From: Pseudomonas sp. A34-9
GTDB taxonomy: Bacteria > Pseudomonadota > Gammaproteobacteria > Pseudomonadales > Pseudomonadaceae
Length of the DNA: 64,000 nt
Direction: 5' to 3'
NCBI RefSeq assembly: GCF_029543085.1
Contig: NZ_CP119967.1
Location: forward strand, 6,455,001-6,519,000
Positions 1-64,000 of this stretch are shown piece after piece. The notes beneath the pieces were generated by a model, which worked only from the letters and a program-made list of their open reading frames with translations, did no database searches and was not told the origin of the DNA. Position numbers and translations under genes: made by a program. Position 1 is the first letter of the stretch, and the number at the start of each line of letters is the position of its first letter.

Positions 1-1
1 A

Positions 2-2080
2 ACTTTCGAGCTCGAAACGAAGCATGAAATAGAACCCGATGCACTGTTGTCCGCACTCGAAACATTCGTGAAAAATCCGACGACTGTGCCGATCAAGATT
101 ACCAAGGCGTACAAGGCAACAGACGGTGTCGCGCTGCAACTGGATGACAGTAACCACTTGGTAACCGTCCAAGGCAAAGGCAGTTTTACGGGATTAGTGG
201 ACGGAGGCGGCGGCGAAAACATTCTGCAATTCGACGCATCCAAGGAAGGAACGCTGGAAAATTCCCGCAATTTTCTCGCCCTGGAAGTCAAGCAAGGCAC
301 CTGGACGCGCAGCGGCGATGGGGACTTCGAAGTCGGCGCTCTGGTGCGGCCCAAAGCCACACTCATCAATAAAGGAAATATTCTGGGTGGCGCGCTGGCT
401 CAAGGCAACCTGATCAACAGAGGCACAATTGGCGGCAGGGTCGACGTATTCGAAGGTGGAGACTTACTCAACAAAGGGCTCATTGCAGGTGCCGTGCATG
501 TGCGTGAACGCGGTCATTACGCCGGTAGCGGCGTCGCTGAGACGTTGAATGTCCACGGTCGACTCAGTGTCGGTCAGCGTCATGGGGCTCCTCGCGTGTC
601 GAAGGATTTGCAACTTTCGCCAACCGCCACGCTGGCCTATGAAGTGAATGCGACCGGTAAAAGCGAGACCCTCTTCGTTGAAGGCGTTGCCAACCTTGGC
701 AACTCGACCCTTGAACTGCAAACCGCCGGGGATTATCCGTCGAGCAGCCAACACACCATTATTACGGCTGGAAAAGTCGAGGGTCGTTTCGCCAAAGTCG
801 AGAACCCTCTGGCCTTCATGACAGCGGATGTTCAATACAATGAGAAAGACGTCGGTCTGACCTACTCCCGTAATGAAGTGAAACTTGAGAGCGTTGCCAC
901 TTCAGACAACAGCCATGCGCTTGCCGCAAGTATTGAAGAATCCTCAATCCCTTTGCCAGGGCCCACACCGGACGCAATAGCAGTCATACGCGCAAACGAC
1001 GTCGCCAAGCCCTCAACGCCCCAGCTTCCAAAGCGCGCAAACGCAGCCGTTGCCGCGATACTGACCAGCGACAAAAAAACTGCGCCGGTCGCCCTCGAAC
1101 AACTCGCCGCCGGCAGCAACGCCAACCTTGCCAAAGCCACACTGAGCAGCATCACCCCCGTCAGTGCGAGCATGCTCTCGGCCATGCAACAACTGAATAG
1201 CCGTTACGGCTCTGCCTACAGCTCAGGCAACTCACCGCGTCAGGCCGCTGGCGCTGCCGATTCCGGGCGGGTATGGATTCAGGCGCTCGGCCATGGCGGC
1301 AAGGTCGACCGCGATTTCGATAGCACCCTCAAGCACGCCACTCAAGGTCTGGTCATGGGCGCCGACTGGCGGCTCAATGAGCAATGGCATATCGGCCTGG
1401 TCGGCGGAAAATCGCAGACCAGTCTTGATGCCCGGCAATACGACGGCGACCTCGACAGTTGGCACCTCGGTGCCTACGCCGTGCGCCAGGACGGACCGTT
1501 CTCGCTGCGTCTCGGCGCAACCTATGCCAGCCATGACGGCGACAGCAAACGGCGCGTGGCCTTCAACGGGTTCAGCGACCGCCTCAAGGGCAACTACGAC
1601 GCCAACACCCAACAAGCCTTCGCCGAACTGGCGGTCAATGTTGGCCGGCACAACGCGACGCTCGAACCGTTCGCCAGCCTCGGCTATCAGCGCTACCAGC
1701 GCGACAGTTACAGCGAAAAAGGTGGGGACGCGGCGCTGAAAGTCTTTGGGCAAACCCGCGACAATCTCAGCAGCACCTTCGGTCTGCGTACGGCAAAAAT
1801 TACTCGACTGGATAACGGCATGACGTTGACGCCGCGATTCAGTGCCGGCTGGAAACACACCTTTGGCGAGATTGAAAGCGACACCCGCCAGCAACTGGTC
1901 AAGGGTGGCAAACGCTTTGAGATTGCCGGTGCCGCGCTGGATCGAAACAGCCTGTCCGTGGATGCCGGTCTCGACCTCGGGCTGTCTGCCAACCATACAG
2001 TCGGGCTGGGCCTTACCGGCGAAATGGCCACTGACAGCCGCACTCACGGCGTGATGGGCCAATGGCGCATGGCGTTCTAA
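2..2080 (+). CDS. Autotransporter, C-terminal part (partial at left edge)
   Basis: The frame is open from base 2, so the true start lies outside the window and about 692 residues are visible. The first ~290 residues are rich in Gly, Asn and Val with short repeated strand-like units (for example NKGNILGG, NRGTIGG, NKGLIAGAVHV), as in beta-helical passenger domains. An Ala/Pro/Lys-rich linker follows. The last ~270 residues alternate polar and hydrophobic positions like a 12-strand outer-membrane barrel and end in Phe after WRMA, the usual BAM recognition end. This is a type Va secreted or surface protein. The passenger's function cannot be told. A REP pair follows directly and probably marks the transcript end. 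Confidence 0.85.
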   Translation, partial: TFELETKHEIEPDALLSALETFVKNPTTVPIKITKAYKATDGVALQLDDSNHLVTVQGKGSFTGLVDGGGGENILQFDASKEGTLENSRNFLALEVKQGTWTRSGDGDFEVGALVRPKATLINKGNILGGALAQGNLINRGTIGGRVDVFEGGDLLNKGLIAGAVHVRERGHYAGSGVAETLNVHGRLSVGQRHGAPRVSKDLQLSPTATLAYEVNATGKSETLFVEGVANLGNSTLELQTAGDYPSSSQHTIITAGKVEGRFAKVENPLAFMTADVQYNEKDVGLTYSRNEVKLESVATSDNSHALAASIEESSIPLPGPTPDAIAVIRANDVAKPSTPQLPKRANAAVAAILTSDKKTAPVALEQLAAGSNANLAKATLSSITPVSASMLSAMQQLNSRYGSAYSSGNSPRQAAGAADSGRVWIQALGHGGKVDRDFDSTLKHATQGLVMGADWRLNEQWHIGLVGGKSQTSLDARQYDGDLDSWHLGAYAVRQDGPFSLRLGATYASHDGDSKRRVAFNGFSDRLKGNYDANTQQAFAELAVNVGRHNATLEPFASLGYQRYQRDSYSEKGGDAALKVFGQTRDNLSSTFGLRTAKITRLDNGMTLTPRFSAGWKHTFGEIESDTRQQLVKGGKRFEIAGAALDRNSLSVDAGLDLGLSANHTVGLGLTGEMATDSRTHGVMGQWRMAF

Positions 2081-2097
2081 CTGACACAACGCTCTCT

Positions 2098-2188
2098 GTA
2101 GGAGCTGCCGAAGGCTGCGATCTTTTGATCTTTGTTTTTATTAACCCAAAGCAACATCAAAAGATCGCAGCCTTCGGCAGCTCCTGCA
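2098..2188. repeat. REP-type inverted pair (GTAGGAGCTGCC family)
   Basis: Two near-perfect inverted arms (2098-2130 and 2157-2188) share the core GAGCTGCCGAAGGCTGCGAT and are separated by an AT-rich loop. The same element occurs near 6967, 19544, 28180, 58448 and 62310. It lies between the convergent ends of the autotransporter and pycB and may act as a transcript-end hairpin. Confidence 0.85.
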
Positions 2189-2204
2189 GATGAAAAATTC
2201 AGGC

Positions 2205-2230
2205 AAAAAAAAGGGGAGCACATGCCCCCC
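2205..2230 (-). terminator. Rho-independent terminator of pycB
   Basis: Read on the minus strand, a GC stem (GGGGGGC / GCTCCCC, one mismatch) with loop ATGT is followed by a run of eight T. It sits 35 bp past the pycB stop. Confidence 0.7.
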
Positions 2231-2263
2231 CGAGGTTTAAAGCGTTGGATCGCGGCCGTTATC

Positions 2264-4072
2264 TCAGCCTTCGATCTCGATCAGAATTTCACCCGGATTG
2301 ACGCGATCTCCCTTGGCCACATGAATCGCGGTGACCTTGCCGGCAACCGCAGCCTGGACTTCGGTTTCCATCTTCATCGCTTCGGTGATCAGCACAGCCT
2401 GACCCGCCTTGACGGTGTCGCCCTCCTTGACCAGCACATCAACGATGTTGCCTGGCATGGTGGTGCTGACATGGCCCGGTGCAGAGGCTTGCTTGCGCTT
2501 GCTGCTGCCACCGCCAACGAATTCGTTGAGCGGTTCGAACACCACTTCTTCCGGCATGCCGTCGATGGACAGGTAGAAGTGACGCTTGCCTTCCGCCTTG
2601 ACACCGACACCGGTGATGTCGACGCGGTAGGTTTCGCCGTGGACGTCGATGACGAACTCGGTCGGCACGCCTTCGCCGCCCGCCGAAGCCACGCTACCCG
2701 CCTCTGGAATCGGCAGCAGCACTTCCGGCGTGAGGGTGCCGGCGGCACGCTCTTCGAGGAACTTGCGGCCGATGTCCGGGAACATGGCAAAGGTCAGTAC
2801 GTCTTCTTCCGACTTGGCCAGCGCGCCGATGTCGGCACGCAGCTTGGTCATTTCCGGCTTGAGCAGATCGGCCGGACGCACGTCGATGACTTCTTCGCTG
2901 CCGATCGCCTGACGACGCAGTTTTTCGTTGACCACGCCCGGCGCCTTGCCGTAACCGCCCTGCAGGTACAGCTTCACTTCGTTGGTGATGGTCTTGTAAC
3001 GCTCGCCGGCCAGTACGTTGAAGAACGCCTGAGTACCGACGATCTGCGAAGTCGGCGTCACCAGCGGCGGGAAGCCGAGGTCTTCACGTACACGCGGGAT
3101 TTCCGCCAGCACTTCGGCCATGCGGTTCAGGGCGCCCTGTTCTTTCAACTGATTGGCGAGGTTGGAGATCATCCCGCCCGGCACCTGGTTGACTTGCACG
3201 CGGGTGTCGACGGCGGTGAATTCGCTTTCGAACTGGTGGTACTTCTTGCGCACGGCGTAGAAGTACAGGCCGATCTCTTGCAGCAGTTCGAGGTTCAGAC
3301 CGGTGTCGTACTCGGTGCCCTTGAGCGCCGCGACCATCGACTCGGTGCCCGGGTGGCTGGTGCCCGAAGCGAAACTGGAGATCGCGGTGTCGATGTGGTC
3401 GGCGCCGTTTTCGATTGCCTTGAGCTGGCACATGGTCGCGAGACCGGCAGTGTCGTGCGAGTGGATGAACACCGGCAGCGACTGCTCGGCTTTCAACGCA
3501 CGCACCAGTTCACCGGTGGCGTACGGGGTCAGCAGACCGGCCATGTCCTTGATCGCTACCGAGTCGCAACCCATCGCTTCCATTTGCTTGGCTTGCGCCA
3601 CGAACGCATCGATGGTGTGCACCGGGCTGGTGGTGTAAGCGATGGTGCCTTGCGCATGTTTGCCGGCCGCTTTCACCGCCTCGATGGCCACGCGCAGGTT
3701 ACGCACGTCGTTCATCGCGTCGAAGATGCGGAACACGTCGATGCCATTCACCGCAGCCTTGGCAACGAAGGCCTTGACCACGTCGTCGCTGTAGTGGCGG
3801 TAGCCCAGCAGGTTCTGGCCGCGCAGGAGCATTTGCAAGCGGGTGTTAGGCAGCGCGGCACGCAGTTGGCGCAGACGCTCCCAAGGGTCTTCTTTGAGAA
3901 AACGTACGCACGCATCGAACGTCGCGCCGCCCCAGCATTCCAGCGACCAGTAGCCGACTTTGTCGAGCTTGTCGCAGATCGGCAGCATGTCTTCGGTGCG
4001 CATGCGGGTGGCGAGCAGCGATTGGTGAGCGTCGCGCAGGATGGTATCGGTTACGAAGATCTTCTTAGTCAT
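2264..4072 (-). CDS. pycB: Pyruvate carboxylase subunit B (oxaloacetate decarboxylase alpha-type)
   Basis: 602 residues. The N-terminal HMGL-like carboxyltransferase domain has the motif DTILRDAHQS (about residues 9-18) and metal-binding HSHD. The PYC/OADA conserved domain follows (~290-490). The C-terminal biotinyl domain has EAMKMET, with Lys567 the predicted biotin carrier. With PycA it forms the two-subunit bacterial pyruvate carboxylase that makes oxaloacetate from pyruvate and bicarbonate. No Na+-pump beta or gamma subunits are nearby, which favours anaplerotic carboxylation over decarboxylation. The start is supported by GAGGAG a few bases upstream of ATG. It lies about 100 bp downstream of pycA on the same strand, with a repeat in the gap. 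Confidence 0.93.
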   Translation of the reverse strand: MTKKIFVTDTILRDAHQSLLATRMRTEDMLPICDKLDKVGYWSLECWGGATFDACVRFLKEDPWERLRQLRAALPNTRLQMLLRGQNLLGYRHYSDDVVKAFVAKAAVNGIDVFRIFDAMNDVRNLRVAIEAVKAAGKHAQGTIAYTTSPVHTIDAFVAQAKQMEAMGCDSVAIKDMAGLLTPYATGELVRALKAEQSLPVFIHSHDTAGLATMCQLKAIENGADHIDTAISSFASGTSHPGTESMVAALKGTEYDTGLNLELLQEIGLYFYAVRKKYHQFESEFTAVDTRVQVNQVPGGMISNLANQLKEQGALNRMAEVLAEIPRVREDLGFPPLVTPTSQIVGTQAFFNVLAGERYKTITNEVKLYLQGGYGKAPGVVNEKLRRQAIGSEEVIDVRPADLLKPEMTKLRADIGALAKSEEDVLTFAMFPDIGRKFLEERAAGTLTPEVLLPIPEAGSVASAGGEGVPTEFVIDVHGETYRVDITGVGVKAEGKRHFYLSIDGMPEEVVFEPLNEFVGGGSSKRKQASAPGHVSTTMPGNIVDVLVKEGDTVKAGQAVLITEAMKMETEVQAAVAGKVTAIHVAKGDRVNPGEILIEIEG

Positions 4073-4084
4073 TGGTATCTCCTC

Positions 4085-4165
4085 ATAGCGGCAAGCTTCA
4101 AGCTACGAGCGGCAAGAAAAAGCCAATCTGCTTTTACTTGCCGCTTGCAGCTAAAAGCTCGCAGC
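4085..4165. repeat. Intergenic inverted repeat between pycA and pycB
   Basis: Contains GCGGCAAGCTTCAAGCT and, inverted, CTTGCCGCTTGCAGCT, a palindromic repeat type common in fluorescent pseudomonads. It lies within the pycAB transcript and could tune the ratio of the two subunits (inference). Confidence 0.55.
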
Positions 4166-4173
4166 TGTTTCAT

Positions 4174-5586
4174 TCATAGGCCTGCGTGGGCGGCGATGGC
4201 GGCGGCGATGGCCAGGGCCAGCTCTTCGGGTTTGCGCTTGATCGAGTAGTTGGTCAGTTCAGGGTGGCTTTCAACGAAGCTGGTATTGAACTGGCCGCTA
4301 CGGAATTCCGGATTGCGCAGGATTTCCTGGTAGTACGCGGCGGTGGTCTTCACCCCCTGCAGACGCATGTCGTCGAGGGCGCGCAGGCCACGGTCCATGG
4401 CCTCTTCCCAGGTCAGTGCCCACACCACCAGTTTCAGGCACATCGAGTCGTAGAACGGCGGGATGGTGTAGCCGGTGTAAATCGCTGTATCGGTGCGCAC
4501 GCCTGGACCGCCGGGGGCGTAGTAACGGGTGATCTTGCCGAAGCTCGGCAGGAAGTTGTTCTTCGGGTCTTCGGCGTTGATACGGAACTGCAATGCGAAA
4601 CCACGGTGCTGAATGTCTTCCTGCTTCACCGACAGCGGCAGGCCGGAGGCAATGCGGATCTGCTCGCGGACGATGTCGATCCCGGTGATTTCTTCGGTAA
4701 TGGTGTGTTCCACCTGCACCCGGGTGTTCATCTCCATGAAGTACACCTCGCCTTCAGCGAGCAGGAACTCCACGGTGCCGGCGTTCTCGTAACCCACCGC
4801 CTTGGCCGCACGCACCGACAGGTCACCGATGTAGGCGCGCTGTTCCGGCGTCAGTTGCGGGCTCGGAGCGATTTCGATGAGCTTCTGATTGCGACGCTGG
4901 ATCGAGCAATCACGCTCGAACAGGTGCACGACGTTGCCGAAGCTGTCGCCGAGGATCTGCGCTTCGATGTGCTTGGGATTGACGATGCATTTTTCCAGGA
5001 ACACTTCAGCGGAACCGAACGCCTTGGTGGCTTCGGAAATCACCCGAGGGAAATTCTGTTCCAGTTCTTCGCGGCTATTGCAGCGACGGATGCCGCGACC
5101 GCCACCACCGGAAGTGGCCTTGAGCATCACCGGGTAACCGATCCGGTCGCCCTCGGCCAAAGCCTCTTCGATGTCAGCAACATTGCCTTCTGTACCCGGC
5201 GTCACCGGTACACCGGCCTTGATCATGCTGCGGCGCGCTTCGGTCTTGTCGCCCATGCGGCGAATGACTTCCGCCGACGGGCCGATGAATTTGATGCCGC
5301 GTTCAGCGCAGATGTCTGCCAGCTCGGCATTTTCCGACAGGAAACCGTAGCCTGGGTGCAGCGCATCGCAGCCGGTTTCAACCGCAAGGTTCACCAGCTT
5401 GCGCGGGTTCAGGTAACCGGCCAGTGGCTCGGCTCCAATGCTGTGGGCCTCGTCCGCACGCTTCACATGCAAGGCATGACGGTCGGCGTCGGAAAAAATC
5501 GCAACCGAGCGAATGCCCATTTCGGCGCAGGCTCGCACGATTCGTACGGCAATCTCACCACGGTTGGCGATCAGGATCTTTGTTAT
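4174..5586 (-). CDS. pycA: Pyruvate carboxylase subunit A (biotin carboxylase)
   Basis: 471 residues from a GTG start giving ITKILIANRGEIA. The frame is open 11 codons further to an upstream ATG at 5619, but family members begin at ITKILIANRG, and AAGGGAA precedes the GTG. The protein has the biotin carboxylase N-terminal domain, ATP-grasp with glycine-rich GGGGRGIRRC, the ERDCSIQRR motif, catalytic EMNTRVQVEH and the C-terminal domain. It carboxylates the biotin on PycB using ATP and bicarbonate. It is divergent from the LysR gene at 5780 and cotranscribed with pycB. Confidence 0.93.
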   Translation of the reverse strand: MTKILIANRGEIAVRIVRACAEMGIRSVAIFSDADRHALHVKRADEAHSIGAEPLAGYLNPRKLVNLAVETGCDALHPGYGFLSENAELADICAERGIKFIGPSAEVIRRMGDKTEARRSMIKAGVPVTPGTEGNVADIEEALAEGDRIGYPVMLKATSGGGGRGIRRCNSREELEQNFPRVISEATKAFGSAEVFLEKCIVNPKHIEAQILGDSFGNVVHLFERDCSIQRRNQKLIEIAPSPQLTPEQRAYIGDLSVRAAKAVGYENAGTVEFLLAEGEVYFMEMNTRVQVEHTITEEITGIDIVREQIRIASGLPLSVKQEDIQHRGFALQFRINAEDPKNNFLPSFGKITRYYAPGGPGVRTDTAIYTGYTIPPFYDSMCLKLVVWALTWEEAMDRGLRALDDMRLQGVKTTAAYYQEILRNPEFRSGQFNTSFVESHPELTNYSIKRKPEELALAIAAAIAAHAGL

Positions 5587-5726
5587 CACTTGGAGGTTCC
5601 CTTGAGCCGGTGGCACCACGACCTGCTAGACCCAGGTCGACGCGTGACCAAATGTTTCAATTTAGTCGCAGGTCCACACTAGCGCTCATGAGGGATTAAC
5701 AAAAATGAATAAAAATTGGGTTAGCC

Positions 5727-5742
5727 ATAAGTAAAGACTTAT
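5727..5742. promoter_or_regulatory. Candidate LysR-type operator between pycA and lysR
   Basis: ATAAGT-N4-ACTTAT dyad inside a wider TTA...TAA symmetry. It contains a T-N11-A LysR box and lies between the divergent pycA and lysR genes. Function is inferred from position. Confidence 0.5.
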
Positions 5743-5779
5743 AGTTAAACGATCAGCCCGCCGACAGAGCCTATAAGAA

Positions 5780-6742
5780 ATGCGTAAGTCATTGATGCGT
5801 ATGACATTGCGTCAATTGCAGATCTTCAACGAAGTGTGTGATTTACGTTCTTACAGCCGCGCAGCCGAGGAAATGTCCCTCACGCAACCGGCCGTCAGCC
5901 TACAGATTCGTCAGCTCGAAGAGCTGATCGGGCAGCCATTATTCGATTATGTCGGTAAAAAACTCTACATGACCGAAGCCGCTGAAGCACTTCAGCGCGC
6001 CAGCCGGGACATTTTCGGGCGCCTGGAAAACCTCGATATGCAGCTGTCGGACATGCAGGGGTCGCTGCAGGGCCAGCTGAAACTGGCGGTGGAATCCAGC
6101 GCCAAATATTTCGTCCCGCACCTGTTCGCCGCGTTCAAGCGCCAGCACCCGGAGGTGAATCTGCAACTGACCGTGGTCAACCGCGGACAAGTCATTCGAC
6201 GACTGTCGGACAACCGCGATGACTTGGTCATCATGTCGATGGTGCCGCAAGACATGGGCCTGGAATTCCTGCCGTTTCTCAACAATCCGATTGTTGCGGT
6301 AGCGCGTCCTGATCACCCGTTGGCGCACATGGGCCCGCTGCGTTTGCAGGACCTTGAACCCTACACGCTGCTGATCCGCGAACCCGGCTCGGGTACGCGA
6401 CTGGCCTGCGAAGAGTATTTCAAAGAGAAGCGCGTGCACTTCACTCAAACCCAGGAAGTGGCCTCGGCCGAAGCTCAGCGTGAATGCGTGCAGGCGGGCC
6501 TGGGCCTGGCGCTGTTGACGCGCCACGCCCTGAACCTGGAGCTGGCGACCGGCGGACTCGTCGAGCTGCCGGTCGAAGAACTGCCGCTGCTGCGTAGCTG
6601 GTGCCTGGTGCAAGCGAAAGCGAAACGCCTGTCACCGGTGGCGCACGCCTTCCTGGCGTTCATTCGCAGCGAACGCGTACAGATCAGCGCGCTGGTTGAG
6701 CGCTTCGACGGGAAGCTGCGGGCGCTGCCTGCCAGTGAGTGA
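5780..6742 (+). CDS. LysR-family regulator divergent from pycAB
   Basis: 320 residues. An N-terminal winged HTH (residues ~8-66; SYSRAAEEMSLTQPAVSLQIRQLE) is followed by a linker helix and a substrate-binding domain (~95-300). Its closest style is the CbbR/CysB-like group. It corresponds by position to P. aeruginosa PA5437, which sits beside pycA. Divergent placement and the dyad at 5727 suggest control of pycAB and autoregulation; the effector is unknown. The first ATG (5780) is used, but internal ATG codons at residues 6 and 8 are possible because the ribosome site is weak. Its 3' end overlaps the convergent small gene. Confidence 0.9.
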   Translation: MRKSLMRMTLRQLQIFNEVCDLRSYSRAAEEMSLTQPAVSLQIRQLEELIGQPLFDYVGKKLYMTEAAEALQRASRDIFGRLENLDMQLSDMQGSLQGQLKLAVESSAKYFVPHLFAAFKRQHPEVNLQLTVVNRGQVIRRLSDNRDDLVIMSMVPQDMGLEFLPFLNNPIVAVARPDHPLAHMGPLRLQDLEPYTLLIREPGSGTRLACEEYFKEKRVHFTQTQEVASAEAQRECVQAGLGLALLTRHALNLELATGGLVELPVEELPLLRSWCLVQAKAKRLSPVAHAFLAFIRSERVQISALVERFDGKLRALPASE

Positions 6743-6887
6743 TCTCGGGAAAGTCGCCGATTTCGGCCTGAAGCTGGCGGAGTTCGAAGCGATCTTCGAT
6801 AGCGCGGCGAAATTCCATGCGGCGTTGGTCTTCCTGCTGACGACGGGTTTTCGCGGCGCTGTTGCGTTCTTCGTAAGGCTGAGCCAT
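6684..6887 (-). CDS. Small conserved hypothetical protein (PA3496-like, tentative)
   Basis: 67 residues, very rich in Arg, Glu and Gln (KTRRQQEDQRRMEFRRAIEDRF), with no signal peptide or membrane segment, and probably helical. GGGAG lies upstream of the ATG. The basic N-terminal pattern resembles a small family of Pseudomonas proteins known as PA3496-type, from memory only. It overlaps the 3' end of the convergent LysR gene by 59 bp. Function unknown. Confidence 0.6.
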   Translation of the reverse strand: MAQPYEERNSAAKTRRQQEDQRRMEFRRAIEDRFELRQLQAEIGDFPEITHWQAAPAASRRSAQPAR

Positions 6888-6966
6888 TTCGAGTCTCCCA
6901 AGGCGTTTACGGGAGTTTCACGATAGGCGGGAGGGATGACGGTTTGATGAAAGTGACCGTCGAAAA

Positions 6967-7038
6967 GCAAAAGATCGCAGCCTTCGGCAGCTCCTGCATT
7001 GATCCGTGCAGGAGCTGCCGAAGGCTGCGATCTTTTGC
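6967..7038. repeat. REP-type perfect inverted pair
   Basis: Two 32-base arms are exact inverted copies around an 8-base loop, in the same family as 2098. It ends 3 bases past the stop of the RpiR gene and could form that gene's 3' hairpin. Confidence 0.85.
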
Positions 7039-7040
7039 TC

Positions 7041-7907
7041 TTAATCATCCAGCGCTTTGGCGGCCTTGGGCGACAAGCGCAAGCTGCGCAGACTGCGCTT
7101 CACGCTCTTGAGGTGATTGACCAGGCTCGGCCCACGCGCCATCGCCACGCCCATCGCTAACACATCAATCACCACCAGGTGCGCAATGCGCGAAGTCAGC
7201 GGCGTATAGATTTCAGTGTCTTCATGCACATCGATCGCCAGATTGACCGTCGACAGCTCAGCCAGCGGCGTCTGGCTCGGGCACAGGGTAATCAGCGAAG
7301 CGCCGCTCTCACGCACCAGATTGGCGGTGATCAGCAGATCCTTGGAACGCCCGGACTGCGAAATACAGATCGCCACATCGGTCGGCTTCAACGTCACCGC
7401 CGACATCGCCTGCATGTGCGGATCGGAATACGCCGCCGCCGTCAGCAGCAAACGAAAGAACTTGTGCTGCGCATCCGCCGCCACCGCGCCCGAGGCACCA
7501 AAGCCGTAAAACTCGACGCGCTGCGCCTGCGACATCAGCGTCACCGCGCGCTGCAACTCGACCGGATCGAGCTTCTCGCGAACCTCCATCAAGGTATGCA
7601 ACGTGGTGTCGAAAATTTTCAGGCTGTAATCGGCAACCGAGTCATCTTCATGGATCGCGAACTGACCGAAGCTGGCGCCGGCGGCCAGGCTTTGCGCCAG
7701 TTTGAGTTTGAGATCCTGAAAACCGGAACAACCGATGGCGCGACAGAAGCGCACGATGGTCGGCTCACTGATGCCGACGCTGTGGGCCAGGTCGGCCATG
7801 GAACTGTGCATCACCGCCGCAGGGTCAAGCAGCACGTGGTCGGCGACCTTGAGCTCCGACTTGCGTAACAGGTGACGTGACTGGGCGATGTGTTGCAGCA
7901 GATTCAA
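7041..7907 (-). CDS. RpiR-family regulator, HexR-like (HTH + SIS)
   Basis: 288 residues from a TTG start; no upstream ATG gives a better start. The N-terminal HTH_6 domain (~1-77; ADLAHSVGISEPTIVRFCRAIG) is followed by a SIS sugar-phosphate isomerase-like domain (~125-260; GFGASGAVAADAQHKF, SQSGRSKDLL). It corresponds by order to PA5438. It resembles HexR, the KDPG-responsive repressor of glucose catabolism, but its N-terminus differs from canonical HexR (from memory), so it is probably a paralogue sensing a related phosphosugar. A HexR-like palindrome 40 bp upstream of its start suggests autoregulation. Confidence 0.88.
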   Translation of the reverse strand: MNLLQHIAQSRHLLRKSELKVADHVLLDPAAVMHSSMADLAHSVGISEPTIVRFCRAIGCSGFQDLKLKLAQSLAAGASFGQFAIHEDDSVADYSLKIFDTTLHTLMEVREKLDPVELQRAVTLMSQAQRVEFYGFGASGAVAADAQHKFFRLLLTAAAYSDPHMQAMSAVTLKPTDVAICISQSGRSKDLLITANLVRESGASLITLCPSQTPLAELSTVNLAIDVHEDTEIYTPLTSRIAHLVVIDVLAMGVAMARGPSLVNHLKSVKRSLRSLRLSPKAAKALDD

Positions 7908-7946
7908 GGGGCTGGACTCTTCTTATGGGCAAGGATGTAGCACGCT

Positions 7947-7961
7947 TGTAGTTATACTACA
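7947..7961. promoter_or_regulatory. HexR-type operator upstream of the RpiR gene
   Basis: TGTAGTTATACTACA is a TGTAG/CTACA dyad that fits the TGTAR-N5-YTACA pattern described for HexR sites. It lies 40 bp before the TTG start at 7907 and overlaps a possible -10. Confidence 0.55.
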
Positions 7962-8034
7962 TGAATTGGCTTTTTGCCTGCTCAATGCGTAACTCGATGT
8001 CCCCATATCAGGCGCGATGAGGTACATGTAGCCC

Positions 8035-10905
8035 TTAAAACAGTTTTTCCTGTTCGCGCAGAAGCCCGGCCAGACTGGCAGCTTCCACCGGCCGACTGAT
8101 CAGATAGCCCTGCACCTCATCGCAACGCTCAGCGCGTAGAAATTCCAGCTGATCCTGGCGCTCGACGCCCTCCGCCACCACTTTCAGCGACAGCCCGTGG
8201 GCCATGGCAATGATCGCGCGAGTGATCGCCGCATCTTCGCTGCCCTCACCCAACCCGCGAATGAACGCCTGATCGATCTTCACGTAATCCACCGGAATGC
8301 GCTTGAGATAACTCAACGACGAATAGCCCGTGCCGAAATCATCGATGGCCAGTTTCACTCCCAGATCACGTAGCTGCTGGAAGGTCGCGATAATGTGTTC
8401 GACGCTGTCGAGCAACTGGCTTTCGGTCAGCTCCAGCTCGAGGTAGTGCGGCGCCAGACCGGTTTCCTCCAGCACCTGCCGCACCAGACTGACCAGCTTG
8501 CCCTGACGCAATTGATGCACCGACAGGTTCACCGAAACGCGGATCGGCTCCAGCCCCTGACGCTGCCATTCACAGGCCTGCCAGCACGCCTGGCGCAGGA
8601 CGAATTCGCCGATCGGCCCGATCAGACCGGTTTCCTCGGCGAGCCCGATGAAATCCCCCGGCGGTACTCGGCCCATGCTCGGATGATCCCAACGCACCAG
8701 TGCTTCCGCGGCATTCAGCCGCCCGGTTTCAAGGCACAACTTGGGCTGATAGAACACTTTGAGCTGCTTTTCTTCGATGGCTTTGCGCAACTGGTTTTCC
8801 AGCTGCAAGCGCTCAAGGGTGCTGGCTTGCAGGCTGTCGGTGTAGAACTGGAAGTTGTTGCCGCCCAGATGCTTGGCGTGTTGCATGGCCATGTTCGATT
8901 GACTGACCAGCGCAGAAATCTCCCGGGCGTTGTCCGGCAGCATGCTGATGCCCATCGAGGCGCTGACCACCAGTTCATGCCCTTCCACGGTCAGCGGCAA
9001 ACGCAGTTTGGTCGACAAGCGCGTGGCGACCCGGGCCAGACTCGACAGATTGCCGTAGGCGTCGAACAGTACGGCGAACTCATCGCCGGACAGCCGCGCG
9101 ATGGTGTCGGCTTCCGGCAAGGCATTGACCAGTCGGCGCGCCATCTTCTGCAGCAACTGGTCAGCGACTTCGTGTCCGAGGCTGTCGTTGAGCAATTTGA
9201 AGCGATCCAGGTTGATGTGCAGCAACGCCAGACTGCGCCGGCCCTGACGCGAACGCTGATGCGCTTCGTGCAGGCGCTCGCGGAACAGCGAGCGGTTGGC
9301 GAGGCCGGTGAGCTCGTCGTAGTGAGTCAGGTAACGCATGCGCTCTTCGGATTCGCGCCGCGCTGAAAGATCGGCGAAGAAGCCGACAATATGACTGACA
9401 TTTCCGCGACTATCGCGCACCGCATTCAACTGCAGCCACTGCGGGTACAACTCGCCGTTTTTGCGCGTCTCCACCAGTTCGCCCTGCCAACTGCCGTGCT
9501 GCTCCAGTGCATGACGGATCGCGACGTAATGGCGGCGGGCATCGCGGCTGCACGGCAATTCGACGACGTTGCGTCCGAGCATGTCCTCGATGTCGTAACC
9601 GGTGACCCGGCTGAACGCCTGATTGATTGCGATCAGCGCGTAGTTCGGATCGAGAATCACGATGCCTTCACTGGCTGCTTCGAACACCGTCGCCGCCAGC
9701 CGTTGCTGCTCTTCGAGACTCTTACTGGCACTGATGTCGCGCCGGGTGCCGACCATGCGGATCACCCGGCCGCTGTCGCTGCGTTCTACCGCGCGGCCAC
9801 GGTCTTCGATCCAGACCCAATGGCCATCGCTGTGACGCACGCGGTATTCGATCTGATAGTCCTCGGTGCGCCCCTTCAAATGCTCGATCAACGCGTATTT
9901 CAACGTCGGCACATCTTCGGGGTGCAGGCGTGGCTTGAGGTCGCGCAGGAGCGCCGTGACGTATTCCGGAGCGAGGCCGAACAGTTCCTGAATCTGCGTG
10001 TGGTGGACCTCGTCGGTTTGCAGGTTCCAGTCCCACAGCCCCAACTCACTGGCCTTCAGGGCGAGCGCCAGCCGCGCTTCGCTTTTGCTCAAGGCCTGAT
10101 TGGCGGCATCCAGTTCGCGGCTGCGCTGGGCGACACGGTCTTCGAGTTCGACATGAGCTTCACGCAACCTGCCTTCGGCGCAGCGCCGGTGTTCGATTTC
10201 CGTGGCCAACTCCTGATTGAGCTGTTCGCTGCGCGATTGCGTCTGTTGCAGATGCTCAATCAGGTGCTGATTCTGGAACCGCCGCAGCAAGCCGCGATCG
10301 ATCAGCCGATTGACCTGCCACGCCACCACGCTCAAGGAGCCGAGCAGAATCAGCCCGAGCCAGCCCCAACCGCGCGCCTGTTCGTCGCCGCCCCAGAACA
10401 GGTAGCCGATCGCCGGCAACAGACAGGGCAAGGTAAAGGAGAGAAACGCTGGCAGGCTCACCGCGTAGGCGACGCTGGCGGACAGGGTTGCGGCGCCAAT
10501 CAGGCCGAACACCCAGGCCTGTTGTATGAAGTTGTCGGCGGGCACCAGGGCGATGCCGGCACCGGCCAGCGTCAGACCGGTCATGGTCGAGCCAAGCAGA
10601 AACATCCTTCGCCAGATCGGCTGGGCCTGACGATCAGGGATCGCCGAATCGAACGCTGCGACCTGGATCACGCGCAATGCAACCAGCGACAGCAACCACA
10701 CCAGCCAGACACTGACCACGAAGTAGCGCTGCGGGCTCCAGAGCAGGCCGGCGCAGACCAGACCATTGATCAACATGAAAAGTGTGGGCAACAACGAGCC
10801 CTGATACAGCAGGCGCGTGCGCTCGACCGCCATTTCGGTGGCGTAGCGCTTGCGGATAACCCGGGGTTCCACAGAGGGGCCCGACAGATCGGAGCTGAGG
10901 GTCAT
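8035..10905 (-). CDS. Membrane GGDEF/EAL protein with two PAS domains
   Basis: 956 residues from ATG (MTLSSDLSG); an upstream ATG at 10965 would add 20 residues. About six membrane segments (~40-200) and a coiled coil (~205-290) precede two PAS domains (LWDWNLQTDEVHH and GIVILDPNYALIAINQAF). A GGDEF domain follows, with its signature changed to SGDEF, then an EAL domain with AAEALVRWDHP, DDFGTGYSSL and EGVE. The EAL catalytic motifs look intact while the cyclase signature is altered. Net cyclic-di-GMP phosphodiesterase activity is therefore the likelier role, possibly with the GGDEF as a GTP sensor. It is divergent from uvrD, as at PA5442/PA5443. Confidence 0.9.
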   Translation of the reverse strand: MTLSSDLSGPSVEPRVIRKRYATEMAVERTRLLYQGSLLPTLFMLINGLVCAGLLWSPQRYFVVSVWLVWLLSLVALRVIQVAAFDSAIPDRQAQPIWRRMFLLGSTMTGLTLAGAGIALVPADNFIQQAWVFGLIGAATLSASVAYAVSLPAFLSFTLPCLLPAIGYLFWGGDEQARGWGWLGLILLGSLSVVAWQVNRLIDRGLLRRFQNQHLIEHLQQTQSRSEQLNQELATEIEHRRCAEGRLREAHVELEDRVAQRSRELDAANQALSKSEARLALALKASELGLWDWNLQTDEVHHTQIQELFGLAPEYVTALLRDLKPRLHPEDVPTLKYALIEHLKGRTEDYQIEYRVRHSDGHWVWIEDRGRAVERSDSGRVIRMVGTRRDISASKSLEEQQRLAATVFEAASEGIVILDPNYALIAINQAFSRVTGYDIEDMLGRNVVELPCSRDARRHYVAIRHALEQHGSWQGELVETRKNGELYPQWLQLNAVRDSRGNVSHIVGFFADLSARRESEERMRYLTHYDELTGLANRSLFRERLHEAHQRSRQGRRSLALLHINLDRFKLLNDSLGHEVADQLLQKMARRLVNALPEADTIARLSGDEFAVLFDAYGNLSSLARVATRLSTKLRLPLTVEGHELVVSASMGISMLPDNAREISALVSQSNMAMQHAKHLGGNNFQFYTDSLQASTLERLQLENQLRKAIEEKQLKVFYQPKLCLETGRLNAAEALVRWDHPSMGRVPPGDFIGLAEETGLIGPIGEFVLRQACWQACEWQRQGLEPIRVSVNLSVHQLRQGKLVSLVRQVLEETGLAPHYLELELTESQLLDSVEHIIATFQQLRDLGVKLAIDDFGTGYSSLSYLKRIPVDYVKIDQAFIRGLGEGSEDAAITRAIIAMAHGLSLKVVAEGVERQDQLEFLRAERCDEVQGYLISRPVEAASLAGLLREQEKLF

Positions 10906-11162
10906 GGGCAACGTTCTTGTTCTTATAAGGAGGGCGTGCGCCCGAAACGTGGACGGAGCATACACAAGCCGATCCCGTTGCCAAACTGCTCCAGATCATA
11001 ATTTCAGCGAAACTTTTGCGCTCCTGGCCAGCAGCAAATCCCTTGGAGCGCGGCGGGCCGATGCCTGTAGGCAGTGACCGACCGGTCGTCATCGACAGGA
11101 CTTTCATCGGCTAATGCAAAGCTCGGTTTGCCCGGGCCTGCGGCGCACCCTAGAATGCCCCG

Positions 11163-13346
11163 ATGCGCGATGATCTCTCCCTTCTGCTGAACTCCCTCAA
11201 CGATGCCCAACGCCAGGCCGTAGCAGCCCCCGTTGGCCGTCAGTTGGTCCTGGCCGGTGCTGGCTCCGGTAAAACCCGAGTGCTGGTGCACCGTATCGCC
11301 TGGTTGATCCAGGTCGAAAACGCCTCGCCCCACTCCATCCTGTCGGTGACCTTCACCAACAAGGCCGCTGCCGAGATGCGTCATCGCATCGAACAGTTGC
11401 TGGGTATCAACCCGGCCGGCATGTGGGTCGGCACCTTCCACGGCCTGGCGCACCGCTTGTTGCGGGCGCACTGGCAGGAAGCGGGCTTGAGCCAGACGTT
11501 CCAGATTCTCGACAGCGACGACCAGCAACGGCTGGTCAAGCGGGTGATCCGCGAACTCGGCCTCGACGAGCAACGCTGGCCCGCGCGCCAGGCGCAATGG
11601 TTCATCAACGGGCAGAAAGACGAAGGCCTGCGCCCGCAACACATTCAGGCCAGCGGCGATCTGTACCTGGCGACCATGCGCGGCATCTACGAGGCCTACG
11701 AGGCGGCGTGCCTGCGTGCCGGCGTCATCGATTTCTCCGAATTACTGCTGCGCGCCCTCGACCTGTGGCGCGATCACCCGGGCTTGCTGGCGCACTACCA
11801 AAAGCGTTTCCGCCATATTCTGGTGGACGAGTTCCAGGACACCAACGCCGTGCAATACGCCTGGCTGCGCCTGCTCGGCAAGGGCGGCGACAGCCTGATG
11901 GTAGTGGGCGACGACGATCAGTCGATTTACGGCTGGCGTGGTGCGAAGATCGAAAACATTCATCAGTATTCTTCCGACTTCGCCGATTCGGTGACCATTC
12001 GTCTGGAGCAGAACTACCGCTCCACCGCCGGCATCCTCAAAGCCGCCAACGCACTGATCGCCAACAACACAGGACGTCTCGGTAAAGAACTATGGACCGA
12101 CGGCGGTGATGGCGAAGCAATCAATCTGTACGCCGCGTTCAACGAACACGACGAAGCACGCTACGTTGTCGAAACCATCGAAAGCGCGCTGAAAACCGGC
12201 TTGGCGCGTAGCGATATCGCGATTCTGTACCGCTCCAACGCCCAATCACGCGTTCTGGAAGAAGCCTTGCTGCGCGAGCGCATTCCGTACCGCATCTACG
12301 GCGGCCAGCGCTTCTTCGAGCGTGCGGAAATCAAGAACGCCATGGCGTATCTGCGTTTGCTCGAAGGGCGCGGCAACGATGCGGCGCTGGAGCGGGTGAT
12401 CAACGTGCCGGCCCGTGGCATTGGCGAAAAAACCGTCGAGGCGATTCGCGAGCACGCGCGCCACAGCGATGTATCGATGTGGGAAGCGATGCGCCAACTG
12501 GTCGCCAATAAAGGCCTGACCGGTCGCGCGGCGGGTGCGTTGGGTGCGTTTATCGAGCTGATCGAAAACCTCGCCGCCAAATGCATGGAAATGCCGCTGC
12601 ACCTGATGACGCAAACCGTCATCGAGCAGTCCGGCCTCATTGCCTATCACGAAGCGGAAAAAGGTGAAAAAGGCCAGGCCCGGGTAGAAAACCTTGAGGA
12701 ACTGGTCAGCGCCGCGCGCAACTTCGAGAACACCGAAGAAGACGAAGAGCTGACGCCACTGGCAGCTTTCCTCGGCCACGCTTCGCTGGAAGCCGGCGAC
12801 ACTCAGGCCGACGAGCACGAAGACAGTATTCAGTTGATGACGCTGCACAGCGCCAAAGGCCTGGAATTCCCTTACGTGTTCCTCGTGGGCATGGAAGAAG
12901 GCCTGTTCCCGCACAAGATGAGCCTGGAAGAGCCGGGTCGCCTTGAGGAAGAGCGGCGCCTGGCCTACGTCGGCATCACCCGGGCGATGCAAAATCTGGT
13001 GATGACCTACGCTGAAACCCGACGCCTGTACGGCAGTGAAACCTACAACAAGGTTTCGCGTTTCGTACGCGAAGTGCCGAAAGGTCTTATTCAGGAAGTG
13101 CGTTTGTCGAATAGCGTCAGCCGTCCGTTCGGCGGTAATCAGTCGATGAGCGGCAGCAACCTGTTCAGTGGCAGCGAAATCCCGGAAACGGGTTTCAGCC
13201 TAGGTCAGGCGGTACGCCATTCGATCTTTGGTGACGGCGTGATCCTCAACTTCGAAGGTGCCGGCGCGCAGGCTCGGGTGCAGGTTAACTTCAGCGAAGG
13301 CAGCAAGTGGCTGATGCTGGGTTACGCCAAGCTGGAAGCTATTTAA
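11163..13346 (+). CDS. uvrD: DNA helicase II
   Basis: 727 residues, the usual UvrD length. Superfamily 1A motifs are visible: Walker A AGAGSGKTR (31-39), TFTNKAAAEM, motif II VDEFQDTN, motif III GDDDQSIYGWRGA, QNYRS, TLHSAKGLEF and VGITRA. A Tudor-like C-terminal tail ends the protein (FGDGVILNFEG). It is a 3'-5' helicase for nucleotide excision and mismatch repair. No convincing LexA site was seen upstream. Confidence 0.96.
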   Translation: MRDDLSLLLNSLNDAQRQAVAAPVGRQLVLAGAGSGKTRVLVHRIAWLIQVENASPHSILSVTFTNKAAAEMRHRIEQLLGINPAGMWVGTFHGLAHRLLRAHWQEAGLSQTFQILDSDDQQRLVKRVIRELGLDEQRWPARQAQWFINGQKDEGLRPQHIQASGDLYLATMRGIYEAYEAACLRAGVIDFSELLLRALDLWRDHPGLLAHYQKRFRHILVDEFQDTNAVQYAWLRLLGKGGDSLMVVGDDDQSIYGWRGAKIENIHQYSSDFADSVTIRLEQNYRSTAGILKAANALIANNTGRLGKELWTDGGDGEAINLYAAFNEHDEARYVVETIESALKTGLARSDIAILYRSNAQSRVLEEALLRERIPYRIYGGQRFFERAEIKNAMAYLRLLEGRGNDAALERVINVPARGIGEKTVEAIREHARHSDVSMWEAMRQLVANKGLTGRAAGALGAFIELIENLAAKCMEMPLHLMTQTVIEQSGLIAYHEAEKGEKGQARVENLEELVSAARNFENTEEDEELTPLAAFLGHASLEAGDTQADEHEDSIQLMTLHSAKGLEFPYVFLVGMEEGLFPHKMSLEEPGRLEEERRLAYVGITRAMQNLVMTYAETRRLYGSETYNKVSRFVREVPKGLIQEVRLSNSVSRPFGGNQSMSGSNLFSGSEIPETGFSLGQAVRHSIFGDGVILNFEGAGAQARVQVNFSEGSKWLMLGYAKLEAI

Positions 13347-13365
13347 AGGCAGCCCGTCGTTGCTC

Positions 13366-13394
13366 ATCGTTCCCACGCAGAGCGTGGGAACGAT
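13366..13394. repeat. Short palindromic repeat (GTTCCCACGC type)
   Basis: ATCGTTCCCACGC and GCGTGGGAACGAT are inverted arms around three bases. This is a widespread intergenic palindrome type in fluorescent pseudomonads and differs from the other REP families here. Confidence 0.7.
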
Positions 13395-13420
13395 CGGACA
13401 CGAACACTGGAGGCAACAAC

Positions 13421-13861
13421 ATGGGCTCGGGCTTCTTTTCTTCCTGGACATTCTGGGCCCTGCTCTCGGCCACTTTCGCCGCATTGACGGCGATCTTCGC
13501 GAAAGTCGGCATCGAAAACGTCAATTCCGACTTCGCCACTCTATTGCGCACGATCGTGGTACTGGTCAGCCTGGCCTTGATTTTGTACGCAACGGGCCAA
13601 TATCAGTCATTAGGATCGATATCCGCCAAGAGCTACCTGTTCCTGCTGTTGTCCGGACTGGGCACGGGCGCGTCGTGGTTGTGCTACTTCCGCGCGTTGA
13701 AGGTCGGCCCGGCCTCACTGGTCGCGCCGGTGGATAAACTCAGTGTGGTGCTGGTGGCGGTGCTCGGCGTGATCCTGCTAGGCGAGAAACTTGATCTGCG
13801 CCAGTGGGGCGGTATCGGCCTGATTACCGCCGGTGTGGTGATGCTGGCGTTTCGTCGCTAA
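13421..13861 (+). CDS. Half-size EamA-family membrane protein
   Basis: 146 residues with about five hydrophobic segments (starting WALLSATFAALTAIFAKVG) and the EamA end VILLGEKLDLRQWGGIGLITAGVVML. It is one EamA repeat instead of the usual two, as in SMR-sized family members that dimerise. GGAGG sits 9 bases before the ATG. It is an inner-membrane protein, possibly a metabolite or drug exporter; the substrate is unknown. Confidence 0.8.
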   Translation: MGSGFFSSWTFWALLSATFAALTAIFAKVGIENVNSDFATLLRTIVVLVSLALILYATGQYQSLGSISAKSYLFLLLSGLGTGASWLCYFRALKVGPASLVAPVDKLSVVLVAVLGVILLGEKLDLRQWGGIGLITAGVVMLAFRR

Positions 13862-14037
13862 GCAGATTTCTCACTGAACCTGTCTCGATTTCCTACAGAC
13901 AAAAGTACATGGCCTTATTGCCCCGACCGAGCTGAACGTAACCTGTCAGGCAAAAGCCCGAAACACTCTCTCGCTAGCCAGTAACACTTCAGCTGTGCAA
14001 CATGGCGCGCGTGTCTCCACAAACGGGAATTCCCTTT

Positions 14038-14913
14038 ATGAAACGTTTTCTTAGCATCGCCATGGCGTTGTGCATCGGCCTGACGATGAGCCTCGACGCC
14101 AACGCCAAGCGCTTTGGTGGTGGCAAAAGCGCCGGCGCTGCGCCGACGCACCAGACCAGCCAGATGGCTCCTTCTTCTCCAGGTGTCGGCGGCGCTGCTG
14201 CGACCGCAGGTGCTGCCGGTGCCGCAGGCGCTGCGGCCAAGGCCGGCGGTGCTTCGAAATGGCTCGGCCCACTGGCCGGTATCGCCGCCGGTGGCCTGCT
14301 CGCGTCCATGTTCATGGGTGGCGGCTTCCAGGGCATGCAGATCTTCGACATCCTGATCATGGCCGTGATCGCGTTCGTGATCTTCCGCTTCATTGCCGCG
14401 CGTCGACGCAAGCAGCAGGAGCAATTCGCTCCGGCCGGCGCGCCAATGCAGCGTGAAGTGTTCGAGCAGAAGCCTGCGGCCATGGGTTCGATCTTCGGTG
14501 GTTCGGCCGCACCGGTTGCCGCTCGTCCGGTAATCAACGCGCCGGCCTGGTTCAACGAAGAGCGCTTCCTTGAAGCTGCACGCAGCCACTTCCAGGCACT
14601 GCAACAGCACTGGGACGCCAACGAAATGGACAAGATCGCCGAGTTCGTAACCCCGCAAATGCTCGAGTTCCTCAAGCGTGAGCGTGCGGATCTGGGCGAC
14701 GCGTTCCAGTCGACCTACATCGACAACCTCCAGGTACAACTGGACGGCGTCGATGACCGTGCCGACAAGACCATCGCGACCCTGACCTTCAACGGTGTAT
14801 CGAAGACCTCGCGCTTCGACCAGGGCGAAGTGTTCAGCGAAAGCTGGAACATGGAGCGTCCGCAGGGCGACAACCAGCCTTGGCTGGTCGCCGGTATCCG
14901 CCAGAACGGCTGA
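14038..14913 (+). CDS. Tim44-like domain membrane protein
   Basis: 291 residues from MKRFLSIAMAL. A signal-like hydrophobic N-terminus is followed by a Gly/Ala-rich low-complexity stretch (~35-80), a glycine-rich membrane region and one strong membrane helix (~102-120; IFDILIMAVIAFVIFRFI). The C-terminal Tim44-like domain (~165-285) contains NEERFLEAARSHF. The family is common in Proteobacteria with unclear function, probably envelope-associated. A strong terminator follows at 14941. Confidence 0.85.
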   Translation: MKRFLSIAMALCIGLTMSLDANAKRFGGGKSAGAAPTHQTSQMAPSSPGVGGAAATAGAAGAAGAAAKAGGASKWLGPLAGIAAGGLLASMFMGGGFQGMQIFDILIMAVIAFVIFRFIAARRRKQQEQFAPAGAPMQREVFEQKPAAMGSIFGGSAAPVAARPVINAPAWFNEERFLEAARSHFQALQQHWDANEMDKIAEFVTPQMLEFLKRERADLGDAFQSTYIDNLQVQLDGVDDRADKTIATLTFNGVSKTSRFDQGEVFSESWNMERPQGDNQPWLVAGIRQNG

Positions 14914-14940
14914 TCCCTTCCAGGCGTCACCTGCCGTAAT

Positions 14941-14970
14941 AAAAAACCCCAGCCTCGGCTGGGGTTTTCT
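14941..14970 (+). terminator. Rho-independent terminator after the Tim44-like gene
   Basis: AAAACCCCAGCC-TCG-GGCTGGGGTTTT: a perfect stem with a short loop, flanked by A and T runs. The A run upstream makes it potentially bidirectional. Confidence 0.88.
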
Positions 14971-15051
14971 ATTTCGCGGTTGCATCTATAGCGAGCTACT
15001 GTATAAACTGGCCCATATAAACCGCGCCATTCAAGCAAGAGGATCCCGGAC

Positions 15052-15459
15052 ATGGAAGAAATCATCGAACAACTGCGTGAAGCCAACGAACCCGTGCCGG
15101 TTCCTTTGGAGTTGCCTGACGAAGATCTGCTGGTCGAAATCGAAGAACAACTGTTCATCGACATTCCGTTTGTCTTCAGAGAGTTTTTGCTGACCGTCAG
15201 CGATGTGGTTTATGGCAGCCTCGAACCGGTGACTGTCACCGACCCACAATCCCACACCTACTTGCCGGATGTTGCCGCCAACGCCTGGGATGCCGGTGTT
15301 GATCGCAGCCTGATTCCAATCTGTCAGGACGGCGACGACTACTACTGTGTCGAGGAGGATGGCACGGTGGTGCTGTGGCAGGCCGAAGAAGAGTTGATTG
15401 CCGAGGAAACCTGGGAATCGGTGTGGCACTGGGCGCGGGACGTCTGGCTGGAAAGCTGA
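15052..15459 (+). CDS. SMI1/KNR4 family protein
   Basis: 135 acidic residues with no signal peptide. The SMI1/KNR4 fold is suggested by PFVFREFLLTVSDVVYGSLEP and the later DYYCVEEDGTVVLWQ strand pattern. Stand-alone members are often immunity proteins of contact-dependent or polymorphic toxins, but no toxin gene is adjacent here, so a housekeeping role is equally possible. GAGGATC precedes the ATG. Confidence 0.75.
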   Translation: MEEIIEQLREANEPVPVPLELPDEDLLVEIEEQLFIDIPFVFREFLLTVSDVVYGSLEPVTVTDPQSHTYLPDVAANAWDAGVDRSLIPICQDGDDYYCVEEDGTVVLWQAEEELIAEETWESVWHWARDVWLES

Positions 15460-15479
15460 TCGCCAGCCGCCCCGGGTGG

Positions 15480-17243
15480 TCAATGCCCCGACGACTCCTT
15501 GTGGTTATCGAGGGTTTCCAGCAGCGCCACCTGCATCCGCGTGTGCACGCGGATGAACCAGCGCCAGAGCAGCGCCGCCACGGCGGCCGCGACCACGGCG
15601 ATCAGTACCAGCAACTTGTTGGTCGGCAAAATACTGGCCGACAAGGCTGCCAACAACAGGAAAATCACCAGCAGCGAGAGAATCGGGATCACTTCGGAGA
15701 TCACCCGGCGCACTCGCTGCGTGTGACGCCCGGCCATCTCCGGCTTCACGCCCATCTCAGCCAGCAGCATCGACAATGCCTTGAGCTTGCGATACGCCGC
15801 AATCAAAAACGGCAGCGAGACCAGCAACGCGCCGCCCCAGATCAACGCCTTCTGCCAGCTCGGATCGCTGATCCAGTCCTGTAGCCAGGCCGAGAGGCGT
15901 TCAGCGAAGAATGCCCCGCTAAAGAAGATCGCAATCACCAACGCCAGATTGACCCCGACCTGGAGCAAAATCTTGCGGATAATCGACGCCAGCATCGCGC
16001 CCTCGCCTTGCGGCTGGATACTGCGCAACCATTCACCGTACATGCCCAGCACACGACCGAGACGCTTGGGCACGGCCGCCGACAATTTGATCGACAGCGG
16101 ATCGGCCGCGCGAATCAGATACGGTGTCAGCAGCGTGGTGATCACCGACACGGCGACAGCGACCGGATAGAGGAAGTTACTGGTGACCTGCAAGGTCATA
16201 CCAAGCGCGGCGATGATGAAGGAAAATTCGCCAATCTGTGACAGCCCCATCCCGACGCGCAGTGAGGTGCGTCCGTCATTGCCGGCGATAAAGGCCCCGA
16301 GGCCGCAGGAGAACATCTTGCCGAGCACAACCGCCACGGTGATCACCGCAATCGGCCACGCATATTCGAGAAGAATCATCGGATCGAGCATCAGGCCGAT
16401 GGCAACGAAGAAGATCGCACTGAACAGATCGCGAACCGGCTCGATCAGCCGCTCGATCTTCAGCAATTGCCGCGACTCGGCCATGATCGCGCCGATCAGG
16501 AACGCTCCGAGCACCATGCTGTATTCAAGCTTGACCACCAGCAGGCAAAAGCCGAAACACAGGCCCAGCACAGTGATCAACAGCATCTCGTTGCTTTCGA
16601 ATTTGGCCACGTAAGCCAGCAAACGCGGCACCAGCAGAATGCCGATGACCAACGCGACGATCATGAACAGCGACAGCTTGCCGACCGTGGAAAACACTTC
16701 ACCGGAGCTGACGGTACCGCTGACGGCAATGCTGGAAAGCAGCGCAATGATGCCGATACCGAGGATGTCTTCGACGATCAGCACGCCGAAGATCAACTGC
16801 GCAAAACGCTCATTCTTCATCTTCAGGTCATTGAGCGCCTTGACGATGATGGTGGTCGAGGAAATCGCCAGGATTGCGCCGAGGAACAGCGAGTCCATGG
16901 TGTTCCAGTCGAACCAGCGGCCGATTTCATAGCCGATCCAGATCATCAGGACGATTTCGAGGAACGCCGCAATAAACGCCGTGGCACCGACCTTGAACAA
17001 CTTGCGCAGGCTGAACTCCAGCCCGAGGCAGAACATCAGGAAAATCACTCCAAGCTCAGCGAGGGTCTTGATGGTTTCTTCGTCGTGGATCAGGCCGAAC
17101 GGCGGAGTGTGCGGGCCGATGATGAATCCGGCGACGATATAGCCGAGCACCACCGGCTGCTTGAAGCGATGAAACAACACGGTCACCACACCTGCGACCA
17201 ACATGATCACTGCCAGATCCTGAATAAAACTGATGGCATGCAT
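15480..17243 (-). CDS. Cation:proton antiporter (CPA2/Kef-type, no RCK domain)
   Basis: 587 residues. A CPA2 Na+/H+ exchanger core of ~12 membrane segments covers residues ~5-380 (FIIGPHTPPFGLI, GVIFLMFCLGLEFSLRKL, SQIGEFSFIIAALG). The C-terminal half has four further hydrophobic segments and ends in a short tail (RMQVALLETLDNHKE). Unlike KefB, KefC or YbaL it has no TrkA-N/RCK nucleotide-binding domain, so it must be gated differently. It is an inner-membrane monovalent cation/proton exchanger; which ion is uncertain. Confidence 0.88.
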   Translation of the reverse strand: MHAISFIQDLAVIMLVAGVVTVLFHRFKQPVVLGYIVAGFIIGPHTPPFGLIHDEETIKTLAELGVIFLMFCLGLEFSLRKLFKVGATAFIAAFLEIVLMIWIGYEIGRWFDWNTMDSLFLGAILAISSTTIIVKALNDLKMKNERFAQLIFGVLIVEDILGIGIIALLSSIAVSGTVSSGEVFSTVGKLSLFMIVALVIGILLVPRLLAYVAKFESNEMLLITVLGLCFGFCLLVVKLEYSMVLGAFLIGAIMAESRQLLKIERLIEPVRDLFSAIFFVAIGLMLDPMILLEYAWPIAVITVAVVLGKMFSCGLGAFIAGNDGRTSLRVGMGLSQIGEFSFIIAALGMTLQVTSNFLYPVAVAVSVITTLLTPYLIRAADPLSIKLSAAVPKRLGRVLGMYGEWLRSIQPQGEGAMLASIIRKILLQVGVNLALVIAIFFSGAFFAERLSAWLQDWISDPSWQKALIWGGALLVSLPFLIAAYRKLKALSMLLAEMGVKPEMAGRHTQRVRRVISEVIPILSLLVIFLLLAALSASILPTNKLLVLIAVVAAAVAALLWRWFIRVHTRMQVALLETLDNHKESSGH

Positions 17244-17522
17244 GGCGTGGGCTCCTTGAATGACAAGGCTCGCGGGCAGACGTCAGAAAAGTCTGGGCGA
17301 GCTAAGTAAAAATCCGCTTTTGATGTGGGAATTGCCCTTGAGGCGGGCTTTTGCAGGGTAACACCGCGACTTCCGGCTGGAAGGCGGTGCAATATATGGA
17401 AACAGATCGATTCCGGCGTGACGGCGGCGAGTCGCCCGGCGTCCCGATAACGGTGCTTTAGAAAAGCGACCAGGCACCCGCAGAGGTGCTTCCAGCAACC
17501 AGCCTTGATCCGTGAGAACGTT

Positions 17523-18005
17523 ATGGAACCCGGAAACGCCCAGCTGTCGATGACGGTACTGATGACCCCCGACATGGCCAACTTCTCTGGCAATGTCCAC
17601 GGCGGCACCCTGCTCAAATACCTCGACGAAGTGGCCTACGCCTGCGCGAGCCGCTATGCCGGCCGCTACGTGGTGACGTTGTCGGTGGATCAGGTGATTT
17701 TCCGCGAGCCGATCCATGTCGGCGAACTGGTGACCTTCCTCGCTTCGGTCAACTACACCGGTAACACGTCGATGGAAGTCGGCATCAAAGTGGTGACCGA
17801 AAACATCCGCGAACGCTCAGTGCGCCACACCAACAGCTGCTTCTTCACTATGGTCGCCGTGGATGACCAGCGTAAGCCGGCCGCCGTGCCGCCGCTGCAA
17901 CCGCAGAACAGTGAAGACAAGCGCCGCTATATTCAGGCGCAGCAGCGCCGGCAGATTCGCCAGGAGCTGGAGAAGCGCTATCAGGAGATCAAGGGCGACG
18001 CCTGA
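17523..18005 (+). CDS. Acyl-CoA thioesterase (hotdog fold)
   Basis: 160 residues from MEPGNAQLSM; an upstream ATG adds 6 residues. The hotdog thioesterase motif NFSGNVHGGTLLKYLDEVAY is followed by the second-strand signature VDQVIFREPIHVGELV, as in the YciA/BACH type that hydrolyses acyl-CoA. The Lys/Arg/Gln-rich tail is probably a helix. It stands alone; the 280 bp upstream show no other gene. Confidence 0.88.
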   Translation: MEPGNAQLSMTVLMTPDMANFSGNVHGGTLLKYLDEVAYACASRYAGRYVVTLSVDQVIFREPIHVGELVTFLASVNYTGNTSMEVGIKVVTENIRERSVRHTNSCFFTMVAVDDQRKPAAVPPLQPQNSEDKRRYIQAQQRRQIRQELEKRYQEIKGDA

Positions 18006-18040
18006 TCAGTCTTTGAATTGATGCTGTCTGAGCTTTAGCC

Positions 18041-18116
18041 TTCGCGAGCCAGCTCGCTCCCACACTGGATCTGTGGCGTACACAAAACCAAATGTGGGAG
18101 CGAGCTTGCTCGCGAA
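18041..18116. repeat. REP-type inverted pair (GGGAGCGAGC family)
   Basis: TTCGCGAGCCAGCTCGCTCCCACA and, inverted, TGTGGGAGCGAGCTTGCTCGCGAA around a short loop. The same family is seen at 39403 and 44101. It lies between the convergent thioesterase and pdxY genes. Confidence 0.85.
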
Positions 18117-18132
18117 TGGGGGCAGCGCGGTC

Positions 18133-19005
18133 TTACAGACTGATCGCGGTTGCCTCGAACTTCACCCGTGGATGCGCAATCCGGTCCTGCGCCCGCACCA
18201 GTTGCAACTCATAACTGGCGCACGCCTGAGTCTCCAGCAGCACCTCATGCACCGCCGCCGCGGTGAATTCGAACGCCGCCACCAGGCTATCGCCCAACAG
18301 TACCCGCGCCAGAAACAGGCCAGACGTCAGATCGCCCACGCCCACGGGCTGACGCGGAAACGCCAGCAGCGGACGGCGCAGATGCCAGCTGCCTTCGGCT
18401 GTCACCAGCAACATTTCAAAGCCATCGGCTGGTTTGCCCGGATAATCCAGATGCTTGACCAGCACCGCTTTCGGCCCGCGTGCCAACAGTGCCCGCGCCA
18501 TCGCCAGGCAATCGAACAACGATTGCGGCTTGCGCCCGGAAAAGCTGTCCAGCTCCAACTGGTTCGGGCACATGATGTCCGCCACGGCCGCCGCCTCTTG
18601 CAGGAGGAAATCGCTGACCTCGGTCGGCACGCTGCAACCCTTCTCCGGATGGCCCATCACCGGATCACATAGATAAAGCGCTTTCGGATTGACCGACTTG
18701 ATGCGTTCGACACCGCTGAGAATCGCCCGGCCTTGCGCCGCGCTACCGAGGTATCCGGACAGCACCGCATCGCAATTGCCCAGCTCGCCAATCGCAGCGA
18801 TGCCTTCGACCAGCTCGGGAATCTGCTGCGGCGCCAACACTTCGCCGGCCCATTGGCCGTACTGGGTGTGGTTGGAAAACTGCACAGTGTTGAGCGGCCA
18901 GACATTGACCCCGACCCGTTGCATCGGAAAAACCGCGGCGCTGTTACCGGCGTGGCCGAACACCACATGAGACTGAATGGCGAGCAGATGAGGCGTACGT
19001 TTCAT
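18133..19005 (-). CDS. pdxY: Pyridoxal kinase PdxY
   Basis: 290 residues from [11 protein letters not shown], three codons inside the longest frame. Ribokinase-fold vitamin kinase motifs are [18 protein letters not shown] at the substrate site, CDPVMGH and the ATP-site [10 protein letters not shown]. It phosphorylates pyridoxal to PLP in B6 salvage. The length and motifs fit PdxY better than PdxK. Confidence 0.93.
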
Positions 19006-19122
19006 TCGGGTCATTCCGTAAAACGATTGAAATTCAAGCCGCGCAGTATGCGACGAAACGCAGCCTGTACGACAGACCGGCGACGCAGTTAAGCTGACGC
19101 TATCTTTTGGAGTTCGATGTTG

Positions 19123-19536
19123 ATGCTGACCCTGGAAAACATCTTCGTGCTGATACTGTTCGCCGCTGCCGGCGCCTGGCTATGGCACAACCACGGCTTG
19201 CGCGAACGGGCGCTGGAGCGGGTCAAACAGCATTGCCTGAACGTGCGGGTCGAGTTGCTCGACGGCAACGTCGCGCTGAAGAAGATCGGGTTCATCAAGG
19301 ACGCCAACGGTCGCCGACGACTGGCGCGGGTGTATAACTTTGAGTTCACCGTGACCGGCGAAACCCGCCATAACGGCACCATCACCCAGTTTGGCGCGCA
19401 CAGTGCGCAGATCGAACTGGCGCCCTACCCGGCACCGTTCGACGACACGCCGCCGGTGGTTGAGGTGCACAAGCCTCGAGCGGAGGTCATCGAGCTAAGC
19501 CAGTGGCGCCAGGAACACACCAAGTGGAAGCCCTGA
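19123..19536 (+). CDS. DUF3301 domain protein
   Basis: 137 residues ([10 protein letters not shown]); an ATG two codons upstream at 19117 is also possible, and GGAG is spaced better for 19123. One N-terminal membrane anchor ([17 protein letters not shown]) precedes a cytoplasmic domain with [23 protein letters not shown], typical of DUF3301. It is a small membrane protein of unknown role, divergent from pdxY. Confidence 0.85.
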
Positions 19537-19543
19537 CGGCCAT

Positions 19544-19577
19544 GCAGGAGCAGCCGGAGGCTGCGATCTTTTGATCT
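19544..19577. repeat. Single REP unit
   Basis: One unpaired arm of the 2098 family with changes in the core (GAGCAGCCGGAGGCTGCGAT). It overlaps the 3' end of the COG0523 gene by two bases. Confidence 0.65.
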
Positions 19578-20541
19578 AATCCGCCCGGCATCCCGACAAT
19601 CCACGCTGCAACCCCTCAATATCCTGCGCCTCAGCAAAGATCAGCTCGATGCGCGAATCTTTGCGCCATTCACTGCTATGCCAAACCAACTCCGCATTCT
19701 CCGGCGCATTCGCCGAAACCCAGCCATCTGCGCAGTGGATAACCAGCTTCGCTCTCTTCCAATGAAGCCCGTTTAGCCAATCGGCGATCCGTGCCTTGTC
19801 GAACTTTTGCCCCGGATGCCAACGCCAACCGATACTCCAGCCACCCTCCTGGGCCTGACTCAAGCAGATCGGTATCGTCGGATCGCTCCAGATGGCCGGC
19901 ATTTGTCCTGATCCCTTGGGCACGATCAGACTGTCCAAACCATTGACCGCTTGCGCAGCCAGGCCGGGAAGTTCGCTCAGGGACAGTTGCGCCTGTTGCG
20001 TCCATATCAGCCTGACTGGCGGCAACAGGCTGGTTATTTTCTGCCGTTCACTTTCAGCAAGGTTTTCCGCCTTGTTCAGCAGCAACAAACCCGCACCGGC
20101 CAACGCTTCCTGCTGAGCTGCCGGCAATGCTTTTCCAGCCCGGAGCGCCTGAGCATCCAGCACCAGAACACACGGCTGCAGCGCCAGCACACCGAGCCAC
20201 GGCGCTTCATTCAATTGTTTAATCAACTGCGCCGGATGGCCCAACCCGGACGGTTCGATGAACAGCCGATCCGGCTTCGCCTTGCGCAACAACCGCCCGA
20301 GGCCGATCTGAAAAGGCGCGCCATTGACGCAGCACAGGCAGCCCCCGGCCACTTCGCCCAGTGCGATACCATCGGCATCACTCGCCAGCAGCGCGGCATC
20401 GAGGCCGATCTGGCCGAACTCGTTGATCAGCACCGCCCAGCGCTCGCCGGCCGACCGCTGAGCCATGAGCTGGCGAATCAGGCTGGTCTTGCCGGCACCC
20501 AAAGGGCCAGCAATGACATGGGTAGGAATGTTCTGCAACAT
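19576..20541 (-). CDS. COG0523/CobW-family GTPase (second metallochaperone)
   Basis: 321 residues from MLQNIPTHVIAG. Walker A GPLGAGKTS (12-20), the metal-site motif GCLCC (67-71) and ESTG-like EPSGLGHP mark the G3E GTPases that deliver metal ions. By order it matches P. aeruginosa PA5532. It is probably a zinc chaperone used under zinc limitation. Its start is only 30 bp from the oppositely oriented gene at 20572. It therefore most likely depends on readthrough from the zigA-DUF1826 transcript, or on a promoter inside the 20572 gene. Confidence 0.85.
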   Translation of the reverse strand: MLQNIPTHVIAGPLGAGKTSLIRQLMAQRSAGERWAVLINEFGQIGLDAALLASDADGIALGEVAGGCLCCVNGAPFQIGLGRLLRKAKPDRLFIEPSGLGHPAQLIKQLNEAPWLGVLALQPCVLVLDAQALRAGKALPAAQQEALAGAGLLLLNKAENLAESERQKITSLLPPVRLIWTQQAQLSLSELPGLAAQAVNGLDSLIVPKGSGQMPAIWSDPTIPICLSQAQEGGWSIGWRWHPGQKFDKARIADWLNGLHWKRAKLVIHCADGWVSANAPENAELVWHSSEWRKDSRIELIFAEAQDIEGLQRGLSGCRAD

Positions 20542-20571
20542 GACCGTGAGCTTTCTTGGGGGATTCAAAAG

Positions 20572-20928
20572 ATGCGTTGGATGGGATGGTCGTTGCTGTT
20601 GACGCTGCTGTCGAGCGAAGCGTGGGCTCAGGCCTGCGTAGTGCACAGTCAGGGCGAGCGGCTCGACGTCAAAGTCTGTCAGCAGAACCGCAATATTCCG
20701 CAGAAACTGTTCAACGACGGTTTCTGCCAGCCAACGCTGGCCGGACAGAAAGTCGAAGTGCAGTATGTCGATCAATGCCCGGGCGGAGCGTTCGGCGTGT
20801 GCAGCAACGCGCAAGTCGCCAATATGCCTTATCGCCAGGATATCCACTATTACGGCGTCGCCACTGATGCTGCATATCTGAAGCCGTACTGCGAAGGCCA
20901 GAGCCAGGGTTCGTGGCTCAAGCCTTGA
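20572..20928 (+). CDS. Small secreted cysteine-rich protein
   Basis: 118 residues. The signal peptide (MRWMGWSLLLTLLSSEAWA) has a likely cut after AWA. The mature part has six to seven Cys (ACVVHS, VKVCQQ, GFCQP, DQCPGG, GVCSN, PYCEG), suggesting disulphides in the periplasm. A GGGGG ribosome site lies 8 bases before the ATG. It sits antisense between two minus-strand zinc-limitation genes and ends 4 bp before the convergent DUF1826 gene. No metal-binding motif is clear; function unknown. Confidence 0.75.
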   Translation: MRWMGWSLLLTLLSSEAWAQACVVHSQGERLDVKVCQQNRNIPQKLFNDGFCQPTLAGQKVEVQYVDQCPGGAFGVCSNAQVANMPYRQDIHYYGVATDAAYLKPYCEGQSQGSWLKP

Positions 20929-20932
20929 GGCA

Positions 20933-21577
20933 TCAGCCGAGCCAGTCGAGGGTCAGTATCAGGCGACGCTCGCCCGCGCCCGGTTGCGACGAGCGGTGAA
21001 TCAGGCCGAAGCCTTCATTGCCATGCCATTTCTCGCCTTTCAACAGCGCCACGTCACCCCTTCCGAGTTGCTGGATGTGTATGTGCGGCTCGGCGTTGGC
21101 CTGCCCCAGTTGTTGTCGATCCATCGCGCCTTCCTTGAGCCATTGGCTGCCGACGCCGGCGTAGGTTGTGATCAGCCGCACCGGCACATGATCGACATGG
21201 AAGCGCGGGCACATGGCTTTATCCAGCAAGCGCAGGCGCAGGCCGATGCGCCGCGCACCGAGCAAGCAGGCGAAGGCGCTCACTAACCATTTCAGGTCGG
21301 CGAGGAAGCCCTCATAGCCTTCCAGATCGCGAAATCCTGAAGCCAGTCCGGTGAGATCAGGCTCCGCGTCCTCACTCGGCAACTCCAGGCACAACGACTC
21401 CGCCAGCGGTTCGTTGAGCGACAGAAGTAACTGGGCGAAATCGCTGATGTGCAACGGCAGTTGGCGTTGCCAGACGGCAAGATTGGTGTCGTCTTCGAGA
21501 ATTCGCGTCAGCGCCTTCGGTGTCGGGCCTTGATGCTGGTGGCGCGTACGGTTCTGCTGCAGTTTAAGCGCGAGCAT
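20933..21577 (-). CDS. DUF1826 domain protein
   Basis: 214 residues from [14 protein letters not shown]. It has the features of DUF1826: DKAMCPRFHVDHVPVRLITTY, then HIQQLGRGDVALLKGEKW and a final IHRSSQ segment. The His/Asp/His pattern within a small beta fold suggests a cupin-like or 2OG-oxygenase-like metal site (inference). Its ATG shares one base with the zigA stop, so it is translationally coupled. The family typically accompanies Zur-regulated COG0523 genes. Confidence 0.83.
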   Translation of the reverse strand: MLALKLQQNRTRHQHQGPTPKALTRILEDDTNLAVWQRQLPLHISDFAQLLLSLNEPLAESLCLELPSEDAEPDLTGLASGFRDLEGYEGFLADLKWLVSAFACLLGARRIGLRLRLLDKAMCPRFHVDHVPVRLITTYAGVGSQWLKEGAMDRQQLGQANAEPHIHIQQLGRGDVALLKGEKWHGNEGFGLIHRSSQPGAGERRLILTLDWLG

Positions 21578-22782
21578 CAGGCGGCCTCCTCGTGCCAAGG
21601 ACCGAACGGATCTGGCAACAATCGCCAGCCTTCGACACCGAGCGCCATTTCTTCATCGGTGAGCTGGCAAGCATCGAGTTCGGCAGAGAGCTCTAGGAAA
21701 TCGATGTTCTGCCCGATGAACACCAGTTCCTGGCGGCAATCTCCTACGCTCGGCTCCCAGTTTTCCATGATGGCTGCGGTGCTTTCCTGATCTTGCGGCC
21801 ATTGGTTTTTTGGCACAAAACGCCACCAGCGTCCGGCAAAACCGTGGCGCATCAATCCGCCGGCCTGCGACCAGCTACCGGCGTCGGTGGGTTTGCTCGC
21901 GAGCCAGAAGAAGCCTTTGGAGCGCAGCAGTTTGCCGTTCAGCCACGGACGATCGATGAAGCTGAAAAAGCGTTGCGGGTGAAACGGGCGACGCGCGCGG
22001 TACGCGGTTGAAGCGATGCCGTACTCGTCAGTTTCCGGCACGTGCTCACCGCGCAACTCCAGTAGCCAGCCTGGTGCTTGCGCGGCCCTTTCAAAGTCGA
22101 AACGACCGGTATTGAGGACTTTCTCCAGCGGCACCTCGCCCATCACCATCGGGATGATTTCGGCTTGGGCATTAAGGCGTTTGAGGATGGCGATCAGCTC
22201 TTCCCGCTCGCACTGGCTGATCAAGTCGATCTTGCTGATCAACAGCACGTCGGCGAATTCGATTTGTTCGATCAACAGGTCGGTGATGGAGCGTTCGTCT
22301 TCCTCGCCGAGAATCTCGCCCCGGGAGGCGAGGCTTTCCGCTGCCTGGTAGTCCGGCAGAAAATTCATACCGTCAACTACAGTGACCATAGTATCGAGGC
22401 GCGCGATGTCGGAGAGGCTTTGGCCCTGCTCATCACGGAAGGTAAAGGTTTCGGCCACGGGCAATGGTTCTGAGATTCCGGTGGATTCGATGAGCAAATA
22501 ATCGAAGCGGCCCTCGCGAGCGAGTTTGCTGACTTCTTCGAGCAGATCTTCGCGTAACGTACAGCAGATACAGCCATTGCTCATTTCCACGATTTTTTCT
22601 TCTGCGCGGTTCAGGCTGACATCTCGCTGTACTTCGCTGCCATCGATATTGATCTCGCTCATATCATTGACGATGACGGCTACACGAAGTCCCTTGCGAT
22701 TACGTAGTACGTAATTCAAAAGCGTACTCTTTCCAGCACCCAGAAATCCTGAAAGTACGGTGACGGGCAACTCGGCTGACAT
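21577..22782 (-). CDS. zigA: Zinc metallochaperone GTPase ZigA
   Basis: 401 residues from [18 protein letters not shown] upstream supports this ATG over the frame's first ATG at 22848. Walker [10 protein letters not shown] (12-20), GCICC (70-74), ESTG and SKID are the G3E GTPase motifs, and the C-terminal CobW domain contains HPQRFFSF and GFFWLA. It delivers zinc to client enzymes when zinc is scarce. A perfect Zur-type palindrome lies 128 bp upstream. It is first gene of zigA-DUF1826 and corresponds to PA5535. Confidence 0.93.
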
Positions 22783-22909
22783 TGGATAATCCTCTTTAAA
22801 TGGCAGCCGATTAGCGTTTTGCTTGCGCTTGGCGTTTTTATGTTTCATGCGAAGGGCTCGCTGAAAATAAACGCTTGAAATCGGCCCGCTCAGGCTCGGT
22901 TAGTATTTA

Positions 22910-22924
22910 TGTTATAGTATAACA
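22910..22924. promoter_or_regulatory. Zur box (zigA / 23002 divergent promoter)
   Basis: TGTTATAGTATAACA has perfect 7-base arms matching the proteobacterial Zur consensus. It overlaps -10-like TATACT on the minus strand and TATAGT on the plus strand, so one repressor could close both divergent promoters. Confidence 0.85.
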
Positions 22925-23001
22925 ATGGATATAAACCAGCCCCCTCTTGTCCTGAACGACGAACCACAGGAAGCTGAGCGGAAACCACCCCGGAACTCGA
23001 A

Positions 23002-23379
23002 ATGAAAACTGCGCTGAAATCTGCGTTGTTGAGCCTTGGATTGTTGATGATCGGCAACGCATCAGCTCAGGTACCGGCACTTGCGACCTGCACACGCAGC
23101 GCAAATCTGTTGGCCTGCGTCGATGCCGACGGCAACGCCTACAGTGTCAACACCGTCGGCAGCACGCTTTATCTGCGTGGATTTGAAAAAACTGGCCAGC
23201 GTTATTGGGCGCAAACCAACAGCCGTTTCGGCCAACTGACGTTCTTCACCGGCATTGCTTCTGACGGCGAAGCCTGGGTGGGCTACACCCGACGTGTTGG
23301 CTGGACGACGATCAATCGCTTCTCCAGTTCAGGCGGCAGCAGCGCAAAGTTCACCTGCAGCCGGATTACCGGATGTTAG
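23002..23379 (+). CDS. Small secreted protein, predicted Zur-controlled
   Basis: 125 residues. The signal peptide (MKTALKSALLSLGLLMIGNASA) is cut before QVPALATC. The mature part has four Cys, many Ser/Thr/Gly and aromatic residues, and ends CSRITGC. It corresponds by place to a PA5537-like small gene. It is reached from the Zur box at 22910. Its last codons overlap the convergent amidase stop by 4 bp. Periplasmic; function unknown. Confidence 0.78.
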   Translation: MKTALKSALLSLGLLMIGNASAQVPALATCTRSANLLACVDADGNAYSVNTVGSTLYLRGFEKTGQRYWAQTNSRFGQLTFFTGIASDGEAWVGYTRRVGWTTINRFSSSGGSSAKFTCSRITGC

Positions 23380-24578
23380 ACCTGTGCTTTTTGCTGCTCT
23401 TGCTGCCAGGCAAGGTAGCTGTCAACGGGAGGATTCTTTTCAAAATAGCGCTGCAATCCTTTAAACAACCCGTCTGCCACGGCTTGCTGATGCCGAGCGG
23501 TGACCAGACGCTGACTGTCGCGCACATTGGAAATGAAGCCGGTTTCCACCAGAATTGAAGGCACATCGGGTGATTTCAGTACTGCAAAACCCGCTTGCTC
23601 CACACGCTTCTGGTGCAGAGTGGTGATACCGGCAAGACTGCTCAGCACCGTGCTGCCAAGCTGCAAACTGGCGGCGATTGTCGCGTTCATCGACATGTCG
23701 AGAATCACCCCGGCGAGCATCGGATCCTTGTCCTTCAAATTGAGCAGACTTGTCGCACCGAGCAGGTCTGCACCATTCTCTCGCTGCGCCATGAAGCGCG
23801 CAGTCGCAGAAGTCGCGCCACCCTCGGACAAGCAATAAACCGATGCGCCAGAAGCGGTCAGGCGCGGCGCCGCGTCGGCATGTACCGAGATAAACATGTC
23901 GGCCTTGTGCTGCCTGGCGATCTCCACACGCTTGCGCAACGGAACGAAAAACTCGTCATTGCGCACCAGTTTTACGTCAAAGCCTTTCTCTTTTTTCAGG
24001 CGTTTAGCGAGCAACTGCGCGATGGAAAGCACTACATCTTTTTCCCGTTCGCCCTTGGCGCCAACCGCACCGGGGTCCTTGCCGCCATGTCCCGGGTCGA
24101 CGACTACGATGATGTCGCGCTTCGGATGAGCACTAATCTGCGGTGTTTCACGTGGAACCTTTGGGGCTATTGCCATCGGTTTCGCGCTGACCAAATCCAG
24201 AACCAAGCGATGGCTTTGCCCATTCTGCGGCGCCAAAAGGAAACTATTCAGCAGCACGGGTTTGCTCAGGTCGAGAACAATCCTCGTATTTCCCAGACCA
24301 AACGGCCCGGATCGGATCGACCGTATAACCGAGCCATCTAGTGCCATCTGACTGAAATCTCCGCTCAAGCTAGCGCCACTCACGTCAATGATTAGCCGTT
24401 CCGGCGCACTGAGCGTGAAGGTCTTGTAGCGGACCGGGCCACTCAAATCGAACACCAACCGCAGCTTTTCCTCAGATCGCCAAAGTCGCGCCTGACGAAT
24501 TTGCGTAGCCGATACGCTGAAGGGCAAAACGAAAGCAGCGCTGGCCAAAATCAGATTGAGCACCTGACGTCTGTGCAT
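23376..24578 (-). CDS. N-acetylmuramoyl-L-alanine amidase (AmiA/B/C type)
   Basis: 400 residues. The N-terminus has a twin Arg (MHRRQVLNLIL) followed by a hydrophobic stretch ending in SVSA, so Tat export is plausible, as for E. coli AmiA and AmiC. An AMIN peptidoglycan-binding domain (~28-125) precedes Amidase_3 (~155-385), with zinc ligands in VDPGHGGKD and SVHADA and the catalytic Glu in LVETGFISN. It splits septal peptidoglycan in the periplasm. It is divergent from folE2 with a Zur box between, like PA5538, and is presumably a zinc-limitation isoform. A parS-like site lies inside the gene at 24144. Confidence 0.92.
   Translation of the reverse strand: MHRRQVLNLILASAAFVLPFSVSATQIRQARLWRSEEKLRLVFDLSGPVRYKTFTLSAPERLIIDVSGASLSGDFSQMALDGSVIRSIRSGPFGLGNTRIVLDLSKPVLLNSFLLAPQNGQSHRLVLDLVSAKPMAIAPKVPRETPQISAHPKRDIIVVVDPGHGGKDPGAVGAKGEREKDVVLSIAQLLAKRLKKEKGFDVKLVRNDEFFVPLRKRVEIARQHKADMFISVHADAAPRLTASGASVYCLSEGGATSATARFMAQRENGADLLGATSLLNLKDKDPMLAGVILDMSMNATIAASLQLGSTVLSSLAGITTLHQKRVEQAGFAVLKSPDVPSILVETGFISNVRDSQRLVTARHQQAVADGLFKGLQRYFEKNPPVDSYLAWQQEQQKAQV
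24144..24159. other. parS-like ParB-binding site 1
   Basis: TGTTTCACGTGGAACC, one base away from a symmetric GTTYCACGTGRAAC core. It lies within the amidase gene, where the minus strand encodes VPRET. ParB binds such sites to nucleate the origin partition complex. Confidence 0.8.
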
Positions 24579-24617
24579 ATGAAAACCCGTTCATGAAAAA
24601 GACATAGTGATTTGAAT

Positions 24618-24632
24618 TGTTATAATGTAACA
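24618..24632. promoter_or_regulatory. Zur box (amidase / folE2 divergent promoter)
   Basis: TGTTATAATGTAACA is a Zur-type palindrome with one mismatched pair. It contains a perfect TATAAT (-10) on the plus strand at 24621-24626, for folE2. It lies 40 bp from the amidase start. Confidence 0.82.
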
Positions 24633-24662
24633 TCGAATTGAATCACCATGATGGTCCCGAAC

Positions 24663-25559
24663 ATGAATTCGCTTTCACTCCCGGATATTGCTGCGCAGGC
24701 CACTCGCCAAGTTTTGCCACTCGAATGGGTAGGCATGCACGGCATCGCATTACCTGTTTTGTTGGAAGGCCAACACCTGAGTGCCAAGGCTGATGCTGGA
24801 GTGAATCTGGATGACGGCGAGGCGCGTGGCATTCACATGTCGCGGCTGTATTTGGCTCTGGAAGCGCTCGAACATGAGCGTCTGACACCCGCCCTTCTGC
24901 ACCAGGTACTCAAGCGTTTTCTGGAAAGTCACGAAGGTTTATCCAACCGTGCTTACCTGAATATTCACACCGATCTGCTGATTAAAAGGCCTGCGTTAGT
25001 CAGTCCATTGGCTGGCTGGAAATCCTATCCAACGAGAATTTCGGCAAGCCTGAAAAGCAATATGTTCCACGTGGAACTGAAAATTGAAGTGCCCTACTCT
25101 TCCACTTGCCCTTGCTCCGCGGCTTTGGCGCGGCAGTTGATCCAGCAACAATTCATCAACGACTTCGCCAACAAAGGCCTTCAGCACGCCGACGTTCTGG
25201 CTTGGTTAGGCTCGACACACGGCATCGTTGCCACGCCTCACAGTCAGCGCAGCACCGCGCAACTGCATCTACATCTCGACGAGTTCATAGATGAGCTCCC
25301 ATTGAGCGTGATCATCAATGACGCCGAAGCGGCCCTTGGCACCGCCGTACAGACCGCAGTGAAACGCGCGGACGAACAAGCCTTCGCCCTCGCCAACGGC
25401 CAGAACCTGATGTTCTGTGAAGACGCAGCGCGCCGTCTAAATCTGGCACTGCGTCGCACCCCGGGAGTCCGTGCATTCCATCTGCGAGTGATTCACGCCG
25501 AAAGCCTGCACGCCCATGACGCCATCGCCGAAAGCCACTGGCAGCGTGAGCAAGCATGA
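24663..25559 (+). CDS. folE2: GTP cyclohydrolase FolE2 (type IB, zinc-independent)
   Basis: 298 residues from MNSLSLPDIA; an in-frame ATG at 24648 adds 5. Type IB cyclohydrolase motifs are WVGMHGIALPV, ARGIHMSRLYLAL and the catalytic-Cys segment PYSSTCPCSAALA. It replaces zinc-dependent FolE1 in making dihydroneopterin triphosphate from GTP when zinc is scarce. It is first gene of an operon with the ABC importer (4-bp ATGA overlap). A Zur box precedes it, and a parS-like site is embedded at 25063. Confidence 0.95.
   Translation: MNSLSLPDIAAQATRQVLPLEWVGMHGIALPVLLEGQHLSAKADAGVNLDDGEARGIHMSRLYLALEALEHERLTPALLHQVLKRFLESHEGLSNRAYLNIHTDLLIKRPALVSPLAGWKSYPTRISASLKSNMFHVELKIEVPYSSTCPCSAALARQLIQQQFINDFANKGLQHADVLAWLGSTHGIVATPHSQRSTAQLHLHLDEFIDELPLSVIINDAEAALGTAVQTAVKRADEQAFALANGQNLMFCEDAARRLNLALRRTPGVRAFHLRVIHAESLHAHDAIAESHWQREQA
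25063..25078. other. parS-like ParB-binding site 2
   Basis: TGTTCCACGTGGAACT contains the perfect 14-base palindrome GTTCCACGTGGAAC, the Pseudomonas parS core. It lies inside folE2, where it encodes MFHVEL. Confidence 0.88.
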
Positions 25560-26224
25560 TCCGCTGCCAATCGCTGAGTTGGGGCGCGCCCGGCCAACCA
25601 CTGACTGCGCCACTGAGCCTCGAGCTCGACAGCGGCAGCCTGACGGCAATCATCGGCGCCAACGGCTGTGGCAAAAGCAGCCTGCTGAAAGTGATCGCCG
25701 GGCTGCAAAAACCATTGGCCGGCAATGTCGGCCTGAGTGTTCCACGTCAAAGCGGATTGTCCTTCCTGCCCCAGCAACAACATCTGGATCGTCAATTCCC
25801 CATCAGCCTCGAAGAACTGGTTGCCGCTGGTTTCTGGGGACGAAGACTATCGACCCAACTACGAAACCAGCGCCTGAAAGATGCACTGGCGAACTGGCAC
25901 CTGAGTGGACTCGAGCATCGTCCCCTCATGGCTCTGTCCGGTGGCGAACTGCAACGCGCCCTGCTCGCTCGGCTGAGCCTGACCGACGCGCCCGTGCTGC
26001 TGCTCGACGAACCCCACGCCGCGCTCGATGAATCCGGTCAGCAGTTGCTCTGGCAGCACATCCACACCTGGCATGGTGAAGGGCGAACGCTGATCGTGGT
26101 GTGCCACGACCTTGCCGCCGTGCGCCAACACATACCACAAACCTTGCTGATCAAAAACAGCCAGTGCGTGTTCGGCGCGAGCGTCGAGCTGATCCAGCAA
26201 ACACCTCGCACGCAGGTGGCCTAA
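25556..26224 (+). CDS. Metal ABC transporter ATPase (ZnuC-like)
   Basis: 222 residues. Walker A GANGCGKSS, Q-loop LPQQQHLDRQFP (typical of ZnuC/MntB), signature LSGGELQRALLARL, Walker B VLLLDEPHAALD and switch His (VVCHDL) are all present. It energises the permease encoded next. It starts within folE2 (ATGA) and its stop shares a base with the permease ATG. Confidence 0.92.
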   Translation: MIRCQSLSWGAPGQPLTAPLSLELDSGSLTAIIGANGCGKSSLLKVIAGLQKPLAGNVGLSVPRQSGLSFLPQQQHLDRQFPISLEELVAAGFWGRRLSTQLRNQRLKDALANWHLSGLEHRPLMALSGGELQRALLARLSLTDAPVLLLDEPHAALDESGQQLLWQHIHTWHGEGRTLIVVCHDLAAVRQHIPQTLLIKNSQCVFGASVELIQQTPRTQVA

Positions 26225-27090
26225 TGCTCGCCGTCGCCCACTTCTGGCAGCCGTTCAACGAGTTCGTGTTCATGCGCCGCGCCCTGCTCGGCGGCCTGGT
26301 ACTCGCTTGCAGTACCGCACCGCTCGGCGTGTTCTTGATTCTGCGACGGATGAGCCTGATCGGTGATGCAGTGGCCCACGGCATACTTCCCGGCGCCGCA
26401 CTGGGTTTCTGGTTTGCCGGACTCAGCCTGCCGGCACTGACGCTCGGCGGTCTCGGGGCCGGACTGAGCATGGCCGGCCTTGCCGCCTGGATCACCCGCC
26501 GCACTGGCCTGCGTGAAGACGCCAGCCTCGCCGCAATCTACCCAATATCCCTTGCCTGCGGCGTGCTGATTCTCGGCATCGCTGGCAAACGTCTCGACTT
26601 GCTTCACTTGCTGTTTGGCTCAGCATTGGCCGTCGACGGCCCAACCCTCACCGGAATGTTGTGGGTCTCGGCTTTCAGCCTGATTGCCATGGCGCTGATC
26701 TACAAACCACTGTTGCTCGACACCCTCGACCCTTTGTTCTTGAGAACCGTGAGCCGCCTCGGCCCACTCGCCCACGGCGTCTTCCTGACTCTGGTGGTAC
26801 TCAATCTGGTGATCGGCTTCCAGGCCATCGGCGCCCTGATGGTGGTCGGACTGATGATGCTCCCCGCCGCAGCCTCACGATTCTGGAGCCGTCGTCTGCC
26901 GATCCTGATTGCGATCGCAGCCGTCATCGGATGCCTCTCGGTGTGGTTCGGCTTGCTGCTGTCGTTCTACTACTCGCTACCCAGCGGCCCGGCCATCGTG
27001 CTGGTCGCAGGCCTCGGCTATCTGTTGTCAGTGGTGTTCGGGCCGGTGCACGGTCTGTTGCGCCGCCCGCCTTTGCTCACGTCCCCATGA
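26224..27090 (+). CDS. Metal ABC transporter permease (ZnuB-like)
   Basis: 288 residues with eight to nine membrane segments. The ABC-3 family motif RRMSLIGDAVAHGILPG sits near residue 40 and GFQAIGALMVVGLMMLPAA near 200. It is the inner-membrane channel for a divalent metal, most likely zinc given the Zur-box operon. The ATG at 26224 is coupled to the ATPase stop. Confidence 0.92.
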   Translation: MLAVAHFWQPFNEFVFMRRALLGGLVLACSTAPLGVFLILRRMSLIGDAVAHGILPGAALGFWFAGLSLPALTLGGLGAGLSMAGLAAWITRRTGLREDASLAAIYPISLACGVLILGIAGKRLDLLHLLFGSALAVDGPTLTGMLWVSAFSLIAMALIYKPLLLDTLDPLFLRTVSRLGPLAHGVFLTLVVLNLVIGFQAIGALMVVGLMMLPAAASRFWSRRLPILIAIAAVIGCLSVWFGLLLSFYYSLPSGPAIVLVAGLGYLLSVVFGPVHGLLRRPPLLTSP

Positions 27091-27101
27091 GGTGTTCCCC
27101 G

Positions 27102-27977
27102 ATGCGCGCTCTACTCGTGTTGTTCAGCCTGATGCTGTCGATGTCATTGTCGGCGGCGGAAAAATTATCGGTAGTGACCAGCTTCAGCATTCTCGACGAC
27201 ATGGTTCATCAGGTCGGCGGCGAACATATCCAGATCACCAACATGGTCGGCCCGGACGCCGACGCGCACACCTACGAGCCGACACCGGACGATGCCAAAG
27301 CGTTGCTTGACGCAAAATTGATCATCAAAAACGGGCTCGGCTTCGAGCCTTGGCTGGACCGACTGGTGACCAGCACCGAGACCAAAGCCACAGTGGTCAG
27401 TGCCAGTCATGGCGTGATTCCGCGCTCACTGAATGAAGATGGCGAAACCGTTCCCGACCCGCACGCCTGGCACAATCTGGCGAACGCCGAGTTGTATATC
27501 GCCAATATCACCAATGCACTGATCGCTGCGGATCCCGCGAACAAAGCCGACTACGAACGCAACAGCAAAACCTACCTGAAGCAGATCTACGCCCTGCTCG
27601 CCGAAGCCAAAACCAGGCTCGGTGCGCTGCCACCGGGCAACCGCAAGATCGTCACCAGCCACGATGCCTTCGGTTATCTCGGCCAGGCGTACGGCATCGA
27701 CTTTATGGCGCCGCAAGGTTTGTCCACCGAACGCGAACCCTCGGCCGCCGAAGTCGCTGCACTGATTACCCAGATTCGCCAGGCTCACGTCAAAGCGGTG
27801 TTCATGGAAAACATCAAAGACCCACGCCTGCTCAAACAGATCGCCGACGAAAGCGGCGCGCACGTGGGTGGCACGCTCTACTCAGATGCCCTCGCTGCCA
27901 GCGGCCCGGCCAGCACCTTCACCGGTCTGTTCGAATACAACCTCAACACTCTTTACAACGCGCTGAGCCAACCATGA
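27102..27977 (+). CDS. Metal ABC transporter substrate-binding protein (ZnuA-like)
   Basis: 291 residues from MRALLVLFSLML with GAGGTG well placed upstream; an overlapping ATG at 27087 would add 5. The signal peptide ends at SLSA. Cluster A-I metal ligands are visible as His in DADAHTYEP, DPHAWHN and TSHDAFGY, plus Asp in LYSDAL. It lacks the His-rich loop of classical ZnuA, so it may have a different affinity or also bind Mn. It captures metal in the periplasm for the preceding permease. Confidence 0.9.
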   Translation: MRALLVLFSLMLSMSLSAAEKLSVVTSFSILDDMVHQVGGEHIQITNMVGPDADAHTYEPTPDDAKALLDAKLIIKNGLGFEPWLDRLVTSTETKATVVSASHGVIPRSLNEDGETVPDPHAWHNLANAELYIANITNALIAADPANKADYERNSKTYLKQIYALLAEAKTRLGALPPGNRKIVTSHDAFGYLGQAYGIDFMAPQGLSTEREPSAAEVAALITQIRQAHVKAVFMENIKDPRLLKQIADESGAHVGGTLYSDALAASGPASTFTGLFEYNLNTLYNALSQP

Positions 27978-28179
27978 TCCGCTAGACCACGACTCGCATC
28001 GGAGGTGAAACGGCAAGCCATTCTGTCGCAGTGCGGATGGACGCCGTTTGCCAGACGCAGCTTTGGGCATCGGGTCAGTACAACGATTGTCTCGGAGCAG
28101 TTTGCGTGGCGGGAAGGTCGGGTGCATGAGGTGTCGAGGATTAGCACTATGGTTTATGCGCTTAACCCACAACCCAACT
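27978..28179. other. Intergenic region without a supported gene
   Basis: About 200 bases up to the REP pair. Overlapping open frames of about 60-95 codons exist on both strands, but none has a well-spaced ribosome site and a recognisable protein. The bases do not look like a terminator for the ABC operon. Confidence 0.4.
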
Positions 28180-28270
28180 GTAGGTGCTGACGACTGAAAC
28201 GGGGCTGCGATCTTTTGATCTGGTTTTTACAGTCAGGATCGAAAGATCGCAGCGTGCCGCAGCACCTGCA
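28180..28270. repeat. Degenerate REP-type inverted pair
   Basis: Arms TGTAGGTGCTG...GGCTGCGATCTTTTGAT and inverted GATCGAAAGATCGCAG...GCACCTGCA match the 2098 family but with changed bases in the stem, so this copy is decaying. Confidence 0.65.
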
Positions 28271-28279
28271 TGGAACGCT

Positions 28280-28798
28280 TTAAGCCCGGGGTTTAACGGC
28301 GCCGCAATCCTGGCCCAGCCAGACTGCACGAGTTTCCAGACTGCCCTTCTGGTTGATTCCGATTGCGTTGAACGTGCCGTTGGCCACGGTGGTGAACTCA
28401 CGATCACTCAGGAACGTCGCCACCCCGGTGCCCTGGGCTTTCGGGCAACTGAAACGGAATTTCCACTGGTTGCCCGTGCGCTCGGTGATCTGTTGTTTGC
28501 AGCCCGATTGCGGGTCGGCCAATGGAATATCGTTGGTTGCCACTTGCTCCGGCGTCAGACACGCCCGGATACCCTTGCCGCCGATATTGATGCCGTTTTT
28601 TTCCAGCGCCGCACGCTGTTGCGGGGTCATCTGGCCTTGCAGTTGGCCGAGGATCGATTGCACATCCATCGGCTGGTCATCGACCTTGACGTTGCTCGAT
28701 GTCATTTCCCACAGCCCTGGCTGCAGCATCTGCGCCTGCGCAACCACCGGCAATGCCAAACCCAGGCCCAGCGCCAAACCCAGCAGACGAACGTTCAT
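28280..28798 (-). CDS. DUF3617 periplasmic protein
   Basis: 172 residues. A signal peptide (MNVRLLGLALGLGLALPVVAQA) precedes QPGLWEMTSSNVKV, the DUF3617 opening, and the paired Cys (ACLTPEQV, GCKQQ, FSCPKA, DCGAV) are characteristic. The family is periplasmic and of unknown function. Monocistronic; AGGAGT precedes the ATG. Confidence 0.88.
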   Translation of the reverse strand: MNVRLLGLALGLGLALPVVAQAQMLQPGLWEMTSSNVKVDDQPMDVQSILGQLQGQMTPQQRAALEKNGINIGGKGIRACLTPEQVATNDIPLADPQSGCKQQITERTGNQWKFRFSCPKAQGTGVATFLSDREFTTVANGTFNAIGINQKGSLETRAVWLGQDCGAVKPRA

Positions 28799-28929
28799 CG
28801 AAAAACTCCTGATCAGTAGTGGCCGTTAGACGTCGGCCGATTGCTTCGGTTCATGCACCAATTAAATAGCGACATTCGCAACAGAACATGGTCTGTTAAG
28901 CATTGAATCTTCCGGAGCAAGGCTGCCCC

Positions 28930-30369
28930 ATGGATTATTTTGGACCGCACATTTTCGGTTATCTGATCGCCCTGATACACACCCTCGGCTTGATCGCCGC
29001 CGTTCACGCGGTGCTCACCGTGCGCACGGCTCAAGGCTCGATTGCCTGGGCATTGTCGCTGATCTTCATTCCCTATCTCACGCTTATTCCGTACCTGGTG
29101 TTCGGCCGCAGCACCTTTGATGGTTACATCAACGCGCGACGTCAGGCCAACGAACAGATGCGTCAGGCCATCTCCGAGTTGAACTGGCGCCCGTGGGTGG
29201 AGGAAGCACTGACGGCACGCGCCTCGAATGCCTACGCTTCGTTACGGGCGATGCCCAAACTTGGACGTATGCCTTGTCTGGCGAATAATGAAGTGCAATT
29301 GCTGGTAAACGGCACGGCCACCTTCGAGGCGATTTTCCAGGCCATCGATCAGGCGAAAGAAGCGGTGCTGATCCAGTTTTTCATCATTCACGATGATCGG
29401 CTCGGCCAGCGCCTGCGTGATCTGCTGCTGAAGAAAGCCGCCGAAGGCGTGGCGATTCATCTTCTCTACGACCGTATTGGCAGCCATGCCCTGCCCCACA
29501 GTTATGTGCAAGCGTTACGTGATGGCGGCGTTGAGGTCAAAGCCTTCGCGACGCGTAGCGGCTGGCTCAATCGCTTTCAGGTCAACTTTCGTAATCATCG
29601 CAAGATCGTCGTGGTCGACGGCGTGGTCGGCTTTGTCGGCGGGCATAACGTCGGCGATGAATACATGGGCGAAAACCCCCCGCTGGCGCCGTGGCGCGAT
29701 ACCCATGTGAAGGTCCGCGGCCCGGTGGTCGCGTGCATGCAGGAATCCTTTGCCGAGGACTGGTTCTGGGCCGCGCGAACTTTGCCTCCGCTGATACTGC
29801 CGGATGAATACCCGGACGACGGCGTGCTCTGCCAACTGCTCGCCAGCGGCCCGGCCGATGCTTACGAAACCTGCTCGCTGTTCTTTGTCGAAGCCATCCA
29901 TGCGGCCACCGAACGCGTGTGGATCACCAGCCCTTACTTCATTCCCGACGAGGCTGTATTTGCCGCATTAAGGTTGGCGGTCTTACGCGGTGTCGATGTG
30001 CGCCTGCTGCTGCCGTCGCGTCCCGATCATCGCATCGTTTACGCCGCTTCCAGTCTCTACGCATTTGAAGCCGTGCGGGCCGGCGTGCGGGTGTTTCGCT
30101 ACAAACCCGGTTTCCTTCATCAGAAAGTAGTGCTGATCGACAGCGAGATCAGCGCCATCGGCAGCGCCAATCTGGACAACCGTTCGTTCCGGTTGAATTT
30201 CGAAGTGATGCTGCTGACCGTCGACAGTGACTTCGCCGCCAGCGTGGAAAACATGCTCATCGCAGATTTCGACCAAGCCTACGAAGTTGACAAAGAAGAA
30301 AGCCGGGAAATCCACCGCCTGCAACAAGTCGGCATGCGGATCGCCCGGCTGATTTCGCCGATTCTCTGA
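28930..30369 (+). CDS. cls: Cardiolipin synthase
   Basis: 479 residues from [11 protein letters not shown] with CCGGAGC upstream. Two N-terminal membrane segments are followed by two PLD domains, with HKD motifs at [10 protein letters not shown] (first) and HQKVVLIDS...GSANLDNRS (second), as in ClsA. It condenses two phosphatidylglycerols to cardiolipin at the inner membrane. It is convergent with cfa, another phospholipid-modifying gene. Confidence 0.95.
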
Positions 30370-30370
30370 A

Positions 30371-30395
30371 AGCCCTCTGCGATAAGGAGAGGGCT
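30371..30395. terminator. Candidate bidirectional hairpin between cls and cfa
   Basis: AGCCCTCT-N9-AGAGGGCT, an 8-base perfect stem in the 34-bp gap between the convergent genes. There is no T run, so termination strength is uncertain. Confidence 0.45.
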
Positions 30396-30403
30396 GCATG
30401 AGA

Positions 30404-31591
30404 TCAAGGGGTGTAGATATCGTCGCGCGTCCACGGCAGTTCATGGCTGCCATCCGGATGCGCCTTCACCGCGAGGATCTGGTGCAGATTGATCCAGCCG
30501 CGCGCAAACGCATAAGCACAGCCGGCCAGGTACAGACGCCAGATGCGTAGCGCCTGATCCGGCACCAGTTTGCCTGCGGTTTCAAGGTTATCCTCCAGCC
30601 GCTCGCTCCAGTGATCCAGCGTGCGCGCGTAATGCAGGCGCAGGCTTTCGACGTCGACAATCTCCAGCCCCGCTTCGCTGATCTCGGCCGAGATCATCGC
30701 AAGGTGCGGCAACTCGCCGTTGGGGAATACGTATTTCTCGATGAAATCCCCTGCACCGCGTCCCACCGGACGACCATCGGTGTGTTTGGCGGTGATGCCA
30801 TGGTTCATCACCAGGCCGCCCTCCTTCACCGCACCGAACAGGGTTTTGCAGTACTCGGCGAGATTGGCGTGGCCAACGTGCTCGAACATGCCGACGCTGA
30901 CTACCTTGTCGAAACGCCCGTCCTGAGGCAGATCGCGATAGTCGAGCAATTGCAGTTCGATCTGGTCTTCCAGGCCTTCGGCCTTGACTCGTTCGCGTGC
31001 CAGTTCCAGCTGTTCCTTGCTCAGGGTAATGCCGAAGACTTTGGCGCCGAACTCCCGCGCGGCATACCGCGCCAGCCCACCCCAGCCGCAACCGACATCC
31101 AGCAGGTAGTCGCCTGGCTGCAAGCGCAGCTTGCGGCATAAATGGCGGAATTTGGCTTGCTGCGCCTGCTCAAGGGTTTCGCTGCCCGTTTCGAAATACG
31201 CGCAGGAATACGCCATGTCGCTGTCCAGCCAGAGCTGGTAGAACGCATTGGACAGGTCGTAGTGATAGGAAATGGCTTTGGCGTCGGTTTCCTTGTCGTG
31301 CACCGAACGCACTGGCTGACTGTCTTCATCTTCGCCGAGCAAAGCGTTGCTCAATTCGTCGCAGACCCGGATGACCTCGCTGATCGAGCCCTCCAGTTCC
31401 AGCTTGCCTTCAACGAATGCCGCGCCGAGCGCATCCAGGCTTGGATGGGTGAACTGGGTGACCATCTGCGGGTCCTTGACCACGATGGTGACGCTGGGCG
31501 CCGGCCCCAGATTGAACTCATGGCCATCCCAGAGTCGCAAGCGAAGCGGAAGCTGCAGATTCTGTAAGGCCGGTGGAAGTTGCGCGAGCAT
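30404..31591 (-). CDS. cfa: Cyclopropane-fatty-acyl-phospholipid synthase
   Basis: 395 residues, typical length. SAM site LLDVGCGWGGLARYAA, then GITLSKEQLE, DYRDLP and VSVGMFEHVG are hallmarks of CFA synthases. It methylenates cis double bonds of membrane phospholipids, usually in stationary phase. AAGGGGG precedes the ATG. A dyad and a possible ORF remnant lie in the 220 bp upstream. Confidence 0.95.
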   Translation of the reverse strand: MLAQLPPALQNLQLPLRLRLWDGHEFNLGPAPSVTIVVKDPQMVTQFTHPSLDALGAAFVEGKLELEGSISEVIRVCDELSNALLGEDEDSQPVRSVHDKETDAKAISYHYDLSNAFYQLWLDSDMAYSCAYFETGSETLEQAQQAKFRHLCRKLRLQPGDYLLDVGCGWGGLARYAAREFGAKVFGITLSKEQLELARERVKAEGLEDQIELQLLDYRDLPQDGRFDKVVSVGMFEHVGHANLAEYCKTLFGAVKEGGLVMNHGITAKHTDGRPVGRGAGDFIEKYVFPNGELPHLAMISAEISEAGLEIVDVESLRLHYARTLDHWSERLEDNLETAGKLVPDQALRIWRLYLAGCAYAFARGWINLHQILAVKAHPDGSHELPWTRDDIYTP

Positions 31592-31650
31592 GGAAAATCC
31601 CCCTTGTTTCAGACGTCAAGATCTGAGGGTAGACCATCCCAGAAAAATAG

Positions 31651-31674
31651 CAGGCTATCGATTTGATTAGCCTG
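31651..31674. promoter_or_regulatory. Inverted repeat upstream of cfa
   Basis: CAGGCTA-N10-TAGCCTG, 7-base perfect arms about 60 bp before the cfa start. It could be an operator or part of a hairpin ending the P-type ATPase operon. Cause unknown. Confidence 0.35.
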
Positions 31675-31814
31675 ATCTATCGTTGCAGACGCTCCAGCAA
31701 ACCATCCTGAATCCACTGCTTCAACCAGGTAACGGCTTGAAGTGGCGCGCCCTCACCCTAAGTGACTGCTAACGCCGCGCACAGTTCAGCCATTGCAGCG
31801 AGAGATCATAGCGA

Positions 31815-33725
31815 TCAGACGATTTCCTCCTTGAGCTTTAACAACGGCTCCTGAAATCGCAGCAAGCGCCCGGCATTGCCCAGCACCAGCAGCGTGCTCA
31901 GGTTGTGTAGCAGCGCGGCGATCATCGCCCCGGCAGCGCCAAGCCAGCCGAATGCAGCGAACAGGACGATGGCCAGCGTCCAGCCCAGTCCGATCACCAC
32001 GTTGACTTGCAATGTCCGGCGACACTGGCGACTGAGCCGCACACAGGTGCCGAGCCGGCGCAAATCGCTGCCGATCAGCACGATGTCAGCCGAGGCCAAT
32101 GCGATGTCGGCACCACCCGCGCCCATCGCCACACCGACCACGCCTGCCTTGAGCGCGAGGGAATCATTAATGCCGTCACCGACCACCATTGGCCGGAAAC
32201 CATTGTCGATTTCCTTGAGCACGCGATTGAGTTTGTCCTCGGGCAAGGCCTGGGCTTCGACCTCATACAAACCGACCTCCCTGGCGAGCGACCGGGCCAC
32301 GCTTTGACGATCGCCGGTCAGCAGCAATTGCCGTCCGAGCCCCAACTCACGCAATTCGTCGAGGGCGAAACGGGCTTCCGGTTTAACCGTGTCGGCGAGC
32401 AATAGCCAAGCGAGGAATTCCCCGTTCAATGCCAGCCCGGCGATGGGGCCATCGTGATCGGGGACCGTTGTCGTGGTGATGCCCAGTTGCGCGAACAATT
32501 CCGGCCGACCGAGCGCCGCTTCGCCCTGCCCGGTCATGGCGACAACACCAAGGCCCTGACGCTCGTGAATATCACTCAGCGCCAGACATTGATCCTGACT
32601 GACCAAGCCTGCGAGCGCACGACTGACCGGGTGACTGCTCGCCGCGCCGAGGCTGGCGGCAAGCGCCATGACCACAGACGACTCTGCTTGCGGGCTGTTG
32701 ATCGACTGCAAGCGCAATGTGCCGTAAGTCAGCGTCCCGGTTTTATCGACGACCAGCGATGTCAGGTCCGCCAGTTCTTCGAGGAACGCCGAACTGCGAA
32801 TCAAAATCCCGTGACGCGCTGCCACCGCGACACCGGCAATCGCCGTCGCCGGAGCGGACAACACCAACGCGCACGGACACGCTGCCACCAACACCGCGAG
32901 CATCGCTTGCGCATCGTTGGTGATGAACCAGGTCACCGCTGCCAGCAACAACACCAGCACCATGTAGCTGCCGGCGTAACGTTCGAGCAAACGGGTGATC
33001 GGTGGCTTCGAGCGCTCGGCGTTCTGCATCAGCGCGATGACTTTGCCGAGGGTCGACTCATTGCCAGTGCGGGTCACTTCAATGCGCAGCAGGCCATCGA
33101 GGTTGATCGCGCCGCCGAACACCGTCATGCCGACAGCCGCCTCGACTGGCACAGACTCACCGGTAATCGAAGCCGTATCGAGACTGGCCTGGCCGGACAA
33201 AACCCGACCGTCCGCCGGCACCCGATCACCCGCGCGCACCTCAACGGTGTCGCCGGATTTCAGCGTGCCGTTGTCCACTTCAATGATCGAACCATCGGCC
33301 AGAAGCTTGCGCGCGTGACTGCGCGTCAGTTGGCCGAGCGCGTGAATCGCTTCCTGCGAACCGATCACGCTGCGCTCTTCCAGCACATGGCCGAAGATCA
33401 TGATGATCGGCAGCAGCGCCGCCGTCAGTAAGTCGCCGGTCGCCCACGCGCCGAGCATGGCCAGGGCAATCAGTTGATCGGTGATGCCGTGCAAACTTGG
33501 ATAGCGCAGGCTGTACCACGCCGAACGCATCACCGGGACGGCGACTAATAAAGAAGCAAAACCGAGCAGCAACTGACTGACGCCGGTTTGCTCAGGCACC
33601 AGCCAACGCCAGATCAAACCCAGACCCAGCAGACCCAATGCAAGCATCGCCAACGTCAGCTGGCGTGCAGCGCGGCGTTGTTCGGCCGAGGACAACAGGC
33701 TCGGTGCAGCGGTCGTCGCAGTCAT
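31815..33725 (-). CDS. P1B-type metal ATPase (HmtA-like, predicted zinc importer)
   Basis: 636 residues. There is no N-terminal heavy-metal-associated domain: the protein opens directly into membrane helices. The actuator motif is TGES, the membrane metal site CPC (283-285), the phosphorylation site DKTGTLT (Asp327), the HP motif SSHPVSRA and the hinge GDGINDS. Order and partners match P. aeruginosa hmtA (PA2435), reported to take up zinc and copper, which stands with PA2437-2439. It overlaps the preceding SPFH gene by 4 bp and is last in a Zur-box operon, which favours import over efflux. Confidence 0.9.
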   Translation of the reverse strand: MTATTAAPSLLSSAEQRRAARQLTLAMLALGLLGLGLIWRWLVPEQTGVSQLLLGFASLLVAVPVMRSAWYSLRYPSLHGITDQLIALAMLGAWATGDLLTAALLPIIMIFGHVLEERSVIGSQEAIHALGQLTRSHARKLLADGSIIEVDNGTLKSGDTVEVRAGDRVPADGRVLSGQASLDTASITGESVPVEAAVGMTVFGGAINLDGLLRIEVTRTGNESTLGKVIALMQNAERSKPPITRLLERYAGSYMVLVLLLAAVTWFITNDAQAMLAVLVAACPCALVLSAPATAIAGVAVAARHGILIRSSAFLEELADLTSLVVDKTGTLTYGTLRLQSINSPQAESSVVMALAASLGAASSHPVSRALAGLVSQDQCLALSDIHERQGLGVVAMTGQGEAALGRPELFAQLGITTTTVPDHDGPIAGLALNGEFLAWLLLADTVKPEARFALDELRELGLGRQLLLTGDRQSVARSLAREVGLYEVEAQALPEDKLNRVLKEIDNGFRPMVVGDGINDSLALKAGVVGVAMGAGGADIALASADIVLIGSDLRRLGTCVRLSRQCRRTLQVNVVIGLGWTLAIVLFAAFGWLGAAGAMIAALLHNLSTLLVLGNAGRLLRFQEPLLKLKEEIV

Positions 33726-34771
33726 TTACTGGCTCCCTGAATGATCAGGCGGGAATCGTCTTTCGGGTCGACCGTTGTGACCGATCCAGCTTGGCCGAGG
33801 ATCTTCGGCATGCGCTCGCGGTAAAGGCGCAGGAGCATTTGCGGGTCTGTACTTTTGGCCAGACTCGATACCGTTGCAGTGTCGGCCGTGGCTTTGGCCA
33901 AGCGTTCACTGGCCTGCGCGTGAGCGACTTGTAGCGCCCGATCGGCTTGTTCGTTGGCGGTCTGGGTGAGCTTTTCGGCATCGGTACGTGCGTTAGCCAC
34001 AGCTTTGTCGGCTTGCTGACTGGCAGTCAACACCGCGTTGAATGCGCTGATCGCCGGATCCGGCAGACTCGATTGCACATCGACTCGCGCCACTTCGATC
34101 CCGATGCCCTGCCCGCTCGCCTTCAACTCGGCCAAGCGCTTGTTGATGCCCTGCACCAGATCACCGCGCAATCGCTCACGGCGTTCGGCGGCCTGGCTGT
34201 CAGCGCCGATCAATTCAGGACGTGCGACCAGAATAGTGTCCAGATCCCTGGCGGCGGTCAGCGCTACGGCACTGCGAGTGACCAATCGATCGAGCGCCGG
34301 CAGCACATGATCGGCCTGCAATACAAAGTCGTATGGGTCAGTGACTTTGTAAAATACCCGCACATCCAGTTGCACCACACCGGCATCACCGGTCAATAAA
34401 TAACCAGACCCCGCCAGGGCATCGCTCAGTGGTGTGGCGAAGGAAGCGACCCGATCAGCCTTGAGTGCTTCATCGCTGCGCAACAGATTTTCCACCCGCC
34501 GCTCGATCACCCGATCCGCGGCCGGCAACAAAACCACCTGTTCGAACGGCTGCGGCCATGCCAACAACAGCCCGGCGTTCTGCACGCGATCCAGTGCACC
34601 AAAGTGCAAAACCACCGCACGATTCTGCGGATCGATCTGTCGCACATTGGAAAACGCCCAAGCCAATGCGGCCAACACCGTCACCGCATAAAGGGCAAGA
34701 AATGCCAAACGACCAGCCTGAATCCACGGGCTGTTTAGCGAATGTGTTCCACGTGGAACTTCTTCACTCAT
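33722..34771 (-). CDS. SPFH/HflC-like membrane protein
   Basis: 349 residues. One N-terminal membrane anchor (LAFLALYAVTVLAALAWAF, ~17-35) is followed by an SPFH/band 7 domain (~38-250; QIDPQNRAVVLHFGAL) and an Ala/Gln-rich coiled coil (~240-310). It is annotated in relatives as a protease modulator HflC, but hflX, hflK and the FtsH context are absent here. It is third of four genes with 4-bp overlaps, feeding into the P1B ATPase. Probably a scaffold oligomer around the transporter (inference). A parS-like site is at its 5' end. Confidence 0.87.
   Translation of the reverse strand: MSEEVPRGTHSLNSPWIQAGRLAFLALYAVTVLAALAWAFSNVRQIDPQNRAVVLHFGALDRVQNAGLLLAWPQPFEQVVLLPAADRVIERRVENLLRSDEALKADRVASFATPLSDALAGSGYLLTGDAGVVQLDVRVFYKVTDPYDFVLQADHVLPALDRLVTRSAVALTAARDLDTILVARPELIGADSQAAERRERLRGDLVQGINKRLAELKASGQGIGIEVARVDVQSSLPDPAISAFNAVLTASQQADKAVANARTDAEKLTQTANEQADRALQVAHAQASERLAKATADTATVSSLAKSTDPQMLLRLYRERMPKILGQAGSVTTVDPKDDSRLIIQGASK
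34745..34760. other. parS-like ParB-binding site 3
   Basis: TGTTCCACGTGGAACT, the same 16 bases as site 2, with perfect core GTTCCACGTGGAAC. It lies in codons 5-9 of the SPFH gene, where the minus strand reads VPRGT. Confidence 0.88.
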
Positions 34772-35802
34772 GGCTGCGTTCCGGTGTTTCTGTCGAGTGC
34801 TGGCGGGCCATCGACCAGCACGCGGAATGGCGCCGCGTCAGTGCGCAAGATCAGTTTGGTGTCCGGCGTGACAATGGTGCCGAGGGTGTCTAGCGAACGC
34901 AGCAAGTTGTACAGCTGCGGCGAACTGGCGTACGCACGGCCGTAAATCTGCGCGGCTTCAACGCGAGATTGTGCTTCGATTTCTGCGGCTTTCACGGTGG
35001 CGTCGGCCTGCACAATTCGCGCATCGCGTTCGGCAGCAGAGCGGATTTGCGCAGCCTCACGTTTGCCGATCGCCGTGCGTTCGGTAGCGATTGTTTCACG
35101 CTCGGCGCGCATGCGATCGACGGTGGCGGTAAGGGTCACAGAAGGCAAAGTCAAACGCTCGACGCCGACTTGCACAACACGCACGCCATAGGTGGCGAGC
35201 AATTGTTGATCGATCTGCTGACGCAACTGCGCTTCGAATTCAGCGATGTGCACCAGACTGGCATCGGTGTTCACCAGATTCGCCAGATCGAAACTGCTGG
35301 CGGTGGTTTCCAGCGCCGAGCCAACGAAGGTGCGAATCTGCCGCGCCGCTTCATCGGGCTGGTTCTGCACCGCGCGCATGAAACGCTGCACATTGTCCGC
35401 ATCACCCTGCACCTGCCACGCCACATAGGCCTGAACGATGATGCGCAAACCGTCGCGGGTACCGACATCCTGCAAGCCGCTGGAGGTGGTGCGCAGACGC
35501 AGATCCACCGGGATCGCCGCTTCGAACGGCGCCGGCCAACGCCAGCTCAAACCCGGATCAAGCAGTACCCGCGATGGATTACCGAAACGGGTAATCACCG
35601 TGGCTTCACCCGAGCGTACTTGCACCAGGCTCGCTGCTGCGATGGCGAACGCCACCAGCAACACAGCCCAACTCATGCGTCGCCACGGGAAAGGCCCCGC
35701 CTCTTCCGGCGCACCGTGGTGATGGTGATGATGGTGATGTCCACCGTGGCCATGATCATGGTCGCGGTGATCATGCGGTTCGTGAGTGTGCGACTGGCTC
35801 AA
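34768..35802 (-). CDS. SPFH/HflK-like membrane protein with His-rich tail
   Basis: 344 residues from a TTG start overlapping the upstream stop (TTGA). The first 29 residues contain 15 His, including a run of eight (residues 22-29), then one membrane helix (~45-63) and an SPFH domain (~65-270) with coiled coil. Family topology would leave the His-rich tail in the cytoplasm, where it could bind zinc arriving through the P1B ATPase or ZnuABC-like importer (inference). No ATG in frame keeps the tail, so the TTG is preferred. Confidence 0.85.
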   Translation of the reverse strand: MSQSHTHEPHDHRDHDHGHGGHHHHHHHHGAPEEAGPFPWRRMSWAVLLVAFAIAAASLVQVRSGEATVITRFGNPSRVLLDPGLSWRWPAPFEAAIPVDLRLRTTSSGLQDVGTRDGLRIIVQAYVAWQVQGDADNVQRFMRAVQNQPDEAARQIRTFVGSALETTASSFDLANLVNTDASLVHIAEFEAQLRQQIDQQLLATYGVRVVQVGVERLTLPSVTLTATVDRMRAERETIATERTAIGKREAAQIRSAAERDARIVQADATVKAAEIEAQSRVEAAQIYGRAYASSPQLYNLLRSLDTLGTIVTPDTKLILRTDAAPFRVLVDGPPALDRNTGTQP

Positions 35803-37760
35803 TGGGCGACTCCTGGTTGAGCGGTATTGCGCGCGGGCGACGGGTCAGCCGGCAGCGTGAAGGTACGCAGATCGATGGTCGGCGCATTGCTGCTGCCGCC
35901 CAGGCGATGGTCAAGCACCAGCAATGAGGCTTTACTCAGGCCTTGGCTGAGCTGACCGAGATATTGCTCAAGCACGAAAGCCTGACCAGCACTGGCGTAG
36001 GCTTTTTGTTCGGCCGAGAATTTCAGATCCGCCGCCTGCGTCGCAGCACGGGTTTCGCGCGCGTTGGCGCTGGCCTGATCGCGGGCAAGGCTGGCCTGCA
36101 ATTGCGCCTGATTGCTCGCTTCGGCCGCAGCGCCACGCTCGCGGTAGATCAACGCCTGCGCGCCGATCTGTGCCGCTTGCACGCTGTGGTAGGCATTGGC
36201 GGCGCCGGCCGGCGGGTGAATGGCTTCAACTACCGTGGCGAGAATTTCCACGCCACTGTTGAGTCGCTGCAGATCACTTTGCACCGCGCGACCGATCTCT
36301 TCGCCCAGCCCGACCCGATCTTCACCGAGCAAACCGTCGAGCGTGCGTGAGGCAAAATCGTGCACCAGAATCCGGCTGGCCGTGCTGCGAATCAGCGTCG
36401 GCACATCGGAACTGTTGTAAGTCGCGGCCAGCGCCGCCTGATCAGTCAGGCCGATGCGATAAACGAAGCGCACGTCCATGTTGACGATCTGAAAGCTCTG
36501 TTGAGCGCCACGGCTGCTGGCGATGACTTGCGACTTGTCGTTGACGTGGCTGGCGTCCCACAAGCGGTTTGCTGTCATCGGCGCTGGGCCTTCGGCAGGA
36601 TCGGCTTGCAGCGGCGCCGGGTTCTCGCCGACGCTGGTGGCCAATTCGTGCACCACGCCGTTCTCGACGATCAGCACACGCCCCAGCGGCCACGGCAAAC
36701 CGGTGTGCAACCCTGGGCCGAACACCTGCACCGGTTTGCCGAAGCGCTCATAGATGCCACGGCCCTGTAGCGGGATTTCATTAATGCCGGTGAGCAACCA
36801 TCCCACCGCTGCGACGAGCGCCAGCACCGGCAGAAATGCTCGGCGCATGAAACTGAACGCCCAGATCTGGCGCAGATCGATGCCAAAGCGGTTGTGCAAT
36901 TCATGCTGCAATGCGAGTAATGGTTGTGGTGGCCAACGCAGCATGTCGGCGACGAAACTGCGCGCCAGGAGCGTCGGCTCAAGCTGTTCGCGGTGGGGAC
37001 TGAAGACGGAGAGAACAGCGCGCAAGAGCAATTCGATCGCGACCAATCCCGGCAAGATACCGATCAATACGCAAAAGCGAACCGGCCAAATAGCATTCTC
37101 GCCAGCAAACAACAAACACAGCGCACCGAGCACCAGACTGATAATCGCCACGCGCACCAGTTGCGCCAGTGACCCGGCTTCGGGCCATTGCGCGGGTATT
37201 TCCTGAGCGAGTTGTCGCTCAAACACCAACAAGCCGAACGCCAGCAACAATGCCAACGCCGCGCCCACCGTGGCGGACAATCCAACGGCTGCGGCGGGCA
37301 GTGCTAGGTTCCATACCTGTTCGATGCTCAGCGCCACCAGTAACGCCCAGCCACCCAACCACAGCGTTGCGGCACCGATCTGGCCCAGCACATGCAAACC
37401 ACGCTGGCTGAGGCGATCCAGAAGGCGCTCGTACCACCCTTGCGGTGCAGCGAGTTCATCTTCGGCTATCGGCGTCAGCACCACAGGATTGATCACCCGC
37501 GCGCGCCATTGCGTCACCCACCACGCTGATTGCAACCCGGCGACCAACACCAGCAGCGCCGCGCTCTGATTAACCAGCAGCGGCAGCCACAGTGATTGAG
37601 GCGCAAACAACCCGACGAAAAACGCCGACACCCAGCCTGCCCCAGCCAAGCCGCCAAGGCCCAAAGCCCAGCGCCGCAGATGTCTGCCCTGTGTGGCCGC
37701 CTGCTGAAAACGCGGCAGTCCGGTCACCGGCGTGCCATCCACCTCCAGATCAACTTGCAT
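35799..37760 (-). CDS. Polytopic SPFH-domain protein (HflK-like)
   Basis: 653 residues, much longer than HflK. The N-terminal half holds five to six membrane segments (~30-235). Another helix (~311-330; AFLPVLALVAAVGWLLTGI) leads into an SPFH domain (~335-520) and an Ala/Gln-rich coiled coil (~530-610). It is first gene of the operon. GGGGTGAT precedes the ATG, and a Zur-type palindrome lies 32 bp upstream. It resembles PA2439-type proteins by arrangement. It may seed hetero-oligomers with the two following SPFH proteins. Function not established from sequence. Confidence 0.83.
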   Translation of the reverse strand: MQVDLEVDGTPVTGLPRFQQAATQGRHLRRWALGLGGLAGAGWVSAFFVGLFAPQSLWLPLLVNQSAALLVLVAGLQSAWWVTQWRARVINPVVLTPIAEDELAAPQGWYERLLDRLSQRGLHVLGQIGAATLWLGGWALLVALSIEQVWNLALPAAAVGLSATVGAALALLLAFGLLVFERQLAQEIPAQWPEAGSLAQLVRVAIISLVLGALCLLFAGENAIWPVRFCVLIGILPGLVAIELLLRAVLSVFSPHREQLEPTLLARSFVADMLRWPPQPLLALQHELHNRFGIDLRQIWAFSFMRRAFLPVLALVAAVGWLLTGINEIPLQGRGIYERFGKPVQVFGPGLHTGLPWPLGRVLIVENGVVHELATSVGENPAPLQADPAEGPAPMTANRLWDASHVNDKSQVIASSRGAQQSFQIVNMDVRFVYRIGLTDQAALAATYNSSDVPTLIRSTASRILVHDFASRTLDGLLGEDRVGLGEEIGRAVQSDLQRLNSGVEILATVVEAIHPPAGAANAYHSVQAAQIGAQALIYRERGAAAEASNQAQLQASLARDQASANARETRAATQAADLKFSAEQKAYASAGQAFVLEQYLGQLSQGLSKASLLVLDHRLGGSSNAPTIDLRTFTLPADPSPARNTAQPGVAH

Positions 37761-37791
37761 ATCACCCCAATCATTGGCTCGCGGTTCATAT

Positions 37792-37806
37792 CGTTACGAT
37801 ATAACG
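37792..37806. promoter_or_regulatory. Zur box upstream of the SPFH/ATPase operon
   Basis: CGTTACGATATAACG: GTTA/TAAC half-sites at the spacing of the boxes at 22910 and 24618, with C/G at the ends. It is weaker than the other two but is placed 32 bp from the start codon of the operon. Confidence 0.65.
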
Positions 37807-37902
37807 AAAAACGTGAAATATTCGTACACAATTACGCGTATTCAAAGACGCCCAACCTGTCGCTTGCCTGAAGCCTTGACCGAAAAGCCCCGAAACGCAG
37901 AT

Positions 37903-37916
37903 ATTACGTTCGTAAT
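37903..37916. promoter_or_regulatory. Inverted repeat upstream of the lipoamide dehydrogenase gene
   Basis: ATTACG-TT-CGTAAT, 54 bp before the start codon, in an AT-rich stretch. A candidate operator; the protein is unknown. Confidence 0.35.
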
Positions 37917-37969
37917 TTTTATTCAGAACTACTTTTAGCGATCCGCATCCATCCATCAGGAGCAAGCGC

Positions 37970-39370
37970 ATGAGCAACTATGACGTGGTGATTTTGGGCG
38001 GCGGCCCCGGCGGTTATAACGCGGCGATCCGCGCCGGTCAGTTGGGTCTCAAGGCCGCCTGCGTGGAAGGTCGTGCGACGCTGGGCGGCACCTGCCTGAA
38101 CGTCGGTTGCATGCCGTCAAAAGCCCTGTTGCATGCCTCGGAACTGTACGACGCGGCGATGGGTGCCGAATTCGCCAACCTCGGCATCGAGGTCAAACCG
38201 ACCCTGAACCTCGCGCAAATGATGAAGCAGAAAGACGAGAGCGTGGCCGGCCTGACCAAAGGCATCGAGTTTCTGTTTCGCAAGAACAAGGTCGACTGGA
38301 TCAAGGGCTGGGGCCACATCGACGGCCCGGGCAAAGTCACGGTGACCGACGCTCAAGGCAGTAAAGTCGAGCTGACCGCCAAGGACATCATCATCGCGAC
38401 CGGCTCCGAGCCCACTCCCCTACCCGGCGTCGAGATCGATAACAAACGCATCCTCGACTCAACAGGCGCGCTGTCTCTGAGTGAAGTGCCCAAACATTTG
38501 GTGGTGATTGGTGCCGGGGTGATCGGCCTGGAACTGGGTTCAGTCTGGCGACGCCTGGGCGCGCAGGTCACCGTGGTCGAATACCTCGACCGCATCTGCC
38601 CCGGCGTCGATGGCGAGGCCGGCAAAACCCTGCAACGCTCACTGAGCAAACAGGGCATTACGTTCAAGTTGAGTTCGAAAGTCACCAGCGCCACCTCTTC
38701 CGCCAACGCTGTGCAACTCAGCGTCGAGCCGGCCGCTGGCGGTACGGCCGAATTGCTTGAAGCCGATTACGTGCTGGTCGCTATCGGTCGTCGCCCGTAC
38801 ACCCAAGGCCTCGGTCTGGAAAACGTCGGCCTGAGCACTGACAAGCGCGGCATGCTCGCCAACCAACAGCACCGTACCGAAGCCGCCGGGGTCTGGGTGA
38901 TCGGCGACGTGACCTCCGGACCGATGCTCGCGCACAAGGCTGAAGATGAAGCGATGGCGTGCGTCGAGCAGATCCATGGCAAAGCGGGCGAGGTCAATTA
39001 CGACCTGATCCCCAACGTGATCTACACCAGACCGGAACTGGCCAGCGTCGGCAAGACGGAAGAACAACTCAAGGCCGAGGGCCGTGCCTATAAGGTCGGC
39101 AAGTTTCCCTTCACCGCCAACAGCCGGGCGAAGATCAACCATGAGACCGAGGGTTTCGCCAAAGTCCTCGCTGATGAGCGCACCGATGAGGTCCTCGGCG
39201 TGCACCTGGTCGGCCCGAGTGTGAGTGAAATGATTGGCGAGTTTTGTGTGGCGTTGGAGTTCAGTGCGTCGGCGGAAGACATTGCGTTGACGTGTCACCC
39301 TCATCCGACCCGGTCCGAAGCGTTGCGCCAGGCGGCGATGAATGTCGAGGGGATGGCGACGCAGATGTAA
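37970..39370 (+). CDS. lpdA: Dihydrolipoyl dehydrogenase (Lpd3 type)
   Basis: 466 residues. FAD site GGGPGGYNAAIRAG, redox disulphide GGTCLNVGCMPSKAL, NAD site VIGAGVIGLELGSVWRRLG, and C-terminal catalytic His-Glu HPHPTRSE are present. It reoxidises dihydrolipoyl groups of 2-oxoacid dehydrogenase or glycine cleavage complexes. It is not next to E1/E2 genes, so it resembles the orphan Lpd3 (PA4829) more than LpdG or LpdV. AGGAGC precedes the ATG. Confidence 0.93.
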   Translation: MSNYDVVILGGGPGGYNAAIRAGQLGLKAACVEGRATLGGTCLNVGCMPSKALLHASELYDAAMGAEFANLGIEVKPTLNLAQMMKQKDESVAGLTKGIEFLFRKNKVDWIKGWGHIDGPGKVTVTDAQGSKVELTAKDIIIATGSEPTPLPGVEIDNKRILDSTGALSLSEVPKHLVVIGAGVIGLELGSVWRRLGAQVTVVEYLDRICPGVDGEAGKTLQRSLSKQGITFKLSSKVTSATSSANAVQLSVEPAAGGTAELLEADYVLVAIGRRPYTQGLGLENVGLSTDKRGMLANQQHRTEAAGVWVIGDVTSGPMLAHKAEDEAMACVEQIHGKAGEVNYDLIPNVIYTRPELASVGKTEEQLKAEGRAYKVGKFPFTANSRAKINHETEGFAKVLADERTDEVLGVHLVGPSVSEMIGEFCVALEFSASAEDIALTCHPHPTRSEALRQAAMNVEGMATQM

Positions 39371-39402
39371 GCAGGAAAGTATCTGGTGACTGGGCGTCCG
39401 CT

Positions 39403-39485
39403 ATCGCGAGCAGGCTCACTCCTACAGTTGATCGCGTTTGTTTCAGGAGCCCGCGATCAATGTGGGCGCGAGCCTGCTCGCGATT
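39403..39485. repeat. REP-type inverted pair (GGGAGCGAGC family)
   Basis: ATCGCGAGCAGGCTCACTCC and inverted GGGCGCGAGCCTGCTCGCGAT around a loop that itself has ATCGCG/CGCGAT symmetry. It lies between the convergent lpdA and Lrp genes. Confidence 0.8.
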
Positions 39486-39500
39486 GGGGACAACTCGGTC

Positions 39501-39974
39501 TCAGGCAGGAAGATGCCCCAGCGGTAACGCCCCCGGCGTCTTCACCGTGTGAATGGCAAAGTTGCTGCGAATGTCACTCACGCCTGGCAGCTTCAGCAGA
39601 CAACTGCTGAGGAAGCGATCGTACGCACGCAAATCCGGCACCACCACTTGCAGCAAAAAGTCTGACTCTCCCGACACCAGAAACGCCGAAATCACCTCCT
39701 GCAATGCCGTCACTGCGGTGTAAAACGCCTCGGCCTGTTCATCGTTGTGCCGCTCGACCTTGACCCCGACAAACACCGTCAGTCCCAGCCCGACTTCATC
39801 GCGATCGAGATTGGCCTGATAACCGCGAATCACCCCGGCCTCCTCCAGCATCCGCACCCGGCGCAGGCACGGCGAGGCCGACAGGCCGATTTCATCCGCC
39901 AGTTCGACATTGCTCAGGCGCCCGTTACGTTGCAGGGCCGCGAGAATCTTGCGATCGAAGGCGTCGAGTTTCAT
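39501..39974 (-). CDS. Lrp/AsnC-family regulator
   Basis: 157 residues. The N-terminal HTH (LDAFDRKILAALQRNGRLSN...ASPCLRRVRMLEEAG) and the RAM ligand domain (~65-145; VISAFLVSGESDFLLQVVVPD) are both complete. It is divergent from a LysE-type amino-acid exporter 145 bp away, the usual pairing in which the regulator senses the exported amino acid. Confidence 0.92.
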   Translation of the reverse strand: MKLDAFDRKILAALQRNGRLSNVELADEIGLSASPCLRRVRMLEEAGVIRGYQANLDRDEVGLGLTVFVGVKVERHNDEQAEAFYTAVTALQEVISAFLVSGESDFLLQVVVPDLRAYDRFLSSCLLKLPGVSDIRSNFAIHTVKTPGALPLGHLPA

Positions 39975-40118
39975 GTTTGGCAGATCCCGATAGTCGTGCG
40001 ATGGAAAACCAGCAGATTATGCCAATCAAGAAGCTTTTTGAAGCTGACTACGCAAGCACCTGCCCCGCCCCTTGGCCCTAGACTGGGCGCACCAAATCGA
40101 CAACGAAAGGGCGGCAAC

Positions 40119-40748
40119 ATGGCGAGTCTCTGGCTGTTTTTTATGGCATTGGCGGTGGTCTATCTGTTGCCCGGCCCGGACATGATCCTGCTTCTGCAAA
40201 CCGGTGCGCGACAGGGACGCGGCGCCGCACTGTCCACCGCTATCGGCCTGGGCGTTGCTCGCGGTTGCCACGTAGCGCTGGCGGCGCTGGGGCTGGCAGC
40301 GCTGTTCAAGGCTGCACCGTGGACATTCGAGGTCGTGCGGTTGGCGGGGGCGGCGTATCTGTTGTGGATCGGCATGCAATGCCTGCGCAGCACCCTGCTG
40401 CCGAACCTCAATGCGGGTGAGGCGGGTGAACCCCACGGGCAATGGCGCGAGGCGATCCGTCGCGGTCTGCTGACCAATCTGCTCAATCCCAAGGCGTTGC
40501 TGTTCTGCTCGGTGCTGCTGCCGCAGTTCATCGTCAATGACGGCGCACCGGTGCTGAGCCAGTTCGCCGTGCTCGGCATGTTGCTGGTCGGCGTCGGCCT
40601 ACTGTTCGACAGCGCCTACGCCCTCACCGGCGCCGCATTGGGTCGTTGGCTGCAACACAGTCCAACGGCCCAACGCGTACAACAATGGCTGTTCGGCAGC
40701 CTGCTGATCGGTTTCGCCCTACGTCTGACCTTTGTCCAGCAGGCTTAG
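40119..40748 (+). CDS. LysE/RhtB-family amino-acid exporter
   Basis: 209 residues with six hydrophobic segments. It opens with the LysE motif PGPDMILLLQTGARQGRGAA and has NPKALLFCSVLLPQF in the middle. It is an inner-membrane exporter of an amino acid or homoserine lactone; substrate unknown. The start gives MASLWLFFMAL with AAAGGGCGG upstream. Divergent from the Lrp gene; its stop overlaps the next gene's end by 4 bp (convergent). Confidence 0.9.
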   Translation: MASLWLFFMALAVVYLLPGPDMILLLQTGARQGRGAALSTAIGLGVARGCHVALAALGLAALFKAAPWTFEVVRLAGAAYLLWIGMQCLRSTLLPNLNAGEAGEPHGQWREAIRRGLLTNLLNPKALLFCSVLLPQFIVNDGAPVLSQFAVLGMLLVGVGLLFDSAYALTGAALGRWLQHSPTAQRVQQWLFGSLLIGFALRLTFVQQA

Positions 40749-42883
40749 CCTTTGCGGACCTTACGCTGGCGACGGGTGATCAGCAGCAATGCCGCAGCGC
40801 TGAACAGCACGATCGCGCCGATCTGCACCGGCCATTTGTACGGCCGCAGCGATGAACGCACGGCATCCGTGACCTGAGTGACGTAACGCTTGTCAGCGTT
40901 TTCGAAATCCGGGTACGGGCACTGATTGCCGAAGTCCACCGCCCACGGTACGAACGGGCCTTCCTTGATGTAACGCTGATACAGCGCACTCTGGTCTTCC
41001 AGGCTGCTGTTCCAGCCGGCAGCGTTGCACAGCACAGCGGCAAACGCCTGACTGGTGTGCGGCAGGTTGTCAGCGGCGCGTCCGGCAAGCTCGGTCGCGA
41101 CAAAACGGTAGTGATAGCGTTGATCCGGTTTCGCTTCACTGGCGACCTGACGTTGCACTTCTGCCTCGCTCACCAGCGGACCGACCTTCAGCTCAGCGCT
41201 TTCCAGGCTGTAGTTGCCTGCGAACGTGGCGTAGTCCGGCGCCATCTCGTAACCGAGAATATCCATGCCCCACTCGCGGGCCGTCCACGCGGCGTTGTAC
41301 AGCGCACTGGCGCGCTTGGTCGGCCACCATGCGGCATCGGCCTTGAGCCGTTGCTCGCCGTAGAGGCGAGCCTTGTTTTGCAAGTCGGGATTGTCGAAAT
41401 AAGCGACCGCGTCGGCGTAATGCCCTTCGCGCAGCAAACGCCGGCCGAGCAGATTGCGCAGGCTGGCGGCGACCGGCAGCGGCACGTAGTTATCACGTTC
41501 CTGTTGAGTCAGCGCGGGCGGAGCCGGGACGTTATCGTCGACGTATTTTTTCAGCTCATCGACTGTCAGTACGCGCTCGGCCACGGTCGCGGCATCGAAC
41601 CAATAGACACTGTTGCTGCGATACAACTGCACGAAAGCCTGCAGGTACTCGCCACGTTGCAACGCGAGAATCGCGCTTTCGCCCTCGACCCGGCATTTCG
41701 GCTGAACCGTTTCAAACGCCCAGTCCGGCGTACGGCGATAACCCCAGTCTTCGCTCTGCGGGAAGGCTTGCGCGGCTTTCGAATAGGCTGCGGCTGCGGC
41801 GTTCCTGTCGCCGTTACGCACCGCCAGTTTGGCCCGCAGCCACCACGCCAGTCCGCCATCACCGGCATTTTCAAGGAAGGCTTTGGCGCCGGCGTAATCA
41901 CCTTGCTGATAACTCATCGCCGCCAGACGATCCGCGTTTTCGAGGCTACCGCGGGTGCTGTTTTGCAGGAGTTTCACCAGTTTTTTCTCGTTCGGCGGCT
42001 CATCGCCAAACGACCAGCCTTGACGGCTCACCAGCGATGCCGTGACCAGTTGCTGCACGGCTTTGTGCTGCAGCAACTCGGCGAGTTCGGCCTCGGGCAA
42101 CTCCGCCAGTTCATTCATCAATTGCTTGAGCGAGGTGTAACCCACGGCCGAGCCGTGCAGGTTTTGCGCTTCATACAATTCGATGGCGCCGCTCCAGTCG
42201 CCTGCCGTGCGCAATGCCCGCGCCTCTTCACCGAGGCTGGCAACGCCCAACTCCAGCGGATCGCTGAAACCGTCGATGCTCATCTGCCGGGCCTGACGGA
42301 ACGCAGCAAGTGATTGTTCCAGCGCTTCGATCGCATCCCCGCCTTCGCGGCTCACGGCAAACCAGGTGCGGCCCAGCGAGTACGCGGCCCAGGTACTGCG
42401 CAACGGACGCTGATCCGCCGGCAGCGCCAGCAGCTTGTCGAAATACTCGACCGCCAGTTGATGATCGCCGGTGGCAAACGCCACCGCACCGGCCACGTAC
42501 AAACGGATTTCCGCCGGCAGACTGGCGCCTTGCACCTCGACCTGACGCGCATCGGTCAGGCCGCGCAGTTGTTTGACCAACGCTTGCTGCGCGGGACTCA
42601 GTCCGGCCTGCTCAGCTTTCTCCCGAGCTTCGGCGGCCGCGTTTTCCTCAGCGTACATATCGTTCGGATTGTGCGTCGCCGCAGTGACATTCTTCAGCCC
42701 GGCGATGGCTTTGCCGAGGCGACTGAGTTCGAAGTTGAAGTTGCCCTCAGGCAGATCCGCCAGGGTCTGCCCGCGATTGTCGAGCAGGCGCAGCGGGAAA
42801 TCCGGTCCGCAGGCCAGCACCGAACCCAGTGGCAAACAGAGGCTCAGGCAGAGCAGATGGCGGGGCCAGTTACGGGTCAACAT
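40745..42883 (-). CDS. Large envelope protein with helical repeats, function unknown
   Basis: 712 residues from MLTRNWPRH with AAGGAGG upstream. The signal ends SVLAC-GPDFP, which could be a lipobox (Cys25). Long Ala/Leu/Glu-rich helices follow, with TPR-like spacing (~120-480; for example HQLAVEYFDKLLALPADQRP). A single C-terminal hydrophobic helix (~682-702; IGAIVLFSAAALLLI) ends in a basic tail, so the protein may be anchored at both ends. It is coupled to the upstream DUF3142 gene by a 14-bp overlap. No enzyme motif seen. Confidence 0.78.
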   Translation of the reverse strand: MLTRNWPRHLLCLSLCLPLGSVLACGPDFPLRLLDNRGQTLADLPEGNFNFELSRLGKAIAGLKNVTAATHNPNDMYAEENAAAEAREKAEQAGLSPAQQALVKQLRGLTDARQVEVQGASLPAEIRLYVAGAVAFATGDHQLAVEYFDKLLALPADQRPLRSTWAAYSLGRTWFAVSREGGDAIEALEQSLAAFRQARQMSIDGFSDPLELGVASLGEEARALRTAGDWSGAIELYEAQNLHGSAVGYTSLKQLMNELAELPEAELAELLQHKAVQQLVTASLVSRQGWSFGDEPPNEKKLVKLLQNSTRGSLENADRLAAMSYQQGDYAGAKAFLENAGDGGLAWWLRAKLAVRNGDRNAAAAAYSKAAQAFPQSEDWGYRRTPDWAFETVQPKCRVEGESAILALQRGEYLQAFVQLYRSNSVYWFDAATVAERVLTVDELKKYVDDNVPAPPALTQQERDNYVPLPVAASLRNLLGRRLLREGHYADAVAYFDNPDLQNKARLYGEQRLKADAAWWPTKRASALYNAAWTAREWGMDILGYEMAPDYATFAGNYSLESAELKVGPLVSEAEVQRQVASEAKPDQRYHYRFVATELAGRAADNLPHTSQAFAAVLCNAAGWNSSLEDQSALYQRYIKEGPFVPWAVDFGNQCPYPDFENADKRYVTQVTDAVRSSLRPYKWPVQIGAIVLFSAAALLLITRRQRKVRKG

Positions 42884-44054
42884 GCGAACCTCCTTGATCA
42901 ATAATTGCGCAACGCGCCCAACCGATGGCGCGCTGCCCGCCCGCTGGCAAGCGGCCGTCGCGCAGGCGGGTGAAGGTAAGCAGATCCGGGCTTTGTTGCA
43001 ACGAGTAACCGGCGAGCGCATCGGCACCTTCACAGCTTTTCGCCTTGAGAGTGATCCGCGCAGGCCAGGCACTGTCGAGGTTGCCGGGATTGTCGAGTTT
43101 GATGTCGTAGAGACCGTTGTGTTCGCTGAACGTCACGCCGAGCCGACTTTTAAGTTGTTCGCCACGGGCAACCGCGCGCAGGGTGGTCAGGCTCCAGGCA
43201 CGGCGATCATTGGCCAGCGGCAGGCGAAACCAGATCAATCCGGCCAGGTGCGGCGGCGGGTCTTCGCGCAAAGCCTTGCCGAGTTGGCTCAATTGCTGCG
43301 GATCTGCGCGCAATTCCTGGCGCTCACCACCCCGCTCAAGTTGCACTTCGCTTTCCACCACCGGCGCCCCGCCATCATCCGGCAACAGCGCCACGCCATA
43401 GGCCGGTAGCGCCAGATAGAACGGTTTGTCAGTGATGCGCGCCCAACCCTTGGCCCACTTCAAGGCCTGATCAGGGTCGAACAGACCCCGTCGCGGATCG
43501 CTGACGGCGTGCACTTGCAGCACGCTGCTGTCGGCGGTTTGCAGGAGTGTTGGCAATTGCGCACTGCCGAGCCAGGCCGGCAATGCCGTAATGCTCATTG
43601 GCAAGGACGAGGGCAAGGCCGAGCGCAAATGTTTGAGGAATTCGGCGTAAGCCGGCAGACGCGCATTACCCGCGTCGTGATCGATCTCGACACCGCTCAG
43701 CGTCAGACCTTGCGCCTGCCAGTCGGCAAGCACCTGCAGAATCTGCGCGGTGACCTGATCCTGATCCAGCGACTTGAGCTGTCCGTCGAGACGAATCACC
43801 GCGATCAACGGACGGCCGTCGGCTTTCAATAACGGCGCATCGATCCGCGCCCGACTCCATCCCGCGTTCGGAAAGGCTTGCAGCGCGAGGACGCGTAGCG
43901 TCGAGAAATCCTGGCGACTGTCACGCAGCGCCGCTTCGTGGGCTGGCGTCCATTGGCGTTGCCAGATGTAAAGTTGTTGGTCGAGGGGAGGTGCGTCCTG
44001 CTGCTTGCAAGCAGAAAGCACCATCAACGCGAACAGACCGACGATAAACCGCAT
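42870..44054 (-). CDS. DUF3142 lipoprotein
   Basis: 394 residues from MRFIVGLFALMVLSAC, a clear lipoprotein signal (LSAC, Cys16). The DUF3142 domain covers most of the rest, with GVEIDHDAGNARLPAYAEFL suggesting a TIM-barrel glycoside-hydrolase-like site with acidic residues. The family is uncharacterised. It is first gene of a pair with the 712-residue protein and probably acts with it in the periplasm. Confidence 0.82.
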   Translation of the reverse strand: MRFIVGLFALMVLSACKQQDAPPLDQQLYIWQRQWTPAHEAALRDSRQDFSTLRVLALQAFPNAGWSRARIDAPLLKADGRPLIAVIRLDGQLKSLDQDQVTAQILQVLADWQAQGLTLSGVEIDHDAGNARLPAYAEFLKHLRSALPSSLPMSITALPAWLGSAQLPTLLQTADSSVLQVHAVSDPRRGLFDPDQALKWAKGWARITDKPFYLALPAYGVALLPDDGGAPVVESEVQLERGGERQELRADPQQLSQLGKALREDPPPHLAGLIWFRLPLANDRRAWSLTTLRAVARGEQLKSRLGVTFSEHNGLYDIKLDNPGNLDSAWPARITLKAKSCEGADALAGYSLQQSPDLLTFTRLRDGRLPAGGQRAIGWARCAIIDQGGSHVDP

Positions 44055-44100
44055 ACCTTCCAGATCCCTGACACCACAAGGCTGCAAGGTTACACAAATC

Positions 44101-44193
44101 CGTGGGGGAGCGAGCCTGCTCGCGAAGGCGGTGTATTAGCCGAAAGCCCTGTGACTGACATGGCCTCTTCGCGAGCAGGCTCGCTCCCGCACG
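44101..44193. repeat. REP-type inverted pair (GGGAGCGAGC family)
   Basis: GGGAGCGAGCCTGCTCGCGAAG and inverted CTTCGCGAGCAGGCTCGCTCCC around a 40-base loop. It separates the DUF3142 promoter from the acyltransferase 3' end. Confidence 0.88.
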
Positions 44194-44197
44194 TCGA

Positions 44198-45349
44198 TCA
44201 GGACGTCACTTCAGAAGAGGCTACGTTCGCTCGGGACGTTGCGAGGCGTTTCACCAATGCGGTGCCACGGTTGCGCATGGGCATTTCGATGCAGCGATAA
44301 TTCAGCTCGCTGAGCAATACGATCAGGCCGAAGGCAAACAACAAGGTCACGATCGGGTGTCCCGCCGGGCTCGGCAGGCCTGCACTCTGCAAACGGAAAA
44401 TCACTTCGCGCACCAGGAAATACACCGGAATGTGGATCAGGTAGATGCCGTAGGAACGACTGCCCACCCACGCCATCAACCGCTGCAGGCGTCCGGCGGG
44501 CAGCAGATAATCCCTGTTGTATGAGGCGATCCACACCAGCACTGCACTGAGTATCGCGATAGCGCCGATGCGATAGTGACTTGCAGAAAAAGGGTCGGTG
44601 GCCAGATAACTCATCAGCAAGCCGAGGACGATCAGCACTGAAGTTCCGGCCCAGGGACGACTGAGAAACGTCGGCTGCAAGCGTCGATAGCTCGCTTGCA
44701 CACTCCACATTGCCAGCAGCACGCCAAGGGCCAGCGCGTCGGTCCGAACAACCATCAGCAGCGGCGTGCGCACCATCAACAGTTGCACCGCAACCAGCGC
44801 CAGCAACACCCACACCAGATGTTTGCGGCACAGCAGGATCAGCAGCGGAAAGAGCAGGTAGAACTGCTCCTCCAGCGCCAGACTCCAGTAGACAAAACTG
44901 CTGCCGTACTCGTAGCGAAAGAACGCATCGGCAAAGCGGAAATTGGCGTACTGCAATACCCCCGCGAGCGTGGCCTGCAGGTTGGCGTGTACCGTGCCGA
45001 ATGCCCCGGAGCGGTTGAAAAACACGCACAGCAGCAGCACCAGCGCCAGCCACAACCAGGCCGATGGCAGCAGGCGAAATGCTCGACGCAACCAGAAGTT
45101 ACGCGTTTGCTCCCAATATTCCTGCCGGCTGCTGCAACTGCGCAGCGCTGGAATCAGACTGCGGGCAATAACGAATCCGGAAATGGCGAAAAACAGATCC
45201 ACTCCCCACCACGGCTGCGCCCAGGCATGAATGGAGTCGAGCAGCGGCACAGGATCGCTAAACAGATTGCCGGACAAGTGATGAAACAGCACCCCAAGCA
45301 CTGCGATGGCGCGCAGCACCTCGATGTCCATGATTCTTTTACTGCTCAT
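44198..45349 (-). CDS. Membrane acyltransferase (OafA/Acyltransferase_3)
   Basis: 383 residues from MSSKRIMDIEVLRAIAV; other ATGs at 45382 and 45331 are possible. Ten or so membrane segments carry the family motifs DIEVLRAIAVLGVLFHHL, WWGVDLFFAISGFVI and YWSLALEEQFYLLFPLL. It transfers an acyl (often acetyl) group to a sugar on the periplasmic side. It is third gene of a minus-strand operon with the GT-methyltransferase fusion and GT, whose stop it overlaps, so it probably decorates O-polysaccharide. Confidence 0.9.
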   Translation of the reverse strand: MSSKRIMDIEVLRAIAVLGVLFHHLSGNLFSDPVPLLDSIHAWAQPWWGVDLFFAISGFVIARSLIPALRSCSSRQEYWEQTRNFWLRRAFRLLPSAWLWLALVLLLCVFFNRSGAFGTVHANLQATLAGVLQYANFRFADAFFRYEYGSSFVYWSLALEEQFYLLFPLLILLCRKHLVWVLLALVAVQLLMVRTPLLMVVRTDALALGVLLAMWSVQASYRRLQPTFLSRPWAGTSVLIVLGLLMSYLATDPFSASHYRIGAIAILSAVLVWIASYNRDYLLPAGRLQRLMAWVGSRSYGIYLIHIPVYFLVREVIFRLQSAGLPSPAGHPIVTLLFAFGLIVLLSELNYRCIEMPMRNRGTALVKRLATSRANVASSEVTS

Positions 45350-47444
45350 CCGGCATCCCCGCATCCAGCGGTTTACGAGCAATGATCACCTGGCTCTTGG
45401 GCATGAACTGGTCGAGTACCTGTTTGATCGCAAGCCCGTCGGGCCGGTCAAGCATCTCTTCCCAGGTTCTGGCCCACCCGCCCATCAGATGCGGGAACGG
45501 CGCATGAATGCGATCGCGCACCGCACCGCCCGGATCCTTGCCGGCAGCCTTTTCGCTGGCCCAGAAGAAAATCATCCCCATCACCCAGAAGAACCCGGTG
45601 GCTTGTCGATGTTCGATGACCAGTCCGGCATCCTCGATCATTGCCTCGAAGCGCTCCGGGGTAAAAATCTGCACGTGGTTGGGCGACTGGTAATAACTCG
45701 GCGGGGCAATGCCTTTCTGCAAATGCTCGCCAACCGGTGCTGGCACGCTGAGCAGATACAACGCACCAGGGCGTCCCATACGCGCCAGCTCGGCCATGAA
45801 CGGCTCGGGCTCGTCGACGTGCTCCAGCACTTCCATGCACACCACCCGGCTCGCACAGCCATCCGCCAATGGCAGGGGCAAGCTGTTGCTGACCAGCCCC
45901 AGACTCGGCCTGGAGCTCTTGGCTTCAACCTGACGCGCCAGCTCGCTCACTTTGTCGTGTTCGCTGTCGGTGAAGATCACCGAGGCGCCCTGGCGTACCG
46001 CAAACAACGTCGCGGCGCCCTCACCACAACCGACGTCGAGCAAGGTGTCGTCAGGCGTTATGGCAAAGCCCCTGAGCAATTCGCCGCTGTCATTGAGAAA
46101 CCAGCCGTCCAGCACCGCATCCCGCAAACCGACATCGCGTGGCGACCAGGTGAACAAGGGTTCCGGTTCAGCGTGGCGCTCGAACAGTTGCGTAAAAAAT
46201 GCCTGCAACCGCTGCTCCGCCACGGCCTGGCTACAAAAACCCCGCAGACTTTCCACCGCTTGCGCCGACATGTGCGCATAACGCTGTGGATCGTTTTTGG
46301 CCACCTCGTAACTGGCTCGATACGCCGCGCAAATCGAGGCCCAATTGGTCGCGTAGCGCAATGTCCGGTAAGCCGAGCGCGGATCGTGCGGCCACGTCGT
46401 GAACTCCTCGGTCGACTCGATCAGGAACGCGTTATCGACATTCATATAGTCGATCATTGCCGTCGTGCGCGGCGCCACGGCCGGTTTGCCGCAAGACATG
46501 AACTCCATCAGCGGCAGGCACTGGCCTTCGCCGTAGGATGTGTTGACGACGTAGCGGGTCGCCTGCACCAGACGTTCGTAATCCGCGTCCGCCAGATAGC
46601 CATAGACCAGCACCACGCGGCAGCGATAAGGCTGGTTTTTGTACAAGTGATGAAGGATATCGGTGAGCGCTTCTTCGGCATCGTGGTGGGTCAGTTTGAG
46701 CACCAGTGTCGCGTCATCGGTCTCACGGAACGTCGCGCAGAAGGCACTGATCATGTCTTCCCAGTTCTTGCGACCGTCGCGAGGGTTGAACACCGAGGTG
46801 TACACCACACCTTCAAGCAACAACGCCTGCTCGGTGACAGGCGCAAGAAAATCGATGCCCGGGCCACGGCGCAGGTGAACCGGGCCGAAGGCATCCAGAT
46901 CGATCTCGCGACTGTCGACCACCAGCCCTTTGATCATCAATCGCACCGAGTCGACCACAGGTTGCCCTTGCAACTGCACGCCACGCGCCGCGAATCGATC
47001 CCAAACGGGGGCGGGTACGGCGACAATCGGGTAATCGGCGCCCATCGCGTCGCGCACTGCATTGACCGTGTAAGTGGAATGGGTGATCGCGGCACCGCAA
47101 GCGTCAAGGACCGTGCGCCAGTCGTTCAAGGGATCGCCGGCAAACGGCTCGTTGGGGATGGTGCTGAATTCCCAAGCGAATACGGGCACCGTCGGGCACG
47201 CCAGATGCACCGGGGTGCGGTGCGGTGGCGAGAACGACAGAAACACGCAAGGCTCGCCTCGGGACTGGCAGTCGGCGTACAACGCATCGACTTCAGTGTT
47301 CGGGTCCATGACCTCGATCACCCGCCCGAGGCGCTCCAGTACCGGCCGGTACTCCTTGAGAACGAAGTAATAGCTGTACTCCGAACGCCCCAGGTTACGG
47401 CTGATGGTGTGCTGGTTGGTTTCCGAATGGATGATGATCAGCAT
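45339..47444 (-). CDS. Glycosyltransferase-methyltransferase fusion
   Basis: 701 residues in two parts. Residues ~1-415 form a GT-B/GT4-type glycosyltransferase (VVYTSVFNPRDGRKNWEDMI, then NTSYGEGQCLPLMEFMSCGKPAVAP). Residues ~455-660 form a SAM methyltransferase (LLDVGCGEGAATLFAV, then CMEVLEHVDEPEPF and FTPERFEAMIEDAGL). The first part is a paralogue of the next upstream protein. P. aeruginosa has separate GT and methyltransferase genes (PA5455-5459) beside its A-band cluster. A role in capping D-rhamnan with a methylated residue is plausible (inference). Confidence 0.87.
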   Translation of the reverse strand: MLIIIHSETNQHTISRNLGRSEYSYYFVLKEYRPVLERLGRVIEVMDPNTEVDALYADCQSRGEPCVFLSFSPPHRTPVHLACPTVPVFAWEFSTIPNEPFAGDPLNDWRTVLDACGAAITHSTYTVNAVRDAMGADYPIVAVPAPVWDRFAARGVQLQGQPVVDSVRLMIKGLVVDSREIDLDAFGPVHLRRGPGIDFLAPVTEQALLLEGVVYTSVFNPRDGRKNWEDMISAFCATFRETDDATLVLKLTHHDAEEALTDILHHLYKNQPYRCRVVLVYGYLADADYERLVQATRYVVNTSYGEGQCLPLMEFMSCGKPAVAPRTTAMIDYMNVDNAFLIESTEEFTTWPHDPRSAYRTLRYATNWASICAAYRASYEVAKNDPQRYAHMSAQAVESLRGFCSQAVAEQRLQAFFTQLFERHAEPEPLFTWSPRDVGLRDAVLDGWFLNDSGELLRGFAITPDDTLLDVGCGEGAATLFAVRQGASVIFTDSEHDKVSELARQVEAKSSRPSLGLVSNSLPLPLADGCASRVVCMEVLEHVDEPEPFMAELARMGRPGALYLLSVPAPVGEHLQKGIAPPSYYQSPNHVQIFTPERFEAMIEDAGLVIEHRQATGFFWVMGMIFFWASEKAAGKDPGGAVRDRIHAPFPHLMGGWARTWEEMLDRPDGLAIKQVLDQFMPKSQVIIARKPLDAGMPDEQ

Positions 47445-49018
47445 GAGGCGTTATCCGTAACCTGGGCAGTGTTGCCGACCGGTGACGGCGGCCCGAAAAA
47501 ATCCGCAGCACGCTTTTGCAGAGCCGGTGTTGCGCAGTAATCCCGCATGCGTTCGGCGGCCGCCAGCGACATGCGCTGATAGTCCTCAGGCTGCGTCTTG
47601 GCCATCCGGTAACTGTTTTCGTAGGCCTTTTTCAACGATCCCCAATCCGGTCGATGACGATGTGCGCGAAAGAGCATTCGCGGGTCATGGGGCCAGGTGC
47701 ACACCTCGACGCTGGAGCCGACCACGAACGCCACAGACGCGTCGATGTAATCCTGCATCGCCGTGTGATCGGGGGCGATCACCGGTTTGCCGCACGCCAT
47801 GAACTCCATCAGCGGCAGGCACAGGCCTTCACAATGCGAAGCGTTGACGTAAAAACTCGCCGCCTGGTAGAGCCGCGCATATTCAGCATCATCCAGATAG
47901 CCCTGAATCATCACGACCCGGCAGGAAAAGGGTGCCAGTTGCGCCAGCGGCGTCATCAGGTGTGCGTAGACCGCCTCCAGATCGCTCTGAGTGAATTTCA
48001 TCACCAGTGTGGCGTCGGGGGTGTCACGGAACGCCGCGCAAAAAGCGCTCAGGATCTGCAGCCAGTTCTTGCGCCCGTCGTCGGGGCGGAACACCGTCAC
48101 GTAGACCACACCGTCCACACGGGTTTGAACCTCTAATGAACTGTCCGGCATGTCCCGCGGCGGCGGTTGAACCGTCACAGGCACAGGTTGCGGGCCGGCG
48201 ATATTGGGCAGACATTTGCCAAGCCAGCCATGCAACGCCTCCGGAACCAGGTCGCGAATCCCTTCCCAGTACCAGTTATGCAGGAACCTGACGCGCGGCA
48301 CCGGCGGTTCTTGCTCGTGGCCCAGATTCAGTAGCCACAAGCGCAAGTAATGCCGGGCAACGACAAAGCGCCGCTTCAAGGTCAGCGGTGGAGGACGCGA
48401 GGCCTCCAGCTGTGCTTCGATTTCCGCCAGTTCCTCCGGTGTCAGCGCCTTGGGCAGCAGATTGTCCGGGTGCAGGTTCATCTGGCGGGAATCAAAGATG
48501 CAACCTTTGACCGTCAACGTCGCACCCGCATTGACCGGCGCGCTGACGTGCTGCTCGCGAAGCGCTGCAAAGCGTTCCCACAGGGGTGCCGGCAAAACCA
48601 ACACCGGGAAGTCTTCGCCCATGGCGCGACGAATCGCCTGGGCCGTATGGCTGGACAGTGTGATCACGCGACCGTGTCTGGCCAGCATGCGCGTCCAGTC
48701 CTGCCGTGGATCGTCGCTCCACTGTTCATCAGGGATCGACTCGTACTCCCACGCCACAACGCAGACGGTGGGGCACTCCAGATCGATAGGGGTTTTCTGG
48801 GGTCGGGTGAACGAGAGGAAAACACTCTCCTGACCCGCGGCGAGCAATTGCCGGTAGAGCGGATCGACCTCGGCCACAGCACTCACCACGTGAACTCGCC
48901 CGAGTTTTTCGAGCAACGGGTGATAGGCTTTCAGCACAAAGTAATAACTGGAATCGGGATGCCCCAGATTCTGGCTGATGGAACTGTCGTTGATGTCCGA
49001 GTAAAGAATGAAGTTCAT
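47438..49018 (-). CDS. Glycosyltransferase (GT4-like)
   Basis: 526 residues from MNFILYSDIND. It has the same N-terminal pattern as the fusion protein (SYYFVLK, LE(K/R)LGRV) and the same C-terminal GT4 region (VVYVTVFRPDDGRKNW, NASHCEGLCLPLMEFMACGKPVIAP with the E-x7-E type donor site). An extra ~115-residue segment (~190-305), rich in Leu, Arg and Pro, is missing in the paralogue. It is first gene of the minus-strand operon and overlaps the next by 7 bp. Cytoplasmic; probably adds a sugar to O-polysaccharide. Confidence 0.87.
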   Translation of the reverse strand: MNFILYSDINDSSISQNLGHPDSSYYFVLKAYHPLLEKLGRVHVVSAVAEVDPLYRQLLAAGQESVFLSFTRPQKTPIDLECPTVCVVAWEYESIPDEQWSDDPRQDWTRMLARHGRVITLSSHTAQAIRRAMGEDFPVLVLPAPLWERFAALREQHVSAPVNAGATLTVKGCIFDSRQMNLHPDNLLPKALTPEELAEIEAQLEASRPPPLTLKRRFVVARHYLRLWLLNLGHEQEPPVPRVRFLHNWYWEGIRDLVPEALHGWLGKCLPNIAGPQPVPVTVQPPPRDMPDSSLEVQTRVDGVVYVTVFRPDDGRKNWLQILSAFCAAFRDTPDATLVMKFTQSDLEAVYAHLMTPLAQLAPFSCRVVMIQGYLDDAEYARLYQAASFYVNASHCEGLCLPLMEFMACGKPVIAPDHTAMQDYIDASVAFVVGSSVEVCTWPHDPRMLFRAHRHRPDWGSLKKAYENSYRMAKTQPEDYQRMSLAAAERMRDYCATPALQKRAADFFGPPSPVGNTAQVTDNASC

Positions 49019-49434
49019 GGCATTCCACGATGAAACTGCCATCCCGGCAGCCTCACACTATGACGGCCAAGCGTTGAATCGGCTCGATGGCCGTTCTTCG
49101 TCTTCGGTTCCGTCTTGTTCTTGTTTTAGTGGTCAGTTTCACCTTTGTGCACGACGATCCCGACGAACCCGGCCAATCGTGACAAGGCGCATTCTAAACA
49201 CATCCGCAAAGCGTTCGTGAACCGCTCGGCGAGAATAAACCGGACTACGCTGACGAGAACTGACCAGTCACGGTTTGGCCTGTTGAAATTGCCGAGCATT
49301 TGGCACAGATTGGCACCAAACAACTACAACAACTGACTTCGCCTTTGTTTTCACCGGTTTTTCTACCGGTCTGACAGACCTTCCTTCAAAGCCTGTGGGA
49401 AAGTGGCGCAAGTTCAAGACCAAGGGGTCGCTGT
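49019..49434. other. Divergent promoter region of the O-polysaccharide locus
   Basis: 416 bases without a supported gene, between the minus-strand GT operon and rmd. It contains a TTTGG-N12-CCAAA dyad at 49299-49320, a small CACCGGTTTTTCTACCGGT hairpin near 49351 and AT-rich stretches. No JUMPstart sequence or clear sigma-54 site was found. Confidence 0.5.
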
Positions 49435-51317
<1,883 letters not shown>

Positions 51318-51320
51318 GCC

Positions 51321-52763
51321 ATGCTGATTCCCGTGATTCTGTCCGGCGGTGCCGGCACCCGTTTGTGGCCGGTGTCCCGCGAGGGCCACCCGAAACCATT
51401 CATGCATTTGCCCGATGGCCAGTCGCTGCTGGGCAAGACCTATCAGCGTGCGGCAGCGTTGCTCGACGGTTGGGGCGACATCGTCACGGTGACCAACCGC
51501 GAGTACTACTTCCAGAGCAAGGATCACTATTGCGCCGCCCACGTATCGCGCCATCGTGGGCACTTCCTGCTTGAGCCGAGCGGGCGCAACACGGCGCCGG
51601 CCATTGCGGCAGCGGCATTGTCGCTGCAGGCGCTGCACGGTGACGAGGCGATCATGGTGGTGATGCCCGCCGACCATTTGATCGTCAATCAGGACGCGCT
51701 GAAAACCGCGGTCGAGCACGCCGTCAATCTGGCCAAGGACGGTTATATGGTGACCTTCGGCGTGATCCCGACGGCCCCGGAAACCGGCTTCGGCTACATC
51801 GAGACCGGCGCCCCACTGGATGCCAAAGGCGCGGCGAAAGTGCAGCGCTTCGTCGAGAAACCCGACCTGCAAACCGCCACGCATTATCTGGAGAGCGGCA
51901 ACTTCCTGTGGAACTCAGGCATGTTCTGCTTCACCACCGCAGCCGTGATTGCCGAGCTGCAATTGCACGCACCTGAGCTGCTGGAGCAGACCCGTGTCTG
52001 CATGGCCGCCAGCGCGCCAATCGAAACCGTTGGTTGCCTGCAGCAGGAATTGTCGCCGGCGTTGTTCGCTGAAATCACCGACATCTCCATCGACTACGCG
52101 TTGATGGAGCGCTCGGAAAAAGTCGTCGTCGTGCCCGCCGGTTTCGACTGGAGCGACATCGGTTCGTGGGGCGCCGTCGCGGCGCTGGTGCCGGCCGATG
52201 CCGACAACAACCGCGCCAGCGGCGAAGCGATCTTTATCGACAGCCATAACAACTTCGTCCAGAGCGATGGCCGGCTGGTAGCAACGGTGGGTGTGGATAA
52301 CCTGATCGTGGTCGATACCGCTGACGCGGTGCTGGTGGCCCATGCCGACCGTGCGCAGGACGTACGCCGCGTGGCCAAGCAACTCAAGGACAAATCCCAC
52401 GAAGCCTATCGGCTGCATCGTACCGTCAGCCGCCCGTGGGGTACTTACACTGTTCTCGAAGAAGGACCACGCTTCAAGATCAAGCGCATCGTGGTCAAAC
52501 CCGGTGGCAAGCTGTCCCTGCAAATGCACCATCACCGCAACGAACACTGGGTGGTGGTAGAAGGCATGGCCAAGGTCACCAACAATGGCAGCGGCACGAC
52601 GCTGGTGGCCAAGAACGAATCGACCTTCATTGCCGCCGGCCACAAGCATCGCCTGGAAAACCCCGGGGTAATCGATCTGGTGATCATCGAAGTGCAAAGC
52701 GGCGAATACCTGGGAGAGGACGACATCGTCCGCTTCGAAGACCAATACGGCAGGACGGTTTAA
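51321..52763 (+). CDS. wbpW: Mannose-1-phosphate guanylyltransferase / mannose-6-phosphate isomerase
   Basis: 480 residues. The N-terminal nucleotidyltransferase has SGGAGTRLWPVSREGHPKPF and the FVEKP motif; the C-terminal cupin isomerase has RPWGTYTVLEEGPRFKIKR and QMHHHRNEHW. It supplies GDP-mannose for Gmd. The same family includes AlgA and PslB, but the operon position identifies it as WbpW. Starts 3 bases after gmd. Confidence 0.93.
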   Translation: MLIPVILSGGAGTRLWPVSREGHPKPFMHLPDGQSLLGKTYQRAAALLDGWGDIVTVTNREYYFQSKDHYCAAHVSRHRGHFLLEPSGRNTAPAIAAAALSLQALHGDEAIMVVMPADHLIVNQDALKTAVEHAVNLAKDGYMVTFGVIPTAPETGFGYIETGAPLDAKGAAKVQRFVEKPDLQTATHYLESGNFLWNSGMFCFTTAAVIAELQLHAPELLEQTRVCMAASAPIETVGCLQQELSPALFAEITDISIDYALMERSEKVVVVPAGFDWSDIGSWGAVAALVPADADNNRASGEAIFIDSHNNFVQSDGRLVATVGVDNLIVVDTADAVLVAHADRAQDVRRVAKQLKDKSHEAYRLHRTVSRPWGTYTVLEEGPRFKIKRIVVKPGGKLSLQMHHHRNEHWVVVEGMAKVTNNGSGTTLVAKNESTFIAAGHKHRLENPGVIDLVIIEVQSGEYLGEDDIVRFEDQYGRTV

Positions 52764-53561
52764 ATGCTGCTTTCCCTATACCGCTCGCTGCATGAATACC
52801 GAAGTTTCATCCTCGGCAGCGTGCAGCGAGAGTTTCAAGCGCGTTACCGCAATTCGCTGTTCGGCGCGCTGTGGCCGATCTTCAATCCGCTGTCGATGAT
52901 CATCGTTTACACCGTGATCTTTTCCCACATCATGCGCGCGCGCTTGCCCGGTGTGGACGACAGCATGGCCTACAGCATTTACCTGTGCGCCGGACTGCTC
53001 GCGTGGGGGCTGTTTTCGGAAATCACCTTGCGCAGCCAGAACATGTTTCTGGACAACGCCAACCTGCTGAAAAAAATCAGTTTCCCCAGAGTCTGTCTGC
53101 CGGTGATAGTGCTGCTCAATGCCGGGATCAATTTCGCCATCATCATCGGCTTGTTTCTCGGCTTTCTGCTCGTCACCGGACGCTGGCCGGGCATGGTAGT
53201 GCTGGCGCTGGTGCCGCTGGTTGCCCTGCAAATGATGCTCTGCGCGGGTCTGGGCATGGTGCTGGGCGTACTCAACGTATTCTTTCGTGATGTCGGCCAG
53301 CTCTTCGGCATCTGCCTGCAATTCTGGTTCTGGCTGACACCGATCGTTTACCCCATCAACATATTGCCGCCGTGGCTACAGAGCCTGCTGCAATTCAACC
53401 CGCTGACCAACCTGATCGCCAGCTACCAGAATCTGTTCGTCTACGGCCAGTGGCCGCTCTGGAGTTCGCTGCTGCCGACGTTGGTGATCGGCGCGGTGTT
53501 CTGCGCCATCGGTCTGCGCCTGTTCCGCCAACGGGTCGGTGAAATGGTGGATGAGCTCTGA
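52764..53561 (+). CDS. wzm: O-polysaccharide ABC exporter, permease
   Basis: 265 residues with six membrane segments and the ABC-2 O-antigen exporter opening REFQARYRNSLFGALWPIFNPL. With Wzt it exports completed undecaprenyl-linked D-rhamnan across the inner membrane. It abuts wbpW without a gap, and its stop overlaps the wzt start by one base. Confidence 0.93.
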   Translation: MLLSLYRSLHEYRSFILGSVQREFQARYRNSLFGALWPIFNPLSMIIVYTVIFSHIMRARLPGVDDSMAYSIYLCAGLLAWGLFSEITLRSQNMFLDNANLLKKISFPRVCLPVIVLLNAGINFAIIIGLFLGFLLVTGRWPGMVVLALVPLVALQMMLCAGLGMVLGVLNVFFRDVGQLFGICLQFWFWLTPIVYPINILPPWLQSLLQFNPLTNLIASYQNLFVYGQWPLWSSLLPTLVIGAVFCAIGLRLFRQRVGEMVDEL

Positions 53562-54814
53562 TGGGACATATTCGTGTAACCGGGCTGGGCAAAGCCTATA
53601 AACAATATCCCAGCCGCTGGAGTCGCCTGGCCGAATGGCTGATTCCTTTTGCCGCGCTGCGGCACCGCCAGCATTGGGTACTCAAGGACCTGACGTTCGA
53701 GATCCCGGCCGGCGAGGCCGTGGGCATCGTCGGGGTCAATGGCGCAGGCAAGAGTACGCTGCTGAAGATGATTACCGGCACCAGTCGACAGACGTGCGGC
53801 ACCATTGAACTGTCGGGTCGGGTCGCCGCGTTGCTGGAACTGGGCATGGGCTTTCACCCGGACTTCACCGGCCGGCAAAACGCCGTGATGGCCGGGCAAC
53901 TGCTCGGTATGCAACTCGAAGAAATCAACGCATTGATGCCGCAGATCGAGCGCTTCGCTGAAATCGGCGAAGCGATTGATCATCCGGTGCGCACCTACTC
54001 CAGTGGCATGCAGATGCGTCTGGCGTTCAGTGTCGCCACCGCCCGCCGCCCGGACATTCTGATCGTCGATGAAGCGCTGTCGGTGGGCGATGCCTACTTC
54101 CAGCATAAAAGCTTCGAGCGCATCCGCAGCTTCCGCACGGCTGGCACCACCTTGCTGATCGTGTCCCATGATCGCTCGGCGATTCAATCGATCTGCGATT
54201 CGGCAATCCTGCTCGATGGCGGTCGCATGGTCATGCACGACAGACCCGAAGCGGTGATGGATTACTACAACGCCTTGCTCGCCGAGCGTGAAGGTCAGAC
54301 CGTGCGCCAGGAAATACTCAGCGACGGCCAGGTACAAACCGTGTCGGGCACCGGTGAGGCGGGCATTCTGCGCGTGCGTCTGCTGGACGAATCCGAACGT
54401 TCTATCGAAGCCGCCGAGGTCGGTCAGTCCGTGGTACTGGCCGTGGACGTCGAGGTTCGTCAGGACATCGAACGGCTGGTGCTGGGGTTCATGATCAAGG
54501 ATCGCCTCGGCCAGCCCATGTATGGCATCAACACCCATCGCCAGAACCAGGCCCTGGAAAACCTGCGGGCCGGCGAGCGCATCACCTATCGTTTTGCGTT
54601 TGTCATGGGGCTGGGCAAAGGCAACTACTCCGTGGCCTTGAGCCTGTCGCGACTGGACTCGCACCTGGACCGAAATTACGAGTGGCGCGATCTCGGTCTG
54701 GTGTTTCATGTCATCAACAATCGTCGCGAAGATTTCGTCGGTTGCTCATGGCTGAACGCACAGACCACGATCAGCCGTGATGTCGAAGCCAGCCGTGTGG
54801 AGCGCACACCATGA
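53561..54814 (+). CDS. wzt: O-polysaccharide ABC exporter, ATPase with C-terminal Wzt domain
   Basis: 417 residues. Walker A GVNGAGKST (58-66), signature SSGMQMRLAFSVA, Walker B ILIVDEAL and H-loop VSHDRSA are present. The extra C-terminal domain (~265-417) is the immunoglobulin-like Wzt module that in other systems recognises the modified chain end and couples export to termination. That presence suggests the polymer here is capped; the methyltransferase fusion at 45339 is a candidate capping enzyme. Confidence 0.94.
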   Translation: MGHIRVTGLGKAYKQYPSRWSRLAEWLIPFAALRHRQHWVLKDLTFEIPAGEAVGIVGVNGAGKSTLLKMITGTSRQTCGTIELSGRVAALLELGMGFHPDFTGRQNAVMAGQLLGMQLEEINALMPQIERFAEIGEAIDHPVRTYSSGMQMRLAFSVATARRPDILIVDEALSVGDAYFQHKSFERIRSFRTAGTTLLIVSHDRSAIQSICDSAILLDGGRMVMHDRPEAVMDYYNALLAEREGQTVRQEILSDGQVQTVSGTGEAGILRVRLLDESERSIEAAEVGQSVVLAVDVEVRQDIERLVLGFMIKDRLGQPMYGINTHRQNQALENLRAGERITYRFAFVMGLGKGNYSVALSLSRLDSHLDRNYEWRDLGLVFHVINNRREDFVGCSWLNAQTTISRDVEASRVERTP

Positions 54815-56178
54815 CGCGCTTGCTGGTGGAGTGCACCCATGTGTTTAAACATCCGACGGTCAACTCGGGTATTCAGCGCGTGGTTCGCAATGTCATCAAA
54901 CAGCTGCCTGCCAGCGCTGAAGGCGTCGAGTGCCTGCCGGTGGTGGTGCTTAATGGCGAACTCTATCGCGTGCTGCAATTGGCATCGCTCGAAACGCCTT
55001 TTTTCAACCGGCTGGAAACCTTCGGGGGACGCCTGGAGCGCCTCGCTCATCGCTTCTGGCAGTGGCATCAGCGTCGTGATGCGCAACTCACCTCGAAACT
55101 GGCGCGACGGATTTTGTATGTCGGCTACCGGCTGACGATCTTCGGCGCGTTCGGCCTGCCAATCCGCCTGATCCGACGGATCAACCGCAGGCAACTGCTC
55201 AAACGTTGTTCACCCCTGCAGCATCAGCCGGGCGATCAACTGGTGCTGCTGGACTCGTCCTGGCACTCGGATATCTTTGCCCATGTCGAACGGCTCAAAC
55301 GTGACGGCGTCGGCATGATCGCGGTGATCTACGACCTGATCCCGCTGACTCATCCGCAGTTTTACGACACACGTCTGGTCGAGGTGTTCAGCGAGTGGTT
55401 CGACTGGATCACCCGCACGGCCGATGGCTACATGGCGATTTCTGCCACGGTGCGCGATCAGGTGCGAGAAGAATTGCAGCGCAGACTCGGTGCCGAACAA
55501 ACCGCCCAGCGCTGGTTCGATTTCTTTCACTTGGGCTCTGAACTGGATCTGCACAACGCCGGGGCAACGATTGATCTGCGCCTGAAGCAATTGTTCACCA
55601 CAACAGACCCGGTCTACCTGATGGTCAGCACCATCGAGCCACGCAAAAACCATGGGTATCTGCTCGATGCCTTTGAACGCGCCTGGGCCACAGGTTCGAC
55701 GGCACGGCTGTGCATCGCCGGGCGGGTCGGCTGGAAATGCGATGCCCTCCTCGCCCGGGTGCGCAATCATCCAGAGCTGAATCAACGTCTGTTCATGTTT
55801 AACGACCTCAGTGACACCAGCCTTGAACACGCCTACGCCCACGCCAGTGCGCTGGTGTTTCCGTCGTTCGTCGAAGGCTTTGGTTTGCCCTTGGTGGAAG
55901 CCATGCAACGTGGCTTGCCGGCAATGGGCAGCGACATTGCGGTGTTTCGCGAAATCGGTGGCGAGTTCATGGCGTATTTCGATTTGCAGGATCCGCAAAG
56001 CCTTGCCGACTTGATCAACGGCTTCCAGTGCAGCGGCCAGTTCCCTGCCGCCCGCGATGTTGCCGATTGGCAGTGGATCGGCTGGTGTGAAGCCAGTCTG
56101 CAACTGGCCGAACGCAGTGTGCGTCATGTTCTGAAAGCGTCGGCGGCGCCAGCGAGGCAACATGCGCATAGCGCTTAA
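54811..56178 (+). CDS. wbpX: D-rhamnan glycosyltransferase WbpX
   Basis: 455 residues, GT4 family (VSTIEPRKNHGYLLDAFERAW, then PSFVEGFGLPLVEAMQRGLP with the E-x7-E motif). Position between wzt and wbpY, and length close to P. aeruginosa WbpX, support the name. It adds D-rhamnose to the growing chain on the cytoplasmic face. Overlaps wzt by 4 bp and wbpY by 17 bp. Confidence 0.88.
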   Translation: MTRLLVECTHVFKHPTVNSGIQRVVRNVIKQLPASAEGVECLPVVVLNGELYRVLQLASLETPFFNRLETFGGRLERLAHRFWQWHQRRDAQLTSKLARRILYVGYRLTIFGAFGLPIRLIRRINRRQLLKRCSPLQHQPGDQLVLLDSSWHSDIFAHVERLKRDGVGMIAVIYDLIPLTHPQFYDTRLVEVFSEWFDWITRTADGYMAISATVRDQVREELQRRLGAEQTAQRWFDFFHLGSELDLHNAGATIDLRLKQLFTTTDPVYLMVSTIEPRKNHGYLLDAFERAWATGSTARLCIAGRVGWKCDALLARVRNHPELNQRLFMFNDLSDTSLEHAYAHASALVFPSFVEGFGLPLVEAMQRGLPAMGSDIAVFREIGGEFMAYFDLQDPQSLADLINGFQCSGQFPAARDVADWQWIGWCEASLQLAERSVRHVLKASAAPARQHAHSA

Positions 56179-57292
56179 CGCTCGCATTCTCCAGGCACCG
56201 CGCACCGGCATCGGCCATTACGTTGCCGAACTGGTCAACGCCTTGCGCAACGAGCCCGACATTGACGTGACGCTGTTCCACGGCTGGGGCTGGAGTTCGG
56301 CGCTGCCGGAAGCGGCCATGCCCGGTTATTCGCGCCTGACGCCACTGCTGCGGCAGATTCCCGGGGCTTATCAGGCACGCCGCTGGCTGGAGCAGAAACG
56401 CTTCGATCAGGGCCGCGTGCAAGGTATCGACCTCTATCACGAACCGAGCCTCTGGCCGCTGGCGTTCGACGGCCCGACCGTGATCACCCTTCATGACCTG
56501 ACGCACCTGCATTTCCCCGAGACTCAGCCTCCGGCGCGGCTCAAGGAGATCGAACGTCGATTGGCCGTGGGTGTGCAGCAAGCCCAAGTGATTCTCACCG
56601 ACTCGCAAGCCATTGCCGAAGAGGCTCAAGCGTATTTCAGCCTGCCGGCCGAGCGTTTTGTCGTCGCGCCACTGGGCATCGCCGAGCGCTTTCATCCGCG
56701 CGAAGCGAGCGCCATCGACGCGGTACTCAAGGCGCATGCGGTGGCGGCGCGGGAATATTTTCTCTGCGTGGGCACGCTGGAGCCGCGCAAGAACCTCGGG
56801 CTGGCCCTGCGCGCCCACGCCCTGTTGCCGGAAACCGTGCGTCAACGCTTTCCGCTGCTGATCGTCGGCATGGCCGGCTGGGAGCGCGAACAGTTCAGCG
56901 AACCCCTGCGTCAGGCGCTGGCCAGCGGGCATGTGTGCCTGCTCGGGTATTTGCCCGATGAACAGGTCGCGCAATTGCTGGCCGGCGCGCGGGCGCTGAT
57001 TTTTCCGTCGCTGTATGAAGGCTTTGGCCTGCCGGTACTGGAAGCCATGGCCAGCGGCACACCGGTGGTGCTCACGCGTTCTTCGGCGATGCCCGAAGTC
57101 GCGGGCGCAGCGGGCAACTATATTGAAGCTGACGATGCAGAAGGCCTGCGTGATGCGCTGAGCCGACTGATCGACGATCAAGCGCATTGGCAGGCATGCC
57201 AAGAAGCCGGGTTGCAGCAGTCACGGCTTTTTTCCTGGGAGCGTTGTGCACAGGCCACGGCCGGTGCCTACCGCCAGGCCATGGGAGGTTGA
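56162..57292 (+). CDS. wbpY: D-rhamnan glycosyltransferase WbpY
   Basis: 376 residues, GT4 family (MRIALNARILQAPRTGIGHYV, VGTLEPRKNLGLALRAHALLP, PSLYEGFGLPVLEAMASGTPVV). In P. aeruginosa WbpY makes two of the three D-rhamnose linkages of the A-band repeat. The start overlaps the wbpX end; wbpZ follows at once. Confidence 0.9.
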   Translation: MRIALNARILQAPRTGIGHYVAELVNALRNEPDIDVTLFHGWGWSSALPEAAMPGYSRLTPLLRQIPGAYQARRWLEQKRFDQGRVQGIDLYHEPSLWPLAFDGPTVITLHDLTHLHFPETQPPARLKEIERRLAVGVQQAQVILTDSQAIAEEAQAYFSLPAERFVVAPLGIAERFHPREASAIDAVLKAHAVAAREYFLCVGTLEPRKNLGLALRAHALLPETVRQRFPLLIVGMAGWEREQFSEPLRQALASGHVCLLGYLPDEQVAQLLAGARALIFPSLYEGFGLPVLEAMASGTPVVLTRSSAMPEVAGAAGNYIEADDAEGLRDALSRLIDDQAHWQACQEAGLQQSRLFSWERCAQATAGAYRQAMGG

Positions 57293-58423
57293 ATGCGAGT
57301 TCTTCATTTTTTCAAGACGTACCTGCCTGACTCGGTCGGCGGCATTGAGCAAGTGATCTTCCAGCTGTGCGAAAGCGGCGCCCAGCATGGCATCGATGGC
57401 CAGGTACTGACGCTTAGCACTGACCCGACACCGCCGGTGGTGAAGTTGGGTCAGCACGAAGTGCACCGGGCCAAACTCGACATTCAGTTCGCCTCCACCG
57501 GTTTTTCCTGGAGCGTGTTCAAACAGTTTCGCGAGTTGGCGGCGGAAGCGGACGTGGTCAATTACCACTTCCCGTGGCCATTCATGGACCTGGTGCACTT
57601 CGCCAGTGCGACGAATAAACCGAGCGTGGTGACTTACCACTCGGACATCATTCGCCAGAAGCACCTGCTCAAACTCTACCGTCCCCTGATGAACCGCTTT
57701 CTCGCCAGCGCTGACCGCATTGTCGCGGCATCGCCCAACTACCTGCACACCAGCGATGTGTTGCAGCAGTTCCAGAACAAGACCCGAGTGATTCCCTACG
57801 GCTTGAACAAGGCCGGTTATCCACAGCCTGACTCCGAACGGATGAATCGCTGGCGCCAGCAGCTTGGGGATAAGTTTTTCCTGTTTGTCGGCGTGATGCG
57901 TTACTACAAAGGCCTGCACATTTTGCTCGAGGCGCTGAAAGACGTGGACTATCCCGTAGTCATTGTCGGCGCCGGGCCATTGGAACTGGAGCTGCACGCT
58001 CAGGCGCAGGCGTTGGGCCTGCACAACATTCATTTCCTCGGACGCCTGGGTGACGAAGACAAAGTCGCGCTGCTGCAACTGAGTTACGCGATTGTTTTCC
58101 CATCACACCTGCGCTCGGAAGCTTTCGGCATTTCTTTGCTGGAAGGTGCGATGTACGGCAAGCCGATGATCTCCAGCGAAATCGGCACCGGCACCAGCTA
58201 CATCAATATCCACAACGAAACCGGCCTGGTGGTCCCGCCCAGTCATCCACAGGCATTTCGCGAGGCGATGCGCACGTTGTGGGAAGACCCGGTGCGTGCT
58301 GCTGCCATGGGGGTGAAAGCCGAAGCGCGTTACCGGCAGTTATTCACAGCCGATGACATGGGTCGCAAGTGGACGGAGCTGTATCAGGAGTTGCTGGAAG
58401 AAAAAGACCTGTCTTACGCCTGA
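57293..58423 (+). CDS. wbpZ: Glycosyltransferase WbpZ
   Basis: 376 residues, GT4 family (MRVLHFFKTYLPDSVGGIEQV, FVGVMRYYKGLHILLEALKD, RSEAFGISLLEGAMYGKPMI). In P. aeruginosa WbpZ transfers the first D-rhamnose onto the lipid-linked primer. Last gene of the eight-gene operon; GGAGG ends wbpY just before its ATG, and a REP pair follows the stop. Confidence 0.9.
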   Translation: MRVLHFFKTYLPDSVGGIEQVIFQLCESGAQHGIDGQVLTLSTDPTPPVVKLGQHEVHRAKLDIQFASTGFSWSVFKQFRELAAEADVVNYHFPWPFMDLVHFASATNKPSVVTYHSDIIRQKHLLKLYRPLMNRFLASADRIVAASPNYLHTSDVLQQFQNKTRVIPYGLNKAGYPQPDSERMNRWRQQLGDKFFLFVGVMRYYKGLHILLEALKDVDYPVVIVGAGPLELELHAQAQALGLHNIHFLGRLGDEDKVALLQLSYAIVFPSHLRSEAFGISLLEGAMYGKPMISSEIGTGTSYINIHNETGLVVPPSHPQAFREAMRTLWEDPVRAAAMGVKAEARYRQLFTADDMGRKWTELYQELLEEKDLSYA

Positions 58424-58447
58424 CCTCAGGCAGAAACACATCCCCTC

Positions 58448-58547
58448 GTAGGAGCTGCCAAAGGCTGCGATCTTTTGACTTTGATTTTAAACAACCAAGA
58501 TCTAAAGATCGTCCGAACGCGGCCCGAGCCTTCGGCAGCTCCTACAG
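58448..58547. repeat. REP-type pair with a disrupted second arm
   Basis: The first arm is normal (GTAGGAGCTGCCAAAGGCTGCGATCTTTTGA). The second arm has extra or changed bases between AAAGATCG and CCTTCGGCAGCTCCTAC (58504-58544), so the stem cannot pair fully. Confidence 0.7.
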
Positions 58548-58556
58548 GTGATCGGG

Positions 58557-60587
58557 TTACAGATCCAGTACCAGCGGTTGGCTGCTCTGGGCCGGAACCG
58601 CGCAGCAGATCAGCACATGCCCCGCTTCGGGAATATCCGCCGGCACCTGTGGATAATTCACCGCACCACTGACCAGCCGGGTCTTGCAGGTACCGCACGA
58701 ACCACCGCGGCAACTGAACTCGGGGCGCAATCCGCGGCTTTCCGCCAGCTCCAGCAAACTGCCGCCATCGGGCTGCCAGCGCGCCTCTTTCGCCGAGCGC
58801 TCGAACACTACCGGCACCGATGTGGTCGCTGCGGGCGGTTGTTCGATCACGATCGCGTCCGGATCGGCCTGACGTTTCAGCGTCGACGGGCCAAAGGTTT
58901 CCGCATGAATCTGCGCGTCGCGCACATCCAGTTCGCGCAGGGTGTCGTACAAACCTTGGGTAAATCCACCGGGGCCGCAGAGGACAAAGTCGAGCTGGTC
59001 GACATCCTCGGCATCCAGCACGTTTCTTAGCACTTGCGCGTCGATACGCCCCGGCAGATCGAAATCCTCACCTTCGTGCAGTTCGGCTTCCGGCTGGCTG
59101 AGCAAGCGCAGAACTCGCACAGAGTCGCCTGCCGTTTCGAGCAACCGATCAAGCTCCTGGCGAAATGGCTGATCCGCCAGACTGCGCGAACTCTGCAGCA
59201 ACAACGTCGGACGAATTCCCCGCGTCCGCAGGCCTTGGTAGACCACCTCGCGCAGCATCGACAGCAACGGCGTGATTCCTACCCCGGCCGCCAATAACAC
59301 CAACGGCCTGTGTTCCAGTGGCGCGACAGTGAAATGCCCTTGCGGCGCCCGCGCTTCAAGTACGTCGCCGACGCGAATCTGCTCATGCAGATGCGACGAA
59401 ATCAGTCCTTCGCGCTTCACGCTGATGCGGTAGAAACCATCCGATGGCGCACTCGAAAGGCTGTAGGTGCGGATATGCACCTCGCCATCAATCGTGAAAC
59501 GCAGGGGCAAATGCTGGCCCGCGAGAAACACCGGCAAACCGGCGCCATCGTTCGGCTCCAGATAGATCGAGCGAATGTGGCGGCTCTCCGCTTCAATTTT
59601 CGCCACCCGCAGCGGCCGCCATTGATTGCCCAGCGCCTGCGCCTGCAAACGCGCATCGGCCTCGGCCCAGTTACCGGTCAACAGACTGGTCGGCGACATG
59701 CCGTCGAAGCGCCAGCGCAACGCCAGGGCTGCCGGACGCCGCACCAGTTTTTCCACCTCAAATGTCCACAGCCGTTCCGCACCTTGAAAGGCTTCGATCT
59801 GCGGGTCATCGAGAAGAATCTCGGTACGCCCGCTGAGTTGCAGCAGATCACCTGTGGAAAAGTCGATGAACAGCAAGCCGGCCTTGGGATTGAGCAGCAG
59901 ATTGCCCAAAGTGTTGAAATGCAGATTGCCGGCGAAATCGGGGATGGTCAGACGATTGCCTTCCACCCGTACGAAACCGGCCTGGCCGCCACGGTGAGAA
60001 ACATCCACCGCACGCTGGCCCTCGACATCCACGTAACTGGCGACGAAAAACGTGTCGGCGCCAGCGATCAGCGCACTGGTTGCTTCATCGAGGCCGTTCA
60101 GGTGCTGAGCCGGACGAGTATGCGGAGCCGTCAGCGGCATACGTTGAAACTGGCGCAACTGAATGTACTGCGGACAGTTGCCGAAAGCCTGATCCACGCT
60201 CACGTCGAACCCGTTGGCCGTCAGATTGCCAACATGACCGTTAAGGCGATTGCGCCGACGGGTGTGCAACTCGATACCGAGCAAACCGATCGGCTCGCCG
60301 TTACGCAGTTGCGCGGGATCATCGGCAGCAGGTTGGCTGGCGAAATGCAAATGCTCGGGATCGGGCGAATGGGCAAACCCCGGCGCGCCTTCGAGCACAC
60401 TGGCCCATGGACGCCCATCAGCATCGACTGCGCCGTACAGCATGAAAGGCAATTGCTGATAGAACTCACGGTGCTGATCCGGCATCCAGGTGCGAATCAC
60501 CTTGCGCCCAAAGGCTTCCATGCGTTCGGCAACGCCGACATGAGCCTGCAATTGCTGTTCGCCAGCGTGCCACGGTGAACGTTCCAT
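58557..60587 (-). CDS. PNPOx-ferredoxin reductase-2Fe2S fusion protein
   Basis: 676 residues from MERSPWHAGEQQ. Module 1 (~30-300) is a pyridoxamine-phosphate-oxidase-like flavin-binding barrel (FMLYGAVDADGRPWASVLEG, LLLNPKAGLLFIDFSTGD). Module 2 (~335-570) is an FAD/NAD ferredoxin reductase (RTYSLSSAPSDG, LLAAGVGITPLLSML). Module 3 (~590-676) is a plant-type 2Fe-2S ferredoxin (CRGGSCGTC, then a fourth Cys in HVLICCAVP). It looks like a self-contained NAD(P)H electron-transfer chain; substrate unknown. It lies upstream of nothing obvious, 46 bp downstream of a GST gene. Confidence 0.9.
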   Translation of the reverse strand: MERSPWHAGEQQLQAHVGVAERMEAFGRKVIRTWMPDQHREFYQQLPFMLYGAVDADGRPWASVLEGAPGFAHSPDPEHLHFASQPAADDPAQLRNGEPIGLLGIELHTRRRNRLNGHVGNLTANGFDVSVDQAFGNCPQYIQLRQFQRMPLTAPHTRPAQHLNGLDEATSALIAGADTFFVASYVDVEGQRAVDVSHRGGQAGFVRVEGNRLTIPDFAGNLHFNTLGNLLLNPKAGLLFIDFSTGDLLQLSGRTEILLDDPQIEAFQGAERLWTFEVEKLVRRPAALALRWRFDGMSPTSLLTGNWAEADARLQAQALGNQWRPLRVAKIEAESRHIRSIYLEPNDGAGLPVFLAGQHLPLRFTIDGEVHIRTYSLSSAPSDGFYRISVKREGLISSHLHEQIRVGDVLEARAPQGHFTVAPLEHRPLVLLAAGVGITPLLSMLREVVYQGLRTRGIRPTLLLQSSRSLADQPFRQELDRLLETAGDSVRVLRLLSQPEAELHEGEDFDLPGRIDAQVLRNVLDAEDVDQLDFVLCGPGGFTQGLYDTLRELDVRDAQIHAETFGPSTLKRQADPDAIVIEQPPAATTSVPVVFERSAKEARWQPDGGSLLELAESRGLRPEFSCRGGSCGTCKTRLVSGAVNYPQVPADIPEAGHVLICCAVPAQSSQPLVLDL

Positions 60588-60633
60588 CACGACCTCTCCC
60601 CTGCACCGTCGGCACAGTGTGGATTGCAAAAAA

Positions 60634-61260
60634 TCAGGCGGTGGTTTGCAGACCGGCAACGGTGCGCGGCATGCCGACGAAACCGGGCAAGGCTTCGACC
60701 CGGGCCAGCCAGGCGCGAACGTTGCCGTAGTCGTCCAGCGACACGTTGCCTTCCGGGGCGTGGGCGATGTAACTGTAGGCCGAAACGTCGGCAATGGTCG
60801 GTTCGTCGCCGGCCAGATACGCGCTTTTGCCCAACTCGGCGTCCATCACTTTGAGCAGGTTGTGTGCCCGGGTGATTGCCTCGTCCGCGTTCAGTTGTGC
60901 GCCAAACACCGTGACCAGTCGCGCGGCAGCGGGCCCGAAAGCAATCGGTCCGGCGGCGGCCGACAACCAGCGCTGCACCCGTGCGGCACCGACAGGATCG
61001 GTTGGCAGCCAGCGACCGTGGCCGTATTTCTGCGCCAGATAAACCAGAATGGCGTTGGAATCGGCGAGCACGACGCCATTGTCATCAATGGCTGGAACCT
61101 GGCCGAAACTGTTGATCGCCAGATACGCCGGCTGCTTGTGCTCACCCTTGGCCAGATCGACGAAGATCAGCTCGGTGGGCAATTGCAGCAGGGACAGCAT
61201 CAGCTCGACACGGTGGGCGTGGCCGGAACGTGGAAAGTTGTAGAGTTTGATCGCTTGCAT
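60634..61260 (-). CDS. Glutathione S-transferase family protein
   Basis: 208 residues. The N-terminal thioredoxin-like domain ([45 protein letters not shown]) has Ser in the active-site region. The helical C-terminal domain contains [19 protein letters not shown]. It conjugates or reduces with glutathione; no substrate can be named. It is followed by the PNPOx fusion on the same strand, and the two may share a stress response under the LysR gene at 61366. Confidence 0.9.
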
Positions 61261-61365
61261 GGTCGACTCCGCTGAACAGAGGCGCCACTGCGGGGATGAG
61301 AGCGCCGATGGAGGACATCTTCCCCCTGCTGCGAAAAGAACAGAATCACCAGCAACTGCAATCGA

Positions 61366-62292
61366 TTATTTCAGCTCATGCAATAACGCAGCATTTTTAA
61401 GCGCCGGGTGCTCACGCAAAGCCTTTACCGTGAAATCGACAAAACTGCGAATCCGCGCCGGCGCCTTGCGCCCGCCCTGATACACGACATGAATCGGCAG
61501 CGGCGGCAGTTCGAATTCGGCGAGGACGATTTCCAGCTCACCGCTCGCGATTTTGCTGGCGACTTGATAAGACAGCACCCGAGTCAGGCCCAGCCCCATG
61601 CAGGCTGCGGTAATCGCCGCCTGATTGGCGGTCACGATCAGACGCGGCTCAGGACGCACACTGAGCGGTTCGCCTGCTTCGAGAAACGGCCAATTGCGTT
61701 GCTGACCAATCGCCGAAGTCGCCACCACTGGCGCTCCCGCCAACGCGTGGGGATGAACCGGCCGACCATGCGCGGCAAAGTATTTCGGCGCGCCGCAAAT
61801 GACCCGACGCACCTCACCCACCCGAATCGCATGCTGACTGCTGTCCGGCAGATCACCGATGCGCACCGCAACATCGATGCCCTCCTCGACCATGTTGACG
61901 ATCCGATCCACCAGCACAGCGTTGATCGTGACATCCGGGTACTGCGCGAGATAATTCGCCATCACCGGCGTCACAAACAAATCCCCGAACAACACCGGCG
62001 CCGTGACCGTCAGTTGCCCACGCGGCTCGGCATGACTGCCCGCCGCCGAATCCTCGGCCTCCTGCACTTCGGCGAGAATCCGCCGACAGTCTTCCAGGTA
62101 ACGCTGCCCGGCTTCGCTCAAATGCACACTGCGCGTAGTACGAATCAGCAACTGCGTGCCGATGCGCAACTCCAGCGCCGCCACAGCCCGCGTGACGCTG
62201 GCGGCGGACAGACCCAGACGTCGCGCGGCCGAGGAGAAGCCTTGCTCCTGAGCGACGGTGGTGAAGATCTGCATTTCCTGGAAGCGATCCAT
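61366..62292 (-). CDS. LysR-family regulator
   Basis: 308 residues. N-terminal HTH (MQIFTTVAQEQGFSSAARRLGLSAASVTRAVA) and a substrate-binding domain (~90-295) of the PA0477/DmlR-like group that starts FxxVxEx(G)S. It lies upstream of the GST and redox-fusion genes in the same direction, with ~105 bp between, so it may be cotranscribed with or control them. Confidence 0.9.
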   Translation of the reverse strand: MDRFQEMQIFTTVAQEQGFSSAARRLGLSAASVTRAVAALELRIGTQLLIRTTRSVHLSEAGQRYLEDCRRILAEVQEAEDSAAGSHAEPRGQLTVTAPVLFGDLFVTPVMANYLAQYPDVTINAVLVDRIVNMVEEGIDVAVRIGDLPDSSQHAIRVGEVRRVICGAPKYFAAHGRPVHPHALAGAPVVATSAIGQQRNWPFLEAGEPLSVRPEPRLIVTANQAAITAACMGLGLTRVLSYQVASKIASGELEIVLAEFELPPLPIHVVYQGGRKAPARIRSFVDFTVKALREHPALKNAALLHELK

Positions 62293-62309
62293 GGGCTCAT
62301 CCCCTCAAA

Positions 62310-62391
62310 ATCAAAAGATCGCAGCCTCCGGCAGCTCCTACAGGTGAACCACCAGGCCCGTGTAGGAGCTGCCAAAGGCTGCGATCTTTTC
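62310..62391. repeat. REP-type inverted pair between lysR and glmS
   Basis: ATCAAAAGATCGCAGCCTCC arm and inverted GTAGGAGCTGCCAAAGGCTGCGAT arm of the 2098 family. It starts 18 bases upstream of the LysR start codon and ends 23 bases from the glmS stop, so it covers both the glmS 3' end and the Tn7 target. Confidence 0.8.
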
Positions 62392-62449
62392 AGCCATACA
62401 AACTGTGGATAACTTATTCCACCGTTACCGACTTCGCGAGGTTACGCGG
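62385..62449. other. attTn7 target at glmS 3' end, unoccupied
   Basis: Tn7 transposition protein TnsD recognises the end of glmS ([17 protein letters not shown], 62414-62449), and insertion falls about 25 bp beyond the stop, here near 62388-62390. No Tn7 ends or tns genes are present, so the site is empty. Confidence 0.65.
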
Positions 62450-64000
62450 CTGATCCACGTCCGTGCCCTTGAGCACAGCAACGTAGTACGACAGCAACTG
62501 CAGCGGAATCGTGTAGAGGATCGGCGAGAGGATGTCGTGGATGTGCGGCATCTGCACGACGTGGGTGCCTTCGCCGTTGGTCATCCCGGCTTTCTCGTCG
62601 GCGAACACGATCAGTTCGCCGCCACGGGCGCGGACTTCCTGCAGGTTGGATTTGAGCTTTTCCAGCAGTTCGTTGTTCGGTGCCACGGTAACCACCGGCA
62701 TGTCGTTATCCACCAGCGCCAGCGGGCCATGTTTCAGTTCGCCGGCCGGGTAGGCTTCGGCGTGGATGTAGGAGATTTCCTTGAGCTTCAAGGCACCTTC
62801 CATCGCCACCGGGAATTGCGCGCCACGGCCGAGGAACAAGGTATGGTTCTTCTCGGCGAACAGCTCGGCGATTTTTTCCACCGTGCTGTCCATGGCCAGA
62901 GCTTCGCCGAGACGGGTTGGCAGGCGACGCAGCTCCTCGACCAGGCGTGCTTCAACGCCGTCGGCCAAGGTGCCGCGTACCTGACCCAGCGACAGAGTCA
63001 GCAGCAACAGACCGACCAGTTGCGTGGTGAAGGCTTTGGTGGAGGCCACGCCGATTTCGCGGCCAGCCTGGGTCAGCAGAGTGAGATCGGATTCGCGCAC
63101 CAGCGAGCTGATACCGACGTTGCAGATCGCCAGACTGGCAAGGAAACCCAGCTCCTTGGCATTGCGCAGAGCAGCCAGAGTGTCAGCGGTTTCACCCGAT
63201 TGTGAGATGGTGACGAACAGGGTGTCCGGTTGTACCACCACCTTGCGGTAGCGGAATTCGCTGGCGACCTCGACCTGACACGGGATCCCGGCCAGTTCTT
63301 CGAGCCAGTAACGCGCGACCATACCGGCGTGATAACTGGTGCCGCAGGCGACGATCTGCACGTTGCGTACTTTGGCGAACAGTTCGGCGGCTTGGGGGCC
63401 GAACGCTTGCACCAAAACCTGATCGTTGCTCAGGCGACCTTCGAGGGTGCGTTGAACAACCGCAGGCTGCTCGTGGATTTCCTTGAGCATGTAGTGGCGA
63501 AATTCACCTTTGTCGGCGGCTTCGGCACCGTCGGTGTATTGCACGGTCTGGCGCTCGACGGCATTGCCGTTGATATCCCAGATCTGCACGTTATCGCGGC
63601 GAATTTCGGCGATATCGCCCTCTTCCAGGTACATGAAACGGTCGGTGACCTGACGCAGGGCCAACTGGTCAGACGCGAGGAAGTTCTCGCCCAGACCCAA
63701 ACCAATCACCAGTGGGCTGCCACTGCGCGCGGCAACCAGACGATCCGGTTGTTTCGCATTGATCACGGCCAGGCCGTAAGCACCGTGCAGTTCCTTGACC
63801 GTCGCTTTAAGCGCAACGCTCAGGTCTGGCTGATCCTTGAGCTTGTGGCTGAGCAGATGGGCGATGACTTCGGTATCGGTGTCCGACGTGAACACGTAAC
63901 CCAGCGCTTTCAGTTGTTCACGCAGGGCTTCGTGGTTTTCGATGATGCCGTTGTGCACCACGGCAATGTCGCCGGAAAAATGCGGATGGGCGTTGCGCTC
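62414..64000 (-). CDS. glmS: Glutamine-fructose-6-phosphate aminotransferase, partial
   Basis: 528 codons are visible and the frame runs off the right edge, so about 80 N-terminal residues including catalytic Cys1 are missing. The glutaminase part has [22 protein letters not shown]. Two SIS domains follow ([31 protein letters not shown]; later [17 protein letters not shown]), and the C-terminus [13 protein letters not shown] is conserved. It makes glucosamine-6-phosphate for peptidoglycan and LPS. The 3' end is the Tn7 attachment sequence. Confidence 0.96.

Follow-up and report, generated by a model that had tools for sequence, protein, structure and literature searches.

Three 16-bp palindromes in the 64,000-nucleotide stretch of the Pseudomonas sp. 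A34-9 chromosome analysed here (the window; C1:6455001-6519000), together with a fourth site at the end of recF, are very probably parS sites, and the one inside folE2 is selected as DNA, not merely as protein code. Judged by sequence, the cluster is a genuine, DNA-selected set of coding-embedded parS sites, an element of a known type whose evolutionary signature is unusual. The explanation that we favour as a whole, with high confidence, is that the palindromes are chromosomal parS sites which would be loaded with ParB and serve in chromosome segregation, and that the DNA site appears to have fixed residues of the FolE2 protein.

An earlier note on this DNA, made from its letters alone, had named two parS-like 16-mers in the amidase and folE2 genes. 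Both are present, with the core GTTYCACGTGRAAC exact at 24145-24158 and 25064-25077, and a third match at 34746-34759 had been overlooked; 100 dinucleotide-preserving shuffles of the window gave no match to GTTYCACGTGRAAC. The first site (24144..24159, TGTTTCACGTGGAACC) lies in an amidase ORF (23376-24578, minus strand), where the coding strand reads GTT CCA CGT GAA AC (VPRET). The second (25063..25078, TGTTCCACGTGGAACT) lies in folE2 (24648-25559, plus strand) and reads, after a methionine, TTC CAC GTG GAA CTG (MFHVEL), FHVE being residues 140-143. The third (34745..34760, again TGTTCCACGTGGAACT) occupies codons 5-9 of an SPFH-domain gene (MSEEVPRGTHS). All three consist of the exact core within a 16-bp palindrome and have 2, 3 and 3 mismatches to TGTTTCACGTGAAACA. 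The two sites named earlier are indeed inside coding sequence, and they flank the divergent amidase/folE2 intergenic region, which holds a Zur-like box.

A search of the single 6,541,947-base contig with GTTNCACGTGNAAC returned four places, namely the three in the window and C1:4075, at the 3' end of an ORF read as recF; the control, the same pattern read backwards, matched once per strand in the whole genome. The dnaA gene starts at C1:339 by ORF reading, with its DnaA_N domain at C1:348. If the contig closes on itself, the window sites lie approximately 63.1, 62.2 and 52.5 kb to the left of dnaA, and the fourth site is 3.7 kb to its right. All four genomic sites are within 63 kb of dnaA in 6.54 Mb, a small number of copies clustered at oriC. 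The earlier placement of the window close to oriC holds for a circular contig, and the search and the distances revealed an oriC-biased palindrome, not the scatter across the chromosome that had been named as evidence against parS. The chromosome contains 22 other matches to TTYCAYGTNGAR, none of which carries TTYCACGTGGAA; we considered whether the rest of the genome avoids the site and dropped the idea, as 0/22 fits the low chance expectation for a 12-mer.

The evidence for selection at the DNA level comes from folE2, which encodes a zinc-independent GTP cyclohydrolase of 303 aa (PF02649, GCHY-1, 4.3e-68; NCBIfam NF010200, 322.9 bits at a cut-off of 215). Genome contigs were scanned for folE2 relatives and the best 80 of 584 loci kept, all with Pseudomonas titles and two of them contigs of one assembly; TGTTCCACGTGGAACT is found inside folE2, at the FHVE codons, in 80/80. 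We tabulated codons in 80 rows, the window and 79 others after one duplicate was dropped, all being the closest relatives of the query. A residue shared by at least 76/80 rows was seen in 168 columns, and among these only F140, H141, V142 and E143 show a single codon throughout. Although the ORFs were located by means of the site, this leaves the count unbiased, since the site is present in all 80 loci. With columns 140-144 left out of the DNA tree, the four FHVE codons underwent 0 synonymous changes, whereas the other 55 amino-acid-invariant codons underwent 4-34 (median 18). When 249 genus genomes were searched for FHVELKIEV with degenerate codons, 21 of them held an exact match, all TTCCACGTGGAACT, with the codons after it varying freely.

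Beyond these close relatives, the site and the residues come and go together. A genus sample of 79 genomes contained a folE2 match in 68, of which five belong to a distant subfamily (46-49% identity) and 63 are close. GTTYCACGTGGAACT is present in 57/63 close genes, and the remaining six read VNIE or SCMT at that place, so some lineages can dispense with the site. Of the 89 genomes in a family sample, 55 have folE2 and 40 have the close kind, with the site present in 19 and absent from 21 of these 40. Among 82 FolE2 proteins, FHVE occurs in 48/48 with the site but in only 1/34 without it; in the sole exception (L096), the palindrome is broken by a GAG codon for the glutamate. Codon use in orthologues lacking the site had been proposed as a check in the earlier note, and it strongly favours selection on DNA. 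Given the absence of synonymous change and the missing FHVE in 33 of the 34 site-free proteins, it is the DNA that is selected, and the site seems to dictate the FHVE residues of FolE2. The reverse order is possible, in which a protein that already had FHVE offered an easy place for a parS site. The distribution of the trait is explained by few shared ancestral events (3 changes, on a tree that included the trait's own columns), so the direction may be either, site imposing residues or residues pre-adapting the site.

The recF gene served as an internal control, since many relatives have a parS in the same FHVE frame there. Of 79 genus genomes, 72 were readable at this place, and the recF FHVEP stretch is a parS in 59 of them and has lost the palindrome in 13. 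The window's own genome is one with a broken copy (C1:3446; L005:3446-3457), reading TTC CAC GTC GAG, and has kept only the other recF site, downstream at C1:4075. Across the 11 genomes of the window's clade, the last two FHVE codons of recF vary between GTC and GTT and between GAA and GAG, whereas folE2 keeps GTG GAA in 11/11. Hence, the FHVE codons of recF drift once the palindrome is broken, unlike those of folE2. The first recF site is lost in 10/12 genomes with a second site near folE2 versus 3/60 without (Fisher p 3e-8), where the second-site set was read by eye, only the GTTTCACGTGGAAC form was counted, and the 7/79 genomes without a recF match were dropped. We rejected a trade-off between these two traits, as each requires 3 changes on the tree and there are 0 independent supporting pairs.

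The other two window sites have a narrower distribution. The amidase ORF encodes an N-acetylmuramoyl-L-alanine amidase with AMIN and Amidase_3 domains (Pfam; no NCBIfam amidase model reaches its cut-off), and its parS lies in the linker between the two domains. The site is present in 16/48 loci that have the amidase, and 16/16 read GTT CCA CGT GAA AC inside a linker that is otherwise variable and rich in indels. This site, too, is selected as DNA. In 32/80 loci, the stretch retrieved showed no amidase on the strand where it was expected, and the folE2 parS is kept there. The third site is located at the N terminus of an HflK-like SPFH/Band 7 protein (33722..34771, minus strand; PF01145, with the HflK model below its cut-off). 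The genus sample holds 26 further GTTYCACGTGGAACT sites, the window's own third included, of which 16 were fetched and ten examined against the window genes. Five of these ten are inside the alignment of the SPFH orthologue, at its 5' end, and two abut it; of the other three, one is intergenic and two are in no window gene tested. The amidase and SPFH-gene sites, present in fewer relatives than the folE2 site, are local additions.

Distance from the origin does not sort the folE2 genes. Those with parS lie 21-74 kb from dnaA in the 18 of 19 family-sample genes that were measurable, and up to 69-129 kb in five further genus genomes, as judged by recF positions. Among the parS-free genes, 11/21 were measurable, at 42, 59, 77, 78, 87, 186, 198, 206, 216, 227 and 2033 kb; five of them (G312, G278, G319, G305 and G118) fall at 42-87 kb and six at 186 kb or more. 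Some of the values presuppose a circular contig. We rejected the rule that folE2 has parS only near oriC, as the distances with and without the site overlap. Lineage, not distance alone, separates the two kinds.

Comparison with known systems places the sites close to those of Pseudomonas aeruginosa, whose parS was reported as TGTTCCACGTGGAACM by ChIP-seq (PMC5098823) and whose ParB reportedly binds GTTCCAC and GTTTCAC most among half-sites (PMC10419367). As described, parS1-parS4 of P. aeruginosa share a core, GTTCCACGTGGAAC, a low copy number and proximity to oriC with the sites studied here (PMC4368675, PMC5098823), and recF-adjacent sites are present in the window's relatives as well. The earlier reading of the sites as parS-like is thus backed by a P. 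aeruginosa-like palindrome, clustering at oriC and selection at the DNA level, and they stand as predicted parS sites. The P. aeruginosa sites differ in that those listed end in A or C, and that the reported ParB spreading zone extends from -10 to +30 kb (PMC10419367), whereas three of the four A34-9 sites, those hosted by folE2, the amidase gene and the SPFH gene, are on the opposite side at 52-63 kb. Where the P. aeruginosa consensus has A/C as its outer base, the folE2 and SPFH-gene sites have T, and the amidase site has GTTTCAC as one of its arms; the affinity of these sites for ParB may be lower. A parS of P. aeruginosa was reported to work, and to support growth, from about -200 to +450 kb of oriC (PMC5098823), which makes a position at -60 kb plausible. 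In Pseudomonas putida, three parS sites, TGTTCCACGTGGAACA, were described on the oriC contig (PMC7022226), from which the folE2 site of A34-9 differs by a T as the last base. In another lineage, chromosome I of Vibrio cholerae has a comparable cluster tens of kb from oriC, with parS at +63, +66 and +69 kb (PMC5098823). Sites of the Caulobacter crescentus cluster are reported inside essential or fitness-relevant genes (PMC5815017), so coding-embedded parS are already known, but the available text of that paper does not describe codon-level conservation or an effect on the host protein. Within the available text of the literature searched, we found no report of a parS in folE2; its prediction in a genome survey, such as the 2007 parS survey, is possible.

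The genome contains one match to PF02195, the ParB family (C1:6529426-6529707), near the origin, in a gene approximately 12.5 kb left of the contig end. The ParB ORF spans 290 aa and has a ParA-like ORF directly upstream (read in L088, ParA named by eye only), and the nearest solved relatives of the protein by sequence are ParB proteins. The residues that determine parS-type specificity are reported as R173 and G201 in Caulobacter numbering (PMC7383237); the motifs GKSR and MGHAR are present in the ParB alignment, in which the pairing with Caulobacter ParB itself is not displayed. We infer the following mode of action. ParB would load as a CTP clamp at each parS site and slide onto flanking DNA, and ParB and ParA would carry the origin region into the daughter halves. 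Within one origin domain, the window sites would form a second loading zone 52-63 kb left of dnaA, separate from the recF site next to dnaA. As the palindromes lie in coding DNA, they would be tolerated only where a frame, FHVE or VPRxT, can be accommodated, and in folE2 selection on the DNA would be so strong that F140-H141-V142-E143 appear fixed by the site. Such a case offers natural material for studying how a DNA-binding site constrains or dictates the sequence of its host enzyme. It predicts that the FHVE codons behave as centromere DNA in the folE2 genes of this clade and drift freely in recF once the palindrome is broken.

A bolder extension of the same reading, which we put forward tentatively and think less likely than not, is that the centromere is shifting in part from oriC towards the zinc locus and rewriting proteins as it goes. 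An old folE2 parS would have fixed F-H-V-E, later sites would have arisen beside it (in the amidase gene or the folE2 promoter, and in the SPFH gene), and one of the two recF parS sites would have decayed in G010 and, independently, in the window's clade, which may by now have put the principal ParB loading zone about 60 kb from oriC, over zinc-starvation genes. The cobW parS, in the same FHVE frame, would occur where folE2 has lost its site. In seven genomes in which folE2 has no parS or was unmatched (G118, G083, G012, G001, G008, G069 and G068), a GTPase gene holds a parS in its SFHVEL frame; one of these seven genes is a CobW equivalog above its NCBIfam cut-off, and the other six look alike by eye. 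The distal loci of this cobW type are L129, L173, L174, L186, L190, L191 and L192. In G029, which has no folE2 match (L187, L188), one parS lies in an oligopeptidase-like ORF (below cut-off) and a second in a small ORF beside a CobW-domain gene that resembles the one at 19576-20847 of the window. The observation also lends itself to studying how a bacterial centromere site moves between places.

The surroundings of folE2 raise the question of whether the partition complex affects expression of a zinc-starvation locus. Between the divergent amidase and folE2 genes lies a Zur-like palindrome, TGTTATAATGTAACA (24618..24632), identified by motif only, with 13/14 matches to what we take to be the Zur consensus; the best of 1000 shuffles of the intergenic region reached 11. 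A Zur-like box with at least 12/14 matches stands upstream of folE2 in 80/80 of the best 80 of 584 loci. Neighbouring genes encode a ZigA-type GTPase (21577-22848, above its NCBIfam cut-off), a second CobW-domain GTPase (19576-20847) and a zinc-type ABC ATPase (25556-26224, best NCBIfam match below cut-off), so that the locus looks like a zinc-starvation cluster. In P. aeruginosa, folE2 is reported to be under Zur regulation (PMC8531726). ParB of that species is described as repressing promoters next to the intergenic parS3/parS4, its excess as repressing the PA0011 and PA0013 promoters via these sites, and loss of ParB or parS as raising neighbouring genes (PMC5521831). By analogy, ParB control of the zinc genes, which the earlier note had proposed, is possible as a side effect. 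That the sites are kept mainly as ParB-dependent regulators, with ParB spreading damping or insulating the Zur-controlled divergent promoter, appears unlikely to us. This view gains from the repression at parS3/parS4, from the two sites flanking the promoter at 0.4-0.5 kb, and from G010, G041 and G044, in which a second site stands 98-109 bp upstream of folE2 instead of the amidase site. Against it, the Zur-like box occurs in 46/46 of the close folE2 genes checked, of which 19 have parS and 27 do not, the adjacent amidase is lost in 32/80 loci that keep the folE2 site, and the distal parS lies in a cobalamin-type cobW gene (one run against NCBIfam) in the seven genomes whose folE2 is parS-free or absent.

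Two further alternatives to ParB-loaded, DNA-selected parS sites fare worse. The assignment to ParB is made from sequence, which leaves room for some other reader of CACGTG palindromes, but we regard such a binder as highly improbable, since the half-sites and palindrome are the same as those reported for P. aeruginosa ParB (PMC4368675, PMC5098823), one PF02195 protein was found in the genome, and all four sites are near oriC. Plain coincidence, with FHVE a conserved peptide and TTC CAC GTG GAA its favoured codons, fits the exact frame of the site and codons (TTC, CAC, GTG) that look common in these genes, but it is barely credible in view of the near-absence of FHVE from site-free FolE2, the drift in recF, the position of all four palindromes and the invariant amidase codons in an unconserved linker, and as a sufficient explanation it is refuted by 0 versus 4-34 synonymous changes, barring a badly biased tree or choice of loci.

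Several minor observations concern the same regions in relatives. Second parS-like sites approximately 100 bp upstream of folE2, near the Zur-like box, were seen in L183, L184, L185 and L017, and in L017 this site is followed by repeated ACGTGGAACG units. In L130 (G034) and L189 (G001), from genomes without a folE2 match, GTTTCACGTGGAAC sites lie tens of kb from recF. Finally, a set of sigma-factor-, regulator- and TonB-receptor-like genes, named by eye, lies near the origin between the ParB gene and an mnmE-like ORF in L007:1745-5753.
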